Shown here: piece by piece, positions 1-60,940 of the stretch
How positions within the stretch are numbered: position 1 is the first letter of the stretch
Layout: the number at the start of each line of letters is the position of its first letter
DNA from: an uncultured Pelagibacteraceae bacterium
Lineage (GTDB): Bacteria; Pseudomonadota; Alphaproteobacteria; Pelagibacterales; Pelagibacteraceae
DNA: 60,940 bases
Direction: 5' to 3'
Assembly (NCBI GenBank): GCA_902526645.1
Contig: CABZLS010000007.1
Span: 1-60,940 of the forward strand
Made by a program: the position numbers and the translations under genes
Notes under the pieces: generated by a model
What the model saw: the letters and a program-made list of their open reading frames with translations, nothing else
Told to the model about the DNA's origin: nothing
Databases searched by the model: none

Positions 1-801
1 AAACCTTTAATTATTTATCACTCAACTAATGACGAAATTAAGTCAACCAATATTAATTTGAGATTAGATTTTGAATTAGGTGAAAATAGTTGTTTAAAGC
101 TTATTGATTATTTTTCTAATAACACAGCAAAAAATTTTATTAATATTTTTTACAACTTTAATTTGGAAAAAGATGCACTTCTAAAAAATTATAAGATTGA
201 TAAATTTAGAAATGATAATTTGAAATACTCTTTCAATAATATTGAACAGGGTAAAAATAGTGTCTCAGAAACATTTATTTTATCTGCTGGTTCAGATTAT
301 TTTAAAAATGAAATTAATTGTAATTTAAATGGTGAATATTCTTCTGCATTTATCAATGGAGTTTTTTCATTGAAAGAAAATCAACAACACGAAATAAGAA
401 CTACAATAAAACATTTAGTTGAGAACACCAAAAGTTATCAGCTTATTAAAAGTGTTCTTGGAAAAAATTCAAAATCCGCATATCAAGGAAGAATATATGT
501 TAATTCAAAAGCTCAAAAAACAGACGGGTACCAATTAAGCAAAGCAATACTATTAGATGAAACATCAGAATTTAATGCAAAACCAGAATTAGAAATCTAT
601 GCTGATGATGTAAAATGCTCTCATGGATCAGCATCAGGGAGTTTAAATGAGGACTCAATTTTTTATCTAATGTCTCGTGGTTTAAATTACCAACAATCAA
701 AAGAACTTTTGATAAATGGTTTTTTGCTGGATGTTGTTGAAAAGATTACGGACTCTGAAATAAGAAACTTAATTAAAAATATCATTGGATTAAAAGAATG
801 A
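1..801 (+). CDS. sufD: Fe-S cluster assembly protein SufD (5' partial)
   Basis: SufD is the SufBC2D scaffold subunit that helps build Fe-S clusters in the cytoplasm. The frame is open from base 1, so the gene enters from the left edge; a TTG at base 58 is not a real start because homologous sequence continues upstream of it. The visible part is the C-terminal beta-helix core, with the family signature KCSHGSASGSL near the end and the typical tail in which a short helix (residues SRGLNYQQSKELL) is followed by a hydrophobic stretch. It overlaps sufS by 4 bases (ATGA), so the two are translationally coupled. sufB and sufC are expected just outside the window. Confidence 0.93.
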   Translation, partial: KPLIIYHSTNDEIKSTNINLRLDFELGENSCLKLIDYFSNNTAKNFINIFYNFNLEKDALLKNYKIDKFRNDNLKYSFNNIEQGKNSVSETFILSAGSDYFKNEINCNLNGEYSSAFINGVFSLKENQQHEIRTTIKHLVENTKSYQLIKSVLGKNSKSAYQGRIYVNSKAQKTDGYQLSKAILLDETSEFNAKPELEIYADDVKCSHGSASGSLNEDSIFYLMSRGLNYQQSKELLINGFLLDVVEKITDSEIRNLIKNIIGLKE

Positions 802-2018
802 ATATTAATAACATTAAAAAAGAATTTCCAATTTTTGACGAAAAAATTCAGAATAATGATTTAGTTTACTTAGATAGTGCCAATTCATCTCAAAAACCAA
901 AGGTCGTTTTAGACAGAATAAATGACTTTTATTCTAAACAATTTTCAAATGTTGGAAGAAGTTTACATTATTTAGCTGTTGCAGCGACAAATTTGTATGA
1001 AAATACGAGAAGTTCTGTACAGAAATATATAAATGCGAAAGATAAAAATGAAATTGTATTTACTAAAGGTGCTACAGAAGCTTTAAATTTAGTAGCAAAT
1101 ACCCTTGGACAAACAATCTTAGAGCCAAATGACGAAATTTTAATTACAGAGCTAGAACATCATTCAAATTATGTTCCATGGCATTTTTTAAGAAAATCTA
1201 AAAATATAAAAATAAAGTTTGCAGAGATAAATGAAGATGGAGATATGCCACTTGAAAATATTGAGAAAGAAATTACAGATAAAACTAAAATAATAGCTAT
1301 AACTCATTTATCCAATGTCACTGGTGCAGTTTTACCAATCAAAGAGATAACTCATTTAGCACATTCAAAGGGTATTGTTGTTGTAGTAGATGGATGTCAA
1401 GGAGGACCACATTTGAAGCTAGATATGCAAGACCTAGATTGTGATTTTTATGCAATATCATGTCATAAAATGTATGGCCCAACAGGTCTTGGAGTTTTGT
1501 ATGGAAAAAAGAAATGGTTAGAGCAACTTCCACCATATCAAGGAGGTGGAGGAATGATAAATGAAGTAAAAAAAGATAGAATTTCTTATGGTGAACTGCC
1601 TAATAAGTATGAAGCTGGAACAATGGCTACAGCACAGGTAATTGCATTTGACCAATCAATAAAATTTTTAGAAAGTATTGGAATTGAAAACATAATAAAG
1701 CATGAAAAAGAATTAATTGAATATGGTCAAGAAATTTTAAAAAAGAATAATTCTGTAAAGTTAATTGGAAACCCTAAAGAGCGTAGTGGAGTATTATCTT
1801 TTACTATAGAAGGAGTTCATCCACATGATATTGCAACTATTCTAGATGAAACTGGAGTTGCTATCAGAGCTGGTCATCATTGTTGTCAAATACTTCACGA
1901 CAAATTGGGTATTCCTGCGAGTGCGCGAGCATCACTAGGAGTCTATAACACAAAGGATGATTTAGATAAATTAAATGAAGGTATTAATAATTGCAAAAAA
2001 ATTTTTGATTTAAAATGA
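798..2018 (+). CDS. sufS: Cysteine desulfurase SufS
   Basis: A PLP enzyme that removes sulfur from cysteine and passes it to the SUF scaffold. The 406 residues match the usual SufS length. The PLP lysine is K224 in SCHKMYGPTG, and the loop RAGHHCC places the persulfide-forming cysteine at C362, with a second cysteine next to it. The start overlaps the end of sufD and the stop overlaps the start of the sufU-like gene by 4 bases, so this is one tightly packed operon. Class II (SufS/CsdA) assignment rests on this active-site motif. Confidence 0.96.
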   Translation: MNINNIKKEFPIFDEKIQNNDLVYLDSANSSQKPKVVLDRINDFYSKQFSNVGRSLHYLAVAATNLYENTRSSVQKYINAKDKNEIVFTKGATEALNLVANTLGQTILEPNDEILITELEHHSNYVPWHFLRKSKNIKIKFAEINEDGDMPLENIEKEITDKTKIIAITHLSNVTGAVLPIKEITHLAHSKGIVVVVDGCQGGPHLKLDMQDLDCDFYAISCHKMYGPTGLGVLYGKKKWLEQLPPYQGGGGMINEVKKDRISYGELPNKYEAGTMATAQVIAFDQSIKFLESIGIENIIKHEKELIEYGQEILKKNNSVKLIGNPKERSGVLSFTIEGVHPHDIATILDETGVAIRAGHHCCQILHDKLGIPASARASLGVYNTKDDLDKLNEGINNCKKIFDLK

Positions 2019-2479
2019 ATTTAAAAGAATTATACCAAGAAATAATTTTAGAACATGGAAAGAATCCTAGAAATTTAGGAAAAACAAAAAATTTTAATAA
2101 AGATGCTAAAGGTAATAATCCATTATGTGGAGATAATGTACATGTATATTTGAAATTAAACGATCAAAGAAAAGTAGAGGATATTTCTTTTGAGGGAAGT
2201 GGATGTGCAATATCAATGGCATCAGCTTCAATAATGACTGATTTGATTAAAGGCAAAAGTGATAATGAGGCTAAAGAAATAATTGAGGATTTTTTAGGAA
2301 TGATTAAAGAAAATCCTGAACTTAAAAATAAAATTTTAAAAGAAGACGATAAAACGAAATTGATGTGTTTATCAGGTGTAAAACAATATCCAATGAGAGT
2401 TAAATGTGCTACCTTATCATGGCACACTTTGGTATCTGCAATGGAAAATGACGGGAAAGAAATAACCACAGAAAATTAA
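2015..2479 (+). CDS. sufU: SUF-system scaffold / sulfur acceptor SufU (NifU-like)
   Basis: A small protein of the IscU/SufU fold that accepts sulfur from SufS. The conserved ligands are C38 in NPLCGD (with D40), C64 in GSGCAIS and C131 in VKCATLSW. The insertion between the second and third cysteines, carrying an extra C118, is the mark of the SufU subtype rather than IscU. In SufU proteins these residues bind zinc and swap ligands with the desulfurase. It sits between sufS and the sufT-like gene with almost no spacing. Confidence 0.9.
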   Translation: MNLKELYQEIILEHGKNPRNLGKTKNFNKDAKGNNPLCGDNVHVYLKLNDQRKVEDISFEGSGCAISMASASIMTDLIKGKSDNEAKEIIEDFLGMIKENPELKNKILKEDDKTKLMCLSGVKQYPMRVKCATLSWHTLVSAMENDGKEITTEN

Positions 2480-2481
2480 TT

Positions 2482-2778
2482 ATGGATATAAAAAATAAAA
2501 TAATTGAGGAAATTAGAAAAATTTATGATCCTGAACTACCAGTGAACATATATGAACTTGGTTTAATTTATGATATACAAGTAAATGGTCGTAAGGCTGA
2601 AATTAAGATGACATTAACAACACCGAATTGTCCCGTTGCAGAAAGTTTACCAAAAGAAGTAAAAGAGGGTGCAATGCAAGTAGATGGAATAGATGATGTA
2701 AATCTTGAATTGGTTTGGGATCCTCCTTGGAATAAAGATATGATGTCAGATGCCGCGAAATTGGAGTTAAACCTATAA
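2482..2778 (+). CDS. sufT: SufT-like MIP18/DUF59 Fe-S maturation protein
   Basis: A 98-residue single-domain member of the MIP18/PaaD (DUF59) family, which takes part in maturation or delivery of Fe-S clusters. The domain starts with DPELPVNIYELGLIYDI (about residues 17-33) and contains TTPNCPVAESLP with the single conserved cysteine typical of the family, then a C-terminal WDPPWNKDMMSDAAK. It follows the sufU-like gene by 2 bases and shares a base with the sufA start (TAATG). The role in the SUF operon is known from the family; the exact client proteins are not. Confidence 0.88.
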   Translation: MDIKNKIIEEIRKIYDPELPVNIYELGLIYDIQVNGRKAEIKMTLTTPNCPVAESLPKEVKEGAMQVDGIDDVNLELVWDPPWNKDMMSDAAKLELNL

Positions 2779-3110
2779 TGAACCCTATTATTAAATTAAG
2801 TGATAATGCAGCTTTAAGAATTAAGGAAATAATGTCTAACGCTGAAAAAAATGCGATAGGTGTAAGAGTTTCTGTAAAATCAGGTGGTTGTGCAGGCATG
2901 TCTTACGTAATGGAATATTCAAAAGAGGTAAATCCTAATGATGAGTTGATCGAGGATAAAGGAGTAAAAGTTTATATTGATTCGGCGGCAGTTATGTATC
3001 TTTTAGGCACTGAGATGGATTATAAAAAGGAGGATTTCTCATCGTCATTTGTCTTCAATAATCCCAATGAAACCGAGCGTTGTGGCTGCGGAGAGTCTTT
3101 TAAAGTATAA
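2778..3110 (+). CDS. sufA: A-type Fe-S carrier protein SufA/IscA
   Basis: An A-type carrier that holds an Fe-S cluster or iron and hands it to target enzymes. The three family cysteines are present: C38 in SGGCAGMSY and C102 and C104 in ERCGCGESF at the C-terminus. The length of 110 residues is normal. It is the last recognisable gene of the suf operon here. SufA is preferred over IscA or ErpA only because of the operon context. Confidence 0.92.
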   Translation: MNPIIKLSDNAALRIKEIMSNAEKNAIGVRVSVKSGGCAGMSYVMEYSKEVNPNDELIEDKGVKVYIDSAAVMYLLGTEMDYKKEDFSSSFVFNNPNETERCGCGESFKV

Positions 3111-3166
3111 TCCCATTTTGAACATATCAGAGTTGCAATAAACGCATAGATTGATAATATCTAACT

Positions 3167-3337
3167 ATGAACGTCTTTGAAATCAGAAATTTGCGAAACA
3201 GCGAGGACAGAAAGGAAAAGAGAAAAACTTTTTTAAGATCTCTTATAAAATCTGTTGATACTGGAGCAAATGGAACACTTGATTACATTGTTAAAAAAGG
3301 TTCTGGCAAAAACAAAATTGCTAAAACCAGACAATAA
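3167..3337 (+). CDS. Small hypothetical protein, 56 residues
   Basis: An intact 56-codon ORF from ATG 3167 to TAA 3337 between sufA and glnA. The protein begins MNVFEIRNLRNSED and is highly charged, with a Lys/Arg/Glu-rich first half and a second half containing SVDTGANGTLDYIVKKGSG. No membrane segment or signal peptide is visible, and I see no Shine-Dalgarno sequence. It lies 56 bases after sufA, in the same direction, and stops 3 bases before the converging glnA stop. The way it fills the gap and its ordinary codon use suggest a real gene; I do not recognise the family. Confidence 0.6.
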   Translation: MNVFEIRNLRNSEDRKEKRKTFLRSLIKSVDTGANGTLDYIVKKGSGKNKIAKTRQ

Positions 3338-3340
3338 AAA

Positions 3341-4747
3341 TTAACAACTGTAATACATCTCAAACTCTATCGGATGAGGTGTGTGCTCAAAATTGTGTAT
3401 TTCTTCAAACTTTAATGCGATATAAGCATCAATTTGGTCATCAGTAAATACATTACCTTGTTTTAAAAAATCTCTATCTTTATCTAGACTTTCCATTGCT
3501 TCTCTTAAAGATCCACAGACAGTTGGAATTTTTTTAACTTCCTGCTCTGATAAAGCATAAAGATCTTTGTCAAACGATTTACCTGGATCAATTTTATTTT
3601 TTATTCCATCCAAACCAGCCATTAACATTGCTGAAAAAGTTAAATATGGGTTGCCAGCTGCATCACCAAATCTAATCTCACATCTTGCTGCTTTTTTACT
3701 TAAAGTGATAGGAATTCTACAAGATGCTGATCTGTTTCTTGCTGAATAGGCTAATAAAACTGGAGCCTCAAATCCTGGAATTAATCTTTTGTAACTATTT
3801 GTCGTAGCATTTGAGAAAGCATTAATTGCTTTAGCGTGTTTTAGAATTCCACCTATGTAGTGTAAAGCAGTATCTGATAAACCTGCATATTTATCACCGG
3901 AAAATAGAGCTTTGTCTCCTTTCCATATTGATTGGTGCACGTGCATACCTGAGCCATTATCACCTTTAACTGGTTTAGGCATAAATGTTGCCGTTTTTCC
4001 GAATGAATTAGAAACCATATGAACAGCATATTTGTAAAGTTGTAAATTATCTGCTTGATCCACTAAAGTACCAAAATACATTCCAAGTTCGTGTTGACTA
4101 GGTGCGACCTCATGATGGTGTTTTTCTACTTTTATTCCCATTTCTTTCATTGCTTTAAGATACTCACTTCTCATATCTTGTTCGCTATCAACTGGGGGAA
4201 CTGGGAAATAACCACCTTTAATTCCTGGTCTGTGACCCATATTTCCGTTTTCATACTCTTTTCCTGAGTTGTATGGGCCTTCTTTACTGTCTATTTTAAA
4301 TCCTGTTTCATTCATATCATTCTTGAATCTTACATCATCAAACACAAAGAATTCAGCTTCAGGACCAAAAAAAGCTTTATCTCCAATTCCTGAATCTTTT
4401 AAATAAGCCTCGGCCTTTTTGGCAGTGCCTCTAGGATCTCTTTCGTAAGGATCTTTTTTTATTGCATCTAAAACATCACAAAAAAGATTTAATGTATTAT
4501 GAGATGTAAAAGGGTCTACAATTGCTCTTGATGTATCTGGTTTTAAAATCATATCAGACTCATTTATCGCTTTCCATCCAGCTATAGAAGATCCATCAAA
4601 AAAAATACCCTCTTTTAACATATCGCCGTCTACCATTTTGGCATCCATTGTTACGTGTTGAAGTTTTCCCCTAGGATCAGTAAACCTTAGGTCAACGTAT
4701 TCAATTTCTTTATCTTTTATGGTTTTTAATACATCAGTTGTACTCAT
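3341..4747 (-). CDS. glnA: Type I glutamine synthetase GlnA
   Basis: It makes glutamine from glutamate, ammonia and ATP and is the main route of ammonium assimilation. The 468-residue length is that of GSI-beta dodecamers. Visible motifs include [10 protein letters not shown] (49-58), the ATP-site stretch [16 protein letters not shown] (258-273), NRSASCRIP (338-346) and the tyrosine Y397 in KDLYALS, which is the adenylylation site in regulated enzymes. A good AGGAGA ribosome site precedes the ATG. It is transcribed alone and diverges from the ybaK-like gene. No NtrC-type or sigma-54 site was seen in the 141-base upstream gap. Confidence 0.97.
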
Positions 4748-4888
4748 AATCTCTCCTTTATAATTCTGGACGTTGTAATAACAAAAAAAGACTGATAAAT
4801 AATGCTCTTTTAATTAATATCACCTATGCATTTTTTACATAAGTTTAATAGGTAGTTTGCAAATTTGCTAACAATTAAAAGTTGAATT

Positions 4889-5368
4889 ATGACTTTATTA
4901 AATAAAGAACCAGTGAAAAGAGTTGAAAAAATCCTTAAAAAATTTGATAAAAATCAAAAAGTTCTTGTTTTAAACACTTCTGCAAAAACTGCACTAGATG
5001 CAGCTTCATCTTTATGTTGTGATGTTGGAGCAATTGTAAAAAGTTTAATTTTGAGAACTGAGAGTAGTTTCATTTTATGTTTAGTTGCTGGAGATAAAAG
5101 AGCATCATTAAATAAGATTAAAAAAATCCTCGATTTGAAAGATGTATCAATGGCATCTGCTAACGAAGTTAAAGAAATAACAGGTTATACCATTGGGGGA
5201 GTTTCGCCCATTGGTCACTTAAAAAAAATTGATATTTTAATAGACAAGTCATTAAATAGATTTAATTCATTATTTGCTGCTGCAGGACATCCGAATTGTG
5301 TATTTAAAATTGATTTTGTGGCTTTACAAAAAATCACAAATGGTTTTGTTAAGGAAATTTCAGAATGA
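4889..5368 (+). CDS. YbaK/EbsC-family aminoacyl-tRNA deacylase
   Basis: A 159-residue protein of the YbaK/ProX editing domain family, which hydrolyses mischarged tRNAs such as Cys-tRNA(Pro). The family features are a conserved lysine in GAIVKSLIL (about residue 54), AGDKRASLNKIK (72-83) and the glycine-rich YTIGGVSPIGH (110-120), the usual substrate-pocket loop. It overlaps the following EamA gene by 4 bases. The exact tRNA edited cannot be read from sequence. Confidence 0.85.
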   Translation: MTLLNKEPVKRVEKILKKFDKNQKVLVLNTSAKTALDAASSLCCDVGAIVKSLILRTESSFILCLVAGDKRASLNKIKKILDLKDVSMASANEVKEITGYTIGGVSPIGHLKKIDILIDKSLNRFNSLFAAAGHPNCVFKIDFVALQKITNGFVKEISE

Positions 5369-6243
5369 AAAAACCAGTATTGATAGATTATATTTTATTA
5401 ACAATTTTAGCGTTAATTTGGGCATCTGCATTTTTTAATATTAAGATAGCAACTTATTCATTTGGACCAGTTACAATTGCTTTCTTAAGAGTATTTTTTG
5501 GAGCAATCCCGGTAATACTACTTTGTTATCTTAAAAAAATAAAGATAGAGGCCTTTTCAAAAGATTGGCATTGGTTCGCGATAATAGGTTTTATAAATTT
5601 AGTTGCTCCATTTTTTTTAATTGCTTATGGAGTAAAATCAGTTCAAAGTAATTTAGCAGCAATTTTAATGTCTACTACTACATTAAGTTCAACTGTACTT
5701 GGTCATTTTTACACAAAAAATGAGAGATTTAATTTAGTAAGAACAATAGGTGTATTAATTGGATTTTCGGGTATAGTTTATTTATTTTCAGATAATTTGT
5801 TAATTAATGAAAACAATTTTATTTCTGCTTTATTAATACTTTTAGGAGCTACTTGTTATGTAGTTGGAGGTGTCTTAACATTAAAAATAAGTAAGAAAAA
5901 AAATGAGAATGTAACTGGCTCAATATTGATTTGGGCTATAATTATTTTGCTCCCTTTAGTAGGTTTAACTGAACAACCATGGAAGTTATCACCAAGAATA
6001 GACTCTTCTATATCTGTTATTTACTTAGGTTTAATTTCAACTGGAGTTGCTTGGCTTTTAAGATTTAGAATTTTGATAAATAATGGTTTAATTTTCCAAT
6101 CACAAGTTTCTTACTTGATACCAATTTTTGGAACAATTTTAGGTTATATTTTCTTAGAAGAATTAGTTACATTTAAAGTTTTTATTTCTTTAGCTGCGGT
6201 GTGTATTGGAATCTATTTTGTCCGAAAAGCAAGTTTCAAATAA
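5365..6243 (+). CDS. EamA/DMT-family membrane transporter
   Basis: A 292-residue integral membrane protein of the drug/metabolite transporter superfamily with about ten hydrophobic helices arranged as two EamA repeats. The first repeat shows ALIWASAFFNIKIA and the repeated ISTGVAWLLRFR / YLIPIFGTILGY pattern marks the second. Such proteins usually export amino acids or metabolites. The ATGA overlap with the deacylase gene points to co-transcription. The substrate is unknown. Confidence 0.85.
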   Translation: MKKPVLIDYILLTILALIWASAFFNIKIATYSFGPVTIAFLRVFFGAIPVILLCYLKKIKIEAFSKDWHWFAIIGFINLVAPFFLIAYGVKSVQSNLAAILMSTTTLSSTVLGHFYTKNERFNLVRTIGVLIGFSGIVYLFSDNLLINENNFISALLILLGATCYVVGGVLTLKISKKKNENVTGSILIWAIIILLPLVGLTEQPWKLSPRIDSSISVIYLGLISTGVAWLLRFRILINNGLIFQSQVSYLIPIFGTILGYIFLEELVTFKVFISLAAVCIGIYFVRKASFK

Positions 6244-6324
6244 TTTAATTTATTTTTGAAAAAGCTTTTGTCTCATTCCTTCGCTTGAAATTTTTTTTAA
6301 AAAAATCTAAATTCATTATTATAA

Positions 6325-7071
6325 TTAAATAAATATTCTTAAACCCATTCTGATTGCAACAAAAATAACTAATAATGAAGTCATTAAAGCAAGAATTCTA
6401 TTCGAAAAAATTTTTAGGTTTAAATAATTTCCTACTAAGCCACCAATTAAAACAGCAAAAAATAGAGGCCAGAATAATAAAATTTCGTATATTAATGCTT
6501 CTTTAGTTAGTTGACCTATTACACCTGAAATTGAGTTTAAAAGTATAAAAATCGAGGCAGTCGTAACTATATTTTTTGGTTTGTCAGCTTTTAATAAAAA
6601 AAGAATTGGACTTAAGAAAATTCCTCCTCCAATACCAACGACGCCAGAGATGAATCCTAGAACAGAACCCATTAATAAAGCTATGAAAAAATTTAATTTT
6701 TTTATAATTATATTTTGGTCTTTATAACTTTTATTATTAATCAGCAACAAGATACCCGCAATAGATAAAACAAAAAATAATAAAATTTCAAATAATTCTT
6801 TTGTTATAACTAAAGTGCCACCCAAAAATGATAAAGGAATAGATCCTATTAAGAAAGGAATTAGTAACTTAAAATTATGATTTCCAGCCCTTATATAATT
6901 AATAGAATTTCCTGAAACCACAATTATATTACAAATTAGAGCTATTACTGGAAAAATGTGGTAAGAAACATCCCAAATTACCAGTAACGCTAAGTAAGTA
7001 GATCCACCACCAAATCCAACACTTGAGTATAATATAGCTGTAACAAAAAATAATATTGATAATATAATCAT
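6325..7071 (-). CDS. TSUP-family permease (TauE/SafE)
   Basis: A 248-residue membrane protein of the TSUP (TauE/SafE) family, whose members move sulfite, sulfonates or other small organic anions. Two repeats each carry the family glycine motif: GFGGGSTYLALL near residue 20 and GVVGIGGGIFLSP in the second half. About eight hydrophobic segments are present. It is divergent from moaB with an 11-base gap. A second, longer TSUP protein is found in the sulfur block at 48020-49105. The substrate is uncertain. Confidence 0.85.
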   Translation of the reverse strand: MIILSILFFVTAILYSSVGFGGGSTYLALLVIWDVSYHIFPVIALICNIIVVSGNSINYIRAGNHNFKLLIPFLIGSIPLSFLGGTLVITKELFEILLFFVLSIAGILLLINNKSYKDQNIIIKKLNFFIALLMGSVLGFISGVVGIGGGIFLSPILFLLKADKPKNIVTTASIFILLNSISGVIGQLTKEALIYEILLFWPLFFAVLIGGLVGNYLNLKIFSNRILALMTSLLVIFVAIRMGLRIFI

Positions 7072-7082
7072 ATAAAAATTTT

Positions 7083-7583
7083 ATGAGGGTAAATATAGCA
7101 TTACTTACTGTAACAGATACAAGAACATTTGATAATGATAAATCAGGAGGCATACTAGTAGATAAGATTAAAGAAGCAAATCACAATTTAATAAGTCGAA
7201 AAATATGTAAAGATAATAAAAATGAAATTGTAAAAATTTTAAAAGAATGGTTAATAATAGAAGAAATAGACGTAATTATAACAACTGGTGGAACAGGACT
7301 TACTGGAAGAGATATTACTCCAGAAGCATTAGAGGAAATTGCTGAAAAAAATATTATTGGATTTGGTGAATTATTTAGAAATTTAAGTTTAAAAACAGTT
7401 GGAACATCAGCTATTCAGTCTAGAGCATGTGCTGTGCTCTCAAATGGTAAATATATATTTGCTTTACCAGGTTCATCAGGCGGTGTGACAGATGCCTGGG
7501 AAGGAATTTTAAAGCATCAACTAGACATTAATCATAAGCCTTGCAATTTTGTGGAACTTTTTCCAAGACTTAAAGAAAAATAA
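7083..7583 (+). CDS. moaB: Molybdenum cofactor biosynthesis protein MoaB
   Basis: A 166-residue MoaB/Mog-fold protein that adenylylates molybdopterin before molybdenum insertion. The MPT-binding motif TTGGTGLTGRDITPEAL (about residues 65-81) and the C-terminal FALPGSSGGVTDAWEGIL are clear. Its product would be needed by the molybdenum enzymes SorA and MsrP encoded at 14458-15675 and 10666-11571. It lies away from the main moa operon and converges on the DUF1244 gene with no gap. The length fits MoaB better than Mog (about 195). Confidence 0.9.
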   Translation: MRVNIALLTVTDTRTFDNDKSGGILVDKIKEANHNLISRKICKDNKNEIVKILKEWLIIEEIDVIITTGGTGLTGRDITPEALEEIAEKNIIGFGELFRNLSLKTVGTSAIQSRACAVLSNGKYIFALPGSSGGVTDAWEGILKHQLDINHKPCNFVELFPRLKEK

Positions 7584-7829
7584 TTATTTTTGATACTTTT
7601 CTTTCCACTCCGAATAAGGCATTCCATATATTCTTTCCCTAGCCTTAGGATCAGAAATTGTTATCCCTTTTTTTAACGCCTCTTCTCTGTACCATCTTGA
7701 TAAACAATTTCTACAAAAGTTAGCAAGGTTCATTAGATCAATATTCTGAACATCCTTTCTTTCATCTAAATGTTTTAACAACCTTTCAAAAGTTGCTGAT
7801 TGAATTTCAATTTTTTCATTTTCATTCAT
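7584..7829 (-). CDS. DUF1244 domain protein
   Basis: An 81-residue protein matching the DUF1244 family, which is common in proteobacteria. The diagnostic block is DVQNIDLMNLANFCRNCLS (residues 26-44), followed by RWYREEA and the ending YGMPYSEWKEKYQ. The CRNC pair may bind metal, but no function is known. It is a single gene on the minus strand that ends exactly where moaB ends. Confidence 0.85.
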   Translation of the reverse strand: MNENEKIEIQSATFERLLKHLDERKDVQNIDLMNLANFCRNCLSRWYREEALKKGITISDPKARERIYGMPYSEWKEKYQK

Positions 7830-7946
7830 ATTGAAATATTAAAGGCTTTTAAATTATGCACAAGATATAGTATTCATGCAATTCAAAGTAGTAATTTTGA
7901 TATTTTATAAATAGACACACTCAATAATTACTAGTTTAATTAATAA

Positions 7947-9686
7947 ATGGCTAAAAAGAAAAAGCTTAAATTAAAGCCAAAGACCAATAGAAAAAAATAT
8001 AAATTGGTCAAAATTTCTAGAAAAAGAACAAAAACAAAAAAAAAAATCGTGACAAAAAAGTCTGCGACCAAGAAGCGTTCTAAAAAAGCTAGAAAAAATA
8101 ATAAGCTTAAGTCAACAAAAAAAACAAGAGGAGTAAATAAAATGAGTGCAGAAGCTATGAAAGTGTCATCTGTTCTAGATACTTCTCATTTGAAGGTTAA
8201 ATTTCCATTTAAAGCAAAATATGGAAACTACATTAACGGAAAATTTGTAGAACCTAAGTCTGGCAAATATTTTGATAATGTTAGTCCGATCTCTAATGAG
8301 AAAATTTGTTCAGTTGCACGATCAAATGAAAAAGACGTTGAAGCAGCATTAGACGCGGCTCACGCAGCTTTCCCTGAATGGGGAAAGACAGACATCACTA
8401 CAAGATCAAACATTTTGTATAAGATCGCTGATGTTTTAGAAAAAAATCTAAACTTATTAGCTGTGGCTGAATGTTTAGATAATGGAAAACCTATCAGAGA
8501 ATGTATGGCGGCAGATTTACCTTTGGTTATTGATCACTGGAGATATTTTGCTGGTGTAATAAGAGCAGAGGAAGGATCAATTGCTGAAATTGCTAATAAC
8601 CAATATTCATACAATTTTCATGAGCCACTAGGAGTTGTTGGTCAGATAGTTCCATGGAATTTCCCATTATTGATGGCAACATGGAAATTAGCACCAGCTC
8701 TTGCTGCAGGAAACTGTTCAGTTTTAAAACCAGCTGAACAAACTCCGGCATCAATTATGGTGATGATGGAACTTATTGGAGACCTATTACCTCCAGGAGT
8801 AGTTAATATTGTCAGTGGTTTTGGATTAGAGGCAGGGAAACCTTTAGCATCTTCTAAAAGAGTTGCTAAAGTTGCATTTACAGGAGAAACAACAACTGGA
8901 AGATTGATTATGCAGTATGCTGCACAAAACATAATTCCAATTACTTTGGAATTAGGTGGAAAATCTCCTAATATTTTCTTTGAAGACGTTATGGAAAAAG
9001 ATGATGACTTCTTTGATAAATGCATCGAAGGTTTTGTAATGTTCAACCTTAACCAGGGTGAGGTTTGTACTTGTCCAAGTAGAGCTTTAATTCAAGAGTC
9101 TATTTATGATAAATTCATGGAAAGAGCTATTGCAAGAACAAAAGCTGTTGTGCAAGACAATCCTTTAAAAATGGAAACTATGATTGGAGCACAAGCATCT
9201 GTAGAGCAAATGGAGAAGATTAAATCTTATCTTGAGCTTGGAAAAAAAGAGGGTGCCAAAGTTCTGACAGGAGGAAGTGCTGCAAAACTTAATAGTGGAT
9301 TGGAAAAAGGAAATTATATCCAACCAACTATTTTTGAAGCTAATAACAGCATGAGAATCTCTCAAGAAGAGATTTTCGGACCTGTGGTATCTGTTATTAA
9401 ATTTAAAGATGAAGCAGAAGCATTAAAAATTGCTAATGATACTCTTTATGGTTTAGGAGCAGCTGTATGGACTAGAAATGGTAATATAGCTCACAGAATG
9501 GGTAGAGCTATACAAGCAGGAATAGTGTGGACTAATTGTTATCATGCTTATCCAGCTCACTCTCCATTCGGCGGATACAAACAATCAGGAGTTGGAAGAG
9601 AAACTCATAAAATGATGCTTAATCATTACAGACAGAATAAGAATCTTCATGTTTCTTATGCTGAGAAAAAATTAGGCTTCTTTTAA
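7947..9686 (+). CDS. NAD-dependent aldehyde dehydrogenase (AldB/ExaC-like) with Lys-rich N-terminal extension
   Basis: The core is an aldehyde dehydrogenase oxidising short aldehydes such as acetaldehyde to acids. It has the NAD/active-site motifs [18 protein letters not shown], the Glu-bearing [14 protein letters not shown] and the nucleophile Cys in [11 protein letters not shown], plus a C-terminal [15 protein letters not shown]. The EVCTCPSR form and the adjacent DUF779 gene match the AldB/ExaC subgroup. The first 65 residues are about half Lys/Arg with no acidic residue and are not part of the family. An internal ATG at 8142, preceded by AGAGGAG at 8127-8133, would give a 514-residue enzyme of normal length, while no ribosome site precedes 7947. 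Both starts may be used. Confidence 0.93.
8127..8144 (+). promoter_or_regulatory. Strong internal ribosome binding site and start codon in the aldehyde dehydrogenase gene
   Basis: AGAGGAG at 8127-8133 stands 8 bases before the in-frame ATG at 8142. This is one of the best Shine-Dalgarno sequences in the window and begins a protein MSAEAMK that aligns in length with normal AldB/ExaC enzymes. It argues that the canonical enzyme starts here, whatever happens to the basic extension. Confidence 0.75.
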
Positions 9687-9704
9687 ACAATAATAAGATA
9701 TAAT

Positions 9705-9729
9705 GGCCCATGATTCTAAATCATGGGCC
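9705..9729 (+). other. Perfect 11-bp hairpin between aldehyde dehydrogenase and DUF779 genes
   Basis: GGCCCATGATT (9705-9715) and AATCATGGGCC (9719-9729) are perfect inverted repeats separated by CTA. The stem is unusually GC-rich for this AT-rich DNA. No run of T follows, so it is not a standard terminator on the plus strand. It may be an mRNA processing or stability element or a partial terminator between the two genes. Confidence 0.75.
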
Positions 9730-9740
9730 GAACATTAAAA

Positions 9741-10094
9741 ATGAAAGTTTCAGCAACACACTCTGCGCTTAATTTATTATCTGAATTAAAACAAAAATAT
9801 GGTGAAAAATTAATGTTTCACCAATCTGGTGGTTGTTGTGATGGAAGCGCTCCAATGTGCTTTCAGGAAGGAGAATTTCCTCTTGGTGATAATGATATTA
9901 AGTTAGGTGAAATAGGAGGAGTTCCATTTTATATGAATGGTGATCAGTATGAAAAATGGAAACATACAGATCTAACTATTGATGCAGTCAAAGGTATTGG
10001 TGGTATGTTTTCATTAGATAATGGCACTGGAAGAAGATTTTTAACAAAATCTGAAATTTGTTTGGTAGTTGATAACGAAGAAAAAAAAAATTAA
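9741..10094 (+). CDS. DUF779 domain protein, aldehyde dehydrogenase partner
   Basis: A DUF779 family member with the characteristic FHQSGGCCDGSAPMCF (cysteine-rich, about residues 26-41 from this start) and a C-terminal block rich in Gly. I choose ATG 9741 (MKVSATHSAL) because family members begin just before this point. An in-frame ATG at 9723 lies inside the 3' arm of the hairpin at 9705-9729 and would add six odd residues. DUF779 genes are often next to acetaldehyde-type dehydrogenases, as here (37 bases from the 3' end of the dehydrogenase to the hairpin arm). The biochemical role is unknown. It converges on msrQ with a 4-base overlap. Confidence 0.85.
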   Translation: MKVSATHSALNLLSELKQKYGEKLMFHQSGGCCDGSAPMCFQEGEFPLGDNDIKLGEIGGVPFYMNGDQYEKWKHTDLTIDAVKGIGGMFSLDNGTGRRFLTKSEICLVVDNEEKKN

Positions 10095-10663
10095 GTACTT
10101 TTTTTAAAGTTAATTCTTAAACTTAATAAAAATAAAATTATTAAAGAGTAAATCAGTGGTTTAAATAATATTGTTTTTGATAACCACATAAAATGAAGAG
10201 CCCCAAAAATAGCAATTATATAAACCAGTTTATGTAGTTTTTTCCAATTTTGTTTTAAAAGCCTTACCATCATGTCTGATGAGGTTAGAGCTAAAATTGT
10301 TAGCAACAACCAAGCTGAAAAACCAACAAAAATAAATCTTTTATTTAAAACATCATCTATTAAAGGTTCAAAATCAAATCTGTAGTCTAATCCAACATAG
10401 CTTAACATGTGAATTGAGGCATAAGAAAAGGTAAATAGACCAATCATTCTTCTAAACTTTAACCATTCAGTGGAATTTGTAATTTTTCTTAAAGGAGAAA
10501 TTGAAAGAGTTAGAATTATAAAAATTAAAGTCCATTCTCCGAAGTGGTTAATAATTCTATCAACAGGCTCAGGACCTAACTGATTAAAAATTATTTGATA
10601 AGAAATTACGTAAATAGGCCAAAGTAATACAAAAAAAACAACAGGTTTGAAATATTTTTTCAA
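10091..10663 (-). CDS. msrQ: MsrQ, heme-binding membrane subunit of the MsrPQ methionine sulfoxide reductase
   Basis: A 190-residue membrane protein of the ferric-reductase-like family with about six hydrophobic helices. It passes electrons from the quinone pool to MsrP. Visible features include the conserved His residues in the helices (INHFGEWTLIF, SYASIHMLSY, KLVYIIAIFGALHFMWL) that would bind heme b, and the loop SISPLRKIT. It lies 2 bases downstream of msrP, its obligate partner, at the end of the moa-msr operon. Confidence 0.92.
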   Translation of the reverse strand: MKKYFKPVVFFVLLWPIYVISYQIIFNQLGPEPVDRIINHFGEWTLIFIILTLSISPLRKITNSTEWLKFRRMIGLFTFSYASIHMLSYVGLDYRFDFEPLIDDVLNKRFIFVGFSAWLLLTILALTSSDMMVRLLKQNWKKLHKLVYIIAIFGALHFMWLSKTILFKPLIYSLIILFLLSLRINFKKST

Positions 10664-10665
10664 TT

Positions 10666-11571
10666 TTAATAGTTTTTTTTTAGGTCCATACCACTATAGA
10701 GATGGGCAACTTCATCTCCGTAACCATTAAACATTAAAGTTTTTATCCTTGGTGCTAAAATACTTTCCCCAATGACTCTTTCAGTTTTTTGTGACCATCT
10801 TGGATGATCAACTTCAGGATTTACATTTGAGTAAAAACCATATTCTCTTGGTGAAGCATTTTTCCAGGCAGTGTTTGGCATGCTTTTTGTTAATTTTATT
10901 TTTACAATTGCTTTTGCACTTTTAAATCCATACTTCCATGGAATAAATATTCTCAAAGGAGCACCATTTTGATTTGGTAAAGCTTTTCCATATAGACCTG
11001 TTACAACAGTGGTTAAAGGATGCATTGCTTCATCTAGCCTTAAACCCTCAATATATGGCCAGTTTAATACAGGAAATCTTTGACCAAACATTTCTTCAGG
11101 GTTATAGACTGTTTCAAATTCAACAAACTTTGCTGTAGGTTTAATTTCAACTTTATTAAGTAATTCCCTTAATGAAAAACCTAACCATGGAATAACCATA
11201 GACCAACCTTCAACACATCTTAGTTTCAAAACTCTTTCTTCAGATTTGATTGCCAAAACTTCTTCAATTGGAAGTTCTAACGGTTTTTCAACTTCACCTT
11301 CAATTTTTATATTCCAAGGTCTAGTAGTAAAATTTTTTGCCTTTCTATGTGGATCACTTTTGCCAGTCCCAAACTCATAGTAGTTATTATATGTCGTGAT
11401 ATCTTCATAACTAGTTGGTTCATTCAGATTACTGGCTCTAGCATTTATTAATGGAACTGAGCTTAAAGTGAGTGCACTCAATCCATAACTCATAGATTTT
11501 ATAAAATATCTCCTTTTATGATAAATTTTTTCAGGAGTAATTTCTGAATTCTTAAATTTTTTCATTTGCAA
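10666..11571 (-). CDS. msrP: MsrP, periplasmic molybdopterin methionine sulfoxide reductase
   Basis: A Tat-exported molybdenum enzyme that repairs methionine sulfoxide in periplasmic proteins. The 301 residues include a twin-arginine signal HKRRYFIK (18-25), the Mo ligand cysteine C119 in LRCVEGWSM, and the SUOX-fold motifs GLRLDEAMHPLTTVVTGLYG and LRIFIPWKYGFKSAK. The ATG overlaps moaE by 20 bases; the next Met (codon 3) is equally possible. Being co-transcribed with moa genes ties cofactor supply to this enzyme. Confidence 0.93.
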   Translation of the reverse strand: MQMKKFKNSEITPEKIYHKRRYFIKSMSYGLSALTLSSVPLINARASNLNEPTSYEDITTYNNYYEFGTGKSDPHRKAKNFTTRPWNIKIEGEVEKPLELPIEEVLAIKSEERVLKLRCVEGWSMVIPWLGFSLRELLNKVEIKPTAKFVEFETVYNPEEMFGQRFPVLNWPYIEGLRLDEAMHPLTTVVTGLYGKALPNQNGAPLRIFIPWKYGFKSAKAIVKIKLTKSMPNTAWKNASPREYGFYSNVNPEVDHPRWSQKTERVIGESILAPRIKTLMFNGYGDEVAHLYSGMDLKKNY

Positions 11572-12004
11572 TAGGGTTACCCTTTAACCATTCGCTTTCT
11601 TCATTTTCATAATGTTCTTTTTTCCAAATTGGAGACCTTTTTTTTATTTCCTCAATTATGAACCTTGAAAGAACATATGCTTGATCTCGATGTTTGCAAG
11701 CGACTGCGATAATTATACTTATTTCACCTAATTTTAAATGTCCTTTGGCATGTTCAATAAATATTGCTTTATCTTTGATATTTAGTTTTTGATCTGCTTC
11801 ATTATAAATTTTTTCAAAACTTTTGATTACCATTTCGTCATGACTATCATAAGTAATTCCAGTCACTGTTTTATTATCATTGACATTTCTTACAGTGCCT
11901 AAAAAATAGATTGATGCTCCAAACTTAGAGTCTTTAATAAATTTTTCAGCGTTTGAAGTAAGTATTTTCTCTTTTTTAGTATCTACTATTTTTGTATGAA
12001 GCAT
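11552..12004 (-). CDS. moaE: Molybdopterin synthase catalytic subunit MoaE
   Basis: It transfers sulfur from thiocarboxylated MoaD to precursor Z (cPMP) to form molybdopterin. The family hallmarks are GASIYFLGTVRN (29-40), the lysine-bearing region IFIEHAKGHLKLGE, and the C-terminal RSPIWKKEHYENEESEW in which the Lys residues act in catalysis. The length of 150 is usual. It abuts moaD (ATG/TAA overlap by one base), its partner subunit. Confidence 0.94.
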   Translation of the reverse strand: MLHTKIVDTKKEKILTSNAEKFIKDSKFGASIYFLGTVRNVNDNKTVTGITYDSHDEMVIKSFEKIYNEADQKLNIKDKAIFIEHAKGHLKLGEISIIIAVACKHRDQAYVLSRFIIEEIKKRSPIWKKEHYENEESEWLKGNPIANEKI

Positions 12005-12273
12005 TAACCTCCTCCGATAGGGGGAATAATACCAATCTTTTGATCTTTTGTGATTTTATAATTGTCGCTCACTATTTCATTATTTTCTGAACAAAATGCT
12101 GAAGATTTTACAACTTTGATAAAGTTTTCATTACCTTGAAAATTTTTATCTATATATTTAATTATTTCGTTTCGTAAATCATCTATTGATGCTTTATTTT
12201 GTATCTCAATTTCCAAGTGATCTTTGTCACTAAAATCTCGACTTGCTCCAAATAATTCTAACTTAATTTTCAT
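12004..12273 (-). CDS. moaD: Molybdopterin synthase sulfur carrier subunit MoaD
   Basis: A ubiquitin-fold sulfur carrier of 89 residues. It begins MKIKLELFGASRDF and ends in PPIGGG, so the terminal Gly-Gly needed for thiocarboxylate formation is in place. It overlaps the upstream thioesterase gene by 4 bases and the downstream moaE by one, in keeping with equimolar synthesis of the MoaD-MoaE complex. Confidence 0.92.
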   Translation of the reverse strand: MKIKLELFGASRDFSDKDHLEIEIQNKASIDDLRNEIIKYIDKNFQGNENFIKVVKSSAFCSENNEIVSDNYKITKDQKIGIIPPIGGG

Positions 12274-12740
12274 TTTTTAAGCTTAGGTGAAAATTTTAGA
12301 TTTTCATATTTAAATTTAGATTTATTTTTATTAATAAAATCATCCATTAACTTGATTTTTTCTTCTTCAAATTCTGCAACTTTTCTTTCATTAAGATCTA
12401 CATATAAAGCTAGTATCTCAATAGTTGAGGCTAAAAATTTTTTCTCTTTATGTATCATTTCCATTTTATATTGAAGTCTCTTTTTATCGTGATCAAAATA
12501 AATACAATTGATATCAACTTCATCATTTAACTGAAGTTCTTGATTATAAGTGATATGAGACTCCACAATCATAGTACTTTTTTTAGTTGTCTTTGCAGAT
12601 TCTTCTCCCATCTTAAAAATATTATTTAAAGTATCTGCACCATACTTATCAAAAATTAAAAGATAATATGAAACATTCATATGATCATTGTAATCAATCC
12701 AATCTTTAATTACTTTTTGAGAACTTAAATAAATGGACAT
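12270..12740 (-). CDS. Hotdog-fold acyl-CoA thioesterase
   Basis: A 156-residue protein of the 4-hydroxybenzoyl-CoA thioesterase-like hotdog family. The active-site signature WIDYNDHMNVSYYLLIFD (residues 14-31) holds the catalytic Asp and the DHMN motif. The family cleaves acyl-CoA thioesters, and this sequence form is close to thioesterases associated with carnitine metabolism. It is embedded between moaC and moaD with overlapping or nearly overlapping ends, which is not a usual moa neighbour. The substrate and any link to molybdenum cofactor are unknown. Confidence 0.75.
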   Translation of the reverse strand: MSIYLSSQKVIKDWIDYNDHMNVSYYLLIFDKYGADTLNNIFKMGEESAKTTKKSTMIVESHITYNQELQLNDEVDINCIYFDHDKKRLQYKMEMIHKEKKFLASTIEILALYVDLNERKVAEFEEEKIKLMDDFINKNKSKFKYENLKFSPKLKK

Positions 12741-12746
12741 TAAATA

Positions 12747-13292
12747 TTAAAAAATATTTTTTAGGAACTGAGGTAGGCCATCTGGATTTTTCCATAATCC
12801 ACTTTTTCCACCTTCTTTGATTAACAACTTGACGTTATCAATTTTTAAATTGGGATTTACTATTTTACTTAAATCATAAATAGTTATTAAAGCAGCGTTA
12901 ACACCCATAATAGCTTCCATTTCAACACCCGTTTTTGCAACAGCTGAAACCACACAGAAAACTTCCAATGAGTTATCAACCTCATTCATAATAATTTTTG
13001 TTGCGGTATGATCAATTGGAAGTGGATGACATAAAGGAATTAGTTCACTTGTTTTTTTAACTCCTAATACAGCTGATACCTCAGCTAAAGTAATTGGGTC
13101 TCCTTTAGGCATTTTTTTGTTTTTAATTAAATCAAAAACTTCTTTTCCTACGTAAATTTTCCCTGAAGCTAATGCTCTACGGAATGTTTCTTTTTTAGAT
13201 GAAACATCAACCATATTAAAAGAGTTCTTCTGAAATATTTCTTTTGCCCAATCTTTAAGTTCTTCTTGATTAACAATCTTTAAATTTTTCAC
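12747..13292 (-). CDS. moaC: Cyclic pyranopterin monophosphate synthase MoaC
   Basis: It converts the MoaA product to cyclic pyranopterin monophosphate. The conserved segments are VGKEVFDLIKNKKMPKGDPI, the substrate site PLCHPLPIDH (about 99-108) and EMEAIMGVNAALITIYDL with the catalytic Lys nearby. The N-terminus, about 25 residues longer than the core, is not conserved. It follows moaA with no gap. Confidence 0.93.
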   Translation of the reverse strand: MKNLKIVNQEELKDWAKEIFQKNSFNMVDVSSKKETFRRALASGKIYVGKEVFDLIKNKKMPKGDPITLAEVSAVLGVKKTSELIPLCHPLPIDHTATKIIMNEVDNSLEVFCVVSAVAKTGVEMEAIMGVNAALITIYDLSKIVNPNLKIDNVKLLIKEGGKSGLWKNPDGLPQFLKNIF

Positions 13293-14285
13293 TTAACCAC
13301 CCGTCTTTGAAAAATTTTTTGTTAACCCAGTTTCTCCAAGTTCAAGATAATGAGATTCTTTTTTAAATTTCATTTGTCCTAAAATTAAATCTTTCAACTC
13401 TTCAGTTTGATCGTCTTTTTGTAACAAATGTCTTATACTTATTCCAGTATTTCCAAACAAACAAAGTCTTAGATCACCTTTTGATGTTATTCTAAGACGA
13501 TTACATGATTTACAAAAATCTTTTGAATATGGTGCAATAATTCCAAACTTACCTTTATATTCTGGATTAATATAGTTTAATGAAGGTCCTGCATCTTGGC
13601 CTAGGGTTTGATAAATCCACTTATTCTCATTTAAGTAACTTTTAAATATTTTAGATGAAATATGATATCTATTAAAATAATCTAAATTATCTCCAGTTTG
13701 CATCAATTCAATATATCTAAAATTAACTTTATTTATTTTTATATATTCAGCCCAAGAATCAAAATCTTTTTTTGAGGAATTAATACCATTTAAAAGAACC
13801 GCATTAATTTTAATATTATCAAAATTTAAACTTTGTAAAATCTCTATCCCTTTTAAAATCTCAGGCAACCTGTCATGTTTTGTAATATTTTTGAATGTTT
13901 CTCTATCCAAACTATCAATACTAATATTAATTCCATCTAAACCACTATCAATTAGTAACTTTGCTTTTTGATCAAGATGATAGCCATTTGTTGTTATGAC
14001 AATTTTTTTAATAGATGTTTCATTTTTTAAAATTTTTACGATTTCATAAAAATCTTTTCTAACTGTTGGTTCTCCACCAGTTAATCTTATTTTCTGAACT
14101 CCTAGTTCTGAAAACCCTTTAGCCAATCTTCTAATTTCATCTATGTTGAGAAATTTTCTATTATCACTCTTATCTGCTTGATAACCATTGGGTAGACAGT
14201 ATCCACATTTAAAATTACAGACCTCAGTGATGGACATCCTTATGTAAGGAAATTTTCTTCCAAAATTGTCCTCTAAATGTTTCAC
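13293..14285 (-). CDS. moaA: GTP 3',8-cyclase MoaA (radical SAM)
   Basis: A radical SAM enzyme that starts molybdenum cofactor synthesis from GTP. The N-terminal [4Fe-4S] motif is C23-x3-C27-x2-C30 (CNFKCGYC). The SAM-binding LTGGEPTVRKD follows, and a second C-terminal cluster is marked by FCKSCNRLR and a later LRLCLFG. The protein ends in Gly-Gly, which is needed for activity in known MoaA proteins. It is the promoter-proximal gene of the moaAC-thioesterase-moaDE-msrPQ operon, divergent from sorA across 172 bases. Confidence 0.94.
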   Translation of the reverse strand: MKHLEDNFGRKFPYIRMSITEVCNFKCGYCLPNGYQADKSDNRKFLNIDEIRRLAKGFSELGVQKIRLTGGEPTVRKDFYEIVKILKNETSIKKIVITTNGYHLDQKAKLLIDSGLDGINISIDSLDRETFKNITKHDRLPEILKGIEILQSLNFDNIKINAVLLNGINSSKKDFDSWAEYIKINKVNFRYIELMQTGDNLDYFNRYHISSKIFKSYLNENKWIYQTLGQDAGPSLNYINPEYKGKFGIIAPYSKDFCKSCNRLRITSKGDLRLCLFGNTGISIRHLLQKDDQTEELKDLILGQMKFKKESHYLELGETGLTKNFSKTGG

Positions 14286-14457
14286 ACAATAAACTTATAA
14301 TAGAAATTAAGATTAATAAATTTAAATGATTAAGTATTTGCTTTAAAAGATAAATATTTCAACTATGAATTGTAAAACTACCGATTGAATAAATTTTTCA
14401 ATTTTACTTTTTTGTCGCACTATATTTTGGTAAATTTATTTTTTTAGGAGGGGTTAA
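14286..14457. promoter_or_regulatory. Divergent promoter region between moaA and sorA
   Basis: This 172-base AT-rich gap separates the molybdenum cofactor operon from the sulfite dehydrogenase genes and must hold promoters for both. An excellent ribosome site (AGGAGGGG, 14447-14454) precedes sorA. I cannot confidently place -35/-10 boxes and see no molybdenum-cofactor riboswitch. Confidence 0.4.
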
Positions 14458-15675
14458 ATGAAAAAAAAATTAAAAAAATTAAATTTATCTAGAAGAAATT
14501 TTTTAACTGGAACTGCAACATTAGCAGGAGTAGCTGCTACTGCTTCTTTTGTTCCAATCACAATTGCAAAAGCAAATCATTCAGAGGGAAAAAAAGGCTT
14601 ACCAGATTTTATTAGTTGGAAAGATAGGGACGCCTTAATAGTTCATTCAGATAAAGGAATTGAAACTCATAGAAGTGCTATTGGTGAAAGTTTGATCACT
14701 CCTAACAGAAATATTTATATCAGAAACAATATGCCTACAATGACTGATGATCAAATTGGCAATAGAATGGATTGGAAAGTTTCGATAGAAGGTGTCAAAA
14801 ATCCAAAAACTTTTACATTAGCACAACTTCAAAAATTAGGTCATCAGACAATGGCTACAATTTTACAGTGTTCAGGAAATGGAAGAGGATTTTTTAAACA
14901 TAAACCTAGAGGCTCGCAATGGAAAACAGGTGCAGCAGCATGTGTATTATGGACTGGTGTTCCAATGAAAACTGTTGTTGAAGCTTGTGGAGGAATAAAT
15001 AGTGATGCAGTTTATATGACATCTGCAGGTGTTGATCATGTACCAACTGGCTTAGATCCAAACAAAGCAATGATAGAAAGATCTGTTCCTAAAAAAGTTT
15101 TTAAAGATGCAATGCTTGCTTGGGAAATGAATGGTGTTCCAGTTCCAAATGCTCATGGTGGTCCATTAAGAATGGTAACACCTGGTTATTTTGGAATTAA
15201 CAATGTAAAACATTTAGGAAAAGTTGCTTTTACTAGTAAAGAGTCTTCAGTTAAATACATGAAAAAAAGTTACAGAATTTCTCCTATTGGAAAAAAAGGA
15301 TCACAATATCCATCATGTTGGGAAATGCCTGTTAAATCATGGATCACACGTCCTACAGATGAAACTGGAAATGTTAAGGCAGGAAAAGTTCAAATTGTTG
15401 GTGTAGCAATGGGTGGCACAAAAAAAGTAAGAAGTGTTAAGGTATCAGTCGATGGTGGTGGTAGTTGGAAAAAAGCAAAATTTATTGGTCCAAACCTTGG
15501 TAAATTTGCTTGGAGACAATTTGTTCTCGAAACAACTTTAAGTTCAGGCACATATAATATCGCTAGTTTAGCTTCTAATGGTACAGACAGACAACCAGAA
15601 TTAAGAATGGAAAATAGAAGAGGCTATGCTCATAATGGCTGGAAAGATCATAGCGTTAACATTACTGTAGTATAG
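14458..15675 (+). CDS. sorA: Periplasmic sulfite dehydrogenase, molybdenum subunit (SorA/SoxC-type)
   Basis: A sulfite oxidase-family enzyme that oxidises sulfite to sulfate and passes electrons to cytochrome c. A Tat signal is seen as LSRRNFLTG (10-18) with an AKA-type cleavage region near residue 39. The Mo ligand is C138 in LQCSGNGRG, followed by WTGVPMKTV, PNAHGGPLRMVTPGYFG and a C-terminal dimerisation domain with VSVDGGGSWKKA. The 405-residue length fits SorA/SoxC. It is followed 27 bases later by a c-type cytochrome, the SorAB arrangement; no soxYZAB genes are nearby. Confidence 0.88.
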   Translation: MKKKLKKLNLSRRNFLTGTATLAGVAATASFVPITIAKANHSEGKKGLPDFISWKDRDALIVHSDKGIETHRSAIGESLITPNRNIYIRNNMPTMTDDQIGNRMDWKVSIEGVKNPKTFTLAQLQKLGHQTMATILQCSGNGRGFFKHKPRGSQWKTGAAACVLWTGVPMKTVVEACGGINSDAVYMTSAGVDHVPTGLDPNKAMIERSVPKKVFKDAMLAWEMNGVPVPNAHGGPLRMVTPGYFGINNVKHLGKVAFTSKESSVKYMKKSYRISPIGKKGSQYPSCWEMPVKSWITRPTDETGNVKAGKVQIVGVAMGGTKKVRSVKVSVDGGGSWKKAKFIGPNLGKFAWRQFVLETTLSSGTYNIASLASNGTDRQPELRMENRRGYAHNGWKDHSVNITVV

Positions 15676-15702
15676 AAGCTTCGAAAAGCTTAAACTGAGT
15701 TA

Positions 15703-16032
15703 ATGAAAAAAAAGATTTTTTTATTAATCTTGTTTTTAATTACTATATCCAAAACACATTTGTTATCTGCTGATGAAGCAAAGATGGCAAAAGGTTTAGA
15801 AATTTTTAATGAAACAGCTGCATGTTCAGCATGTCATATGTTAAAAGCAGCTGCCTCAGAGGGAAATATTGGTCCTAATTTAGATACTGTTGAAGGTTTA
15901 ACAGAAGCTTCAGTAATGGATATTGTAACTCATGGCTTGGGAGTTATGCCTGCTTTTGGTGAGGATGAAATTTTAACTAAAGAAGAAATAGCAATTGTCT
16001 CATTTTATGTTGCCAATTCAGTCCAGAAGTAA
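15703..16032 (+). CDS. sorB: Periplasmic c-type cytochrome, SorB-like electron acceptor
   Basis: A 109-residue secreted monoheme cytochrome c. A signal peptide covers about residues 1-22, the heme attachment site is C41-S-A-C44-H45, and the likely sixth ligand is M82 in GVMPAFGE. Its position directly after the molybdenum subunit suggests that it takes the electrons from sulfite. CcdA at 18820-19527 would help keep its cysteines reduced for heme attachment. Confidence 0.88.
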   Translation: MKKKIFLLILFLITISKTHLLSADEAKMAKGLEIFNETAACSACHMLKAAASEGNIGPNLDTVEGLTEASVMDIVTHGLGVMPAFGEDEILTKEEIAIVSFYVANSVQK

Positions 16033-16047
16033 ATCTAAATAAAATTA

Positions 16048-16086
16048 TTAACTTCCAGTCATCTCACCTGGAAGTTAAATTTTTTA
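16048..16086. terminator. Bidirectional rho-independent terminator after sorB
   Basis: TTAACTTCCAG (16048-16058) and CTGGAAGTTAA (16068-16078) form a perfect 11-bp stem with a 9-base loop, followed by ATTTTTT. It lies between the converging sorB and GYD-domain genes; on the minus strand the stem is followed by TAATTTTATTT, so it may serve both. Confidence 0.85.
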
Positions 16087-16401
16087 TTGACCAGGTGCTT
16101 TGTATCCAATTTTACTAGCTTTTGTTGTGGCTTTAGTAAAATCTATTGCTTCTAATATTGTTAAGTTTTTTACTGCACCAGAAGCTTCTACAACTAATTT
16201 AATAGCTGCAAAATCATCAAAGCTAGGCACTTCAGTAACAACTACAAAGTCATATGAACCTCTTACAATGTCCATGCTGTGCATTGTACCGCCCATTGCT
16301 TTAGTAAGTTGTTCAACTACAGCTTTTCGGTCACTGGTTGGATCTTTTAAAAATCCTTGAAAAGCTTTTTCAGTATAGTTTCCCATTATATATGCTTTCA
16401 T
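16084..16401 (-). CDS. GYD domain protein
   Basis: A 105-residue small alpha/beta protein of the GYD family (dimeric ferredoxin-like fold). Visible blocks are MGNYTEKAFQGFLKDPTSDR, the family stretch GSYDFVVVTEVPSFDDFAAIKL (split around residues 48-69) and KNLTILEAIDFTKA. The function of the family is unknown. It stands alone on the minus strand and faces away from the gabD-like gene. Confidence 0.8.
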   Translation of the reverse strand: MKAYIMGNYTEKAFQGFLKDPTSDRKAVVEQLTKAMGGTMHSMDIVRGSYDFVVVTEVPSFDDFAAIKLVVEASGAVKNLTILEAIDFTKATTKASKIGYKAPGQ

Positions 16402-16504
16402 ATTTACCTCTTTTTTTATAAATATATTCTACTAGCGTATCTAAAATGTTGATATGTTTTATTTGCATGCTAGACACAACTTTAAGTAATGCTAAATTAA
16501 CAAT

Positions 16505-17947
16505 ATGTACGAAAAATTTGGACAATTTATCAATGGTAAATGGCAACAATCCTCTGACAAAGGAACTTATGAAGTAATAAATCCTTCTAATGAGGAAATT
16601 TTGGGCCATGCATCTAAAGCAACCTCAAAAGACGTAGAAGCTGCTTTGCAATCTTCTTTAAAAGGATTAGAAGTTTGGAAAAAAACTCCACCCTGGCAAA
16701 GATCAAATATAATAAGAAAAATAGCTGATAAGATTAGAGATAAACAAGATGTTTTAGCAAAATGGATGACTCTTGAGGTTGGTAAGCCTTTAGTGGAAGC
16801 TAAAGGAGAAATTAATGGAGCAGCAGATATTTTTGAGTGGAATGCTGAAGAAACAAAAAGAATTTATGGTCAAACTGTAGAAAGTAGATTTGAAGATACA
16901 AGAGTACATGTTTATTATCAACCAGTAGGAGTTGTTGCTGCTTTGTCACCGTGGAATTTTCCAGCAGTTTTATCTGCAAGAAAAATATCAACTGCTTTAG
17001 CAGCTGGTTGTTCTGTAATAATTAAACCAGATGTGATTACTCCTGGCGTTGTTATGGAGATGGTTGAAATTTGTAGAGAGTGTGGAATTCCTCCAGGGGT
17101 GGTAAATCTATTATCAGGAGATCCACCAAGTATAGCTCAACAACTTATAGCATCTGACATTGTTAAAAAGATTTCAATTACAGGTTCTTCAAGAGTTGGT
17201 AAATTAATTTTAAAACAAGCAGCTGACAAAGTTCAAAGAGTTACGATGGAACTAAGTGGACATTCGCCTTTCATTGTTTTTGATGATGCTGATATTAAAA
17301 AAGCAACTGATATAGCAATAGCAGCAAAGTTTAGAAATAATGGACAGGTTTGTATATCTCCAAATAGATTTTATATTCAAGAGAGTAGAAAAGATGAGTT
17401 TGTAAATTTATTTATTGAAAAAACAAAAAAACTTAAAATTGGAGATGGTATGGACCCATCAGTTCAATTAGGTCCCTTAACGACTAAAAAAAGATTAAAT
17501 GAAGTTGAAGAATTAGTTGAAACAACAAAAAAAGAAGGAGCTAAAGTTCTTTTAGGAGGAAAGAGGCCACAGGGTTTCAATAAAGGTTTTTATTATGAGC
17601 CTACAATATTTGATGAAGTTAAGGATGACTATACAATTATGAAAGTAGAACCTTTCGGTCCATTAGTACCAATGTTATCATTTAAGACTTTTGATGAGGT
17701 AATTGAAAGAGCCAACAATCATGATCTTGGTCTTTCAAGCTACATTTGTACTAAGTCTATGGAAAAAGCTCATAAAGCATCAGAACTGATGGAGACAGGA
17801 ACAGTTGCGGTTAATACTTCTTTGGTAGCAATAGCCGAAGCACCATTTGGTGGAATTAAACAATCAGGTTATGGTAGAGAAGGTGGATCAATGGCAATTA
17901 AAGATTATCTAAATGTCAAATATACACATTTAGGATTGAAAGGATAA
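16505..17947 (+). CDS. NAD(P)-dependent aldehyde dehydrogenase, succinate-semialdehyde type
   Basis: An aldehyde dehydrogenase of 480 residues. The catalytic set is N151 (SPWNFPAV), E249 (MELSGHSPF) and C283 (NNGQVCISPNR), with the C-terminal APFGGIKQSGYGREGG typical of GabD-like enzymes. Two Gly changes are notable: the usual ELGGK appears as ELSGH here, so the conserved Gly-Gly-Lys is altered. It is 3 bases upstream of an FAH-family gene, suggesting a shared catabolic route for a 2-oxo or semialdehyde intermediate. The true substrate is uncertain. Confidence 0.85.
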   Translation: MYEKFGQFINGKWQQSSDKGTYEVINPSNEEILGHASKATSKDVEAALQSSLKGLEVWKKTPPWQRSNIIRKIADKIRDKQDVLAKWMTLEVGKPLVEAKGEINGAADIFEWNAEETKRIYGQTVESRFEDTRVHVYYQPVGVVAALSPWNFPAVLSARKISTALAAGCSVIIKPDVITPGVVMEMVEICRECGIPPGVVNLLSGDPPSIAQQLIASDIVKKISITGSSRVGKLILKQAADKVQRVTMELSGHSPFIVFDDADIKKATDIAIAAKFRNNGQVCISPNRFYIQESRKDEFVNLFIEKTKKLKIGDGMDPSVQLGPLTTKKRLNEVEELVETTKKEGAKVLLGGKRPQGFNKGFYYEPTIFDEVKDDYTIMKVEPFGPLVPMLSFKTFDEVIERANNHDLGLSSYICTKSMEKAHKASELMETGTVAVNTSLVAIAEAPFGGIKQSGYGREGGSMAIKDYLNVKYTHLGLKG

Positions 17948-17950
17948 AAA

Positions 17951-18799
17951 ATGAAATTATTACGATTAGGTGAAGTAGGATTTGAAAAACCAGCTTTAAT
18001 AGATGATGAAAATGATTATAGAGATTTATCATCAATCATAAAAGATTTAGATCCAGGAACTCTAAATTTTAATACTTTAGAAAAAATTAAAAGTACAGAT
18101 ATATCAAAACTTCCAAAACTTGACTCAAAACTTAGAATTGGTGCCTGTGTATCAAATCCTTCAAAGTTCATTGGAATTGGTTTAAACTTTAAAGATCATG
18201 CTGAGGAGCAAAATTTACCAATTCCTAAGGAACCAATTATTTTTTCAAAATTTACAAGCTGCATAACGGGACCAAATGATCCCATAGTTGTTCCTAAAGG
18301 ATCTAATCATACAGATTGGGAAGTTGAATTAGGTTTTGTTATTGGAAAAAAAGCACTAAATGTGAGTGTAGATGAAGCTTTAAATTATGTGTTAGGTTTC
18401 TTTTTAGTAAATGATGTTAGTGAAAGAGAATTTCAAAAAAATAGAGGATTAACTTGGGATAAAGGCAAGGGTTTTGATACATTTGGTCCGATAGGCCCAT
18501 ACATTGTTACAAAAGATGAATTACCAGATTTCCAAAAACTAAATATGTTTTTAAATGTGAATGGAAAAAGAATGCAAACTGGAAATACTGAAAAAATGAT
18601 TTTTGATATAAAAAATCTTGTTTCTTATATGAGTTCATGCATGAGTTTGCTTCCAGGGGATATTTGTTGTACCGGAACTCCCCCGGGAGTTGGCGAAAAT
18701 ATGAAACCACCTTATTTTTTAAAAGGGGGTGAGGAAGTAGTTTTAGGTATAGATAAGTTGGGTGAACAAAAGCATAAAGTTATTTCCTATAAAGATTAA
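17951..18799 (+). CDS. Fumarylacetoacetate hydrolase-family protein
   Basis: A 282-residue FAH-fold enzyme; members hydrolyse C-C bonds in 2,4-dioxo acids or hydrate/decarboxylate them. The metal-binding block is HTDWEVELGFVIGKKA with Glu/Glu, plus GIGLNFKDHAEEQN and the C-terminal DICCTGTPPGVG. The N-terminal about 65 residues form the usual extra domain. It is paired with the aldehyde dehydrogenase before it. Candidate activities are 2-keto-4-pentenoate hydratase-like or 2,4-diketo acid hydrolase. Confidence 0.87.
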   Translation: MKLLRLGEVGFEKPALIDDENDYRDLSSIIKDLDPGTLNFNTLEKIKSTDISKLPKLDSKLRIGACVSNPSKFIGIGLNFKDHAEEQNLPIPKEPIIFSKFTSCITGPNDPIVVPKGSNHTDWEVELGFVIGKKALNVSVDEALNYVLGFFLVNDVSEREFQKNRGLTWDKGKGFDTFGPIGPYIVTKDELPDFQKLNMFLNVNGKRMQTGNTEKMIFDIKNLVSYMSSCMSLLPGDICCTGTPPGVGENMKPPYFLKGGEEVVLGIDKLGEQKHKVISYKD

Positions 18800-18819
18800 A
18801 AAATAAGTATCAGAATTTA

Positions 18820-19527
18820 ATGATAGAATTGATTATTGCTTTTGGTGCTGGACTAATAAGTTTTTTGTCCCCATGTGTTTTACCGCTAATACCAGGTTAT
18901 ATTTCTTATATTTCTGGAAATTCAATTAATGAATTGATAGAAAAAAAAAGTGTTAATTTATTGCCAATATTTTTTTTCACATTAGGATTTTCTTTAGTCT
19001 TTGTTACTTTTGGAGCCGCTTCAACTTTTTTAGGACAAATTCTTTTAAAAAATTCATACGAACTAAGAATTGCAGCAGGATTGATAATTATAATATTGTC
19101 TCTTCATATTATTGGAATAATTAATATTAAATTTTTAAATTATGAGAAAAGGCTTCAAACTAATTTAAATAAAACTTTTTTAAGTTCAATTTTAATTGGC
19201 ATGGCTTTTGCATTTGGCTGGACACCTTGCATTGGCCCTATTCTAGGATCAATCTTAGTTTTAGCTGCGACAGAAAATAGCTTAAGTGAAGGTATACTAT
19301 TACTTTCATTTTATTCATTAGGCTTAGCAATTCCATTTATATTGTCAGGATATCTGATACAAAAGTTTTTGATTTTTTCAAAAAATTTTAAAAAAAATGT
19401 AAAAATAGTCTCAAAGATAGGTGGTATTATTTTATTAATTACAGGTATTTTGATTATTACTAATCATTTACAAATGTTAGGATATTATTTACTAAATGTT
19501 TTTCCATTTTTACAAAAATTTGGATAA
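18820..19527 (+). CDS. ccdA: Cytochrome c biogenesis protein CcdA
   Basis: A six-helix membrane protein that moves reducing power across the membrane for cytochrome c maturation. The two redox cysteines are in SFLSPCVLPLIPGYISY (about residue 19) and FGWTPCIGPILGS. At 235 residues it is the short CcdA form, not full DsbD. It lies in a run of plus-strand genes after the FAH gene, with 20 bases of spacing. Confidence 0.9.
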   Translation: MIELIIAFGAGLISFLSPCVLPLIPGYISYISGNSINELIEKKSVNLLPIFFFTLGFSLVFVTFGAASTFLGQILLKNSYELRIAAGLIIIILSLHIIGIINIKFLNYEKRLQTNLNKTFLSSILIGMAFAFGWTPCIGPILGSILVLAATENSLSEGILLLSFYSLGLAIPFILSGYLIQKFLIFSKNFKKNVKIVSKIGGIILLITGILIITNHLQMLGYYLLNVFPFLQKFG

Positions 19528-19533
19528 TTAAAT

Positions 19534-20115
19534 ATGAAAATTTATCAAATAGATTCTAGTGCAAGGAAAGAAGGATCAACTTCAAGAGCTTTAGCTAAAA
19601 AATTACTTAATAAGATTAAAAAACCTAACGATACTGTTGTTTACCGAGATCTTAATGATGAAATGGTTTTTGTGTCTGGTTTAACAGAGTCAGGAATGAA
19701 TATTGATAAGAAAGATCAAAATGAAAATCATAAAAAAATGTTTGAACTCTCAAATAAATTAGTAAAAGAGTTAAAAGAGAGTGATATAATTATTATTTCA
19801 GCGCCAATTTATAATTATGGACCTCCAGCTACCTTAAAAGCATGGTCAGATCTTGCCGCAAGAGTAGGAGAAACTTTTAAATTTAAGCCTAATGGAAGAA
19901 GAGAGGGTCTATTAAAGAATAAAAGAGCATATTTGGTAATTACCTCAGGTGGTACAAAGTTAAATAGCAAGGAAGATTTTTTAACACCATGGTTAAAATT
20001 TATTCTAAATTTTTTTGGTATTGAAAAAGTAGATGTAGTTAGTGCAGATCAAATGGCACTTGACTATGAAAGATCTATCCAAAATGCTGAAAAACAAATT
20101 GATAATTTAAATTAG
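19534..20115 (+). CDS. FMN-dependent NADH-azoreductase-like flavoprotein
   Basis: A 193-residue flavodoxin-fold NAD(P)H:quinone/azo oxidoreductase of the AzoR type. The FMN-binding N-terminus IDSSARKEGSTSRALAKK and the AzoR block APIYNYGPPATLKAWSD followed by GETFKF are clear. Such enzymes reduce quinones or azo dyes by two electrons and may protect against quinone stress. It follows ccdA by 6 bases. Confidence 0.87.
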   Translation: MKIYQIDSSARKEGSTSRALAKKLLNKIKKPNDTVVYRDLNDEMVFVSGLTESGMNIDKKDQNENHKKMFELSNKLVKELKESDIIIISAPIYNYGPPATLKAWSDLAARVGETFKFKPNGRREGLLKNKRAYLVITSGGTKLNSKEDFLTPWLKFILNFFGIEKVDVVSADQMALDYERSIQNAEKQIDNLN

Positions 20116-20117
20116 TT

Positions 20118-20405
20118 ATGAACAAATCTATTAAAACTGATGATGTAATATTTAATTTTTTTAAGCAAATTTGTGATGAAAAGGATGACGAAAAATGTGT
20201 AAAGTTAGGAAATGACTGGATTGAAGCAATGGAAAAAAATTTAGATAAAATGGAACATGATTTAGATGAAGCAGATAAATTAAAATTTAGTGATGACATC
20301 AGAAATAATCGAGATCATTTAGATAGTTTAAAAAATAAAGACTCCTCTGAATGGAGAGAGTACGCAACCAAATGTATGATTGAAATTATGGATAATAAAG
20401 TGTAA
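20118..20405 (+). CDS. Hypothetical protein, 95 residues
   Basis: A small acidic, helix-rich soluble protein with no signal peptide or membrane segment. It contains three cysteines (ICDEKDDEKC and TKCMIEI) and many Asp/Glu/Lys residues. It follows the azoreductase gene by 2 bases, so it is likely co-transcribed. I do not recognise the family. Confidence 0.75.
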   Translation: MNKSIKTDDVIFNFFKQICDEKDDEKCVKLGNDWIEAMEKNLDKMEHDLDEADKLKFSDDIRNNRDHLDSLKNKDSSEWREYATKCMIEIMDNKV

Positions 20406-20407
20406 TT

Positions 20408-20482
20408 TTATTTTAAGGGGTGTCTTAACAGACTGAGATTAAACCCTAAGAACCTGTCCGGTAATTCAGAAAGGGAAAAATG
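20408..20482 (+). promoter_or_regulatory. TPP riboswitch (THI element) upstream of thiV
   Basis: The conserved blocks appear in order: GGGGTG (20417-20422), CTGAGATT (20433-20440), ACCC (20443-20446), GAACCTG (20450-20456), CCGGTAAT and AAGGGA (20471-20476). GGGT pairs with ACCC (P2) and CTG with CAG (20454-20456 and 20467-20469) in a very short P4/P5 arm. ATTTT at 20410-20414 can pair with AAAAT that runs into the start codon, so ligand binding would mask the ribosome site (GGGA) and ATG of the next gene. In SAR11 a TPP riboswitch before thiV is known. Confidence 0.92.
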
Positions 20483-21919
20483 GATAATACATATTATTTA
20501 AGTCAATCAACCTCATTAATATTAGTTTTTATAATTAGTTTTATATTTGCTTTTTTAGGCATATATCATTCAAAAAAAAATCAAGGGCTCAATAATTATT
20601 TAACTGCCAATAGAAATATTGGATTATTTTCATTAACTACAAGCTTAACTGCCTCAGCATTAGGTGCATGGATATTATTTGGACCGGTCTCTGCTGCAAC
20701 TTGGGGAGGTATAGGTGCTATAATTGGTTATTCTTTAGGCACAGCATTTCCAATGTTTTTTCTGATTTATTTAGGAAAAAAAATAAGAAAAGAATTACCA
20801 AAAGGGTCTTCTTTGATTGAGTTTATGAGAAAAAAATTTGGAAAAAGTTTATTTAAGTTTGTTTTGCTTATGACCATTTTTTATATGTTTATTTTTCTAT
20901 GTGCTGAAGTGACTGCAGTGGCAGTTTTAATTAATTATATATCAGGTACTGAACTTTGGGTAACAGCTTTAATAGTATTATTATCTACATTAGCTTACAC
21001 TTTATACGGAGGTCTCAAAGCATCAATATTTACTGATAATATTCAAATGATTGTGATTGGTATTTTGTTATTAATTTCATTTATAACCATCTACTCATTC
21101 ACAGAGACTCAATTTTCTTTTGATTTTATTAAAGAAAAAAACCCCCATCTACTAAGTAGTTCTTATGTGCCAGGTTATACTGCTGGTTTAACTTTTTTTA
21201 TTGCAGTTGCGGCTACTAATTTATTTCATCAAGGAAATTGGCAGCGTGTTTATGCTGCAAAAAATTTTAAAACTTTGAAACAAAGTCTTATTATTTCATT
21301 TTTCATTATCATTCCTATTATTTTTTATATGGGTTTTTCTGGAATGGTTGCTTTTTCGATTGATCCAAATATTAGACCTGATCTAGGTTTTTTTTCATTA
21401 TTACTTAGAGAGCAAACAATTTTTTTATCACTTTTTATAATTACACTTGGTTTAGCTTTAACTATTTCAACTGTTGATACTTTAATAAATGCAATCTCAA
21501 GCCTGATTGTTGTTGATGGAAAAGCTACATTTGATTTTAAAAAAAAAACAAATTATTTAATTTTTTCTAGATATATAATCTTATTTTTATCAGTAGTTTG
21601 TTTTTTTATATCCTCAAAAGGATTAGATATTTTATATTTATTTTTATTAGCAGATTTATTTTGTTGTTCATTTGTTTTGACTGTATTTTATAGTTTTTAC
21701 AATAAAAGTATTTCAGAGAAAGCTGCTTATAGTTCAATTATGGTTGGTCTTATTGGAGGTTTTTTGATTTTTCCTACACCAGATTTCTCAAAAAGTTTGT
21801 TGGTTGGAATTTTGATACCTCAAGAATTTTTTGCGCCATTTATTAGTCAATCTTTATTATTTTTATCTTTTGTAGTAGCAACTTTTTTACCATTAATCGT
21901 GATTAAAGCTAAAAAGTAG
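20480..21919 (+). CDS. thiV: Sodium:solute symporter, ThiV-type thiamine-precursor transporter
   Basis: A 479-residue SSS-family symporter with about 13 hydrophobic helices. The early block SLTASALGAWILFGPVSAA and the later VAATNLFHQGNWQRVYAA are family-typical sodium/substrate regions. Position directly behind a TPP riboswitch identifies it as the SAR11 ThiV transporter, proposed to take up the pyrimidine precursor HMP (or a related form) since SAR11 cells lack full thiamine synthesis. Substrate identity comes from context, not sequence alone. Confidence 0.88.
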   Translation: MDNTYYLSQSTSLILVFIISFIFAFLGIYHSKKNQGLNNYLTANRNIGLFSLTTSLTASALGAWILFGPVSAATWGGIGAIIGYSLGTAFPMFFLIYLGKKIRKELPKGSSLIEFMRKKFGKSLFKFVLLMTIFYMFIFLCAEVTAVAVLINYISGTELWVTALIVLLSTLAYTLYGGLKASIFTDNIQMIVIGILLLISFITIYSFTETQFSFDFIKEKNPHLLSSSYVPGYTAGLTFFIAVAATNLFHQGNWQRVYAAKNFKTLKQSLIISFFIIIPIIFYMGFSGMVAFSIDPNIRPDLGFFSLLLREQTIFLSLFIITLGLALTISTVDTLINAISSLIVVDGKATFDFKKKTNYLIFSRYIILFLSVVCFFISSKGLDILYLFLLADLFCCSFVLTVFYSFYNKSISEKAAYSSIMVGLIGGFLIFPTPDFSKSLLVGILIPQEFFAPFISQSLLFLSFVVATFLPLIVIKAKK

Positions 21920-21969
21920 TAATATAAGTCAATTGTATTACTAAAATTAGTAGTTATATATTTGTTTCA

Positions 21970-22905
21970 ATGATAGAAGATCAAATAGTAATAAATAATT
22001 TATCAAAAGTTTATGATAATGGATTTAATGCTCTAAAGAATATTAATCTTAACATTAAAAAGGGTGAAATTTTTGCAATGCTTGGTCCTAATGGAGCTGG
22101 CAAAACAACTTTAATAAGTATTATCTGCGGAATAGTAAATCCAACCTCTGGAAAAGTTAGTGTGGATGATTATGACATTATTAATGATTACAGAAAAACA
22201 AGATCGAAAATAGGATTGGTACCTCAAGAACTAACCTTAGAACAATTTGAAACAGTATTTAATAATGTATCTTATTCTAGAGGCCTTTATGGAAAAAAAC
22301 CTAATCCTAGCCATATAGAAAAGATTTTAAAACAATTAAGTCTGTGGGATAAAAAAGATCTTAGACTGAGACAATTATCAGGTGGAATGAAACGAAGAGT
22401 TTTAATTGCAAAAGCGTTATCTCATGAACCTTCAATCTTGTTTTTAGATGAGCCTACAGCAGGCGTAGATGTTGAGTTAAGAAAAGATATGTGGAAAATA
22501 GTAGAAAATTTGAGAAAGACTGGTGTAACTATTATTCTAACAACTCATTACATTGAGGAAGCAGAAGCAATTGCCGATCGAGTCGGCGTAATAAATCAAG
22601 GAGAGATTATTGTAGTAGATGATACAAAAGAATTATTAAAGAAAATGGGACATAAAAAATTAACAGTAGAATTACAAGAAAATATAAATGAAATTCCTTC
22701 ATCGCTTAGTAAATATAATTTATCATTAGGAACAAATAAAATGAGTTTAGATTATACTTATAATGTTCAAGCCAAGCAAACAGGTATTACAAATTTATTA
22801 CAAGATTTAAAAGATGCAGGTTTAAAATTAAAAGACTTAAAAACAGAGCAAAGCACATTAGAAAAAATTTTTGTTAGTTTGGTAAAGGAAAAAAATGAAA
22901 ATTAA
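21970..22905 (+). CDS. ABC transporter ATP-binding protein (ABC-2 type exporter)
   Basis: A 311-residue ATPase with Walker [10 protein letters not shown] (39-47), signature LSGGMKRR, Walker [13 protein letters not shown] and switch His in TTHYIEEAE. The C-terminal about 80 residues form the extra domain common in NodI/YadG-type exporters. It overlaps the permease gene by 11 bases, so the two form one complex. The substrate is unknown. Confidence 0.92.
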
Positions 22906-23662
22906 CTATTTGGCATTAAAAGCAATATATCTTCATGAAATGGATAGGTTCAGAAGAACATTAACTCAATCTTTATTATCCCCTGTATTAACTACTTCAC
23001 TTTATTTTATTGTTTTTGGTTCTGTTATTGGTGGCTATGTTGAAAAAATAGATGGAATAAGTTATGGATCTTATATTGTTCCAGGTTTATTGATGTTAAC
23101 TTTATTAACCCAGTCAATAAGCAACACATCATTTGGAATTTTTTTTCCAAAATTTAACGGAACAATTTATGAAATACTTGCAGCACCAATTTCAACTTTT
23201 GAGATAGTACTTGCTTTTGTTGGAGCTGGAGCAACGAAAACATTAATTGTAAGTATTGTTATATTTATAACCTCATTATTTTTTGTAGATGTCCAAGTTA
23301 AGTTCCCTTTATTGATGATTTTTCTACTTATCTTAGTAGCATTTACTTTTGCATTATTTGGTTTCTTAATAGGTTTGATAAGTTCTGATTTTGAACAAAT
23401 GTCAATTATTCCAACTTTATTTATAACACCGATGGTATTTTTAGGAGGTAGTTTATACTCATTAGAGATGCTCCCACCTTTCTGGCAAGCAGTTACTTAC
23501 TTTAATCCAGTAGTTTATTTGATTAATGGATTAAGATTTTCTTTTTATGGAGTTTCTGACTTTAATATATGGATAAGTATTGGAACAATGATTTCTTTTT
23601 TATTGGTTTGTGTAACTATTGTTACAGTGCTTTTGAAAAAAGGCTACAATATTAAATCTTAA
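22895..23662 (+). CDS. ABC-2 type permease
   Basis: A 255-residue permease of the NodJ/YadH ABC-2 family with six hydrophobic helices. A family motif is seen as [21 protein letters not shown] followed by [11 protein letters not shown] (split here; residues about 179-211). It pairs with the ATPase encoded immediately before it. The exported compound cannot be inferred. Confidence 0.9.
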
Positions 23663-23686
23663 CTGACCCATTTCTGGGCCAGTTAA
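23659..23686. terminator. Stem-loop at the end of the ABC permease gene
   Basis: TTAACTGACCC (23659-23669) and GGGCCAGTTAA (23676-23686) pair over 11 positions with one mismatch and a 6-base loop. The permease stop codon lies in the left arm. It separates the converging permease and aceA genes. Only weak T-rich sequence flanks it, so termination strength is uncertain. Confidence 0.6.
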
Positions 23687-23717
23687 AACTACTAATATAC
23701 CAAGAGGAATTGTTTTA

Positions 23718-24992
23718 TTAGAATTGTTCGGACTCTGTTGAGCCATCCATTGCCGTTGTTGAGCTTTGTCCACTACTTATAGTATTGGAAACCGCATCAA
23801 AATAAGAAGTACCAACTTCTCTTTGATGTTTTACACTAGTGTAACCATCTTTTTCACGAGCAAATTCTTGTTCTTGAATTTTTGAATAAGCAGTCATACC
23901 TTCTTTCTTATATTTTTCTGCTAATTCAAAAATTGCAATATTTTGAGTATGAAATCCAGCTAAAGTAATAAATTGAAATTTATACCCCATTTTACTTATC
24001 TCCTTTTGAAAAGAAGCAATTTCATCATCTGATAAATGTTTTTTCCAATTAAAAGAAGGTGAGCAATTATATGCCAAAAGTTTTCCTGGAAATTTTTCAT
24101 TAATAGCATCAGCAAATTTTTTGGCTTCCTCTAAATTAGGAGTAGCAGTTTCACACCAAATTAAATCTGAATATGGAGCATAAGCTAGACCTCTAGATAT
24201 TGCTTGGTCAATACCCGCTTTAACATAATAAAATCCCTCTGGAGATCTTTCACCAGTTAAAAAAGATTTATCATTTTCATCATAATCATTAGTAATTAGT
24301 TTTGCAGCATTAGCATCAGTCCTTGCTAATATAATCAATGGAACATTAGCTATATCAGCCGCTAATCTTGCAGCTTTGAGATTTTTTATCATTGTACCAG
24401 TTGGAACAAGAACTTTACCTCCCATATGACCACATTTTTTTTCACTAGCTAATTGATCTTCAAAATGTACTCCCGCAGCCCCTGCTTTTATAAATTTTTT
24501 TGTAAGCTCAAAAACGTTTAGAGGACCACCAAATCCAGCCTCACCATCAGCAATGATGGGCAACATATAATCTATTTTTTTTTCTTCTTTCATGTCGCCA
24601 TCAATTACTTCCATATGTTGAATTTGATCAGCTCTAATTAATGCATTATTCATAGACTCAACTAGTTTTGGTGCACTATCATAAGGATATAAAGATTGAT
24701 CCGGATACATTTCACCAGCACTATTAGCATCAGCTGCTACTTGCCATCCACTTAAATAAATTGCCTTTAATCCTGCTTTTGCATGTTGTACAGCATGGTT
24801 ACCCGATAAAGATCCAAGTGTATTTATATAGGGTTCAGAGTTTAATAAACTCCATAATTTTTTTGATTGATGGTTGCATAGTGAAAATTCAATTTTTAAG
24901 GAACCTCTAAGTCTTTCAACATCATCTGGGGTATAATCTCTCTTAATCCCAGCAAATCTTTTTAGGTCGTATGAGATATTTTCAGCACTCAT
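23718..24992 (-). CDS. aceA: Isocitrate lyase AceA
   Basis: It splits isocitrate to succinate and glyoxylate in the glyoxylate shunt. The active-site loop KKCGHMGGKVLVPT with the catalytic Cys and the PEP-mutase-superfamily blocks YPDQSLYP and IADGEAGFGG are clear, as are NCSPSFNW and FQFITLAGFH. The 424-residue length is that of standard bacterial enzymes. An AGGA ribosome site stands 7 bases before the ATG. It is preceded on the same strand by a 53-codon gene and is divergent from a RamB/ScfR-type regulator, the likely controller. Malate synthase is not in this window. Confidence 0.96.
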   Translation of the reverse strand: MSAENISYDLKRFAGIKRDYTPDDVERLRGSLKIEFSLCNHQSKKLWSLLNSEPYINTLGSLSGNHAVQHAKAGLKAIYLSGWQVAADANSAGEMYPDQSLYPYDSAPKLVESMNNALIRADQIQHMEVIDGDMKEEKKIDYMLPIIADGEAGFGGPLNVFELTKKFIKAGAAGVHFEDQLASEKKCGHMGGKVLVPTGTMIKNLKAARLAADIANVPLIILARTDANAAKLITNDYDENDKSFLTGERSPEGFYYVKAGIDQAISRGLAYAPYSDLIWCETATPNLEEAKKFADAINEKFPGKLLAYNCSPSFNWKKHLSDDEIASFQKEISKMGYKFQFITLAGFHTQNIAIFELAEKYKKEGMTAYSKIQEQEFAREKDGYTSVKHQREVGTSYFDAVSNTISSGQSSTTAMDGSTESEQF

Positions 24993-25057
24993 TAACTATC
25001 CTATCTACTCAATCTGTATTAGCTTTTAATGAAATTAAAGTTTAAAATGAACGATTA

Positions 25058-25219
25058 TTAGTTTGAGTCGTTTAGGGTCTCAACTAGATCTTTCATTCCA
25101 CTTGAACCCCAATCACAATGGTCATCTCTCATGTAGATCCCTCTGTTATTATGCTCAGCAAGATCTTTATTGTTTATGATTTGAGCCTCATTATTGCTAT
25201 TAATTAATTTATCGTACAT
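25058..25219 (-). CDS. Small hypothetical protein, 53 residues, upstream of aceA
   Basis: An intact 53-codon ORF on the same strand as aceA, ending 65 bases before the aceA start. The protein begins MYDKLINSNN and contains DLAEHNNRGIYMRDDHCDWG near its middle. It is hydrophilic, acidic and without a membrane segment, and it has a single cysteine. No strong ribosome site is visible. It probably shares the aceA promoter because the only larger gap is upstream of it. I do not recognise the family; co-expression with the glyoxylate shunt is an inference. Confidence 0.65.
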   Translation of the reverse strand: MYDKLINSNNEAQIINNKDLAEHNNRGIYMRDDHCDWGSSGMKDLVETLNDSN

Positions 25220-25241
25220 GTAAATCTTATAATTTACTAAA

Positions 25242-25314
25242 TTTACAAAATCTATAAAAAATTAAAAAAAGGTTGTAAACTAAAGAAAAAAATTGTAAAA
25301 ATAAATTTACAAAA
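25242..25314. promoter_or_regulatory. Cluster of TTTACAAA/TTGTAAA motifs between aceA operon and its regulator
   Basis: Four related half-sites occur in 73 bases: TTTACAAAA at 25242-25250, TTGTAAA at 25273-25279, TTGTAAA at 25293-25299 and TTTACAAAA at 25306-25314. The last two face each other and form an inverted repeat around 25302. RamB-type regulators of isocitrate lyase in actinobacteria bind a TTTGCAAA-like site, so this cluster is a good candidate operator for the divergent regulator gene and the aceA operon. Confidence 0.55.
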
Positions 25315-25330
25315 TTTACTATTTGAAAAT

Positions 25331-26764
25331 ATGAGTCAATTAAACCTAAAAATTGGTCCAAAAATCAAGGCTTTTAGACGTCAATTAGGTCTTCAAGCAA
25401 ATAAATTAGCTGAAGAATTAAATATATCACCTAGCTATTTAAATCTAATTGAGGGTGGAAAAAGAAAAATTGATGGTGATTTGTTACTTAAAATTTGTGA
25501 AAAATTAAACTTAGAACTTTCACAACTTACCTCTAAAACAGATATTAATTTAGAAAATACTTTATCAGAAATTTTGGATGATAAATTGTTTGAAGATTTA
25601 GATATCCTAGGACCTGAGGTAAAAGATTTAGTTAGTACTAATCCGAAAATTGGTAAGGCAATTGTAAGATTGGGCGATATTTTAAAAAAAAAAGATCATG
25701 AGTTAGTTAACAAAATAGAGAAAATTTCTGGAAAAATTGTTGATAACAGAAAAAATTCATTTCCAGGAGAAGTAATTTCTGATTTTTTGCAAGAAAATAA
25801 AAACTATTTTCCAAAATTGGAGGAATTTGCAAATAAAATCTTTGAAAAGGTTCAGAAAAATAATCGTACAAGATATGTAGCTCTATGTGATTATCTGAGG
25901 TCTGAATATAAAATCAAAGTGATAGACATAATTCCAGAGGAAGATAAGCCTTTTTCAAAAATTTATAACAAAAACAAAAAAGAGCTTTTATTAAGCGACT
26001 ATAGCTCTTTAGAAACAAAAAAGCTTCATGCTGCTGCTCAAATAGCACAAGAAGGAGCCATCAAAGAAATTGAAGATTATCTATCCAAATTTACTTTTCC
26101 ATCAGAAGAATCAAAAAAATTAACTAAAATCGCTCTATTAAATTATTGTGGTGCAGCAATATTGATGCCATACAAACTTTTTCATTCTGAATGTAAAAGA
26201 TTAAAATATGATTTAGAATTATTACAAAATACTTTCGCAACATCTTTCGAACAAGTAGCTCATAGAGTAACTTGTTTACAAGATCCAAAATTACCAGGAA
26301 TACCATTCCATTTTTTAAGAGTAGATATGGCTGGAAATATTTCAAAAAGATTTTCCCTATCTGGTATTGAAATTCCAAGATACGGAGGTGCATGCCCGAG
26401 ATGGAATGTTTATTCAGCTTTTACGAGGCCAGGAGTTATTCAAAGTGCAGTAAGTAAAATGACCAACGGGGAAAAATATGTTTGTATTGCTAGAACTGTT
26501 GAAAAAGGAATTGGCAGATTTGGTAGAGCAAAAAGTATTTTATCTATCGGATTAGGCTGTGAAGCAAAATATGCCAAGGATTTTGTCTATACTGAAAATG
26601 TAAATTTGAGTGAAAAATCATCAGAAATTCCTATAGGTGTGTCATGTAGAACCTGTGATAGATTAGACTGTTCTCAAAGAGCTTTTCCTCCCTTACACAA
26701 AAAATTTGATGTAGATATTAATTTAAGAGGCGTTTCAGTTTATGTTAGTGATAAAAAGAGCTAG
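25331..26764 (+). CDS. XRE/ScfR-family regulator (RamB-like)
   Basis: A 477-residue transcription regulator. Residues about 8-62 form an XRE helix-turn-helix (IKAFRRQLGLQANKLAEELN, then ISPSYLNLIEGGKRKI). The middle (about 180-300) resembles a degenerate DUF955/IrrE region, with LHAAAQIAQEG where a peptidase would have its zinc motif. The C-terminal short-chain fatty acyl regulator domain carries the hallmark SCRTCDRLDCSQRAFPP. Relatives such as RamB control acetate, propionate and glyoxylate-shunt genes. The divergent aceA gene is therefore the natural target. Confidence 0.88.
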   Translation: MSQLNLKIGPKIKAFRRQLGLQANKLAEELNISPSYLNLIEGGKRKIDGDLLLKICEKLNLELSQLTSKTDINLENTLSEILDDKLFEDLDILGPEVKDLVSTNPKIGKAIVRLGDILKKKDHELVNKIEKISGKIVDNRKNSFPGEVISDFLQENKNYFPKLEEFANKIFEKVQKNNRTRYVALCDYLRSEYKIKVIDIIPEEDKPFSKIYNKNKKELLLSDYSSLETKKLHAAAQIAQEGAIKEIEDYLSKFTFPSEESKKLTKIALLNYCGAAILMPYKLFHSECKRLKYDLELLQNTFATSFEQVAHRVTCLQDPKLPGIPFHFLRVDMAGNISKRFSLSGIEIPRYGGACPRWNVYSAFTRPGVIQSAVSKMTNGEKYVCIARTVEKGIGRFGRAKSILSIGLGCEAKYAKDFVYTENVNLSEKSSEIPIGVSCRTCDRLDCSQRAFPPLHKKFDVDINLRGVSVYVSDKKS

Positions 26765-26775
26765 TTTTTTTTGAG

Positions 26776-26940
26776 ATGTTTAAATTTATCATCCCTGCTT
26801 TAATTATTTTTTTATTAGTTCTTTTTTGGGAAAAAATAAATGATGCAGTATATAAAAATTTTAATGTAAAAATAAATTATTTTGCACTATTAATATTTTT
26901 AATAGTTTTAGGAATAATTCTTATTTTGTTATATTTTTAG
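26776..26940 (+). CDS. Small membrane protein, 54 residues
   Basis: A 54-codon ORF between the ScfR regulator and a GNAT-like gene. It has two hydrophobic stretches (about residues 3-18 and 36-54) joined by a charged loop EKINDAVYKNFNVK, so it looks like a two-helix membrane protein with both ends on the same side. No ribosome site is obvious. The gene is too short for family recognition. Confidence 0.55.
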   Translation: MFKFIIPALIIFLLVLFWEKINDAVYKNFNVKINYFALLIFLIVLGIILILLYF

Positions 26941-26964
26941 TATGATGAAAACATAATTTTTAAA

Positions 26965-27585
26965 ATGGAATTAAAAAAAAAATTAAGACCAAGTATTAAA
27001 GCTCGATTAAGGAAAATGGGGCTTAAATCAAAATTAAAACCTAAGATTCAGGAACAAATTATAAAAAACAAAAAATTAATAAATAAGAATTTAGATAATT
27101 TTTTTGACTGGATAAAAGGTGCTGAATTAGTTGAATTAAAAGAGTGTGATGTAAGCGAAGATCCCGTGAGGCCTGAGCTAGATAATGTTTTTAGAAGAAG
27201 TTATGGTAGGAAAATTTATGGTGTAAAATATATGGGAGAAATCCATGCTGTTATGTGTTTCGCATATACTAATGAAATTCCAAAAAATGTTGAGGAATTA
27301 GGTAAGTTTAGTCATGATGCTTTTTTACAAAGTGCTCACAGAGATCAAAAAGTTGGTCAAATAGCAATTGCATATACAGTCTGGTCAAAAAAAAAGGGTG
27401 GAGGTAAGTTGATTGTAAAAGAAGTTTTTAAAAAGATTAAAAAATCAAATCATCTAAATAGACTAGTTACATTGTCTCCACTCACAGAAATGGCTCGAAA
27501 ATTTCACATTAATAATGGAGCAAAATTAGTTCAAGTAAATGAAACAACTCAAAATTTTGAGTATAAAATTATAAAAAAGAATTAG
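26965..27585 (+). CDS. GNAT-like acetyltransferase with basic N-terminus
   Basis: A 206-residue protein whose second half looks like a GNAT fold: AYTVWSKKKGGGKLIVKEVFKK in the acetyl-CoA loop position (split as about 134-155) and MARKFHINNGAKLVQ near the C-terminus, as in the final strand of acetyltransferases. The first 40 residues are very rich in Lys/Arg. The target is unknown. It could be a protein or small-molecule acetyltransferase; similar stand-alone forms also occur in marine phages, which I cannot test here. Confidence 0.55.
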   Translation: MELKKKLRPSIKARLRKMGLKSKLKPKIQEQIIKNKKLINKNLDNFFDWIKGAELVELKECDVSEDPVRPELDNVFRRSYGRKIYGVKYMGEIHAVMCFAYTNEIPKNVEELGKFSHDAFLQSAHRDQKVGQIAIAYTVWSKKKGGGKLIVKEVFKKIKKSNHLNRLVTLSPLTEMARKFHINNGAKLVQVNETTQNFEYKIIKKN

Positions 27586-27591
27586 TTTAAG

Positions 27592-28140
27592 ATGAAAAAA
27601 ATTATTTGTACCTTTATTTTATTTTTTTTTGATATGGCAATTCTTTATGCTGAGGATAGAAAAACACAACTAAATATCTTATTTAATGATCTTAAAAGTA
27701 ATGACTCTGAAATAAGTCTTGAAATTGAAAAAAAGATATGGAAAATTTGGAGTACTCATCCAAATAATGATAAGCTTACCTTGATGTTGAATCTAGGATC
27801 TGATTTTGTAAGTAATAATCAATTATCAAAAGCAATTGAAACTTTCTCTAAGATAATTGATCTAGATCCAAATTGGGCTGAGGCTTGGAATAAACGAGCA
27901 ACAGCTTTGTATATGAAAGGTGAATTTCAAAAGTCTCAAAATGATATTGATAAAGTTCTTAAGCTTGAAAAAAGACATTTTGGTGCTCTTGCAGGACAAG
28001 GATTGGTTAATATTGAGCTAAAGAATTACGAAAAAGCTTTAAAAAGTTATGAGGATGTAATGAATATTTATCCATCTATGAATTCTCCTAAAATAATGAT
28101 AAAATATTTAAAAAATTTAATAAAAAAACAATCAATTTAA
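27592..28140 (+). CDS. Secreted TPR-repeat protein
   Basis: A 182-residue protein with an N-terminal signal peptide (about residues 1-20, ending LYAEDRK) and two to three tetratricopeptide repeats, for example KAIETFSKIIDLDPNWAEAW and QKSQNDIDKVLKLEKRHFGA. TPR proteins mediate protein contacts, here in the periplasm. It ends directly at the rseP start, so the two may be co-expressed; the partner is unknown. Confidence 0.8.
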   Translation: MKKIICTFILFFFDMAILYAEDRKTQLNILFNDLKSNDSEISLEIEKKIWKIWSTHPNNDKLTLMLNLGSDFVSNNQLSKAIETFSKIIDLDPNWAEAWNKRATALYMKGEFQKSQNDIDKVLKLEKRHFGALAGQGLVNIELKNYEKALKSYEDVMNIYPSMNSPKIMIKYLKNLIKKQSI

Positions 28141-29253
28141 ATGTTAGACTATATATTGCCTTTTGTTGCTTTAATTCTGGTTGTTGTATTTATACATGAA
28201 TATGGTCATTACTATTTTGCAAAAAAATATGGAGTCGGGGTTACAGATTTTTCAGTAGGTTTTGGAAAAGAAATATTTGGATGGAACGATAAGTCTGGAA
28301 CAAGATGGAAAATATGCTGGATACCTCTTGGTGGTTATGTCAAATTTTTTGGTGATAGAAATGTATTTTCCCAAGCTGATCAAGAAAAATTAATTAAGAA
28401 ATACAATGAAGAAGATAGAAAAAAATTATTTGTTTTAAAACCTCTTTATCAGAGAGTTTTAATAGTTTTTGGTGGACCACTTGCAAACTTTTTATTAGCA
28501 TTAGTCATTTTTTTTTCAATTTATACTTTTGTAGGTAAAGATTTTACGCCTGCTGTAATTAATGAGGTGCAAAAAGATAGTCCCGCAATGGCAGGAGGTC
28601 TTAAACAAAATGATATAATCTTAGAAATTGATGGGAATAAAGTTGAGAGTATAATGGATGTCTCTAAATATATCACAATGTCTTCTGATGATATTATAGA
28701 TTTTAAAGTAAGACGTTCTTACGATGAATTAATTTTGAAGATAAAACCCATTATTGTCCTTGGTGAAGATAACCTTGGAAATAAAATTAATAAAAGGATA
28801 GTGGGAATTAAATTAGGTGCTTATAATAATGAGATCAACCATGTGAAATTAGGTCCAGTCAAAGCCATTTATCATGCAGCACATGAAGTATATTATGTAA
28901 GCGTGTCTTCATTAAAATATATTGGAAGTATGATATTGGGTAAAGCAGATACATCTCAATTAGGAGGGCCTATAAGAATTGCTAAAATTTCTGGGCAAGT
29001 TGCAGAATTTGGTGTTTTGGCTTTTATAAGTATGATGGCTTACATATCAATTAGTTTAGGTTTGGTTAATTTATTTCCAATTCCAATGCTAGATGGTGGA
29101 CATTTGCTTTTTTATGCATTTGAAAAAATTCTAGGTCGACCACTTTCTCAGAAAACTCAAGAGGGTTTTTTTCGAATCGGTATGTTTTTATTGTTAACAT
29201 TAATGTTTTTTACAACCTTTAATGATCTTAAAGACATCGGATTATTAAGATAA
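28141..29253 (+). CDS. rseP: Site-2 membrane metalloprotease RseP
   Basis: An intramembrane zinc protease that cleaves anti-sigma factors or signal-peptide remnants. The zinc site H19-E20-Y-G-H23 lies in the first helix and the third ligand in MLDGGHLLFYAFE near residue 320. A single PDZ domain is centred on about residues 135-200 (SPAMAGGLKQNDIILEIDG). The length of 370 is normal for alphaproteobacterial RseP. It begins at the base after the TPR gene stop. Confidence 0.92.
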   Translation: MLDYILPFVALILVVVFIHEYGHYYFAKKYGVGVTDFSVGFGKEIFGWNDKSGTRWKICWIPLGGYVKFFGDRNVFSQADQEKLIKKYNEEDRKKLFVLKPLYQRVLIVFGGPLANFLLALVIFFSIYTFVGKDFTPAVINEVQKDSPAMAGGLKQNDIILEIDGNKVESIMDVSKYITMSSDDIIDFKVRRSYDELILKIKPIIVLGEDNLGNKINKRIVGIKLGAYNNEINHVKLGPVKAIYHAAHEVYYVSVSSLKYIGSMILGKADTSQLGGPIRIAKISGQVAEFGVLAFISMMAYISISLGLVNLFPIPMLDGGHLLFYAFEKILGRPLSQKTQEGFFRIGMFLLLTLMFFTTFNDLKDIGLLR

Positions 29254-29408
29254 ATTGATATTATTAAAGTTAAAAAACTTAATAAAATCAACATTTATTT
29301 AGCTTTTACAATATATTGTGTATAACTTTTTATTAGACACTAAAAAAAAGCTTGATTTATAAAGACTTTTGATAAAAATGGTAATTAACCTAATAAACCG
29401 GAGCTAAA

Positions 29409-29684
29409 ATGAATAAAAAACAATTAGTAGTCAAGCTTTCAGGGGCTTTAAACTTAAGTAAAGCAGACGCTGAGAGAACATTTGACACAATTACCAATAC
29501 TATTTTAGATGCTTTAAAAGCAGATGATTCAGTAAAAATTGCTGGATTTGGCACATATAAAGTAGCTAAGAGAAAAGCTAGAGTTGGAAGAAACCCTAGA
29601 ACTGGTGAGCAAATTCAAATTGCTGCATCGCAAAAAGTTAAATTCTTACCTGCAAAAGCTTTAAAAGAAGTATTTAATAAATAA
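29409..29684 (+). CDS. hup: HU-family DNA-binding protein
   Basis: A 91-residue histone-like protein that bends and packs DNA. The core KIAGFGTYKVAKRKARVGRNPRTG (split about 47-70) and the C-terminal VKFLPAKALKE match HU/IHF. It is a single gene with a CCGGAG ribosome site, 155 bases after rseP, and ends before a strong terminator. HU rather than IHF is preferred from the overall length and motif. Confidence 0.93.
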   Translation: MNKKQLVVKLSGALNLSKADAERTFDTITNTILDALKADDSVKIAGFGTYKVAKRKARVGRNPRTGEQIQIAASQKVKFLPAKALKEVFNK

Positions 29685-29692
29685 CAACCTTT

Positions 29693-29726
29693 AACAGCCT
29701 TAATACTATTTAGTATTAAGGCTGTT
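29693..29726 (+). terminator. Rho-independent-type terminator after HU gene
   Basis: AACAGCCTTAATACTA (29693-29708) and TAGTATTAAGGCTGTT (29711-29726) form a perfect 16-bp stem with a two-base loop, starting 9 bases after the HU stop. Only a short T stretch (TTT, then CTA) follows, but the stem itself is very stable. Confidence 0.85.
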
Positions 29727-29730
29727 TCTA

Positions 29731-29747
29731 TATGCAAAAATTGCATA
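29731..29747. other. Inverted repeat upstream of amt
   Basis: TATGCAA and TTGCATA flank AAA as a perfect 7-bp inverted repeat, 73 bases before the amt start. A related palindrome ATTGCATGCAAT sits at 31121-31132 directly after amt. It may be a regulator site; no NtrC-like site is seen. Confidence 0.35.
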
Positions 29748-29819
29748 GCCAGTTTTCCTAATCAGCGTTAGTTTTTAATCTTAATAGAAATATAAAACTT
29801 TCCTCAACAGGGAGGTCTT

Positions 29820-31121
29820 ATGACTAAATTATTAAAAAAAATAAGTGCACCGCTTATCAGTTTAATTTTTTTATTGAACATGAGTAGTGCTGGTAATGCA
29901 GAAACAACAGTATCTGCAGAAGTAGGGTTTATTTTTAATACCTTACTATTTTTGATTTGTGGATTCCTCGTCATGTTTATGGCTGCAGGATTTGCAATGT
30001 TAGAATCAGGTATGGTTACATCTAAAAGTGTATCCGTGATATGTGCAAAAAATATAGGATTATTTTCCATTGCAGGGATTATGTTTTGGCTTGTTGGTTA
30101 CAACTTAGCTTATGGAATTGATCCAGGTGGTTATATAGGGAAATTTATTCCATGGGCAGATGGTAGTAAAATAGGAACTGGATACTCAGATGGATCTGAT
30201 TGGTATTTCCAGATGGTATTTTGTGCTACCACAGTTTCGATTGTTTCAGGAACCATGGCTGAAAGAATTAAATTATGGCCATTCTTTACATTTGCTGCAG
30301 TACTTTCTGGAATTATTTATCCAATCGTAATGGGTTGGCAGTGGGGTGGCGGCTGGTTGGCAACATTGGGTTTCTCTGATTTTGCTGGCTCAACTTTAGT
30401 TCACTCAACTGGTGGTGCAGCTGCTTTAGCTGGTGCAATGATAATTGGTCCTAGACTAGGAAGATTCACTAAGTCAGGCGCACCTGCTCCAATTAAACCC
30501 TTTGCTGCGTCTTCAATACCATTAGTAACAATTGGTGTATTTATTTTATGGCTAGGCTGGTTCGGTTTTAATGGTGGATCTCAATTAGCTATGGGAACTG
30601 CTGCTGATGCAATAGCTGTATCTAAAATTTTTATTAATACATTCTTAGCTGGTGCTGGTGGTGTGCTTGGAGCTGCAACTATCACAAGACTACATTTCGG
30701 TAAAACTGACGTAGTCCAAATGTTAAATGGATGTATTGGAGGCTTGGTAGCTATTACAGCTGAGCCATTATTACCATCACCTTTCGCTGCAATATTAATT
30801 GGTGCTGTAGGTGGATTGATTGTAGTTTATGGTACTAAACTATTATTCTCGTTACAAATTGATGACGTAGTTGGTGCTATACCTGCTCACTTATTTGCCG
30901 GTATCTGGGGAACTTTAATTGTTCCAGCAACAAATACTGGTGCTACATTTAGTACGCAGTTAATTGGTGTGTTATCAGTAAACATATTTGTTTTTATTGT
31001 GGCTTACATTGTATTTAGTCTAATAAAAGCAACTATAGGCCTAAGGTTAAGTAAAGAAGGTGAAACTAAAGGAACCGATGTTACTGAAACAGGAGTAATT
31101 GCTTACGCGATAAGAGACTAA
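29820..31121 (+). CDS. amt: Ammonium transporter Amt
   Basis: A 433-residue Amt/Mep/Rh channel with a predicted signal peptide (about 1-27, ending NAETTVSAE) and 11 helices. Family blocks are FMAAGFAMLESGMV, ERIKLWPFFTF, DFAGSTLVHSTGG with the periplasmic gate and pore His, and GIWGTLIVPA. A GGGAGG ribosome site precedes the ATG. No glnK gene is adjacent, unlike many amt loci, and glnA lies far off at 3341-4747. Ammonium uptake fits an oligotrophic marine cell. Confidence 0.96.
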   Translation: MTKLLKKISAPLISLIFLLNMSSAGNAETTVSAEVGFIFNTLLFLICGFLVMFMAAGFAMLESGMVTSKSVSVICAKNIGLFSIAGIMFWLVGYNLAYGIDPGGYIGKFIPWADGSKIGTGYSDGSDWYFQMVFCATTVSIVSGTMAERIKLWPFFTFAAVLSGIIYPIVMGWQWGGGWLATLGFSDFAGSTLVHSTGGAAALAGAMIIGPRLGRFTKSGAPAPIKPFAASSIPLVTIGVFILWLGWFGFNGGSQLAMGTAADAIAVSKIFINTFLAGAGGVLGAATITRLHFGKTDVVQMLNGCIGGLVAITAEPLLPSPFAAILIGAVGGLIVVYGTKLLFSLQIDDVVGAIPAHLFAGIWGTLIVPATNTGATFSTQLIGVLSVNIFVFIVAYIVFSLIKATIGLRLSKEGETKGTDVTETGVIAYAIRD

Positions 31122-31133
31122 TTGCATGCAATA

Positions 31134-31191
31134 AAGGGGTTCTTCGCTCTCTGTAAAACAGATTACTCATCGGAGAGCCCCTTAAAAAAAA
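31134..31191. other. Long structured element downstream of amt, not a standard terminator
   Basis: AAGGGGTTCTTCG (31134-31146) can pair with CGGAGAGCCCCTT (31171-31183) over 13 positions (two G-T pairs), and a second hairpin TCTGT-AAA-ACAGA (31150-31162) sits in the loop. The stem is followed by a run of eight A, not T, on the plus strand. It might be a small structured RNA or a 3'-UTR element of amt. Confidence 0.5.
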
Positions 31192-31216
31192 CTTTACTTC
31201 CTCAATGTTAGTTATT

Positions 31217-31244
31217 GTAAAGCCCCATTCCTCTGGGGCTTTAC
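31217..31244. terminator. Bidirectional terminator between amt and GT9 gene
   Basis: GTAAAGCCCC (31217-31226) and GGGGCTTTAC (31235-31244) form a perfect 10-bp stem with loop ATTCCTCT. It lies between the converging amt and glycosyltransferase genes. Weak T-rich flanks follow on each side. Confidence 0.8.
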
Positions 31245-31248
31245 TAGT

Positions 31249-32238
31249 TTACAAATTTTCAATAATCTTGTTAAAAACTTTTTCTGTTTTAAGTTTTTTC
31301 ATTCCGTTTCTATCTCTATTCCATATATTATCAACATAACCCTTTGGTGTGATCGGATAAATTTTACTATATTTTAACTCTCCAACTGGATCGTTGGCAA
31401 TCAATCCAAAAGTTTTGACCCCTAAGGCTGAGGAAAGATTTAATGGACCAGAATTATTTCCTATGTAAAAATTCGAATTTTTTATCGCCAAAATTATTCC
31501 CTGAAGATCTTTGTTTGAACAATCAATAAAATAGTCTTTTTGTGAGCCAGCAATTATTTTTCTAGCTATGTAAGATTTTTCCGGACTACAAATTAGATAT
31601 ATGTAATCAAATAATTTCTTTTTATATAACAAATCTGCGAGCTCTATAAAATTATCTTCGTACCACATTTTATAATCTTCAAAAGAGTCAATTCCAAATG
31701 CAATCTTATTTCCATCAACTAAAATATCAGAATTATCTTTTTTGAGTCTTTCAATATCTATTTCTAATTTTGGAAATTTATTTTCTAAATTAATTGAATT
31801 AATCTTTAATAATTTTTGTGATTGTTCTGAATAACTTAATTTCCAATCTTCTTCGTCAAGGAAATTATTAATAGTAAGCCATTTTTTTTGATTTTTAAAT
31901 CCAGGTCCAATTATATTTTGAACCCTTGCAATTTTTGCAGCTATAGCTGGTTTATTTACTTTGTCTAAAATGTAAACAAAATCATATTTTTCATTACTAA
32001 ATATTTTTGTTAATTTAAAAACATCAATCCAATAAAACAAGCCCTTCCTAAATTCATTATAAAAAATGTGATTAATGTGATCTAGATCTCTAAGTATATT
32101 TTTTGCTTGGGTTTTTTTCCTTACAATCAAATCTATATTAGTTTGATGGTGCTGACTAATGGCTTTTATGTATGGTAATTGCCATATTAAATCACCCAGC
32201 TTGTGATGAGTATAGACAATACAAATTTTTTTATTCAT
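31249..32238 (-). CDS. Glycosyltransferase family 9 (heptosyltransferase-like)
   Basis: A 329-residue GT9-like transferase, the family that adds heptose in lipopolysaccharide core. It begins with IVYTHHKLGDLIWQLPYIKAI (split about 6-26), has a GxxxN-type nucleotide site near IGNNSGPLNLSSALGVKTFG and the family end loop. It is an orphan gene, remote from the polysaccharide cluster at 53957-60940. The sugar is not determined. Confidence 0.75.
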   Translation of the reverse strand: MNKKICIVYTHHKLGDLIWQLPYIKAISQHHQTNIDLIVRKKTQAKNILRDLDHINHIFYNEFRKGLFYWIDVFKLTKIFSNEKYDFVYILDKVNKPAIAAKIARVQNIIGPGFKNQKKWLTINNFLDEEDWKLSYSEQSQKLLKINSINLENKFPKLEIDIERLKKDNSDILVDGNKIAFGIDSFEDYKMWYEDNFIELADLLYKKKLFDYIYLICSPEKSYIARKIIAGSQKDYFIDCSNKDLQGIILAIKNSNFYIGNNSGPLNLSSALGVKTFGLIANDPVGELKYSKIYPITPKGYVDNIWNRDRNGMKKLKTEKVFNKIIENL

Positions 32239-32284
32239 TTTTTATTTATGTAATTAAAAAAAACTATATAATAAAAATTGTTTT

Positions 32285-32674
32285 ATGAATATTAAATCAT
32301 CAAAAACACTTGTCTCTGAAGCTCTGAATGAAATTAAAACTATTTCATCTGATGAAGCATTTGATATGGTAAGTGAAAAAAAATGTAATTTGATTGATAT
32401 TAGAGATATAAGAGAGTTAGATAGAGAAGGTAAAGTAGAAAATTCAAATCATATCCCTAGAGGAATGTTAGAGTTCTGGCTTGATCCTGAGAGTCCCTAT
32501 TTTAAGGAAGGTAAATTAGATATGAATAAAGAAATTGTCCTTTTTTGTGCTGGTGGATTAAGATCGGCTTTAGCAGCAAAGACTTTAAAAGATATGGGTT
32601 TTGAAAAAGTTTCTCATATTGATGGTGGTTTTGGTGCAATAAAAAATAGTAAATTTAAAATTAATCAAGAATGA
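32285..32674 (+). CDS. Rhodanese-like domain protein
   Basis: A 129-residue single rhodanese domain, a sulfurtransferase fold. The active-site loop is FCAGGLRSALAA with the nucleophilic Cys at about residue 88, preceded by LIDIRDIRELDREG and NSNHIPRGMLEFW. The gene overlaps the end of the converging isomerase gene by 10 bases. It may handle sulfane sulfur, in keeping with a sulfur-active genome, but the partner is unknown. Confidence 0.87.
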   Translation: MNIKSSKTLVSEALNEIKTISSDEAFDMVSEKKCNLIDIRDIRELDREGKVENSNHIPRGMLEFWLDPESPYFKEGKLDMNKEIVLFCAGGLRSALAAKTLKDMGFEKVSHIDGGFGAIKNSKFKINQE

Positions 32675-33249
32675 TATTCATCTAAAGCATATTCCAATCT
32701 ATCCTGTCCCCAAAAAATTTTATTGTTAACAACAAAAGTTGGAGCTCCAAAAATATCTTTTTCGAATGCAAGATTTGTAAGTTTTTTTAATTCATCTTTA
32801 ATTTTTTGTTTTTCAATTAATTCAAAAAAATCATTTTTATCAATTCCAGACTTATCTAAAATTTCTAATAAATTTTTTTTTTGTGAAATATCTTTGTTAT
32901 CTTTCCAGTATGCATCAAAGCAATTATCAAAAAAAATAGGTTTTATTTCTTTTTTTACAACTAAATATCCTCTCATCAAATATAAAGAGTTTATTGGGAA
33001 CTTAATGTTCCAGACAAATTCTATTCCATTTTTAAGTGCTATTAATTCACAATCATTTTTCATATTTTTCATTTTACGTTCATTAAAAGCTGGTGGCGTA
33101 ATTTCCCCAAGTTTATGAAGCCCTCCTAATAATATAGGATTATATGAAACATTAGTCTTATTATTTTTATCTAATTTTTTTAGTTTTTTGTAAGCTAAGT
33201 AGGAATAAGGACTTATAAAATCAAAATAAAAGTCAATTATTCTAGTCAT
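32665..33249 (-). CDS. 2-hydroxychromene-2-carboxylate isomerase-like (DsbA-family) protein
   Basis: A 194-residue thioredoxin-fold protein of the DsbA/GST-kappa group. It opens with DFYFDFISPYSYLAYKKL, where the Ser of the SPY motif replaces the redox cysteines, and ends with FGAPTFVVNNKIFWGQDRLE. The family isomerises hydroxychromene carboxylates with glutathione, but most members act on unknown substrates. It overlaps the ABA4-like gene by 8 bases. Confidence 0.82.
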   Translation of the reverse strand: MTRIIDFYFDFISPYSYLAYKKLKKLDKNNKTNVSYNPILLGGLHKLGEITPPAFNERKMKNMKNDCELIALKNGIEFVWNIKFPINSLYLMRGYLVVKKEIKPIFFDNCFDAYWKDNKDISQKKNLLEILDKSGIDKNDFFELIEKQKIKDELKKLTNLAFEKDIFGAPTFVVNNKIFWGQDRLEYALDEYHS

Positions 33250-33715
33250 ATAAATTTAAATTTTTGGCATAAAAAATCTTTATCAACCAATATATAAACA
33301 ATCCTAGTGGACCTATCAAATATGTAGTTAGCAATGGGATAATTAATAAATATTTATTTATCAAATATTTTTGAGAGTTGTTTACAATCCAGCCACCAGT
33401 GAAAAGATTTATAGAAATAAAGTGTATCCAAAAAAACATTAAAAAAGATTTGTCTGAAAATAAGTCTAATGTAAAATCAATTCCAAGATATAAATTAAAG
33501 TTATTAAAAAAATTAAAAGATCCTAAATAAGATTTATACAATATAAAAACATATGCCCCACTAAGTATAAAGATTGGAAAAATAGAGGTAACAAAAAATC
33601 TACACATTTTTGATTGAGGAAAAAAAATTAATATAAGCCAGAATGGAAGAACTCCTAAATTCACCCATAAATAGAGAATTTCAATACTAAAGTAAGAATA
33701 AATTTGTTCGATCAT
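33242..33715 (-). CDS. ABA4-like (DUF4281) membrane protein
   Basis: A 157-residue membrane protein with four hydrophobic helices, matching the ABA4/DUF4281 family. Visible features are LGVLPFWLILIFFP, WIHFISINLFTGGWIVNN and the closing PLLTTYLIGPLGLFIYWL. Plant ABA4 is required for neoxanthin formation; the bacterial role is unknown. It is coupled to the downstream isomerase-like gene by an 8-base overlap. Confidence 0.75.
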   Translation of the reverse strand: MIEQIYSYFSIEILYLWVNLGVLPFWLILIFFPQSKMCRFFVTSIFPIFILSGAYVFILYKSYLGSFNFFNNFNLYLGIDFTLDLFSDKSFLMFFWIHFISINLFTGGWIVNNSQKYLINKYLLIIPLLTTYLIGPLGLFIYWLIKIFYAKNLNLYD

Positions 33716-33743
33716 TTATTATTGTATTATATTAAATCTTGCA

Positions 33744-34307
33744 ATGATTCCTATAAGAAATAAAAAAAAAACATTACAAGTAACTGTTGACGAAATGAGA
33801 AATTTTGCATTTTCTTACGTACAAAAATATGCCCCCTCTAAACAACAACTTAAAACATACTTATTAAAAAAGTATCTCACAACTTCTTCAATTAAAGTTA
33901 AAAAACAAGATGTGACAAATTTAATTGACATTGTGCTTTCAGATTTGGAAAAGAATAGATTTATAAGTGATAAATTTTATTCAGAAAGCAAAGCTAAAAG
34001 TATGATAAAAAGAGGAAATTCGATTAATAAAATAAGGAGTTATTTAATCGGCAAAGGTATTAATGATAGATTTATTAAAGAAACAATTACTAAAATAAGT
34101 GATGAAAATTCTGACCAAGATTTTTTCTCTGCAATTAAAATTTGTAAAAAAAAAAAGATTGGTCCAGCCAGAATTGAGGATAATAGATCATTATTCTATA
34201 AAAAAGATATTTCTTTATTAGCAAGAAATGGGTTTGATTTTGAAACTTCAAAAAAAGTTATGGATCTAGACAAAAAAGACTATTTAAGCATAATAAAATT
34301 TATTTGA
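33744..34307 (+). CDS. recX: RecX-family regulatory protein
   Basis: A 187-residue protein with the three-helix repeats of RecX, which limits RecA filament growth. Typical phrases are VDEMRNFAFSYVQKYAPS, LSDLEKNRFISDKFYSESKA and INKIRSYLIGKGINDRFIKE. It starts 29 bases after the divergent ABA4-like gene. recA is not in the window. The sequence is diverged, so confidence is moderate. Confidence 0.75.
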   Translation: MIPIRNKKKTLQVTVDEMRNFAFSYVQKYAPSKQQLKTYLLKKYLTTSSIKVKKQDVTNLIDIVLSDLEKNRFISDKFYSESKAKSMIKRGNSINKIRSYLIGKGINDRFIKETITKISDENSDQDFFSAIKICKKKKIGPARIEDNRSLFYKKDISLLARNGFDFETSKKVMDLDKKDYLSIIKFI

Positions 34308-34339
34308 ATTAACTTAAAAAAATTTAAATTATAAACTTA

Positions 34340-35125
34340 TTGAAATTATTCGAATTAAAGAAACTGCTATTTCTCTTACCAAAGTGGGTAAGATTCAAAA
34401 TTTTTAATATTAAAACTTTAAAGCTTTATAAGACATCTACTGGTTCCTACTATCTTCCATTTTTTGCTTTTAGAGATATTGTAAGAAATACAATAATATC
34501 AAATCAAATTTTTGATCAAGATGTTTATGAGTGTTCAAAAAAATATATTAAAGAAAATTCAGTAGTTATTGATGCAGGTGCAAATTATGGCCAGATGAGT
34601 ATTTTATTTTCGAAAGTAAAACCAAACGTTACTGTATATTCTTTTGAAGCTTATAAATATATTTGTAACATCTTATCAAAAAATATTAAAATTAATGACT
34701 CAAATGTAAAAGTATTTAATTATGTATTAAGTGATGAAAGTAAAAAAAATTTAATTATTTCAAAATCGATTTTGAAAGAATTTAATAATTATGGATCAAA
34801 TTCAGTAGATTTAAAAATTGATACAAGTGAAGGAGATGTAATTGACTCAATAAAGATAGATGATTTAAATATAAAACAAAAAATTTCATTCATGAAGATA
34901 GATGTACAAGGTTATGATTTGAAAGTCCTTAAAGGCGCAGAAAAAACAATAAAAAAGAATAAGATGCCTATTATAATCGAATATTCAGAAGAGTTTGAGA
35001 GCCGTTTTAATTATAAATTTACTGATTTTTTAGAAATTTTGAGAAAGCTAAATTATAAAATAGAAAAAAAAATTAGTGAGGCAAATTATTTAATAGTTTA
35101 TGACAGTAATTTTGATAATAGATAA
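34340..35125 (+). CDS. FkbM-family methyltransferase
   Basis: A 261-residue SAM-dependent methyltransferase of the FkbM type. The SAM motif VVIDAGANYGQMSILFSK (about residues 75-92), the acidic strand end YSFEAYKYICNILSKNI and the family DVQGYDLKVLKGAEKTI are clear. FkbM enzymes methylate hydroxyl groups of sugars or other metabolites. The start is TTG at 34340, as no in-frame ATG fits the family N-terminus. The substrate is unknown. Confidence 0.8.
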   Translation: MKLFELKKLLFLLPKWVRFKIFNIKTLKLYKTSTGSYYLPFFAFRDIVRNTIISNQIFDQDVYECSKKYIKENSVVIDAGANYGQMSILFSKVKPNVTVYSFEAYKYICNILSKNIKINDSNVKVFNYVLSDESKKNLIISKSILKEFNNYGSNSVDLKIDTSEGDVIDSIKIDDLNIKQKISFMKIDVQGYDLKVLKGAEKTIKKNKMPIIIEYSEEFESRFNYKFTDFLEILRKLNYKIEKKISEANYLIVYDSNFDNR

Positions 35126-35130
35126 ATTAA

Positions 35131-36546
35131 ATGAAAATAAGCTTTAAATTAGTTTTACTCTGCATTTCGATTTTATTATTTTTAGGAATATTTGCGATTA
35201 CAATATTAAACATAAAAGATAATTTAGAGGTAAAAAAAAACCAAATTAAGTTTTTGGAAAAAAATCTTGATAATAAAAAATTACAAATATCAAATATTCA
35301 CTCAAAATTATTAGAAAAAAAAATTAATTTAGAAAATATTCTTTTTGAGGGAGGGATCAATTTTGTAAACAATTCAAATAAAGAATTTAATATTGGTAAA
35401 AAAAAATATTTACTTAAAGAGTTCAGCTCCAATGATATAATTTTTGCCAAACATCCGGCAGCTTCAAGTTCTGCTTATATTGATTATTATGAGGACAAGA
35501 TATTTCTTACTACAGCCACTGGGCAAATTGTGTACACGAGTATTGATGATTTTGAAAAAGAAAGTTTTAATTTAAAGCCAATTAAAACAAATATTCAACA
35601 ATTAATAAAATACTCTGAATTTTTTTCTAGTAGTGGATTTGGTGTTAAAGATATTTTGATTGATAAAAAAAATGTATATGTTTCTTATATTAAAGAACAT
35701 GTTAAGGATTGTTTTAGTTTAAGTATTTTAAAAGCCAAATTAGATTTTGATTATCTTAATTTTACAGATTTTTATGTTCCTAAAAAATGTGTAAACAAAG
35801 ATGAAAAATTTTTTGATGATCATGAGCATGATTATCTGGTTGCTCATCAATCTGGTGGACGATTAATGATAGATAAAAATATACTTTTTTTTACTACTGG
35901 AGATTTTAGATATAGAATTCTAGCTCAAGATAAATCAAGAGATGTTGGAAAATTGGTTTCTATTAATTTAAAAACGAAAGAAAAAAAAATAATTTCCATG
36001 GGCCATAGAAATCCTCAAGGCCTTTACTATCATCCAAATTTAAATTACTTGTTTTCTACTGAGCATGGCCCTAGCGGTGGAGATGAAATTAATATTTTAG
36101 ATTTAAACAAAAGTTATGATGAAATACCTAATTATGGCTGGCCTATTTCTTCTTATGGAAGACATTACTTTGATAATGACGATGATAATGATGTTAGATA
36201 TAAACTTTCTCCATTAAAAGGTTCACACTCTAAATTTGGATTCATAGAACCTCTTAAATATTTTAATCCTTCAGTTGGTATAAGTCAAATCGTTGGAGTA
36301 GATAAAAATTTTTATGATACTGATGGAAATGTTTTGTTTGTTGGAACCATGGGAACAGCTAAAAAGTTAAAAGAAGGAATGATAAGTTTATATTTTTTTG
36401 AATTTAAAGATGATAAGATTATTAATGATCAGTTCATTCCTGTAAAGTCAAGAGTAAGAGATATTATTTACCATAAAGAGAATAACTATTTAGTGATGTA
36501 TTTAGAAACTAATAATGCTCTAGCTATATTTAAAAAAGCTAATTAA
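35131..36546 (+). CDS. PQQ-dependent sugar dehydrogenase-like (GSDH) beta-propeller protein
   Basis: A 471-residue protein with an N-terminal membrane anchor (about 7-28), a coiled-coil stretch (about 33-70) and a six-bladed propeller of the glucose/sorbosone dehydrogenase family. Family marks are GHRNPQGLYYHP, EHGPSGGDEINIL and PNYGWPISSYG. Soluble family members use PQQ to oxidise sugars. Whether this one binds PQQ is not known; no pqq genes are in the window. It is 5 bases behind the methyltransferase gene. Confidence 0.82.
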   Translation: MKISFKLVLLCISILLFLGIFAITILNIKDNLEVKKNQIKFLEKNLDNKKLQISNIHSKLLEKKINLENILFEGGINFVNNSNKEFNIGKKKYLLKEFSSNDIIFAKHPAASSSAYIDYYEDKIFLTTATGQIVYTSIDDFEKESFNLKPIKTNIQQLIKYSEFFSSSGFGVKDILIDKKNVYVSYIKEHVKDCFSLSILKAKLDFDYLNFTDFYVPKKCVNKDEKFFDDHEHDYLVAHQSGGRLMIDKNILFFTTGDFRYRILAQDKSRDVGKLVSINLKTKEKKIISMGHRNPQGLYYHPNLNYLFSTEHGPSGGDEINILDLNKSYDEIPNYGWPISSYGRHYFDNDDDNDVRYKLSPLKGSHSKFGFIEPLKYFNPSVGISQIVGVDKNFYDTDGNVLFVGTMGTAKKLKEGMISLYFFEFKDDKIINDQFIPVKSRVRDIIYHKENNYLVMYLETNNALAIFKKAN

Positions 36547-36685
36547 TTTTTTTTTTATCTTTTTCATCTTTCAATAATCTATCAATTTTAGATTTCATAT
36601 AATTTTTTACATAAACAAAAATTAGTAGACCAAATATTGAAACCGAAACTATTATTATCAAAATAATTTTAATTTGTTCATTCAT
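36539..36685 (-). CDS. Single-pass membrane microprotein, 48 residues
   Basis: A 48-codon ORF that starts in the stop codon of the cysQ-like gene (TAATG, sharing base 36685), so translational coupling is likely. Residues about 5-27 form one hydrophobic helix and the rest is Lys/Asp-rich (KSKIDRLLKDEKDKKK). Its stop overlaps the end of the converging sugar-dehydrogenase-like gene by 8 bases. No family is recognised. Confidence 0.65.
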   Translation of the reverse strand: MNEQIKIILIIIVSVSIFGLLIFVYVKNYMKSKIDRLLKDEKDKKKIN

Positions 36686-37458
36686 TAAATAATATTAATA
36701 CTTTTTAAAATCAGACTTGGATTTTTAAAATTTTCTTTACCATATATAATTTTATTATTATCGAAATCCGTAGCAGATCCTCCAGAATGTTGTAGTATGG
36801 CATGACCTGCAGCTATATCCCACTCAAAAGCTCTGGGTTCAGCTACATAACCATCAAACTCACCAGAGGCAACAACACAAAATTTTAAAGAACTTTTCAT
36901 CTTAGTAAAACTTTTAACATTTAATTTCTTATGTATTTTTTCTATTTCAGGTTTTATTTTGTTTGAATAAGATACAAATTTAATTGAATCTTTATTAAAA
37001 TTTTTTGACGATCCTAATTTAATATTTTTTCCATTTATGATTTCAAATGCAAAATTATTACCGTAAGAATAAAACATTCTATTTTTTGCTGGAGCAAAAA
37101 TTAAACCAGCAACAGGATTTCTATTAATAATAAGTCCAGCATTTAAAGTAAATTCCTCTAGATTATTTATATAATCATAAGTGCCATCAATAGGATCAAC
37201 TAACCAAAAATCTTTTAAATCTTGAATCATTTTATTATCTGATGTTTCCTCTGAAATAATTGGTATTTGAGGAGTAAGTTCTTTGAGTTTATTGGTTAGA
37301 ATTTTGTTGACCTCAATATCACCATTAGTGACTGGAGTATCATCAGCTTTGATTTTTTTTATCAAACCATTATTCCTTAGTTTCAAAGAAATTTCTCCAG
37401 CGTAGAAAAAAGTATCAATTAAACTTTCAACAATTTTTTTAATATTTAATTCACTCAT
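36685..37458 (-). CDS. Inositol monophosphatase-family phosphatase, CysQ-like
   Basis: A 257-residue magnesium-dependent phosphatase. Motif 1 is PIISEETSDN, motif 2 is WLVDPIDGTYDYINN and motif 3 is EWDIAAGHAILQHSGG. CysQ-type members split 3'-phosphoadenosine 5'-phosphate, a by-product of sulfur use, while others act on inositol phosphates. The DPIDGTYDY form and IPIISEE resemble CysQ more than SuhB. It overlaps the DUF3553 gene at its start and the 48-residue microprotein at its stop. Confidence 0.82.
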   Translation of the reverse strand: MSELNIKKIVESLIDTFFYAGEISLKLRNNGLIKKIKADDTPVTNGDIEVNKILTNKLKELTPQIPIISEETSDNKMIQDLKDFWLVDPIDGTYDYINNLEEFTLNAGLIINRNPVAGLIFAPAKNRMFYSYGNNFAFEIINGKNIKLGSSKNFNKDSIKFVSYSNKIKPEIEKIHKKLNVKSFTKMKSSLKFCVVASGEFDGYVAEPRAFEWDIAAGHAILQHSGGSATDFDNNKIIYGKENFKNPSLILKSINII

Positions 37459-37621
37459 TTATTTTCTTTAGTTCTATATTTTGGCTATTAATTACTTTTT
37501 TTCCAACATTTTCAAAATTTACGGTTACTTTACCTTTAATAATTGATTGTACTTGACCTATACCCCATTCTTTTTTTAAGGGGTTTTCCACTTTGTCACC
37601 TGGTTCATAATCTAAAATCAT
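37451..37621 (-). CDS. DUF3553 domain protein, 56 residues
   Basis: A 56-codon gene that matches DUF3553: [20 protein letters not shown] near the N-terminus and [13 protein letters not shown] after it. DUF3553 resembles a CarD/UvrD C-terminal Tudor-like fold that binds RNA polymerase or DNA in some proteins, but this stand-alone form has no known role. Its end overlaps the cysQ-like start by 8 bases. The gene lies antisense to the false N-terminal extension of the mnmA reading frame. Confidence 0.85.
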
Positions 37622-37662
37622 TTAATTTAATTTATATTAGAATTAAGTATAAATACCATCAA

Positions 37663-38781
37663 ATGAAAAAAATTTTAAATTCAATAGGAATTGATAAAAA
37701 GCCTCAAGATACCAATATTGTTGTTGCTATGTCAGGGGGAGTAGATTCCTCAACCGTTGCAGGAATGATGAAAAAAGAGGGTTATAAAGTTATTGGTGTA
37801 ACACTTAAGCTGTATGATGATAGTAAACAGGTTGCAGCATCTAAGCAATGTTGTTCTGGTCAGGACATTATGGATGCCAAAAGAGTTGCACTTAAATTAG
37901 ATATTGATCATAAAATTTTATATTATCAGAACAAATTTAAACATGGAGTAATTGACAATTTTATTGAGAGTTATCTAAAAGGAGAAACACCAATACCATG
38001 TGTTCAGTGTAATCAGACAGTAAAGTTTAAAGATTTGTTTGAATTTTCTAAAGAATTAAAAGCAGATGCTCTAGTAACAGGTCATTATGTAAAAAGTGTT
38101 ACTTCAGATAATACTACTAATATGTATAGAGCTATAGATGAAAATAGAGATCAGAGTTATTTTTTATTTAATACTAAAAGAGATCAATTAAATTTTTTAA
38201 GATTTCCTTTAGGGGGGTTACTTAAAGATGAAACAAGACAAATTGCAAAAAGATTAGATTTAAATGTTGCAGATAAACCTGATAGTCAAGATATATGTTT
38301 TGTACCTGATGGTGATTATGCATCTGTTATTAAAAAATTTAGACCAGACTCTTTTCAAAAAGGAAATATAAAAGATGTTAATGGTAATGTAATTGGTGTT
38401 CACGATGGAATTATTAATTTTACTATTGGTCAAAGAAAAGGAATCAAAGTGTCTAATAAAGAAGCTTTGTATGTTTTAAAAATAGATTCTAATAATAATG
38501 AAATTATTGTTGGTCCCAAATCGTTCTTAGGAAGAAAAAAAATTTTTTTAAGGGACTTAAATTTACTCAGTGATAAAAGGGATTTAGAAAATGATATTCT
38601 CGTCAAAGTAAGATCAACAGGTAAATTATTAGAAGCTAAAGTAAAAATTTCTGATCAAAATGGTGCTATTGTTAATCTTAAAGAGTCCGAGGATGGAATA
38701 TCACCCGGTCAAGCTTGTGTTTTTTATAATAAAGACGCCTTGGGTTATAAGGTTTTAGGAGGTGGCTGGATTAAAGAATGA
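37663..38781 (+). CDS. mnmA: tRNA-specific 2-thiouridylase MnmA
   Basis: It thiolates U34 of Lys, Glu and Gln tRNAs, using ATP and sulfur relayed from a cysteine desulfurase. The PP-loop is [14 protein letters not shown], the first catalytic cysteine lies in [11 protein letters not shown], and the second in [12 protein letters not shown]. The ORF is open back to 37543, but ATG 37663 is the right start: family members begin near MKKILNSIG and the DUF3553 gene runs antisense upstream. The 372 residues fit the family. Confidence 0.94.
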
Positions 38782-38793
38782 GAAAAAATAAGC

Positions 38794-38877
38794 CTATTTT
38801 TTCTTATTCTTTTTTCTTGCTCTTCTTTTTTTAGAGCCCATTTTTCTTCGACCTCTGTGTTTCTTCGGGTAGCTCAT
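38794..38877 (-). CDS. Extremely basic 27-residue protein
   Basis: A 27-codon ORF with a good AAAGGA ribosome site 5 bases before ATG 38877. The protein starts MSYPKKHRGRRKMGSKKRR; of the 27 residues 18 are Lys, Arg or His and none is acidic. It is convergent with mnmA and divergent from metC. Small very basic proteins like bTHX, bS22 or the mS38/AURKAIP1-COX24 group bind ribosomal RNA, so a ribosome-associated role is a reasonable guess, not shown. No standard ribosomal protein matches it exactly to my knowledge. Confidence 0.7.
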   Translation of the reverse strand: MSYPKKHRGRRKMGSKKRRARKKNKKK

Positions 38878-38950
38878 TAAATCCTTTACATTAATTTATT
38901 GAATTTTCTATAGGGATATAGCATTGTCCTAAAAGCATATCAATTTTTTT

Positions 38951-40126
38951 ATGGTAAAATCTTTCAAGACATTTTTAAAACATACCGCAAAAGATTTTCA
39001 TAACCAGTCAGTAAATCCCCCGGTTGTAAGAGCATCTACAATTATTTTTAAGTCTATGCAACACATCAGAAAAACTCAAAAAAAGTCTTTAAAAAATCCC
39101 ACTGGCGGACACTTTGATTATGGAAGACAAGGAACTTCAACAACTTATATATTACAAAAAATTTTGACAAAACTTGAAGAGAGCTACCACGTATTCACTA
39201 CACCTACAGGATTTGGTTCTGTTTTTTTGGCAATTTTTAGTGTTGTGAGACCTGGAGATGAAATGTTGGTTGCAGATCCAGTATACAGTCCTACTCGAAT
39301 TTTAACCGAAAATTATTTAAAAGAATTTAACATTAAAACAGTTTTTTATAATCCTCATGATCTAAAAACATTACAAAATAATATTACGAAAAAAACTAAA
39401 TTAATATTTGTTGAAAATCCTGGTAGCAATACTTTTGATTTTCAAGATTTAGGAAAAATTATATCAATTGCAAAAAAATATAAGTTATATACTGCAATAG
39501 ATAACACCTGGGGAACCCCTTACTATTTAAAACCAATTAAACTTGGTTTTGATATGTCAATTGTTTCTGCCACTAAATATTATTCTGGACATTCTGATGT
39601 AATGGGTGGAAGTTTAGCTGTAAATAAAAGAGTATTTTCTAAAGTCAAGGCAGCAGAAAAAATTACAGGTCTTAGACTAGGACCTGATGATGCCTACTTA
39701 ATTACGCGAGGATTGAGAACACTCGATGTTAGATTGGATAGACACAGAGAAAATGCAAAAAAGGTAGCTGCTTTTTTATTGAAAAATAAAAAAATTAAAC
39801 TTCTTTATCCTTTTAAAAAAAACTCACAAAATTTTAGAATGTGGAAAAAATATTATTCAGGAGCTTCAGGGTTAATGGGTTTAAAGATTAAAGCAAAAAA
39901 TATCAATTCAGTAAGAAGATTTGTAAATTCACTAAAGCTGTTTGGTTATGGTTATAGTTGGGGTGGATTTGAAAGTTTAGCACTTCATCAAGAATTTAGA
40001 GAAACAGGTAAAAGAAAATATATGAACTTATCAAAGGATGAACATCTTGTAAGATTTCATATAGGTCTAGAGGATCCAAATGATTTAATTGCTGATATAA
40101 AACAAGCTTTAAGACATTTAAGATGA
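38951..40126 (+). CDS. metC: Cystathionine beta-lyase MetC-type PLP enzyme
   Basis: A 391-residue Cys/Met-metabolism PLP enzyme. The PLP lysine is in VSATKYYSGHSDVMGGS (about residue 209), with YGRQGTSTTYILQ and AIDNTWGTPYYLKP upstream. The sequence favours cystathionine beta-lyase, which makes homocysteine, over gamma-synthase. It overlaps the MFS gene by 4 bases. The 70-base upstream region holds no SAM riboswitch that I can recognise. Confidence 0.88.
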   Translation: MVKSFKTFLKHTAKDFHNQSVNPPVVRASTIIFKSMQHIRKTQKKSLKNPTGGHFDYGRQGTSTTYILQKILTKLEESYHVFTTPTGFGSVFLAIFSVVRPGDEMLVADPVYSPTRILTENYLKEFNIKTVFYNPHDLKTLQNNITKKTKLIFVENPGSNTFDFQDLGKIISIAKKYKLYTAIDNTWGTPYYLKPIKLGFDMSIVSATKYYSGHSDVMGGSLAVNKRVFSKVKAAEKITGLRLGPDDAYLITRGLRTLDVRLDRHRENAKKVAAFLLKNKKIKLLYPFKKNSQNFRMWKKYYSGASGLMGLKIKAKNINSVRRFVNSLKLFGYGYSWGGFESLALHQEFRETGKRKYMNLSKDEHLVRFHIGLEDPNDLIADIKQALRHLR

Positions 40127-41343
40127 GTTCTGAAAAATTTTTTCGTTCAAAAACAGCAATAGTAACTTTATTTGCTGCATGCTTTGTTGTTTTGATTTCT
40201 TTAGGTGTCAGACAAACATTTGGTTTGTTCTTTATGGACTTCAACGAGAGTTTAAAGATAAGCAACACCGCATTTGGTTTTGCAATCGGGATGCAGATGT
40301 TGATGTGGGGTATAACAGGTCCTATCTTTGGAGCTATAGCAGATAAATACGGAGGACATATAGCTATAATCGGAGCATTTATTTTTTATACTTTAGGTGT
40401 TTATTTTTTATACACGGGTCCAAACACTGGAATATTTTTTCAAATCCATATGGGTTTATTAATCGGAATAGGTCTTGGTGGAACAGCAATAAGTATTCCT
40501 ATGTCAGTTGTGGGGAAACATTTTCCATTATCTACAAGAACGATTGCAATGAGTTTTGTTACTGCTGTTGGATCATTTGGTTACTTTCTTTCACCAATTT
40601 TCACTAATTTTTCTCTCACAGAGTTTGGTTGGAACTATACATTATTTGTTTTTTGTTTATTTTTGTTATCTGGTTTAGTTGCAGCATATTTTGTTAGATC
40701 TCCATCTAAAACGGAAAGTGTCGAAAAAACTTCAGATCAATCTTTTAAGGAAGCTCTCTCAGAAGCTTTTAAAACTAAAAGTTATATTTTACTTGTATCA
40801 GGGTTTTTTGTATGTGGTTTTCATATAACTTTGGTTGGAACGCATGTACCTAAATATGTAATAGATAGAGGTCTTGAGGATTGGACTGCAGCAGCAATTT
40901 TATCTTTGATCGGTTTATTTAATATTTTTGGTTCACTATTAAGTGGCTACCTATCTGCAAAAATGAGTAAGAAAATTATCCTTAGTGCAATTTACTTTTT
41001 AAGAGGTGTTTCCATAATTTTTTTTATATTTATGCCCGCAAGTAATATAAATGCATTTTTATTTGGTGCAAGTTTTGGTTTTTTATGGCTATCAACAGTG
41101 CCTGCAACAAGTGGAATTGTAGCTCACCTGTTTGGTACAAAGTATTTAGGTCTTCTTTATGGAATTGTTTTTTTAAGTCACCAAATAGGATCATTTTTTG
41201 GCGCATATCTAGGAGGTTTGTTTTATGATACGTATGGGTCATATGATTATGCGTGGTATTTAGCAATTGCATTATCAGTTTTTGCAGCAATAATTCATCT
41301 ACCAATTAAAGAAGAACCAGTTTTAAGACTAAAAACAGAATAA
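40123..41343 (+). CDS. Major facilitator superfamily transporter
   Basis: A 406-residue 12-helix transporter with the loop motif GAIADKYGGHIAIIGAF between helices 2 and 3. The similar region is repeated in the second half (GYLSAKMSKKIIL). The ATGA overlap with metC suggests shared expression and a possible tie to sulfur amino acids, but the substrate is unknown. The tail contains the typical LYGIVFLSHQIGSFFG of the oxalate/formate-type MFS group. Confidence 0.85.
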   Translation: MSSEKFFRSKTAIVTLFAACFVVLISLGVRQTFGLFFMDFNESLKISNTAFGFAIGMQMLMWGITGPIFGAIADKYGGHIAIIGAFIFYTLGVYFLYTGPNTGIFFQIHMGLLIGIGLGGTAISIPMSVVGKHFPLSTRTIAMSFVTAVGSFGYFLSPIFTNFSLTEFGWNYTLFVFCLFLLSGLVAAYFVRSPSKTESVEKTSDQSFKEALSEAFKTKSYILLVSGFFVCGFHITLVGTHVPKYVIDRGLEDWTAAAILSLIGLFNIFGSLLSGYLSAKMSKKIILSAIYFLRGVSIIFFIFMPASNINAFLFGASFGFLWLSTVPATSGIVAHLFGTKYLGLLYGIVFLSHQIGSFFGAYLGGLFYDTYGSYDYAWYLAIALSVFAAIIHLPIKEEPVLRLKTE

Positions 41344-41344
41344 T

Positions 41345-42496
41345 TTGAACAGATTAAATCAATTAACAGAGATACATCAGTCAGGAAAACCCTACATTAT
41401 TTATAAATCTAAAAAAGGATTTAATCTTTATACTAATTTTTCAAAAAAAATTATTTTAAATAATAAAAATATTAAAAGTTTTTTAACTAAAAAAAATAAA
41501 AAGAAATCAAAAGATACTGACCTTTTTATTGGTTTCTTTGGATATGAGTTATTGAATAATCTGATTGATGTTAAAATCCCAAAACAGAAGAATTTAAATT
41601 TTCCCAAAGGTATTTTCTATAAACCAGAAAAAAAGATCAAACTAAGTAATAAGTTAAATTATGATTTTGAAAATTTTAAATCAGGTAATTTTAAAATAAA
41701 TATTAATAGAAAAAATTATACAAAAATATTCAATAAATTTAAGAAAAAAATAAAGAGTGGTGAAACATATCAAATTAAAATTTGCACCAAATATAAAACA
41801 AAGTCAGAAATTAATCCGTTAGATTTTTTTTCGAGGTTATCTAATACTAACCTAGCTCCCGAGGCTTTTATGATTAAAGATCATAATTATTCAATAATTA
41901 GTTGTTCCCCAGAAACTTTAATTACAAAAAAAGGGAGTGATATATCTACAAAACCAATAGCTGGAACTGTAAAAAAAACCAAGCATTTGAATAAAATAAA
42001 AGCATTAAATTATTTTAGAAAAAATTTAAAAGAAACTAAAGAGCACAATATGATTGTTGATATGGAAAGAAATGATTTATCAAGAATTTGCAAAGTGGGC
42101 ACTGTAAAATTATCTAAACAAAAAATCGTAGAAGAATATAAAGACCTTTTTCATTATGTCAGCCTTATCAAGGGTAAATTAAAAAAAAGTATAAATAATT
42201 TTGAAATAATTAAAGCAATGATGCCTGGTGGTTCAGTTATTGGTTGTCCAAAGATAAATACGCTTAATCTTTTAAATAATCAGGAAAAAGAAAATAGGAA
42301 TATTTATACAGGTAGTTTTGGCTACATAAAATTTAATGGTGATATGAGATTTAACATAATTATACGTTCAATTCTAAATTTTAAAAATATATCTGAAATT
42401 TCAGTTGCTTCAGGTGTTGTCGTCGATAGTAATGCTAATCATGAATTTAATGAAAACTTTCTTAAAGCCAAAGCGTTAATAGATTTATTTAAATGA
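41345..42496 (+). CDS. pabB: Aminodeoxychorismate synthase component I PabB
   Basis: It forms aminodeoxychorismate for folate synthesis together with PabA. The chorismate-binding domain shows SGETYQIKICTKY, SCSPETLITKKG, the CP-rich MMPGGSVIGCPK and GVVVDSNANHEFNE. It is Lys/Asn-rich and 383 residues long, with a short N-terminal domain. The start is TTG at 41345, one base after the MFS stop; no suitable ATG exists. PabB rather than TrpE is chosen because of the pabA and pabC neighbours. Confidence 0.87.
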   Translation: MNRLNQLTEIHQSGKPYIIYKSKKGFNLYTNFSKKIILNNKNIKSFLTKKNKKKSKDTDLFIGFFGYELLNNLIDVKIPKQKNLNFPKGIFYKPEKKIKLSNKLNYDFENFKSGNFKININRKNYTKIFNKFKKKIKSGETYQIKICTKYKTKSEINPLDFFSRLSNTNLAPEAFMIKDHNYSIISCSPETLITKKGSDISTKPIAGTVKKTKHLNKIKALNYFRKNLKETKEHNMIVDMERNDLSRICKVGTVKLSKQKIVEEYKDLFHYVSLIKGKLKKSINNFEIIKAMMPGGSVIGCPKINTLNLLNNQEKENRNIYTGSFGYIKFNGDMRFNIIIRSILNFKNISEISVASGVVVDSNANHEFNENFLKAKALIDLFK

Positions 42497-43050
42497 TTTA
42501 TGTAATTGACCATAACGATTCTTTTACTCATAATGTAGTCCATCAATTTGCTTTATTTGACAAGGTTGAGTGTGATAACTATGATAAAGTTAGCGAAAAT
42601 AAAATTAGGCAAGCATCAACAATAGTTTTTTCACCTGGACCAGGTAATCCAAAAAATTATCCAATCACTTCAAAAATTTATAAAAAATATAAAGGTAAAA
42701 AAAAAATCATAGGGATTTGTTTAGGATTTCAACATATTTTATTTTGTGAAGGTGCAAAAATTGTTGAACAAAAAAAAATTTATCATGGTTTTCAATCGAA
42801 TATAAAAGTAATTAATAATAAATCTTTATTCAAAAAAGGGAGAATATTTAAGGTTGGCAGGTATCATTCTTTAAAATTAAAAGAACCTTTCAAATCTAAC
42901 AATTTTGAGATAACTATGAGATGTTTAAATTCAAAAGTCGCAATGGCATTTGAAAATAAAAAGGAAAAAATATATGGATTTCAATTTCACCCAGAATCTT
43001 TTTTAACTATCAATGGTAACCTACTTATTAAAAAAATCTTATCAGCTTAA
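42493..43050 (+). CDS. pabA: Aminodeoxychorismate synthase glutamine amidotransferase PabA
   Basis: A 185-residue class I glutaminase that feeds ammonia to PabB. The nucleophile is C76 in GICLGFQHI, and the His/Glu pair is in FQFHPESFL near residue 169. The ATGA overlap with pabB and the 38-base overlap with the following gene form a compact pabBAC set. Confidence 0.9.
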   Translation: MIYVIDHNDSFTHNVVHQFALFDKVECDNYDKVSENKIRQASTIVFSPGPGNPKNYPITSKIYKKYKGKKKIIGICLGFQHILFCEGAKIVEQKKIYHGFQSNIKVINNKSLFKKGRIFKVGRYHSLKLKEPFKSNNFEITMRCLNSKVAMAFENKKEKIYGFQFHPESFLTINGNLLIKKILSA

Positions 43051-43786
43051 AGACTTAAAACAGATAGAATTCCAAGACCTTTGGGGGGATCATGGAATTT
43101 TTACAACTATGTGGATTTTTGGTAAACCAGCAAAAATTTTATTTTTTGATAATCATTTAAAAAACTTAATTTTATCATTAAAAAAATATCAAATTAAAAA
43201 GAAATCATTAAGGTCCGATATTTTAGAAATAATAAATAAAAATTTATCCAAAAAGAGGAAATATAATCACCTATTGAGAATTGCTATAAATAAAAAAGTT
43301 ATTTCAATATCTTTAAGGAAAAGAGTTAAACCAAAATTAAATTTTAATTTGAGGTTAGTAAAATTAAAAAGAGAAAAACCAGAGTTTAAAAATCTTAAAT
43401 ACAAAAAGATCTTATCTTATTTATCTAAAATGGATAACTCCCAATCAGATATTGCGTTGGTATCCAATAAGAAATTATTAGAAACTGGAACTTCGAATTT
43501 ATTATTTGTTAAAGATCAAAAATTTTTTACTCCTAAAAAAGATTATTATGAGGGAAATACTTATAAATTTTTCAAAACAAAAATAAGAAAGATAATTAAA
43601 AAAGATATTTTGCTTAAGGAAATAAAAAATTATGATGAAATATTATTAATAGGTTCTGGGAAAGGTGTTGCTTCAGTTAGAACTATAAATGAGATAAAAT
43701 GGAAAAGAAAAAACTTAAACAAATTCAAGTTTCTATCAAAACAATATGATGCAGTTATAAATAAATGCAATACTTATAGATTTTAG
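43013..43786 (+). CDS. pabC: Class IV aminotransferase, aminodeoxychorismate lyase PabC-like
   Basis: A 257-residue fold-type IV PLP enzyme that would release p-aminobenzoate from aminodeoxychorismate. It has KYKKILSYLSKMDN, in which a lysine may bind PLP, and LLETGTSNLLFVKDQ with the family Glu. The ATG overlaps pabA by 38 bases, longer than most overlaps here, so the true start could be slightly later. The position after pabBA is the strongest evidence for PabC. Confidence 0.75.
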   Translation: MVTYLLKKSYQLKDLKQIEFQDLWGDHGIFTTMWIFGKPAKILFFDNHLKNLILSLKKYQIKKKSLRSDILEIINKNLSKKRKYNHLLRIAINKKVISISLRKRVKPKLNFNLRLVKLKREKPEFKNLKYKKILSYLSKMDNSQSDIALVSNKKLLETGTSNLLFVKDQKFFTPKKDYYEGNTYKFFKTKIRKIIKKDILLKEIKNYDEILLIGSGKGVASVRTINEIKWKRKNLNKFKFLSKQYDAVINKCNTYRF

Positions 43787-43789
43787 TCC

Positions 43790-44188
43790 ATGAAAGATCC
43801 AAACAATCCCTGTTTATTTTGTAATGTTAAAAAAAGTGGATGTGCCCATGAAAATGAGCTGGCATATGCAAGTTATGACTCATATCCAGTTTCAGAACAC
43901 CATTGTTTAATTATACCTAAAAGACACATAAAGGATTATTTTGATTTATCTAATGATGAATTAGTTGCCTGTAACGATCTTATAAAAATTATTAAAAAAG
44001 AAATAACCAATAAAGATCCGTTAGTTAAAGGGTTTAATCTTGGCACAAATATAGGAATAGTATCTGGTCAATCTATTTTACATTGTCATTTTCATCTGAT
44101 TCCCCGAAGAGCAGGAGATGTTGAAAATCCTCAGGGTGGAGTACGATCTGTCATTCCAAGCAAACAACATTATAAAAGGGAGAAATAG
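43790..44188 (+). CDS. HIT-family nucleotide-binding protein
   Basis: A 132-residue histidine-triad protein, a nucleotide phosphohydrolase or transferase fold. The triad is HCHFHLIPR at about residues 99-107. An N-terminal CLFCNVKKSGC suggests a zinc site as in Hint-type proteins. Some HIT proteins act on adenylyl sulfates, and this gene lies just before the apr genes, but a link is only suggested by position. Confidence 0.87.
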   Translation: MKDPNNPCLFCNVKKSGCAHENELAYASYDSYPVSEHHCLIIPKRHIKDYFDLSNDELVACNDLIKIIKKEITNKDPLVKGFNLGTNIGIVSGQSILHCHFHLIPRRAGDVENPQGGVRSVIPSKQHYKREK

Positions 44189-44206
44189 CTGGTTATTAAA
44201 GACAAA

Positions 44207-44235
44207 TTGACCTGAGTTTGAGGTTGAACTATTAA
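44207..44235 (+). promoter_or_regulatory. Candidate sigma-70-type promoter of the apr operon
   Basis: TTGACC (44207-44212) and TATTAA (44230-44235) are 17 bases apart in the gap between the HIT gene and aprM. The inverted repeat GTTGAA / TTCAAC (44223-44228 and 44236-44241) overlaps the -10 box and could be an operator. Confidence 0.4.
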
Positions 44236-44287
44236 TTCAACTATATATAAAACCTAAAACTAATTCTAAATTTAACTAAAGGCGGAA

Positions 44288-45082
44288 ATGTTAAGTAACA
44301 ATCCATTTTCAATTTTATCAGAAACTATTTCACCATTTGCAATGCAATCTTTTATCATTGCAATGGTTTTGTTAATTGTAATTGGAACCATTATTCAAAT
44401 GATACATCATAAAAATTTGACTTATTTTTTTAATAACGCAAAAAAAGCAAAATTATCAGCAACAAAAAAATTAGGTGTTGGAGAAAAAGTTTCCGTTATT
44501 GCTAAAACAACAGTTGTTGATATTGGTACAACTTCTGAATTAGGTTTTGGTAAAAGAAGACTAGCTCATGTTCTAGGAATGTATGGAACAATTTTATTTT
44601 GGATATCTTCTGCTATTTTAGTTTTTTGTTACACAGGTGCTGATAAACCAAGTTCTCAAACTTGGTCAATGATTTGGCATGCAGGAGCAATATTAACATG
44701 TATAGGTGGATATTGGTTTTGGTTTTTTTTAAGAGTTGATGTTTCAGCAGAAGCCCATCCCTGGTATAGGATTATTAAAGCTGATTTATTTGTTTTAGCA
44801 TTACTTGCGTGTTCAACTTTTGGGTTAGCTTGGTCATTCACTCAATTTAATGGACAAATAGGTTTGTCTTATTTATTTTTAATTTTATTTGTTGCATCTA
44901 ACTTAATTTTATTTGGTGGTGTTTATTGGTCGAAATTCGCTCATATGTTTTATAAACCTGGAGCAGCTATTCAAAAAAATTTAGCAGAGGCAGATGGATC
45001 TAGGGATAATTTACCTCCACCAGCTGATGCCCCAGAACAATTTGGCCTGGGTATAAAAAGAGAAGAGCCAAAACATTATTAA
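44288..45082 (+). CDS. aprM: AprM, membrane anchor of adenylylsulfate reductase
   Basis: A 264-residue membrane protein with about five to six hydrophobic helices (for example SFIIAMVLLIVIGTII, ILFWISSAILVFCY and LFVLALLACSTFGLAW) and a soluble acidic tail. It precedes aprB and aprA, matching the aprM-aprB-aprA order known for SAR11 and some sulfur oxidisers, where AprM is thought to link the enzyme to the quinone pool. A His in RRLAHVLGMYG could bind heme. The GGCGGAA ribosome site is good. Confidence 0.85.
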   Translation: MLSNNPFSILSETISPFAMQSFIIAMVLLIVIGTIIQMIHHKNLTYFFNNAKKAKLSATKKLGVGEKVSVIAKTTVVDIGTTSELGFGKRRLAHVLGMYGTILFWISSAILVFCYTGADKPSSQTWSMIWHAGAILTCIGGYWFWFFLRVDVSAEAHPWYRIIKADLFVLALLACSTFGLAWSFTQFNGQIGLSYLFLILFVASNLILFGGVYWSKFAHMFYKPGAAIQKNLAEADGSRDNLPPPADAPEQFGLGIKREEPKHY

Positions 45083-45115
45083 TATGTTAATAGAAAAAGG
45101 AGAAAAATAAAAATT

Positions 45116-45586
45116 ATGTCAACTTTTGTATACATGACAAGGTGCGATGGCTGTGGTCATTGCGTGGATATATGTCCTTCAGACATTATGCACATTGATG
45201 AAAATATAAGAAGAGCAAAAAATATTGAACCAAACTTTTGTTGGGAATGTTATTCATGTGTTAAAGCATGCCCTAATCATGCAATCGATGTAAGAGGGTA
45301 TGCAGATTTCGCCCCGATGGGTCACAGTGTCAGAGTTAGAAGAGAAGAAGAAAAAGGAACTATCTCTTGGAAAATTAAATTTAGAAACGGAACAGAAAAA
45401 AACTTCGTTTCACCTATAACAACAAAACCTTGGGGAAAATTTATTCCTAAACTCGCTGAGGGTGATACTCCTAACCAAGGAGAAATAAATTCACAAAGAT
45501 TATATAGTGAGCCAGAAGGATTAAATACCAATAAAGAATTACCATCGGTTCCAAAAGAGTCTTTTAAAAAAGGTGTTTATTATTAA
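45116..45586 (+). CDS. aprB: Adenylylsulfate reductase beta subunit AprB
   Basis: An iron-sulfur subunit of 156 residues with two [4Fe-4S] motifs: CDGCGHCVDICPSDIM (10-25) and CWECYSCVKACPNHAID (43-59). The tail wraps AprA in known structures. It ferries electrons between AprA and the membrane partner. The gene shares its last base with the aprA start (TAATGG). Confidence 0.95.
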   Translation: MSTFVYMTRCDGCGHCVDICPSDIMHIDENIRRAKNIEPNFCWECYSCVKACPNHAIDVRGYADFAPMGHSVRVRREEEKGTISWKIKFRNGTEKNFVSPITTKPWGKFIPKLAEGDTPNQGEINSQRLYSEPEGLNTNKELPSVPKESFKKGVYY

Positions 45587-47445
45587 TGGCTAAGCATAAA
45601 ACGCATTATGAGGAATGTGATGTATTAGTTGTTGGTGGTGGAATGGCCGGCACAGGAGCAACATTTGAGGCCAGACATTGGGGAAGAGATTTAAAGATTG
45701 TTTGTGTTGAAAAAGCAAACATTGATCGAAGTGGTGCAGTTGCACAAGGTTTATATGCAATCAATTGTTATATGGGTATGCAATGGGATGAAAACCAACC
45801 TGAAGACCATGTAAGGTATGCCAGAAATGATTTAATGGGAATGGTTAGAGAAGATTTAGGTTATGACATGGCTCGTCACGTAGACTCAACTGTTCATATG
45901 TTTGACGAGTGGGGTCTTCCAATGATGAAAAATGAAAAAACTGGTAGATATTTAAGAGAAGGTAAATGGCAAATAATGATTCATGGTGAAAGTTATAAAC
46001 CAATCGTTGCTGAAGCAGCAAAAAAATCTGCAGATAAAATTTATAATAGAATAATGATCACTCATTTATTAATGGATGAATCTCAGGAAAATAGAATTGG
46101 TGGTGCAGTTGGTTTTAATATGAGAACAGGAGATTTTCATGTGTTCAGAGCTAAAGCCGTTATAGTAGCTGCTGGTGGAGCATCACATATTTTTAAACCT
46201 AGAGCTGTAGGAGAAGGTATGGGAAGAACTTGGTACGCACCATGGAGCAATGGATCTGCTTATGCTTTACCTATTGCAGCTGGAGCAAAGATGACTCAAA
46301 TGGAAAATAGAATCGTTTTGTGTAGATTTAAAGATGGTTATGGACCTGTTGGAGCATATTTTTTACATTTAAAAACATACACACAAAATGCTAATGGCGA
46401 AAACTATGAGAAAAAATGGTACGAGCAAACTAAAGAATTAGTAGGTGAGTATATCGATCATCATCCAACTCCTACTTGTTTAAGAAATCACGCATTTATT
46501 CAAGAGGTCGCAGCAGGTGGTGGACCGATTCATATGGTAACTAAAGAGGCTTTCCAAGATCCTCATTTAGAAACAGTGGGCTGGGAAAATTTTTTAGGTA
46601 TGACAGTTGGCCAAGCTGTAGTTTGGGCATCACAAAATATTGATCCAAAGTATACAAATCCTGAACTAACAACCTCTGAGCCGTATGTAATGGGATCACA
46701 CGCAACATGTTCTGGAGCATGGGTAAGTGGCCCAGAAGACTTGTCTCCACCAGAATATTTCTGGGGCTATAATAGAATGTTAACAATTAATGGACTTTTT
46801 GGAGCAGGAGATACTGTTGGCGGTAGTGCTCATAAATTTTCATCAGGTTCTTTTACTGAAGGAAGATTAGCAGCAAAAGCAGCAGTAAAATATATTGAAG
46901 ATAAAAAAGCAGAGGGAATAAATGTAACAGATAAACAATGCGATGCCTTTAAAAAAGCAGTATATAAACCTTTGGAAACATATACAGTTGCTCAAAATGA
47001 GATAACTGGTGGAACCGTTTCACCAAGTTACATCTCTCCAATACAAGGATTACAAAGACTCCAAAAAATTATGGATGAATATGTTGGAGGTATTACTTCA
47101 AATTATATGACAAATGGTAATATGCTCAAAAGGGCTCTTGAACTTCTTGAATGGCTTCAAGAGGATTTAGAAAATGTTGGTGCAGAGGATTATCATCAAT
47201 TAATGAGAGCTTGGGAATTAAAACATAGAGCTCTTACTTCTCAATGTGTAACTGAACACACTTTATTTAGAGAAGAAACTCGTTGGCCTGGTTACTATTA
47301 CAGAGGCGATCATATGAAACTCGATGACGATAATTGGCACTGTTTAACAGTATCTAGACGTGATCCTAAAACTGGTAAGTTTACGATGGAAAAAGTACCA
47401 GTTTATCATATCGTTGATGAAAAAGAGAAAAAGAAGGCATCGTAG
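45586..47445 (+). CDS. aprA: Adenylylsulfate reductase alpha subunit AprA
   Basis: The FAD subunit, 619 residues, that interconverts adenylylsulfate with sulfite plus AMP. The Rossmann motif is VVGGGMAGTGATFEARHWG and the family blocks include GGASHIFKPRAVGEG, GSHATCSGAWVSGPEDL and FGAGDTVGGSAHKFSSGS. SAR11 lacks dissimilatory sulfite reductase, so the enzyme probably oxidises the sulfite freed by organosulfonate breakdown. sat, which would release sulfate from APS, is not in the window. Confidence 0.96.
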   Translation: MAKHKTHYEECDVLVVGGGMAGTGATFEARHWGRDLKIVCVEKANIDRSGAVAQGLYAINCYMGMQWDENQPEDHVRYARNDLMGMVREDLGYDMARHVDSTVHMFDEWGLPMMKNEKTGRYLREGKWQIMIHGESYKPIVAEAAKKSADKIYNRIMITHLLMDESQENRIGGAVGFNMRTGDFHVFRAKAVIVAAGGASHIFKPRAVGEGMGRTWYAPWSNGSAYALPIAAGAKMTQMENRIVLCRFKDGYGPVGAYFLHLKTYTQNANGENYEKKWYEQTKELVGEYIDHHPTPTCLRNHAFIQEVAAGGGPIHMVTKEAFQDPHLETVGWENFLGMTVGQAVVWASQNIDPKYTNPELTTSEPYVMGSHATCSGAWVSGPEDLSPPEYFWGYNRMLTINGLFGAGDTVGGSAHKFSSGSFTEGRLAAKAAVKYIEDKKAEGINVTDKQCDAFKKAVYKPLETYTVAQNEITGGTVSPSYISPIQGLQRLQKIMDEYVGGITSNYMTNGNMLKRALELLEWLQEDLENVGAEDYHQLMRAWELKHRALTSQCVTEHTLFREETRWPGYYYRGDHMKLDDDNWHCLTVSRRDPKTGKFTMEKVPVYHIVDEKEKKKAS

Positions 47446-47462
47446 TAATTTAGATTTCTTTC

Positions 47463-47813
47463 ATGGACCTATTGGTAAAATCAGATGAGGAGATATTTGC
47501 AATTGCAAAACCTTTTTGGGAAAATCTTGTTAAAGCCTCAAATATGAAAGATTATGGTGGTTTCACAAGAGATTTTTCAACACAAATGTTGTTTGGAGCT
47601 AATGAAGTAGAGCTTGGCAAACAATGGGCAAACAACAAAATCATAACAAACTTAAAAGAGACTTATGAGCCATTCGGAACATTGAGAAGGGGTGAATACA
47701 TCACTATATTGATCAAGCAAACTAATAAAGAGATACCAGGAGAGTTTTTAGGTAGGTTGGTTCTTGGAATTGAGGATGGGGAAGTCAAGATCTTTGGGGC
47801 CACAATATATTAA
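47463..47813 (+). CDS. Hypothetical protein, 116 residues, in the apr cluster
   Basis: A soluble alpha/beta protein of unknown family with no signal peptide. It contains KPFWENLVKASNMKDYGGFT and the end GRLVLGIEDGEVKIFGATIY, a look somewhat like a SnoaL/NTF2 cone fold or a cystatin-like sheet, though I cannot assign it. It lies 17 bases after aprA in the same direction and has normal composition. Its place suggests a role in sulfite oxidation or a passenger function. Confidence 0.75.
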   Translation: MDLLVKSDEEIFAIAKPFWENLVKASNMKDYGGFTRDFSTQMLFGANEVELGKQWANNKIITNLKETYEPFGTLRRGEYITILIKQTNKEIPGEFLGRLVLGIEDGEVKIFGATIY

Positions 47814-47857
47814 TTAAAGTTTGACAATTTTTTCACTAGGTGTATTGAAAGATATAG

Positions 47858-47992
47858 ATGCACTTTTCAAAAATAAAAATTCCTCAAAATATAAAAGATA
47901 AAAAAACGACTTTAATAAAAACTGGGATTTTTTCTGTAATTGCTGCTTGTTGGGGTGTAATCTTAGTTGGAACTTTTTTGACTATAAAGTAA
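47858..47992 (+). CDS. Single-pass membrane microprotein, 44 residues
   Basis: A 44-codon ORF between the 116-residue gene and the TSUP exporter. The N-terminal part is Lys-rich (SKIKIPQNIKDKKTT) and residues about 22-43 form a single helix IFSVIAACWGVILVGTF. A weak GAAAGA ribosome site precedes it. It may be an accessory subunit of a membrane complex of the apr/TSUP cluster, but the family is unknown. Confidence 0.6.
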   Translation: MHFSKIKIPQNIKDKKTTLIKTGIFSVIAACWGVILVGTFLTIK

Positions 47993-48019
47993 GTTTTTTT
48001 AAAAGAGTTTTTTATTTAG

Positions 48020-49105
48020 ATGGAAGTTTTTTTACCTATAGCCCAAGTTTTTATTAATCCAGTAGAAATACTTTTATTAAGTGCAATAGTTGGAGTTCTT
48101 TCAGGTTTATTTGGTGTAGGAGGAGGATTTTTAATGACACCATTTTTAATTTTTATGGGAGTTCCTCCAGCATATGCTGTTGCTAATGAAGCTAATAATA
48201 TCTTAGCAACTTCAGTATCAGGATCTACTACTCATTGGTTAAAAAATACTTTGGATTACAAGATGGGTTTGATGATTGTAATTGGTGGTTCAATTGGAAC
48301 TGCTATTGGTATTTATACTTTCACTTATTTCAAAGGTATAGGTAAAATTGATACAGTTATTTCTTTAGCGTATATGTATATTTTGGCAATAATCGGTACA
48401 TTAATGTTGGTAGAAAGTCTTGGTGAAATTGATAAGGCAAAAAAAAATGTTGTAGAGAAAAAAAAATTACATGTTCATTATTGGATTCATGGTCTTCCAT
48501 TTAGAATGAGATTTCCAAAATCTAAGTTATATGAAAGTATTTTCACACCTATCTTAATTGGATTAGTTGTTGGTTTTATTGCTGCAATCATGGGGATTGG
48601 TGGAGCTTTTATTTTAGTTCCTGCAATGATCTATATAATTAAGATGCCCACAAGATTAGTCCCAGGAACATCATTGTTTGTTACCATCTTTGTTAGTGTA
48701 ATAGTTACATTTTTACATTCGATAAATTATGGTTCAATAGATTTAATGTTAGTTTTATTATTAGTGGTTGGTTCAATTATTGGAGTTCAAGTAGGTCAAA
48801 AAGTTGGAGAACAAATTGATAGTTCAGGTTTAAAAGCATTGCTTGCAATTTTATTATTAATTGTTGGTATTGCTATTGCTTATGATACTTTTTTTGCAGA
48901 AGAAATTCAAAATGGAAAAAACATATCAACAATTCAAGATTTAAATTTCTTTTCAAGTTTTATTAAAGATTTTTCAAAAGATATGCCATTTTTTTATGGA
49001 CTATTTTCAATTATGTTTGCTGTTTTTTTAGGAATTGGAGCTGCTTTTGTTAGAAGAGCCATTTCTAAATTTCGAAAAAAATATTTTATGAAACCAGCTA
49101 AATAA
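48020..49105 (+). CDS. TSUP-family permease, probable sulfite or sulfonate exporter
   Basis: A 361-residue TauE/SafE-type membrane protein with two helix repeats carrying GVLSGLFGVGGGFLMTP and AAIMGIGGAFILVPAM. It has an extra soluble segment with HYWIHGLPFRMRF in its middle and a helical C-terminal addition. Lying between apr and suy-xsc genes, it is well placed to remove sulfite (or sulfate-like anions) from the cytoplasm. The substrate remains an inference. Confidence 0.82.
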   Translation: MEVFLPIAQVFINPVEILLLSAIVGVLSGLFGVGGGFLMTPFLIFMGVPPAYAVANEANNILATSVSGSTTHWLKNTLDYKMGLMIVIGGSIGTAIGIYTFTYFKGIGKIDTVISLAYMYILAIIGTLMLVESLGEIDKAKKNVVEKKKLHVHYWIHGLPFRMRFPKSKLYESIFTPILIGLVVGFIAAIMGIGGAFILVPAMIYIIKMPTRLVPGTSLFVTIFVSVIVTFLHSINYGSIDLMLVLLLVVGSIIGVQVGQKVGEQIDSSGLKALLAILLLIVGIAIAYDTFFAEEIQNGKNISTIQDLNFFSSFIKDFSKDMPFFYGLFSIMFAVFLGIGAAFVRRAISKFRKKYFMKPAK

Positions 49106-49109
49106 TTAT

Positions 49110-50276
49110 TTAAGCACTTCTGTAAAGTTTAGTCATTACAAACTCTCTATGACCTAAAGCTTCAGCACAAGTTAATCTTCCATTAGCAACTTTTAAAGTT
49201 GTTTTAATTAATTCATCTCCAGCTTCAGATAAATTCATTTCTTTTGAAAGAATTTTTGAAACATCACAATCAATATGTTCACCCATAGAATTGACTGTTA
49301 ATGGATTAGCAGTTAGTTTAATAACTGGTTCAATTGGGTTTCCTACAATATTACCTTGGCCAGTTGGAAATAAGTGAATATTAAATCCTGCAGCTGCTTG
49401 CAGTGTTACACACTCTGCTGCAGCAGATGAAGTATCCATAAAGTATAAACCTTTTCCTTTTTTTGGTTCCTCTGCTGGTTCTAAAACATCAACAAATTTA
49501 CAATTCCCTATTTTTTGAAAATTACCAAAAGCTTTTTCCTCAATAGTTGTTAAGCCACCTGCTATATTACCTGCAGTTGGCTGACTTTCAGAAAGGTCAT
49601 CTGTTGCTTCTTTTAAAATAAAATCATTATAAGCACTCCAAGTCTTCATAAATTTATCTGAAGCTTCTTTGGTAGCACCTCTTGTAGCACAAACTTTTTC
49701 TGCTCCTGTAAGTTCTGATGTTTCACCAAAACATAAATGAACACCAAGTGGCTCAAGTTTATCCATTAAATTTCCAACAGTTGGATTTGAAGCTAAACCA
49801 GAAGTGGTATCAGACTCTCCACATTTAACCGAAATCCATAAATCACTTATTGGGCACTCTTCCCTTTGTTTTTCAGAAGCCCACATAACTAATTCTTGAG
49901 CTTTTTTTGAAGCCTTCATTACAGTCCCAATATCTCCAGTACGCTCAATATGGAAACCCTCCACTGGTTTTCCAGTTTTTGCAATGCCATCAACAATTCT
50001 TTTAGTCCATTTAGGTTCAATACCAATTACAATTACTGCTGCAACATTTGGATTGCTACCAGTTCCAATCATCGTTCTAAAATGTAATTCTAAATCTGCT
50101 CCAAATTGTAATCTTCCATAAGAGTGAGGAAGAGCAATAGTTCCTTTTATATTATTAGCAACTGCTTCTGCACATGCATTTGAAATGTCATCAACAGGTA
50201 AAATAATTACATGGTTTCTTGTTCCAGCTCTACCATTTTCTCTTTTATAACCTAAAAAACTTTTTGGAATTTCCAT
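49110..50276 (-). CDS. suyB: (2R)-sulfolactate sulfo-lyase beta subunit SuyB (UxaA family)
   Basis: SuyB is the large subunit of the enzyme that splits sulfolactate into pyruvate and sulfite. The 388-residue protein belongs to the UxaA/altronate dehydratase C-terminal family: [20 protein letters not shown] at the start, [17 protein letters not shown] and [13 protein letters not shown] in the middle. The paired suyA gene lies 4 bases upstream and xsc is divergent. Altronate dehydratase is the main alternative, but the sulfonate neighbours decide for SuyB. Confidence 0.85.
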
Positions 50277-50280
50277 CTAA

Positions 50281-50565
50281 TTACCACTTTTTTGTTTTTA
50301 CATTATGAACATGAACGTGTTCACCTTTTTTGATTGCTTTGACAACTTTACCGATGTCATGACCATATTTTAAAATTGTATCACCTTCTTTTAAATCAAT
50401 CATTGCAATTTTATGACCTAGAGGGATTTCATCTGCTGATTGAATATTGATTGTACTATCATTTTCCATTATCCAGCATTTACAATCTTGTTTTGGTGTT
50501 ATTTTTTCAATAACGACCACTCCTACATTGTCTTTTTGGTCATGAATAATGATGTCTGTTGCCAT
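50281..50565 (-). CDS. suyA: (2R)-sulfolactate sulfo-lyase alpha subunit SuyA
   Basis: A 94-residue SAF-domain subunit. I place the start at ATG 50565 (MATDIIIHDQKDNVGVV), where the family begins, rather than at the in-frame ATG 50622, whose 19 extra residues do not fit. Visible blocks are IPLGHKIAMIDLKEGDTILKYG (split about 52-73) and GEHVHVHNVKTKKW, with the His residues that bind substrate or metal in UxaA-type proteins. It pairs with SuyB. Confidence 0.88.
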   Translation of the reverse strand: MATDIIIHDQKDNVGVVVIEKITPKQDCKCWIMENDSTINIQSADEIPLGHKIAMIDLKEGDTILKYGHDIGKVVKAIKKGEHVHVHNVKTKKW

Positions 50566-50680
50566 TAAAATAGTGTCGATTTGTTTATTTGAATTTTTTA
50601 AAATCTTATATATTAATCGCAAAAATTAACAATTAATTTTTAAAAAAATTATTCGGTACTAATTTAGAAAGGTTCTACAA

Positions 50681-52465
50681 ATGACGAAAATGACAACAGA
50701 AGAAGCTTTTGTAAAAGTTTTACAAATGCACGGCATTGAACATGCTTTTGGTATTATTGGATCAGCATTCATGCCTATATCTGATATTTTTCCTGATGCA
50801 GGAATCACTTTTTGGGATGTTGCTCATGAAACAAATGGTGGATTAATTGCTGATGGTTACACTAGAGCCACAGGAAAAATGTCTATGGTTATTGCACAAA
50901 ATGGACCAGGAATAACAGGATTAGTAACACCAATTAAAACTGCTTATTGGAATCACACACCTTTATTACTGGTTACCCCACAAGCAGCAAATAAAACTAT
51001 GGGACAAGGCGGTTTTCAAGAGGTAGAGCAAATGAACTTATTTAAAGATATGGTTTGTTACCAAGAAGAAGTGAGAGATCCATCAAGAATGGCTGAAGTT
51101 TTAAATAGAGTAATCGAAAAAGCAATAAGAGGTTCAGCACCTGCTCAAATAAATGTACCTAGAGATTATTGGACACAAGTAATTGACATTGAGTTGCCAC
51201 CAATTGTAAGATTAGAAAGACAAGGCGGAGGAGTTGAGGCAATAGATAAGGCTGCAAAACTTTTATCAAATGCAAAATTTCCAGTTATTTTATCCGGTGC
51301 AGGAGTTGTTATTGGTGGAGCAATAGATGAAACAAAAAAACTAGCAGAAAAATTAGATTCACCGGTATGTTCTGGTTATCAACACAATGATAGTTTTCCA
51401 GGAAGTCATCCATTAGCTGTAGGACCACTGGGATATAATGGATCAAAAGCCGCTATGGAATTAATTTCAAAAGCAGATGTGGTTTTGGCTTTAGGAACTA
51501 GGTTAAATCCTTTTTCTACGCTCCCAGGATATGGAATAGATTATTGGCCTAAGAATGCAAGCATAATTCAAGTAGATATGAATCCAGATAGAATCGGATT
51601 GACAAAAAAAGTTACAGTTGGAATTAGCGGTGATGCAAAGTTAGTAGCTACACAAATTTTAGAAAAACTATCTTCAGATGCTGGAGATACTGATAGACAG
51701 AAAAGAAAAGATTTAATTCACCAAACAAAATCAGCTTGGTTACAAAAATTATCAAGTTTAGATCACGAAGATGATGATGAGGGAACAGTTTGGAATAAAG
51801 AAGCAAGAGAAAGAGATAAAGATAGAATGTCACCAAGACAAGCGTGGAGAGCAATTCAAGCTGGCATGCCAGAAGATGTAATTATCTCAAGTGATATTGG
51901 AAATAATTGTGCTATTGGAAATGCTTATCCTACTTTTGAAAAACCTAGAAAGTATTTAGCCCCAGGATTATTTGGACCCTGTGGTTATGGATTTCCATCA
52001 ATCTTAGGAGCAAAAATAGGTTGTCCAGATACTCCAGTGATTGGTTTTGCAGGTGATGGTGCATTTGGAATTAGTATGAATGAGATGAGCTCTTGTGCTC
52101 GTGAGGAGTGGCCCGCAATTACAATGGTTATATTTAGAAATTATCAATGGGGAGCTGAAAAAAGAAACACAACACTATGGTTTGATAATAACTTTGTTGG
52201 AACAGAGTTGGACCCAGAACTAAGTTATGCAAAAGTAGCAGATGCTTGTGGTTTAAAAGGAGTTACAGTGAAAACTATGGAGGAAACAACTTCTGCAATC
52301 AAACAATCTTGTGAAGATCAAAAAAAAGGTATTACAACTTTTATAGAGGTAATTTTGAATCAAGAGCTTGGTGAACCTTTTAGAAGAGATGCAATGAAAA
52401 AACCAGTAAGAGTTGCTGGTATTAAAAAAGAAGATATGAAAAAACAGCCTTCTTTAATTTCTTAA
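50681..52465 (+). CDS. xsc: Sulfoacetaldehyde acetyltransferase Xsc
   Basis: A thiamine diphosphate enzyme that converts sulfoacetaldehyde and phosphate to acetyl phosphate and sulfite. The 594-residue length and the N-terminal EEAFVKVLQMHGIEHAFGIIGSAFMPISD (split as about 7-35), the TPP-binding GDGAFGISMNEMSS and YQWGAEKRNTTLWFDNNFVG are diagnostic for Xsc among acetolactate synthase relatives. It is divergent from suyAB and is the central step of taurine/isethionate breakdown. Pta-type phosphotransacetylase is not nearby. Confidence 0.95.
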   Translation: MTKMTTEEAFVKVLQMHGIEHAFGIIGSAFMPISDIFPDAGITFWDVAHETNGGLIADGYTRATGKMSMVIAQNGPGITGLVTPIKTAYWNHTPLLLVTPQAANKTMGQGGFQEVEQMNLFKDMVCYQEEVRDPSRMAEVLNRVIEKAIRGSAPAQINVPRDYWTQVIDIELPPIVRLERQGGGVEAIDKAAKLLSNAKFPVILSGAGVVIGGAIDETKKLAEKLDSPVCSGYQHNDSFPGSHPLAVGPLGYNGSKAAMELISKADVVLALGTRLNPFSTLPGYGIDYWPKNASIIQVDMNPDRIGLTKKVTVGISGDAKLVATQILEKLSSDAGDTDRQKRKDLIHQTKSAWLQKLSSLDHEDDDEGTVWNKEARERDKDRMSPRQAWRAIQAGMPEDVIISSDIGNNCAIGNAYPTFEKPRKYLAPGLFGPCGYGFPSILGAKIGCPDTPVIGFAGDGAFGISMNEMSSCAREEWPAITMVIFRNYQWGAEKRNTTLWFDNNFVGTELDPELSYAKVADACGLKGVTVKTMEETTSAIKQSCEDQKKGITTFIEVILNQELGEPFRRDAMKKPVRVAGIKKEDMKKQPSLIS

Positions 52466-52504
52466 GATCTTTAAAATAACTGACAATTATCGTAATCTTT
52501 CATT

Positions 52505-53809
52505 ATGGAGGTTGTTAATGATAAAAGTTGTAGCTGGATTAGTGATCTAAATCCAAGAACAAATATTCGAAGTTTTTCTTCAGACACCAATTGTGAATGG
52601 TTAATCATAGGTGCTGGATACACTGGTTTATCAGCCGCAAGAAAATTAGGTCAACTCAATCCAAATCAAAAAGTATTATTGGTAGATGCTCAATTAGCAG
52701 GTGAGGGTGCAAGTTCAAGAAATTCAGGATATCTAGTTGATACTACACTTAATGATGGTTTTACATCTATTAAAGAATTAGAAAATTATAAAAAAAAAGC
52801 AGATATATATAAATTAGGAATTGAAGCAGTTAAAAGATTTATTAGAGAATATCAGGTAGATTGTGATTGGAATGAATGTGGCAAGTATTTTGCATCTTCA
52901 AAAGTTGAGGATCAAAATATCTTAGAAAAATTCTCTAACACTCTGTTAAAATTAGGATTTGAACATAATTTATTATTTCAAAAAGAACTTACAAAAAGAT
53001 TGGGTACTAATTTCTATAATATTGCTCTTCATACAAAAGGAGGAATATTATTGCATCCTGGCAAATTAGTTAGAGCAATGATTGATACACTGCCTGAAAA
53101 TGTAAATCTTCTTGAAAATTCATTATTATTAAATTGGAAAAAGTTTAATGGCTCAATTAATTGTAAATTTAAAACTGGTACAATTAAGACCAAAAAAATA
53201 ATATTTGCTACTAACGGATTTCTTAAATCACTAGGTATTAAAAAAAATTATAATTTTCCTATTACTTTGACTGCAAGTATGACAAGACCATTAACTGATA
53301 AGGAATTTATATCTATTGGAGAACCTAAAGAGTGGGGTATTTTACCTGTAAGACCAATGGGAGCAACTATAAGATTTACTAAAGATAGACGTATTTTAAT
53401 AAGAAATACTGCAGAAGTTTATAATCCTTTTAGGATGGATCAATCTGTTTTAAAAAAAAGATCTATAAAACAAAAGATTGGAATAAAAAAAAGATTTCCT
53501 CAATTACCAGATAATATTATTCAATCAACTTGGTCAGGTGTTGTTTCTAGAACTAGAAATAGTTCACAAATTTTTGAAAAAATTGATGACAATATTTTTG
53601 TAGCAGGCAGCTATAATGGTTCTGGTATAGGAGTTGGAACTTTATTTGGTGAACAAATCGCTATTAAAGCTAACAATGAAAATACAAAAGAAATTGAAAC
53701 CATTGAGTCTAGAAGTAAACCTACGTGGTTACCACCACAACCTTTTTTAGATTTAGGTATCAAAACTAGACTTATGTATGAAAGATTAAGAGCTAGAACT
53801 GAAATTTAA
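52505..53809 (+). CDS. FAD-dependent amine/amino-acid oxidoreductase (DAO family)
   Basis: A 434-residue flavoprotein with the Rossmann motif IIGAGYTGLSAARKLG (35-50) followed by GEGASSRNSGYLVD and the C-terminal VAGSYNGSGIGVGTLFGEQ. It resembles gamma-glutamylputrescine oxidase and other OrdL-like enzymes. Next to xsc, it could oxidise taurine or a methylated taurine derivative to sulfoacetaldehyde, but this is an inference from position. No TauX partner is seen. Confidence 0.82.
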   Translation: MEVVNDKSCSWISDLNPRTNIRSFSSDTNCEWLIIGAGYTGLSAARKLGQLNPNQKVLLVDAQLAGEGASSRNSGYLVDTTLNDGFTSIKELENYKKKADIYKLGIEAVKRFIREYQVDCDWNECGKYFASSKVEDQNILEKFSNTLLKLGFEHNLLFQKELTKRLGTNFYNIALHTKGGILLHPGKLVRAMIDTLPENVNLLENSLLLNWKKFNGSINCKFKTGTIKTKKIIFATNGFLKSLGIKKNYNFPITLTASMTRPLTDKEFISIGEPKEWGILPVRPMGATIRFTKDRRILIRNTAEVYNPFRMDQSVLKKRSIKQKIGIKKRFPQLPDNIIQSTWSGVVSRTRNSSQIFEKIDDNIFVAGSYNGSGIGVGTLFGEQIAIKANNENTKEIETIESRSKPTWLPPQPFLDLGIKTRLMYERLRARTEI

Positions 53810-53833
53810 TTTAGGCATTCGTTGCCAGATGTC

Positions 53834-53953
53834 CTATAAATTCATATCAGGCCAGTTTTTTTCATTATATCTATCTATTTCTTTTTGTGAAAAAGGTCTG
53901 AATAAAATCCAAGCAATTACAATAACTAAAGTTAAAAGTATTAAAGTTTGCAT
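53834..53953 (-). CDS. Single-pass membrane microprotein, 39 residues
   Basis: A 39-codon ORF starting 3 bases after the SGNH-hydrolase stop. Residues about 1-19 form a hydrophobic helix (MQTLILLTLVIVIAWILF) and the rest is FSQKEIDRYNEKNWP. No ribosome site is obvious, so translation would depend on coupling with the preceding gene. The family is unknown. Confidence 0.55.
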   Translation of the reverse strand: MQTLILLTLVIVIAWILFRPFSQKEIDRYNEKNWPDMNL

Positions 53954-53956
53954 AAA

Positions 53957-55099
53957 TTAATTTAAAGTTAATAAAATATTTTGGGCAATTATTTTATGTC
54001 CATTAATATTCCAATGAATATCACATTTAATATGATTATTTATATAGTTATTTAATGATGAAGAATTTGAGTTAAAGTCATCAGATGTGTTTAAAAATTC
54101 AACATTATTTTCCATAGACCATTTATTTAAAATTTGAAAATGACTATTTTTATTAAAATTTTTTTTTCCTTTCAAGATATCTATAGCTGAAGGATAATAA
54201 ACTAAAACTAGTTTAATCTTATTGTCATCTAATAATTTTTTAATTTTGGATAAATAATTTAAAGTTTTTAATTGTCCTTTTTTAACCCAATCTTTTTTTT
54301 GAATTTGAAAATCAGTTCCATATCCAAATCTTTCATAATCTAAAAATTCTATAAAATTTTCAATTTTACCTGTTGTGTTTAAACACTTTAGTTGATTTCC
54401 TTGGACACTTTTCGATGAAACAATGTCATAAAATTTGAAAATAAAAGAATTCTGTTTTAAGTAATTTTTAAAAGTATATTTTAGGTTTTGAATTTGATTT
54501 TTTTTATCTGAATTCCATTTTCTAACTATGTTTCCATATTTATCTTCTCTATAAAAAATAGCCTCATCTTGAATATCAGATGTGTCTATGAATAAATAGA
54601 TAGTTTTAAAATTAATTTTTTTTTTTTGAATATAGTACTCTAGTTTTTTTAGGTATATTGAAGGAGAATAGCCAACATATGCAAGATTTAAAAGATTATA
54701 AGAATTATTTTGTTTTAAAATGAAATTAATAAAATGGTTCGAATAATCTATTCCCGAACCATAAACAAAAGAGTCACCCATAAATCCGATATTTCTTTTT
54801 TTTTTATTTATCTCATAATTTTCATTTATCCTCATTCCAAGATCGTTAGTTATGACTTGATATTTTTTTTCTCCCCAAAATTCTGATAAGTTTATATTTG
54901 AAGCAAGTTCATGATGAAATTTTTTTGATTTTAAAGAATAGTTTTTAGTAGTCCCGATCTGTTTCTTAATTTTTTCTGGGATTATCAAATTGATTATCAA
55001 ATCAATTAATATTGCTGCAAATAAAAGAAACAATAAATACTTAAATAATTTATTAAATTTTTTTATTATACTCATTGATATTTTAGGTTTATATATCAT
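53957..55099 (-). CDS. Membrane-anchored SGNH/GDSL-hydrolase-like protein
   Basis: A 380-residue protein with an N-terminal membrane helix (about 19-39) and an extracytoplasmic SGNH domain. The nucleophile block is FMGDSFVYGSGIDY (about 110-123) and the C-terminal HWNINGHKIIAQN holds the catalytic Asp/His pair region (DIHWN). Such proteins add or remove acyl groups on surface polysaccharides. It is divergent from the oxygenase-like gene and lies at the edge of the polysaccharide cluster. Another Met at codon 9 could be the start. Confidence 0.8.
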   Translation of the reverse strand: MIYKPKISMSIIKKFNKLFKYLLFLLFAAILIDLIINLIIPEKIKKQIGTTKNYSLKSKKFHHELASNINLSEFWGEKKYQVITNDLGMRINENYEINKKKRNIGFMGDSFVYGSGIDYSNHFINFILKQNNSYNLLNLAYVGYSPSIYLKKLEYYIQKKKINFKTIYLFIDTSDIQDEAIFYREDKYGNIVRKWNSDKKNQIQNLKYTFKNYLKQNSFIFKFYDIVSSKSVQGNQLKCLNTTGKIENFIEFLDYERFGYGTDFQIQKKDWVKKGQLKTLNYLSKIKKLLDDNKIKLVLVYYPSAIDILKGKKNFNKNSHFQILNKWSMENNVEFLNTSDDFNSNSSSLNNYINNHIKCDIHWNINGHKIIAQNILLTLN

Positions 55100-55124
55100 A
55101 AAAAAAAGTAATATTTAATTATAT

Positions 55125-56234
55125 ATGATTGAAGATTTAAAAACCAAAGGATGGACAAAATTTAAACAAGAAAATTTAAATTCGGAATATGAAAACCTAA
55201 CAACTTATATAAAATTTTTAGAAGATAAATTAAATTTTCAAATTAAAAATACAAATTCTAAAATTGATAAAGAAATCTTTAAATCTACATTAAGATCATT
55301 AGTCAAAATCTCGTCAGAAAGTAACTATTTTTTATTAGAGATTGTAAAAAAGATTGTAAGTTTGGATAAAAAATATGAAAATTATTATGTAAGTTATCCA
55401 TACCTCTTATTTCATCTTCCATCAGATCGTGAGGAGAAAGGCACCCTCCATACCGATACTATTAAAGAGTCAGGAGAAAGTATTACATGCTGGTCACCAG
55501 TAAATTATTACAATTTGGAATATTCTCCTCTTACAATTATTGAAAAAACTAATAATTTTTTTGATTTATATTTTTTAAAAATTTTAAGAAGATTATTAAG
55601 TGATAATAAAATTTATAATTTATACTACAAAAAATTTAAGAATACAGTTGATCTTAAACCTGAAAAATTAGATTCTTTTATTTGGGATGCAGATACTATT
55701 CACGTTGGAAATTTAAATGAGGGAGAAAAACCTCATTATGCTTTAACAAGCAAAATATCAAAAGAACCTCATCTTACAGAACCTTCAATTAAAGTGAAAG
55801 ACTATATTTTAAGTGAAAAAAAATTTAAAAATTTTGATAAAATCGAATATGAAATATTATTTAATGAGATCAATAACATTAATCAGAGAATTAAAAATTT
55901 TTATAAAAATAATAATTTTGACTCTGAGAGTAAAATTTTTATAAACATGTTGTCCAATATTAAAAAAGAAATTAATAACAAAGAGCTTATTCATTGTATA
56001 GCATTTGCTTATTCTTTAATAGGATTTAAACAAAAAGATCGTAAATTATCTTTGTTGCAATATTTTACTTCAGTATTTTTCTTACCAAAATATTTAAGTT
56101 CATTTTATAATGTCATAATGATATCGAAGGAACTTAAAAACTTTTCATATTTAGATTATCTCAAAAAAATTCCTAATTTCGACGAAATTTTTCAGCAAAT
56201 GTTTAAGAATAAGTATAAAAAATATTTAAATTAA
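55125..56234 (+). CDS. 2-oxoglutarate/Fe(II) oxygenase-like protein (PhyH-like)
   Basis: A 369-residue soluble protein of uncertain family. The segment KGTLHTDTIKESGESITCWS carries a possible HxD iron motif and IWDADTIHVGNLNEGEKPHYAL the distal His and a following Arg/Lys-like position, a pattern like phytanoyl-CoA dioxygenases. The remaining C-terminal 130 residues are Asn/Lys-rich and helical. It lies first in the plus-strand polysaccharide gene set, so it may hydroxylate a sugar or its acyl group. No better match is recognised. Confidence 0.5.
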   Translation: MIEDLKTKGWTKFKQENLNSEYENLTTYIKFLEDKLNFQIKNTNSKIDKEIFKSTLRSLVKISSESNYFLLEIVKKIVSLDKKYENYYVSYPYLLFHLPSDREEKGTLHTDTIKESGESITCWSPVNYYNLEYSPLTIIEKTNNFFDLYFLKILRRLLSDNKIYNLYYKKFKNTVDLKPEKLDSFIWDADTIHVGNLNEGEKPHYALTSKISKEPHLTEPSIKVKDYILSEKKFKNFDKIEYEILFNEINNINQRIKNFYKNNNFDSESKIFINMLSNIKKEINNKELIHCIAFAYSLIGFKQKDRKLSLLQYFTSVFFLPKYLSSFYNVIMISKELKNFSYLDYLKKIPNFDEIFQQMFKNKYKKYLN

Positions 56235-56235
56235 A

Positions 56236-57219
56236 ATGAGGATAGTAATTACAGGAGGCTCTGGCTTTATAGGTACTAATTTAATAAATTATTTAAACAA
56301 AAAAAAATTTAAATTACTAAATATTGACAAAATTAGTTACGCTTCTACTCACGAGAAATTTAAGATTTTAAGAAAAAAAAGAAATTATAGTTTTTTAAAA
56401 GTAGACATTTGTAATTTTAATTTATTAGAAAAAACATTAAATAAATTCAAACCATCTTTCATAATTAATCTTGCAGCTAATAGTCATGTTGATAGATCCA
56501 TAGTAAGTCCAAAAGATTTTTTTAACGAAAACATAGTAATTACTCAAAATGTTCTAGAATACCTTAGAAGAAATAAAAAAATAAAATTAATTCATATTTC
56601 TACTGATGAAGTTTATGGCAGCACAATAAAAAAAAAATTCAAAGAAATTTCGATTTTAGATCCCTCATCGCCTTATTCGTCTTCAAAAGCATCTTGCGAT
56701 CTTTTGATAAATTCATACTCTAAAACCTACAATTTAAATTGTTGTATTTTAAGGCCAAGCAATAATTATGGTCCTTACCAATTTACAGAAAAGTTTATAC
56801 CAACAATAATAACTAAAGCTCAAAAAAATTTACCAATACCTATTTATGGAAAAGGAGAAAATGTAAGAGAATGGACCTATGTGGAGGATACATGTTTAGC
56901 TATTGAAAAAATAATAAATAATTTTAAAAAAGACCAAATTTTCAATGTTGGTAGTGGTTATTGCAAAAAAAACATAAGAATAGCTAGAGACATTTTAAAG
57001 TTATTTCTAAAAACAAAATCTAAAATTTCTTTTGTTAGGGATAGAGCGGGACATGATTTCAGATACTCATTAGACTCAAAAAAGATAAGGAGTAAGTTAA
57101 ATTGGTCTCCTAAAACAACTTTATTGGATGGTTTAATAAAAACAATTGATTGGTATAAAACAAATTTACTCTGGATAAAATACACAAGAAAAAAATATCA
57201 AGGGAAAAGATTAGGATAA
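56236..57219 (+). CDS. rfbB: dTDP-glucose 4,6-dehydratase RfbB
   Basis: An extended SDR enzyme (327 residues) acting on dTDP-glucose in deoxysugar synthesis. The NAD site GGSGFIGTNL is at residues 6-15, STDEVYG around 125 and the catalytic YxxxK in YSSSKASCDLL. REWTYVEDTCLAI and FNVGSG complete the family pattern. It precedes the PLP dehydratase homologue, rfbA and rfbC. rfbD (dTDP-4-dehydrorhamnose reductase) is absent from the window. Confidence 0.9.
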   Translation: MRIVITGGSGFIGTNLINYLNKKKFKLLNIDKISYASTHEKFKILRKKRNYSFLKVDICNFNLLEKTLNKFKPSFIINLAANSHVDRSIVSPKDFFNENIVITQNVLEYLRRNKKIKLIHISTDEVYGSTIKKKFKEISILDPSSPYSSSKASCDLLINSYSKTYNLNCCILRPSNNYGPYQFTEKFIPTIITKAQKNLPIPIYGKGENVREWTYVEDTCLAIEKIINNFKKDQIFNVGSGYCKKNIRIARDILKLFLKTKSKISFVRDRAGHDFRYSLDSKKIRSKLNWSPKTTLLDGLIKTIDWYKTNLLWIKYTRKKYQGKRLG

Positions 57220-57223
57220 AATA

Positions 57224-58432
57224 ATGAAAAAGATTTATTACTCATTGGCAGATTATGGAAAACAAGAAATTACAAAAGTAAACGAAGTTTTAAAAAAAAA
57301 TTCATTAACATTAATGAATGGCAGAAATGTAAAAATTTTTGAAAAAAAAGTTGCAGGTTTATTTGGAAAAAAATATGGAGTTATGGTCAACTCTGGATCA
57401 TCAGCAAACCTTTTGGCACTTGCCGCCCTAGAATTAAAACGAGGATCTGAAGTGATCACTCCAATTTTAACTTTTTCAACAACTGTTTCACCTATTCTTC
57501 AATTAGGTTTAGTACCTGTTTTTGCAAATGTTAATACTGATAGTTTTTTAATTGATACATCAAATATAGAGAAATTAATTACAAGAAAAACAAAAGCAAT
57601 TATGGTTCCAAATTTATTAGGAAATATTGCAAATTGGCCAAGCCTAAAAAAAATTGCAAAAAAATATAGTTTAATTTTACTAGAAGATTCTGCTGATACG
57701 ATTGGATATAAAATTGACAATAAAATAAAAGGAAATTTATCTGACATTGTAACATCAAGTTTTTATGCGTCACATATTATAACAGGCGCTGGTTTTGGAG
57801 GAATAGTATGTTTTAACGATAAAAATTTATTTGAGATAGCTAAAATTATGAGAGGATGGGGTAGAAAATCTGCTATTACAGACGAAAAAGAATCTTATAA
57901 AGTTCGATTCAATAATAAGATTAATAATTTAAAGTATGATTCAAAATATTTTTTTACTAAAAGTGGTTACAATTTTTTACCATCTGAAATCTCAGCAGCT
58001 TTTGGTCTTCAACAGTTGTCAAAATTAAATGATAGATTAAAAAAGAGAAAAAGAAATTTTAATTTTTTAAAAGATTATTTAAAAAAAAACCATAATGATC
58101 ATTTTATTTTACCATCACAGCAAAAAGGTACTAACTCTGGATGGTTAGCTTTTCCCATTGTTTTAAAAGCTCGTGTAAAGAATTTGAGAAATAATTTTCA
58201 AAAATTTTTAGAAAAAAGAAATATACAAACAAGAGTAATATTTAGTGGTGATGTAACAAAACAACCTTTCATGAAAAATGAAAAATATATATTAAAAAAA
58301 GGTATCAATAAAAATGCTAATTTCATAATGCAAAATGGAATTTTAATTGGATGTCATCAGCTTTTAAAATTAAGTGAACTCAAATATGTTTGTAGTTCAA
58401 TTACACAATTTATAAAAAAAAATTTTAAATGA
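57224..58432 (+). CDS. DegT/DnrJ-family sugar enzyme with His in place of PLP Lys (RfbH/ColD-like 3-dehydratase)
   Basis: A 402-residue fold-type I PLP protein. The PLP phosphate site is VNSGSSANLL (55-64), and D155 in LLEDSAD contacts the pyridine ring. Where aminotransferases have a Schiff-base Lys, it has H184 in SSFYASHIITGAGFGG, the hallmark of the dehydratases RfbH and ColD that remove the C3 hydroxyl of keto-deoxysugars. RfbH has extra Cys ligands for a [2Fe-2S] cluster after the MRGWGR motif; here that place reads GWGRKSAITDEKES and lacks them. It may therefore be ColD-like or a new subtype. Confidence 0.82.
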   Translation: MKKIYYSLADYGKQEITKVNEVLKKNSLTLMNGRNVKIFEKKVAGLFGKKYGVMVNSGSSANLLALAALELKRGSEVITPILTFSTTVSPILQLGLVPVFANVNTDSFLIDTSNIEKLITRKTKAIMVPNLLGNIANWPSLKKIAKKYSLILLEDSADTIGYKIDNKIKGNLSDIVTSSFYASHIITGAGFGGIVCFNDKNLFEIAKIMRGWGRKSAITDEKESYKVRFNNKINNLKYDSKYFFTKSGYNFLPSEISAAFGLQQLSKLNDRLKKRKRNFNFLKDYLKKNHNDHFILPSQQKGTNSGWLAFPIVLKARVKNLRNNFQKFLEKRNIQTRVIFSGDVTKQPFMKNEKYILKKGINKNANFIMQNGILIGCHQLLKLSELKYVCSSITQFIKKNFK

Positions 58433-59295
58433 TTAAAAAGGGAATTATATTAGCAGCAGGTAATGGCACAAGATTAAAACCACTTACGAATTTTACTAAT
58501 AAACATTTTCTAAACTTGTATGACAAACCTGTGATTTTTTATTCTTTATCAACTTTGATGTTGGCTAATATAAGAAATATTCTAATAGTTACAAATAAAA
58601 AAGATTTAAATATATTGCAGACTTTTTTTGGAAATGGAAAAAGATTGGGATTAAACATATCCTACGCTATTCAAAAATTAAATACTGGCATTCCAACAGC
58701 TATAAAATCTGGTGAAAAATTTATAGGAAATTCACCTATTTGTATTATTTTGGGAGATAATTTTTTTTATGGTGCTGGATTGCAAAATAGATTGATAAAT
58801 TTTTCTAAGTTAAAAAATGGCTCGAAAATTATTTTATATCCTGTAAAAAATCCAGAGCTTTACGGGGTTGCAAATTTGAGTTCAAAAAAAAGAATACTTA
58901 AAATTAAAGAAAAAGTTAAAAATTCAAAATCAAATTTGGCTGTAACAGGATTGTATTTTTTTGATAAAAGTTTGTTGAATATGATCAAAAAATTAAAAAA
59001 ATCAAAAAGAAATGAATTTGAAATTGTTGATATTCTAAATCAATATTTAAAGAAAAAAAAACTAAATTATGAACTTTTAGGTCGTGGGAGTACTTGGTTT
59101 GATGTAGGAACCCCAGAGTTACTTGATGAAGCCTCAGATTTTATTAAATCTACACAAAAAAGAAATGGTTACAAAATTGCTTGTTTGGAAGAAATTTCTT
59201 ATGAAAAAGGATGGATTAAAAAAAAACATCTTTTAGAGGCAGAAAAAATTTATAAAAATTCAGCTTATTCAAAATACATTAAAACAATTAAATGA
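58429..59295 (+). CDS. rfbA: Glucose-1-phosphate thymidylyltransferase RfbA
   Basis: A 288-residue nucleotidyltransferase. The N-terminal signature is ILAAGNGTRLKPLTNFTNKH, diverged from the usual GGSGTRLYPVT, followed by YDKPVIFYSLSTL. The metal/substrate residue lies in ILGDNFFYGAGL, and WFDVGTPELLDEA near the C-terminus is typical. It makes dTDP-glucose for rfbB. It overlaps the preceding gene by 4 bases and rfbC by 4. Confidence 0.88.
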   Translation: MIKKGIILAAGNGTRLKPLTNFTNKHFLNLYDKPVIFYSLSTLMLANIRNILIVTNKKDLNILQTFFGNGKRLGLNISYAIQKLNTGIPTAIKSGEKFIGNSPICIILGDNFFYGAGLQNRLINFSKLKNGSKIILYPVKNPELYGVANLSSKKRILKIKEKVKNSKSNLAVTGLYFFDKSLLNMIKKLKKSKRNEFEIVDILNQYLKKKKLNYELLGRGSTWFDVGTPELLDEASDFIKSTQKRNGYKIACLEEISYEKGWIKKKHLLEAEKIYKNSAYSKYIKTIK

Positions 59296-59825
59296 GGAAA
59301 ATTTCAACAAAGTTCAAGGGATTGTATTTATTAAAAAATAAAAAAAATAAAGATAAAAGAGGCTATCTTTTAGAATTGTACAATAAAAAAAAATTTCAAT
59401 TTAATTCAGTATTGAACTATATAAGTAACTCTAAAAAAAATACATTAAGAGGATTACATTTTCAAAAAAAATATCAACAAAAAAAAATTGTTACTGTTCT
59501 GAAAGGTGAAATCTTAGATGTCTGTGTAGATTTAAGAAAAAAGTCTAAAACTTTTGGTAAATCATTCCGTATTAATCTTAACGACAGAAATGGAGTTTTC
59601 TTATCAATTCCAAAAGGTTTTGCACATGGTTTTTGTGTAGTTAGTAAGAGTGCAATCATGCACTATATGTGTTCAGAAAAAAGATATAAAAAATATGAAA
59701 AGTCTTTAAAGTGGGATGATAAAGATTTAAAAATTAAGTGGCCTAAAAAAAAATTTATATTATCAAATAGAGATAAACTTGGAATTACATTCAAAGAATT
59801 TAAGTTAAAATTAAAAAGCTTATAA
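59292..59825 (+). CDS. rfbC: dTDP-4-dehydrorhamnose 3,5-epimerase RfbC
   Basis: A 177-residue cupin epimerase. The catalytic His lies in LRGLHFQKKYQQKK (about residue 57) and a second in GFAHGFCVVSKSA; the tyrosine in MHYMCSEKRY (about 122) matches the acid/base. Its presence with rfbA and rfbB points to a 6-deoxyhexose of the rhamnose or related type. The final reductase is outside or replaced. Confidence 0.87.
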   Translation: MRKISTKFKGLYLLKNKKNKDKRGYLLELYNKKKFQFNSVLNYISNSKKNTLRGLHFQKKYQQKKIVTVLKGEILDVCVDLRKKSKTFGKSFRINLNDRNGVFLSIPKGFAHGFCVVSKSAIMHYMCSEKRYKKYEKSLKWDDKDLKIKWPKKKFILSNRDKLGITFKEFKLKLKSL

Positions 59826-59836
59826 TCTTTTTTATT

Positions 59837-60703
59837 ATGAAAAAAAAATCAGAAAAAAAGGAAATGTTTGTTATATTTAATGGCGGATTAGGAAATCAAT
59901 TATTTATATATTGTGCAGCAAAAAAATATGCGTTAGAGAAAAATATAAAAGAAATTTTTTATTTTTCATCATATGGTCTCTTAGATAATTTCAAAGATAT
60001 AAGTTTTTACTTAAAAAATATAAAGATTAATAAATTAATTAATAATAGGTACCTGAGTTTTATATTTGTCCTTTTTAAATTTAAATTATTCAATTCACTT
60101 ATAACTGATCAAAAAATAAGTATCAAAAATCCTCTAAAATTTACTTTGCTTGGATATTTTCAAAATCCGAAATGGTATAACCCTTTTTTTAAAAAAGTAA
60201 TAGATGAAATTTTTACAAAGAAATTTTCAAAAGAATTAAAAAAGATACCTTTATATGATGTTGTCATTTCTTTTAGAAGAGGAGATTATTTAAATCTTGG
60301 TATGTGTTTACATGAGACTTATTATTTAAACTCTATGAAAAAATTAAAAATATCAAAAAAAGAAAAAATAAAAGTTGTTTCCGATGATAATATTTATGCA
60401 TTGTATTTTAATAAATTTTTAATCCAAAATGGATTTTCTGTTTATTCTGATAAAAAATATTTTAATGATAAGAGTTTTAATGATTTTTTGACATTAATAA
60501 AATCAAAAAAATTAATAATGTCTAATTCTAGTTTTTGCTGGTGGGCTGCTTTAATTAGAACAAAGTTAAAACTGAGTCCAACTAACGTTATTTGTCCAAA
60601 GAATTGGTATCCAGGGAATAAAAATATTATCAATAATTTAATGTTTACACATCCTGGTAATCCTTTGAAATGGAAATTAGTAAAATCTAAATTCCTGAAT
60701 TGA
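59837..60703 (+). CDS. Glycosyltransferase family 11 (alpha-1,2-fucosyltransferase-like)
   Basis: A 288-residue GT11-type transferase. Motif I is FNGGLGNQLFIYCAAKKYA near the N-terminus, motif II VISFRRGDYLNLGMC, and motif III MSNSSFCWWAALIR. Family members add fucose (or a related 6-deoxyhexose) from a GDP sugar to glycans. Here it would decorate a surface polysaccharide. It overlaps the converging partial gene by 17 bases. Confidence 0.82.
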   Translation: MKKKSEKKEMFVIFNGGLGNQLFIYCAAKKYALEKNIKEIFYFSSYGLLDNFKDISFYLKNIKINKLINNRYLSFIFVLFKFKLFNSLITDQKISIKNPLKFTLLGYFQNPKWYNPFFKKVIDEIFTKKFSKELKKIPLYDVVISFRRGDYLNLGMCLHETYYLNSMKKLKISKKEKIKVVSDDNIYALYFNKFLIQNGFSVYSDKKYFNDKSFNDFLTLIKSKKLIMSNSSFCWWAALIRTKLKLSPTNVICPKNWYPGNKNIINNLMFTHPGNPLKWKLVKSKFLN

Positions 60704-60938
60704 TATTTCTGTATTTTTGAGTTGTTATTTTGATACCTTGTATCAAAGAATATTTTGGCTTCCATCCATATTTTTTAGCTAAATTAATTGAAGTTAAGAG
60801 ATATTTTTTATCTTTGTATTTAAAATAATTTTTTTTGATATCTTTTTTTTTATCTATGAGATTAAATATTTGTTCGATTTTGTAACCTTTTCCACTCCCA
60901 ATATTTACGAATGGATGTTTAAACTTGTCTTTAACTAG
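60687..60938 (-). CDS. NAD-dependent epimerase/dehydratase (C-terminal part only)
   Basis: An open frame from the right edge to the stop at 60687, encoding the last 83 residues of a sugar epimerase/dehydratase. The motif HPFVNIGSGKGYKIEQIF and the later INLAKKYGWKPKYSLIQGI are the usual substrate-binding end of extended SDRs such as UDP-sugar epimerases or GDP-sugar reductases. The N-terminus lies beyond the window, so the exact reaction cannot be stated. Confidence 0.75.
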   Translation of the reverse strand, partial: LVKDKFKHPFVNIGSGKGYKIEQIFNLIDKKKDIKKNYFKYKDKKYLLTSINLAKKYGWKPKYSLIQGIKITTQKYRNINSGI

Positions 60939-60940
60939 CT

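Follow-up and report, generated by a model that had tools for sequence, protein, structure and literature searches.

An all-basic 27-residue protein shared by Pelagibacteraceae and phages: a candidate ribosome component or ribosome-bound factor

Introduction

Is the gap between mnmA and metC in a SAR11 genome really empty and, if the short open reading frame found there is a gene, what could the function of a 27-residue protein devoid of acidic residues be? The question arises from the contig of an uncultured Pelagibacteraceae bacterium (GenBank assembly GCA_902526645.1, contig CABZLS010000007.1), of which 60,940 nucleotides were analysed (the window). The genes in the neighbourhood are ordinary, coding for the tRNA 2-thiouridylase MnmA, a cystathionine beta-lyase-type enzyme, an MFS transporter, a DUF3553 protein and a CysQ-like phosphatase. 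The metC product (window 38951-40126) scores 332 of the 366 bits needed, i.e., under the cystathionine beta-lyase cut-off, and a bifunctional L-alanine/L-glutamate racemase model takes the fifth rank for it.

Results and Discussion

A short basic reading frame between mnmA and metC

The 27-residue ORF which a sequence-only reading had pointed out between mnmA and metC is present, and it was found to lie on the minus strand (Table 1). It is convergent with mnmA, whose stop codon ends at 38781, leaving 12 bases between both stops, and divergent from metC, which starts at 38951, 73 bases away. Ten lysines, six arginines and one histidine make up 17 of its 27 residues (63%), slightly less than the two thirds claimed earlier; the absence of Asp and Glu is as described. 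Among the 242 ATG-initiated ORFs of 20-60 amino acids in the window it is the sole one in which K, R and H reach 60% or more without any acidic residue, and randomising the window 60 times with a first-order Markov model produced no ORF of such composition.

Table 1. Features of the microprotein locus in the window
Feature	Position	Strand	Basis
Microprotein CDS, 27 residues (MSYPKKHRGRRKMGSKKRRARKKNKKK)	38794-38877	minus	in-frame conservation, dN/dS 0.059
Shine-Dalgarno-like AAAGGA, 4 nt before ATG	38882-38887	minus	window sequence and relatives
-10 box TATATC, extended by TGC in front (TGC-TATATC)	38915-38920	minus	window sequence and comparison of relatives
-35 box TTGATA, 17-base spacer	38938-38943	minus	window sequence and comparison of relatives
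18-bp hairpin overlapping the 3' end of the CDS, T run after it on both strands	38773-38812		folding energy
Possible opposing metC promoter TTGAAT-N17-CATTGT, weak -10	38899-38927	plus	by eye

Conservation and selection

The selection set consisted of 205 ORFs taken from the loci of homologues, 152 of them unique; some genomes are present in two collections, and eight ORFs belong to other families. The pooled dN/dS over the 152 unique ORFs is 0.059, with dS near saturation. Mean entropy at the third codon position of the same ORFs reaches 0.80 versus 0.22 and 0.20 at the other two. All 205 ORFs are free of stops, partly by construction, as the loci were fetched as matches. Over four families and 19 distinct peptides, 16 of the 27 columns are invariant (M1, Y3, P4, K5, K6, H7, R8, G9, R10, R11, K12, G14, S15, R18, R19 and K25).

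The microprotein was compared with the ribosomal protein bL34 in six of eight genomes (G000 and G012 were left out, their bL34 not having been caught) and turned out to be the more conserved of the two in 12 of 15 genome pairs (74-89% versus 57-91%), a level of conservation that lends support to a ribosomal identity but does not define it. For reference, MnmA of five other family genomes is 56-81% identical to that of the window.

We conclude that the microprotein is encoded by a conserved gene which purifying selection maintains and which has a promoter of its own, conserved in the home genus. The earlier reading had asked for a synonymous/nonsynonymous comparison, which gave the low ratio above, and was prepared to give the gene up if near relatives had no conserved ORF or had stops in it; the ORF is conserved in 158 of 201 genus genomes, and this check did not refute the gene. 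A promoter common to relatives, a Shine-Dalgarno site, a hairpin at the end and dN/dS of about 0.06 all back a conserved gene.

Promoter, ribosome binding site and terminator

The clean ribosome site described earlier is indeed there, AAAGGA being located at 38887-38882, four bases ahead of the ATG. A similar site precedes the gene in 179 of 205 homologue upstream regions compared to 5.5% of shuffled sequences. A rule-based promoter scan of the window alone found none, and the promoter emerged only via comparison of relatives. The pattern TTGnnn-N17-TATATC is present in 176 of the 205 upstream regions versus 0.05% of shuffles, and in 160 of these 176 the -10 box ends 36-39 bases ahead of the ATG. 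From the -10 box of the window, a transcript start near 38908 is predicted. Among the 29 upstream regions without the pattern, 26 are from other genera or families and one (L052) is a contig of another-genus type within a genus genome; L046 and L121, lacking the exact pattern, keep both boxes at a spacing of 15 and 16 bases. The genome that holds L052 (contig G113:C17) carries a second, other-genus type copy of the gene with a different upstream region, which suggests that L052 is a contaminating contig in G113.

In family f32 (L210-L211) a -10-like TATTAT ends eight bases ahead of the ATG and the Shine-Dalgarno site is absent. This arrangement suggests that the f32 message may be leaderless.

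The microprotein promoter and the possible metC promoter appear to stand face to face and to overlap within 38882-38950, and the stretch ACAATGCTATATCC is nearly invariant within the genus. Such opposing overlapping promoters, putative as they are, would account for the near-invariance of the whole stretch in the genus.

The hairpin at the other end of the gene has a folding energy of -16.9 kcal/mol (z -7.4) on the plus strand, i.e., the one of mnmA, and -9.0 (z -4.0) on the minus strand. Judging from the window itself, it is likely to be a terminator common to the convergent mnmA and microprotein genes. A rule-based terminator scan of the window found none.

Occurrence in the Pelagibacterales

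A whole-genome protein search located the microprotein in 32 of 61 relatives: 32 of the 37 in the genus and none of the 24 in family f2 of the same order. With the genus sampled more widely, the 158 genomes out of 201 include 26 of the 29 near-complete ones. Two more divergent genus matches (e.g., G097, E 7.7e-7) are outside the set of loci read. The profile search across the order gave 242 of 298 genomes, or 241 after the removal of a false match in G244 (E 0.131), which sits within a longer gene. With G244 set aside, the genomes listed as matches all belong to the window's own family. The home family is Pelagibacteraceae, as the best 80 GTDB loci are titled either Pelagibacteraceae (77) or Pelagibacterales (3).

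Twelve genus genomes without the microprotein (86-99% complete, including G233, G234 and G252) were also checked for its neighbours. metC was found in none of the twelve at E<=1e-60, in a search that had no positive control; mnmA is missing in 11 and runs off the contig end in the twelfth. Five genomes with the microprotein do have mnmA. Since the genomes without the microprotein are also without metC, and have mnmA missing or incomplete, it is a stretch that is missing and not an ORF that is broken: the metC-mnmA-microprotein stretch in these twelve has been lost or is systematically unassembled.

No relative of the microprotein was seen in three f2 loci that hold mnmA (L205-L207). The sole strongly basic short frame in these loci, with 21 residues in L205, lies within the stretch of a larger gene.

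Independence from neighbours and presence in other families

Neighbours within 600 bases were tallied for all 205 loci, including those cut by contig ends, e.g., L174: 92 have both metC (divergent) and mnmA (convergent), 89 metC only (L006-L013 and others, where mnmA is not within that distance), 12 mnmA only and 12 neither. At several of these 89 loci, the microprotein is followed by an ORF which resembles a membrane protein and starts ...IWIFIVPFVAVN....

When 385 genomes of the class were searched with a profile, 13 of them proved to have 27-residue relatives at E<=4.2e-10; five belong to the home family and eight to three others (f32, three; f25, four; f142, one). The contexts in the three other families are unrelated: MFS and methionine sulfoxide reductase-like genes, cold-shock-like and sigma-factor-like genes, and a LysR-like gene (names assigned by reading). 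At E<=1 the class sample has 125 genomes with matches, 112 of them with solely weak ones (E 0.003-1); twenty of these 112 were fetched and read, and none proved to be a relative. In the phylum sample just two of 398 genomes match at E<=0.01, and these two again belong to the home family.

The microprotein gene is therefore a stand-alone gene, kept where its neighbours differ. This bears on the reading in which the ORF is no protein at all, being a chance frame, the antisense of the mnmA terminator or a metC leader peptide. The overlap of its 3' end with the hairpin and its position facing metC would suit such explanations, which are nevertheless refuted by the present data and hardly tenable any longer: selection acts on the encoded residues, the 205 ORFs (fetched as matches) have no stops, and the frame is kept without mnmA and without metC, in other families and in phages. 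The Rfam scan speaks against them as well, its 15 matches up to E 5 being all far under the gathering scores (the best has 27.5 of 75 bits, E 0.00039) and mostly given by miRNA models on the hairpin.

Absence from f2 (none of 24 genomes) and presence in only four families among 385 class genomes indicate that the microprotein is not a core ribosomal protein. As a further point against a ribosomal function, genes for ribosomal proteins were not noticed beside it where ORFs were listed (the window, L052, L212, L215 and L217).

Viral copies

Successive scans of IMG/VR found 28 contigs, then 31 including those 28, encoding proteins of the M[G/S/A]YPKKH[R/K]GRRK type with 31-40 residues. Leaving off the N-terminus, the DNA pattern for KKH[R/K]GRRKxG[S]K retrieved 112 viral contig stretches. 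In every one of them the core KH[R/K]GRRKxG[S/R]K is in an open frame, and in 110 this frame has at most 71 codons. In L372 and L426 the core is within open frames of 380 and 374 codons, where it is possibly fused to a larger phage protein.

Only the letters left free by the pattern count as independent evidence for the viral core. At these, position 3 is R or K and never Q, both following arginine sites are R and never S, and the serine site is S or R. The N-termini vary: among the 80 of 112 viewed we found MSSVLKKKKHKG..., MGSVLKKKKHKG..., MSKxxLKRKKHKG..., MAKVGLAKHRG..., MKWQKKHKG... and MKVGPKAKHRG.... The viral pN/pS of 0.16 was obtained on 83 entries corresponding to 80 contigs (three were entered twice), and it is biased, since the search pattern fixes most of the core residues. 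Freed from duplicates, the 112 stretches form seven neighbourhood clusters of 76, 20, 10, 2, 2, 1 and 1.

Homologues do lie in contigs carrying phage genes, as PHROGs matches were obtained near the microprotein in all ten viral contigs scanned. The neighbours are GroES, holin and virion protein in L268; HNH endonuclease and integrase in L265; exonuclease, endonuclease and DNA methyltransferase in L256; primase and DnaB helicase in L356 and L370; DNA polymerase in L336; head maturation protease in L320; PAPS reductase in L361; dCMP deaminase in L252; and 2OG-Fe(II) oxygenase in L254. No hallmark phage gene was among the genes scanned in L252 and L254. The largest cluster has a PAPS reductase-like gene together with a 2OG-Fe(II) oxygenase (found by search in L361 and by reading in L340 and L364).

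For the L361 polymerase and for an uncharacterised gene adjacent to GroES in L268, the nearest relatives are found in 023Pt_psg01, DSL-LC04 and the pelagiphages HTVC023P and HTVC027P. The core motif was not found in the parts read of HTVC027P (about 71%), HTVC023P (about 54%) and 023Pt_psg01 (about 64%). A tblastn search of INPHARED phages with the peptide and viral variants gave no matches, in a setting where the low-complexity filter may mask such queries, and we draw nothing from this negative result.

One phage type coincides with the microprotein of family f142 over all 25 N-terminal residues, and the nucleotides agree at 59 of 75 positions, including 11 of 25 third positions. Identical residues with only 59 of 75 nucleotides shared mean that it is the protein, and not the DNA, that is held constant.

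The phage copies bear on two further explanations. A protein that is 63% basic and acid-free could condense DNA in the manner of protamines or histone tails and be used by phages on their own DNA; one phage cluster does have it in the structural region near the GroES, holin and virion-protein genes. However, the largest cluster has it near replication genes. Protamine-like tails usually keep their composition and not their sequence, whereas 16 of 27 residues are invariant here over four families. We regard a nucleoid or DNA-condensing function as quite unlikely.

A secreted or released cationic antimicrobial peptide is very improbable: no signal peptide is apparent by reading, phage copies exist, and bacteriocins are unlike the microprotein in their invariance. 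What speaks for such a function is that Pelagibacter contributes 6,675 predicted antimicrobial peptides to AMPSphere (PMC10491242) and that bS22 itself is described as inhibiting bacteria (PMC10085706).

Comparison with known families

With bacterial and viral members as queries, Pfam, NCBIfam, PHROGs and PDB searches yielded no meaningful match, the two PHROGs rows obtained having E of 1.1 and 2.3. The family libraries searched have no model for the microprotein, in agreement with the earlier idea of an overlooked gene. As a control, actinobacterial bS22, eL41 and bTHX were each recognised by the same libraries, whereas the bS22 of Flavobacterium and that of Borrelia were missed, which means that the bS22 models are blind to part of their own family.

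The proteins most similar in size and charge are ribosomal. bS22 (NF047430), COX24_C (PF08213) and mS38 are, like the microprotein, small (28-33 residues), about 60% K/R and missed by annotation. The un-annotated Borrelia bS22, with 61% K/R, is a direct precedent (PMC10618245). bS22 and eL41 have 55-65% positive residues according to PMC10085706 and PMC10618245, close to the 63% of the microprotein. bTHX (PF17070, TIGR04560) is likewise basic, 27 residues long and has a poly-K end; eL41/aL41 (eS32), known from eukaryotes and archaea, is likewise all-basic and ribosomal with 25 residues; bL34 (PF00468) is likewise short and basic and has a similar degree of conservation.

The earlier assumption of an rRNA-binding type of composition thus fits in terms of charge (63% K/R/H, no acid), while the sequence does not support assigning it to bTHX, bS22 or mS38, as neither a model match nor an alignment convincingly above permutations was obtained. 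The Thermus Thx sequence pattern is absent from the microprotein, and Pfam Thx and NCBIfam ribo_THX gave no family for 15 members in libraries that detect Thermus Thx. NF047430 (ribo_bS22) and PF08213 (COX24_C) did not match the microprotein and NF047430/PF08213 searching detected M. smegmatis bS22; Ribosomal_L41 of Pfam did not match it either and finds eL41 itself. Alignment scores of the microprotein with eL41 and bTHX were not convincingly above permutations, and eL41 has no sequence support. For bL34, PF00468 gave no match, and the family profile was not above permuted columns (six bL34 sequences, p 0.30-0.95); p of 0.002-0.003 for one phage member among 96 tests was discarded because the family profile did not support it. 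bL35 and bS21, with p of 0.0145 and 0.047 in a set of 18 targets, were not significant after correction.

We also searched the genomes for the known proteins themselves. A separate bL34 match is present in all 11 genomes searched, above the cut-off in ten. COX24_C gave nothing in 11 genomes and Thx nothing over the cut-off in 14, each search exceeding its cut-off in just one of 14 control genomes.

The microprotein could still be a true bS22/mS38/eL41-type protein (the proposed 'uS22') of the h2/h27/h44/h45 pocket, too diverged to be recognised, which would be a sub-case of a ribosomal function. Size and charge agree with it, and some phage members start with M[G/S]SVLKK, resembling MGSVIKK of actinobacterial bS22. 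With actinobacterial or Flavobacterium bS22 as the partner, several phage members reach p of 0.02-0.05, out of 96 tests and before correction. The SAR11 rows gave p of 0.07-0.68 in 15 permutation tests against bS22, and in another ten exceeded the permutations once (p 0.03); when the family profile was set against permuted columns, bS22 did not reach 0.05 either. By comparison, Flavobacterium and Borrelia bS22 pass easily together. However, set against these two, M. smegmatis bS22 does not pass (p 0.12-0.57), so a negative result does not exclude a common site, and the test can miss true site-mates. Against this sub-case also stand the silence of the ribo_bS22 and COX24_C models and the hhalign probability of 0.5-0.6%.

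The predicted structure departs from it as well. An AlphaFold model of a 35-residue phage member (16 sequences; mean pLDDT 74, pTM 0.36) is extended at residues 1-15 and helical at 16-34, whereas bS22 and eL41 are described as helical. In this low-confidence model the helix would fall in the variable K/R part, while the invariant segment would be extended. Overall, we consider bS22-type identity unlikely.

The literature on SAR11 ribosome structures, on Pelagibacter small proteins and microproteins and on the literal motif gave no title or abstract describing the microprotein, most subscription journals and bioRxiv being outside the scope of this search. A word search for trmU, mnmA and metC found none of them in the paper on Pelagibacter structured RNAs (PMC2704228).

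Proposed role

bS22, eL41 and bTHX, of like size and charge, are ribosomal (PMC10618245, PMC10085706, PMC6582356; bTHX by PDB names). Viruses are reported to encode ribosomal proteins, two of which enter E. coli ribosomes (PMC6375957), and for phage bS21 a role in favouring the messages of the phage at a late stage of infection has been suggested (PMC9723584). As the peers in size and charge are ribosomal and phages are known to encode ribosomal proteins, a ribosomal or ribosome-bound function is favoured. We therefore hold, with moderate confidence, that the microprotein is probably a previously unrecognised ribosome component or ribosome-bound factor of Pelagibacteraceae and some other Alphaproteobacteria.

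That the residues of an all-basic peptide are almost fixed would point to a specific and slowly changing RNA surface rather than to bulk charge, and among such surfaces rRNA is the most conserved. The invariant YPKKHRGRRKxGS would contact a highly conserved RNA in a sequence-specific manner, most probably rRNA, and the C-terminal K/R part may contribute charge contacts. With their homologues, phages might load a variant of their own onto the ribosomes or RNA of the infected host, in the way reported for bS21 and bL12. Phage-encoded bS21 and bL12 are likewise small, shared by bacteria and phages and under purifying selection (PMC6375957, PMC9723584), but they have known host ribosomal homologues while the microprotein has none of known function.

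The composition, the conservation resembling that of ribosomal proteins and the phage copies are all in keeping with a ribosomal or RNA-binding role; a DNA target or another RNA would also fit the charge. The latter would mean binding to a different conserved structured RNA (tmRNA, RNase P RNA, 6S or SRP RNA) or a general RNA chaperone, with phages protecting or redirecting RNA. The arginine-rich near-invariant segment with its variable basic tail, the lack of established homology to ribosomal proteins and the scattered phylogenetic distribution are all compatible with it. On the other hand, those RNAs are expected throughout the class, where the microprotein is patchy, and nothing found links it to them. 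We see this as rather unlikely.

More tentatively than for the ribosome-bound function as such, we speculate that the microprotein could be an undescribed ribosomal protein of SAR11 ribosomes, and that many phages would re-equip the host ribosome during infection with versions altered in the tail. If this is true, viruses and hosts would exchange parts at the ribosome in bacteria that are among the most abundant of the ocean. The microprotein makes it possible to test directly whether phages replace ribosome parts in hosts of this kind, and it illustrates how proteins this small escape the standard family models. Near-invariant in the sampled Pelagibacteraceae genomes, without a model in the libraries searched and shared with phages, it is a concrete candidate for a missing part of the translation apparatus in cells that rank among the most abundant on Earth.
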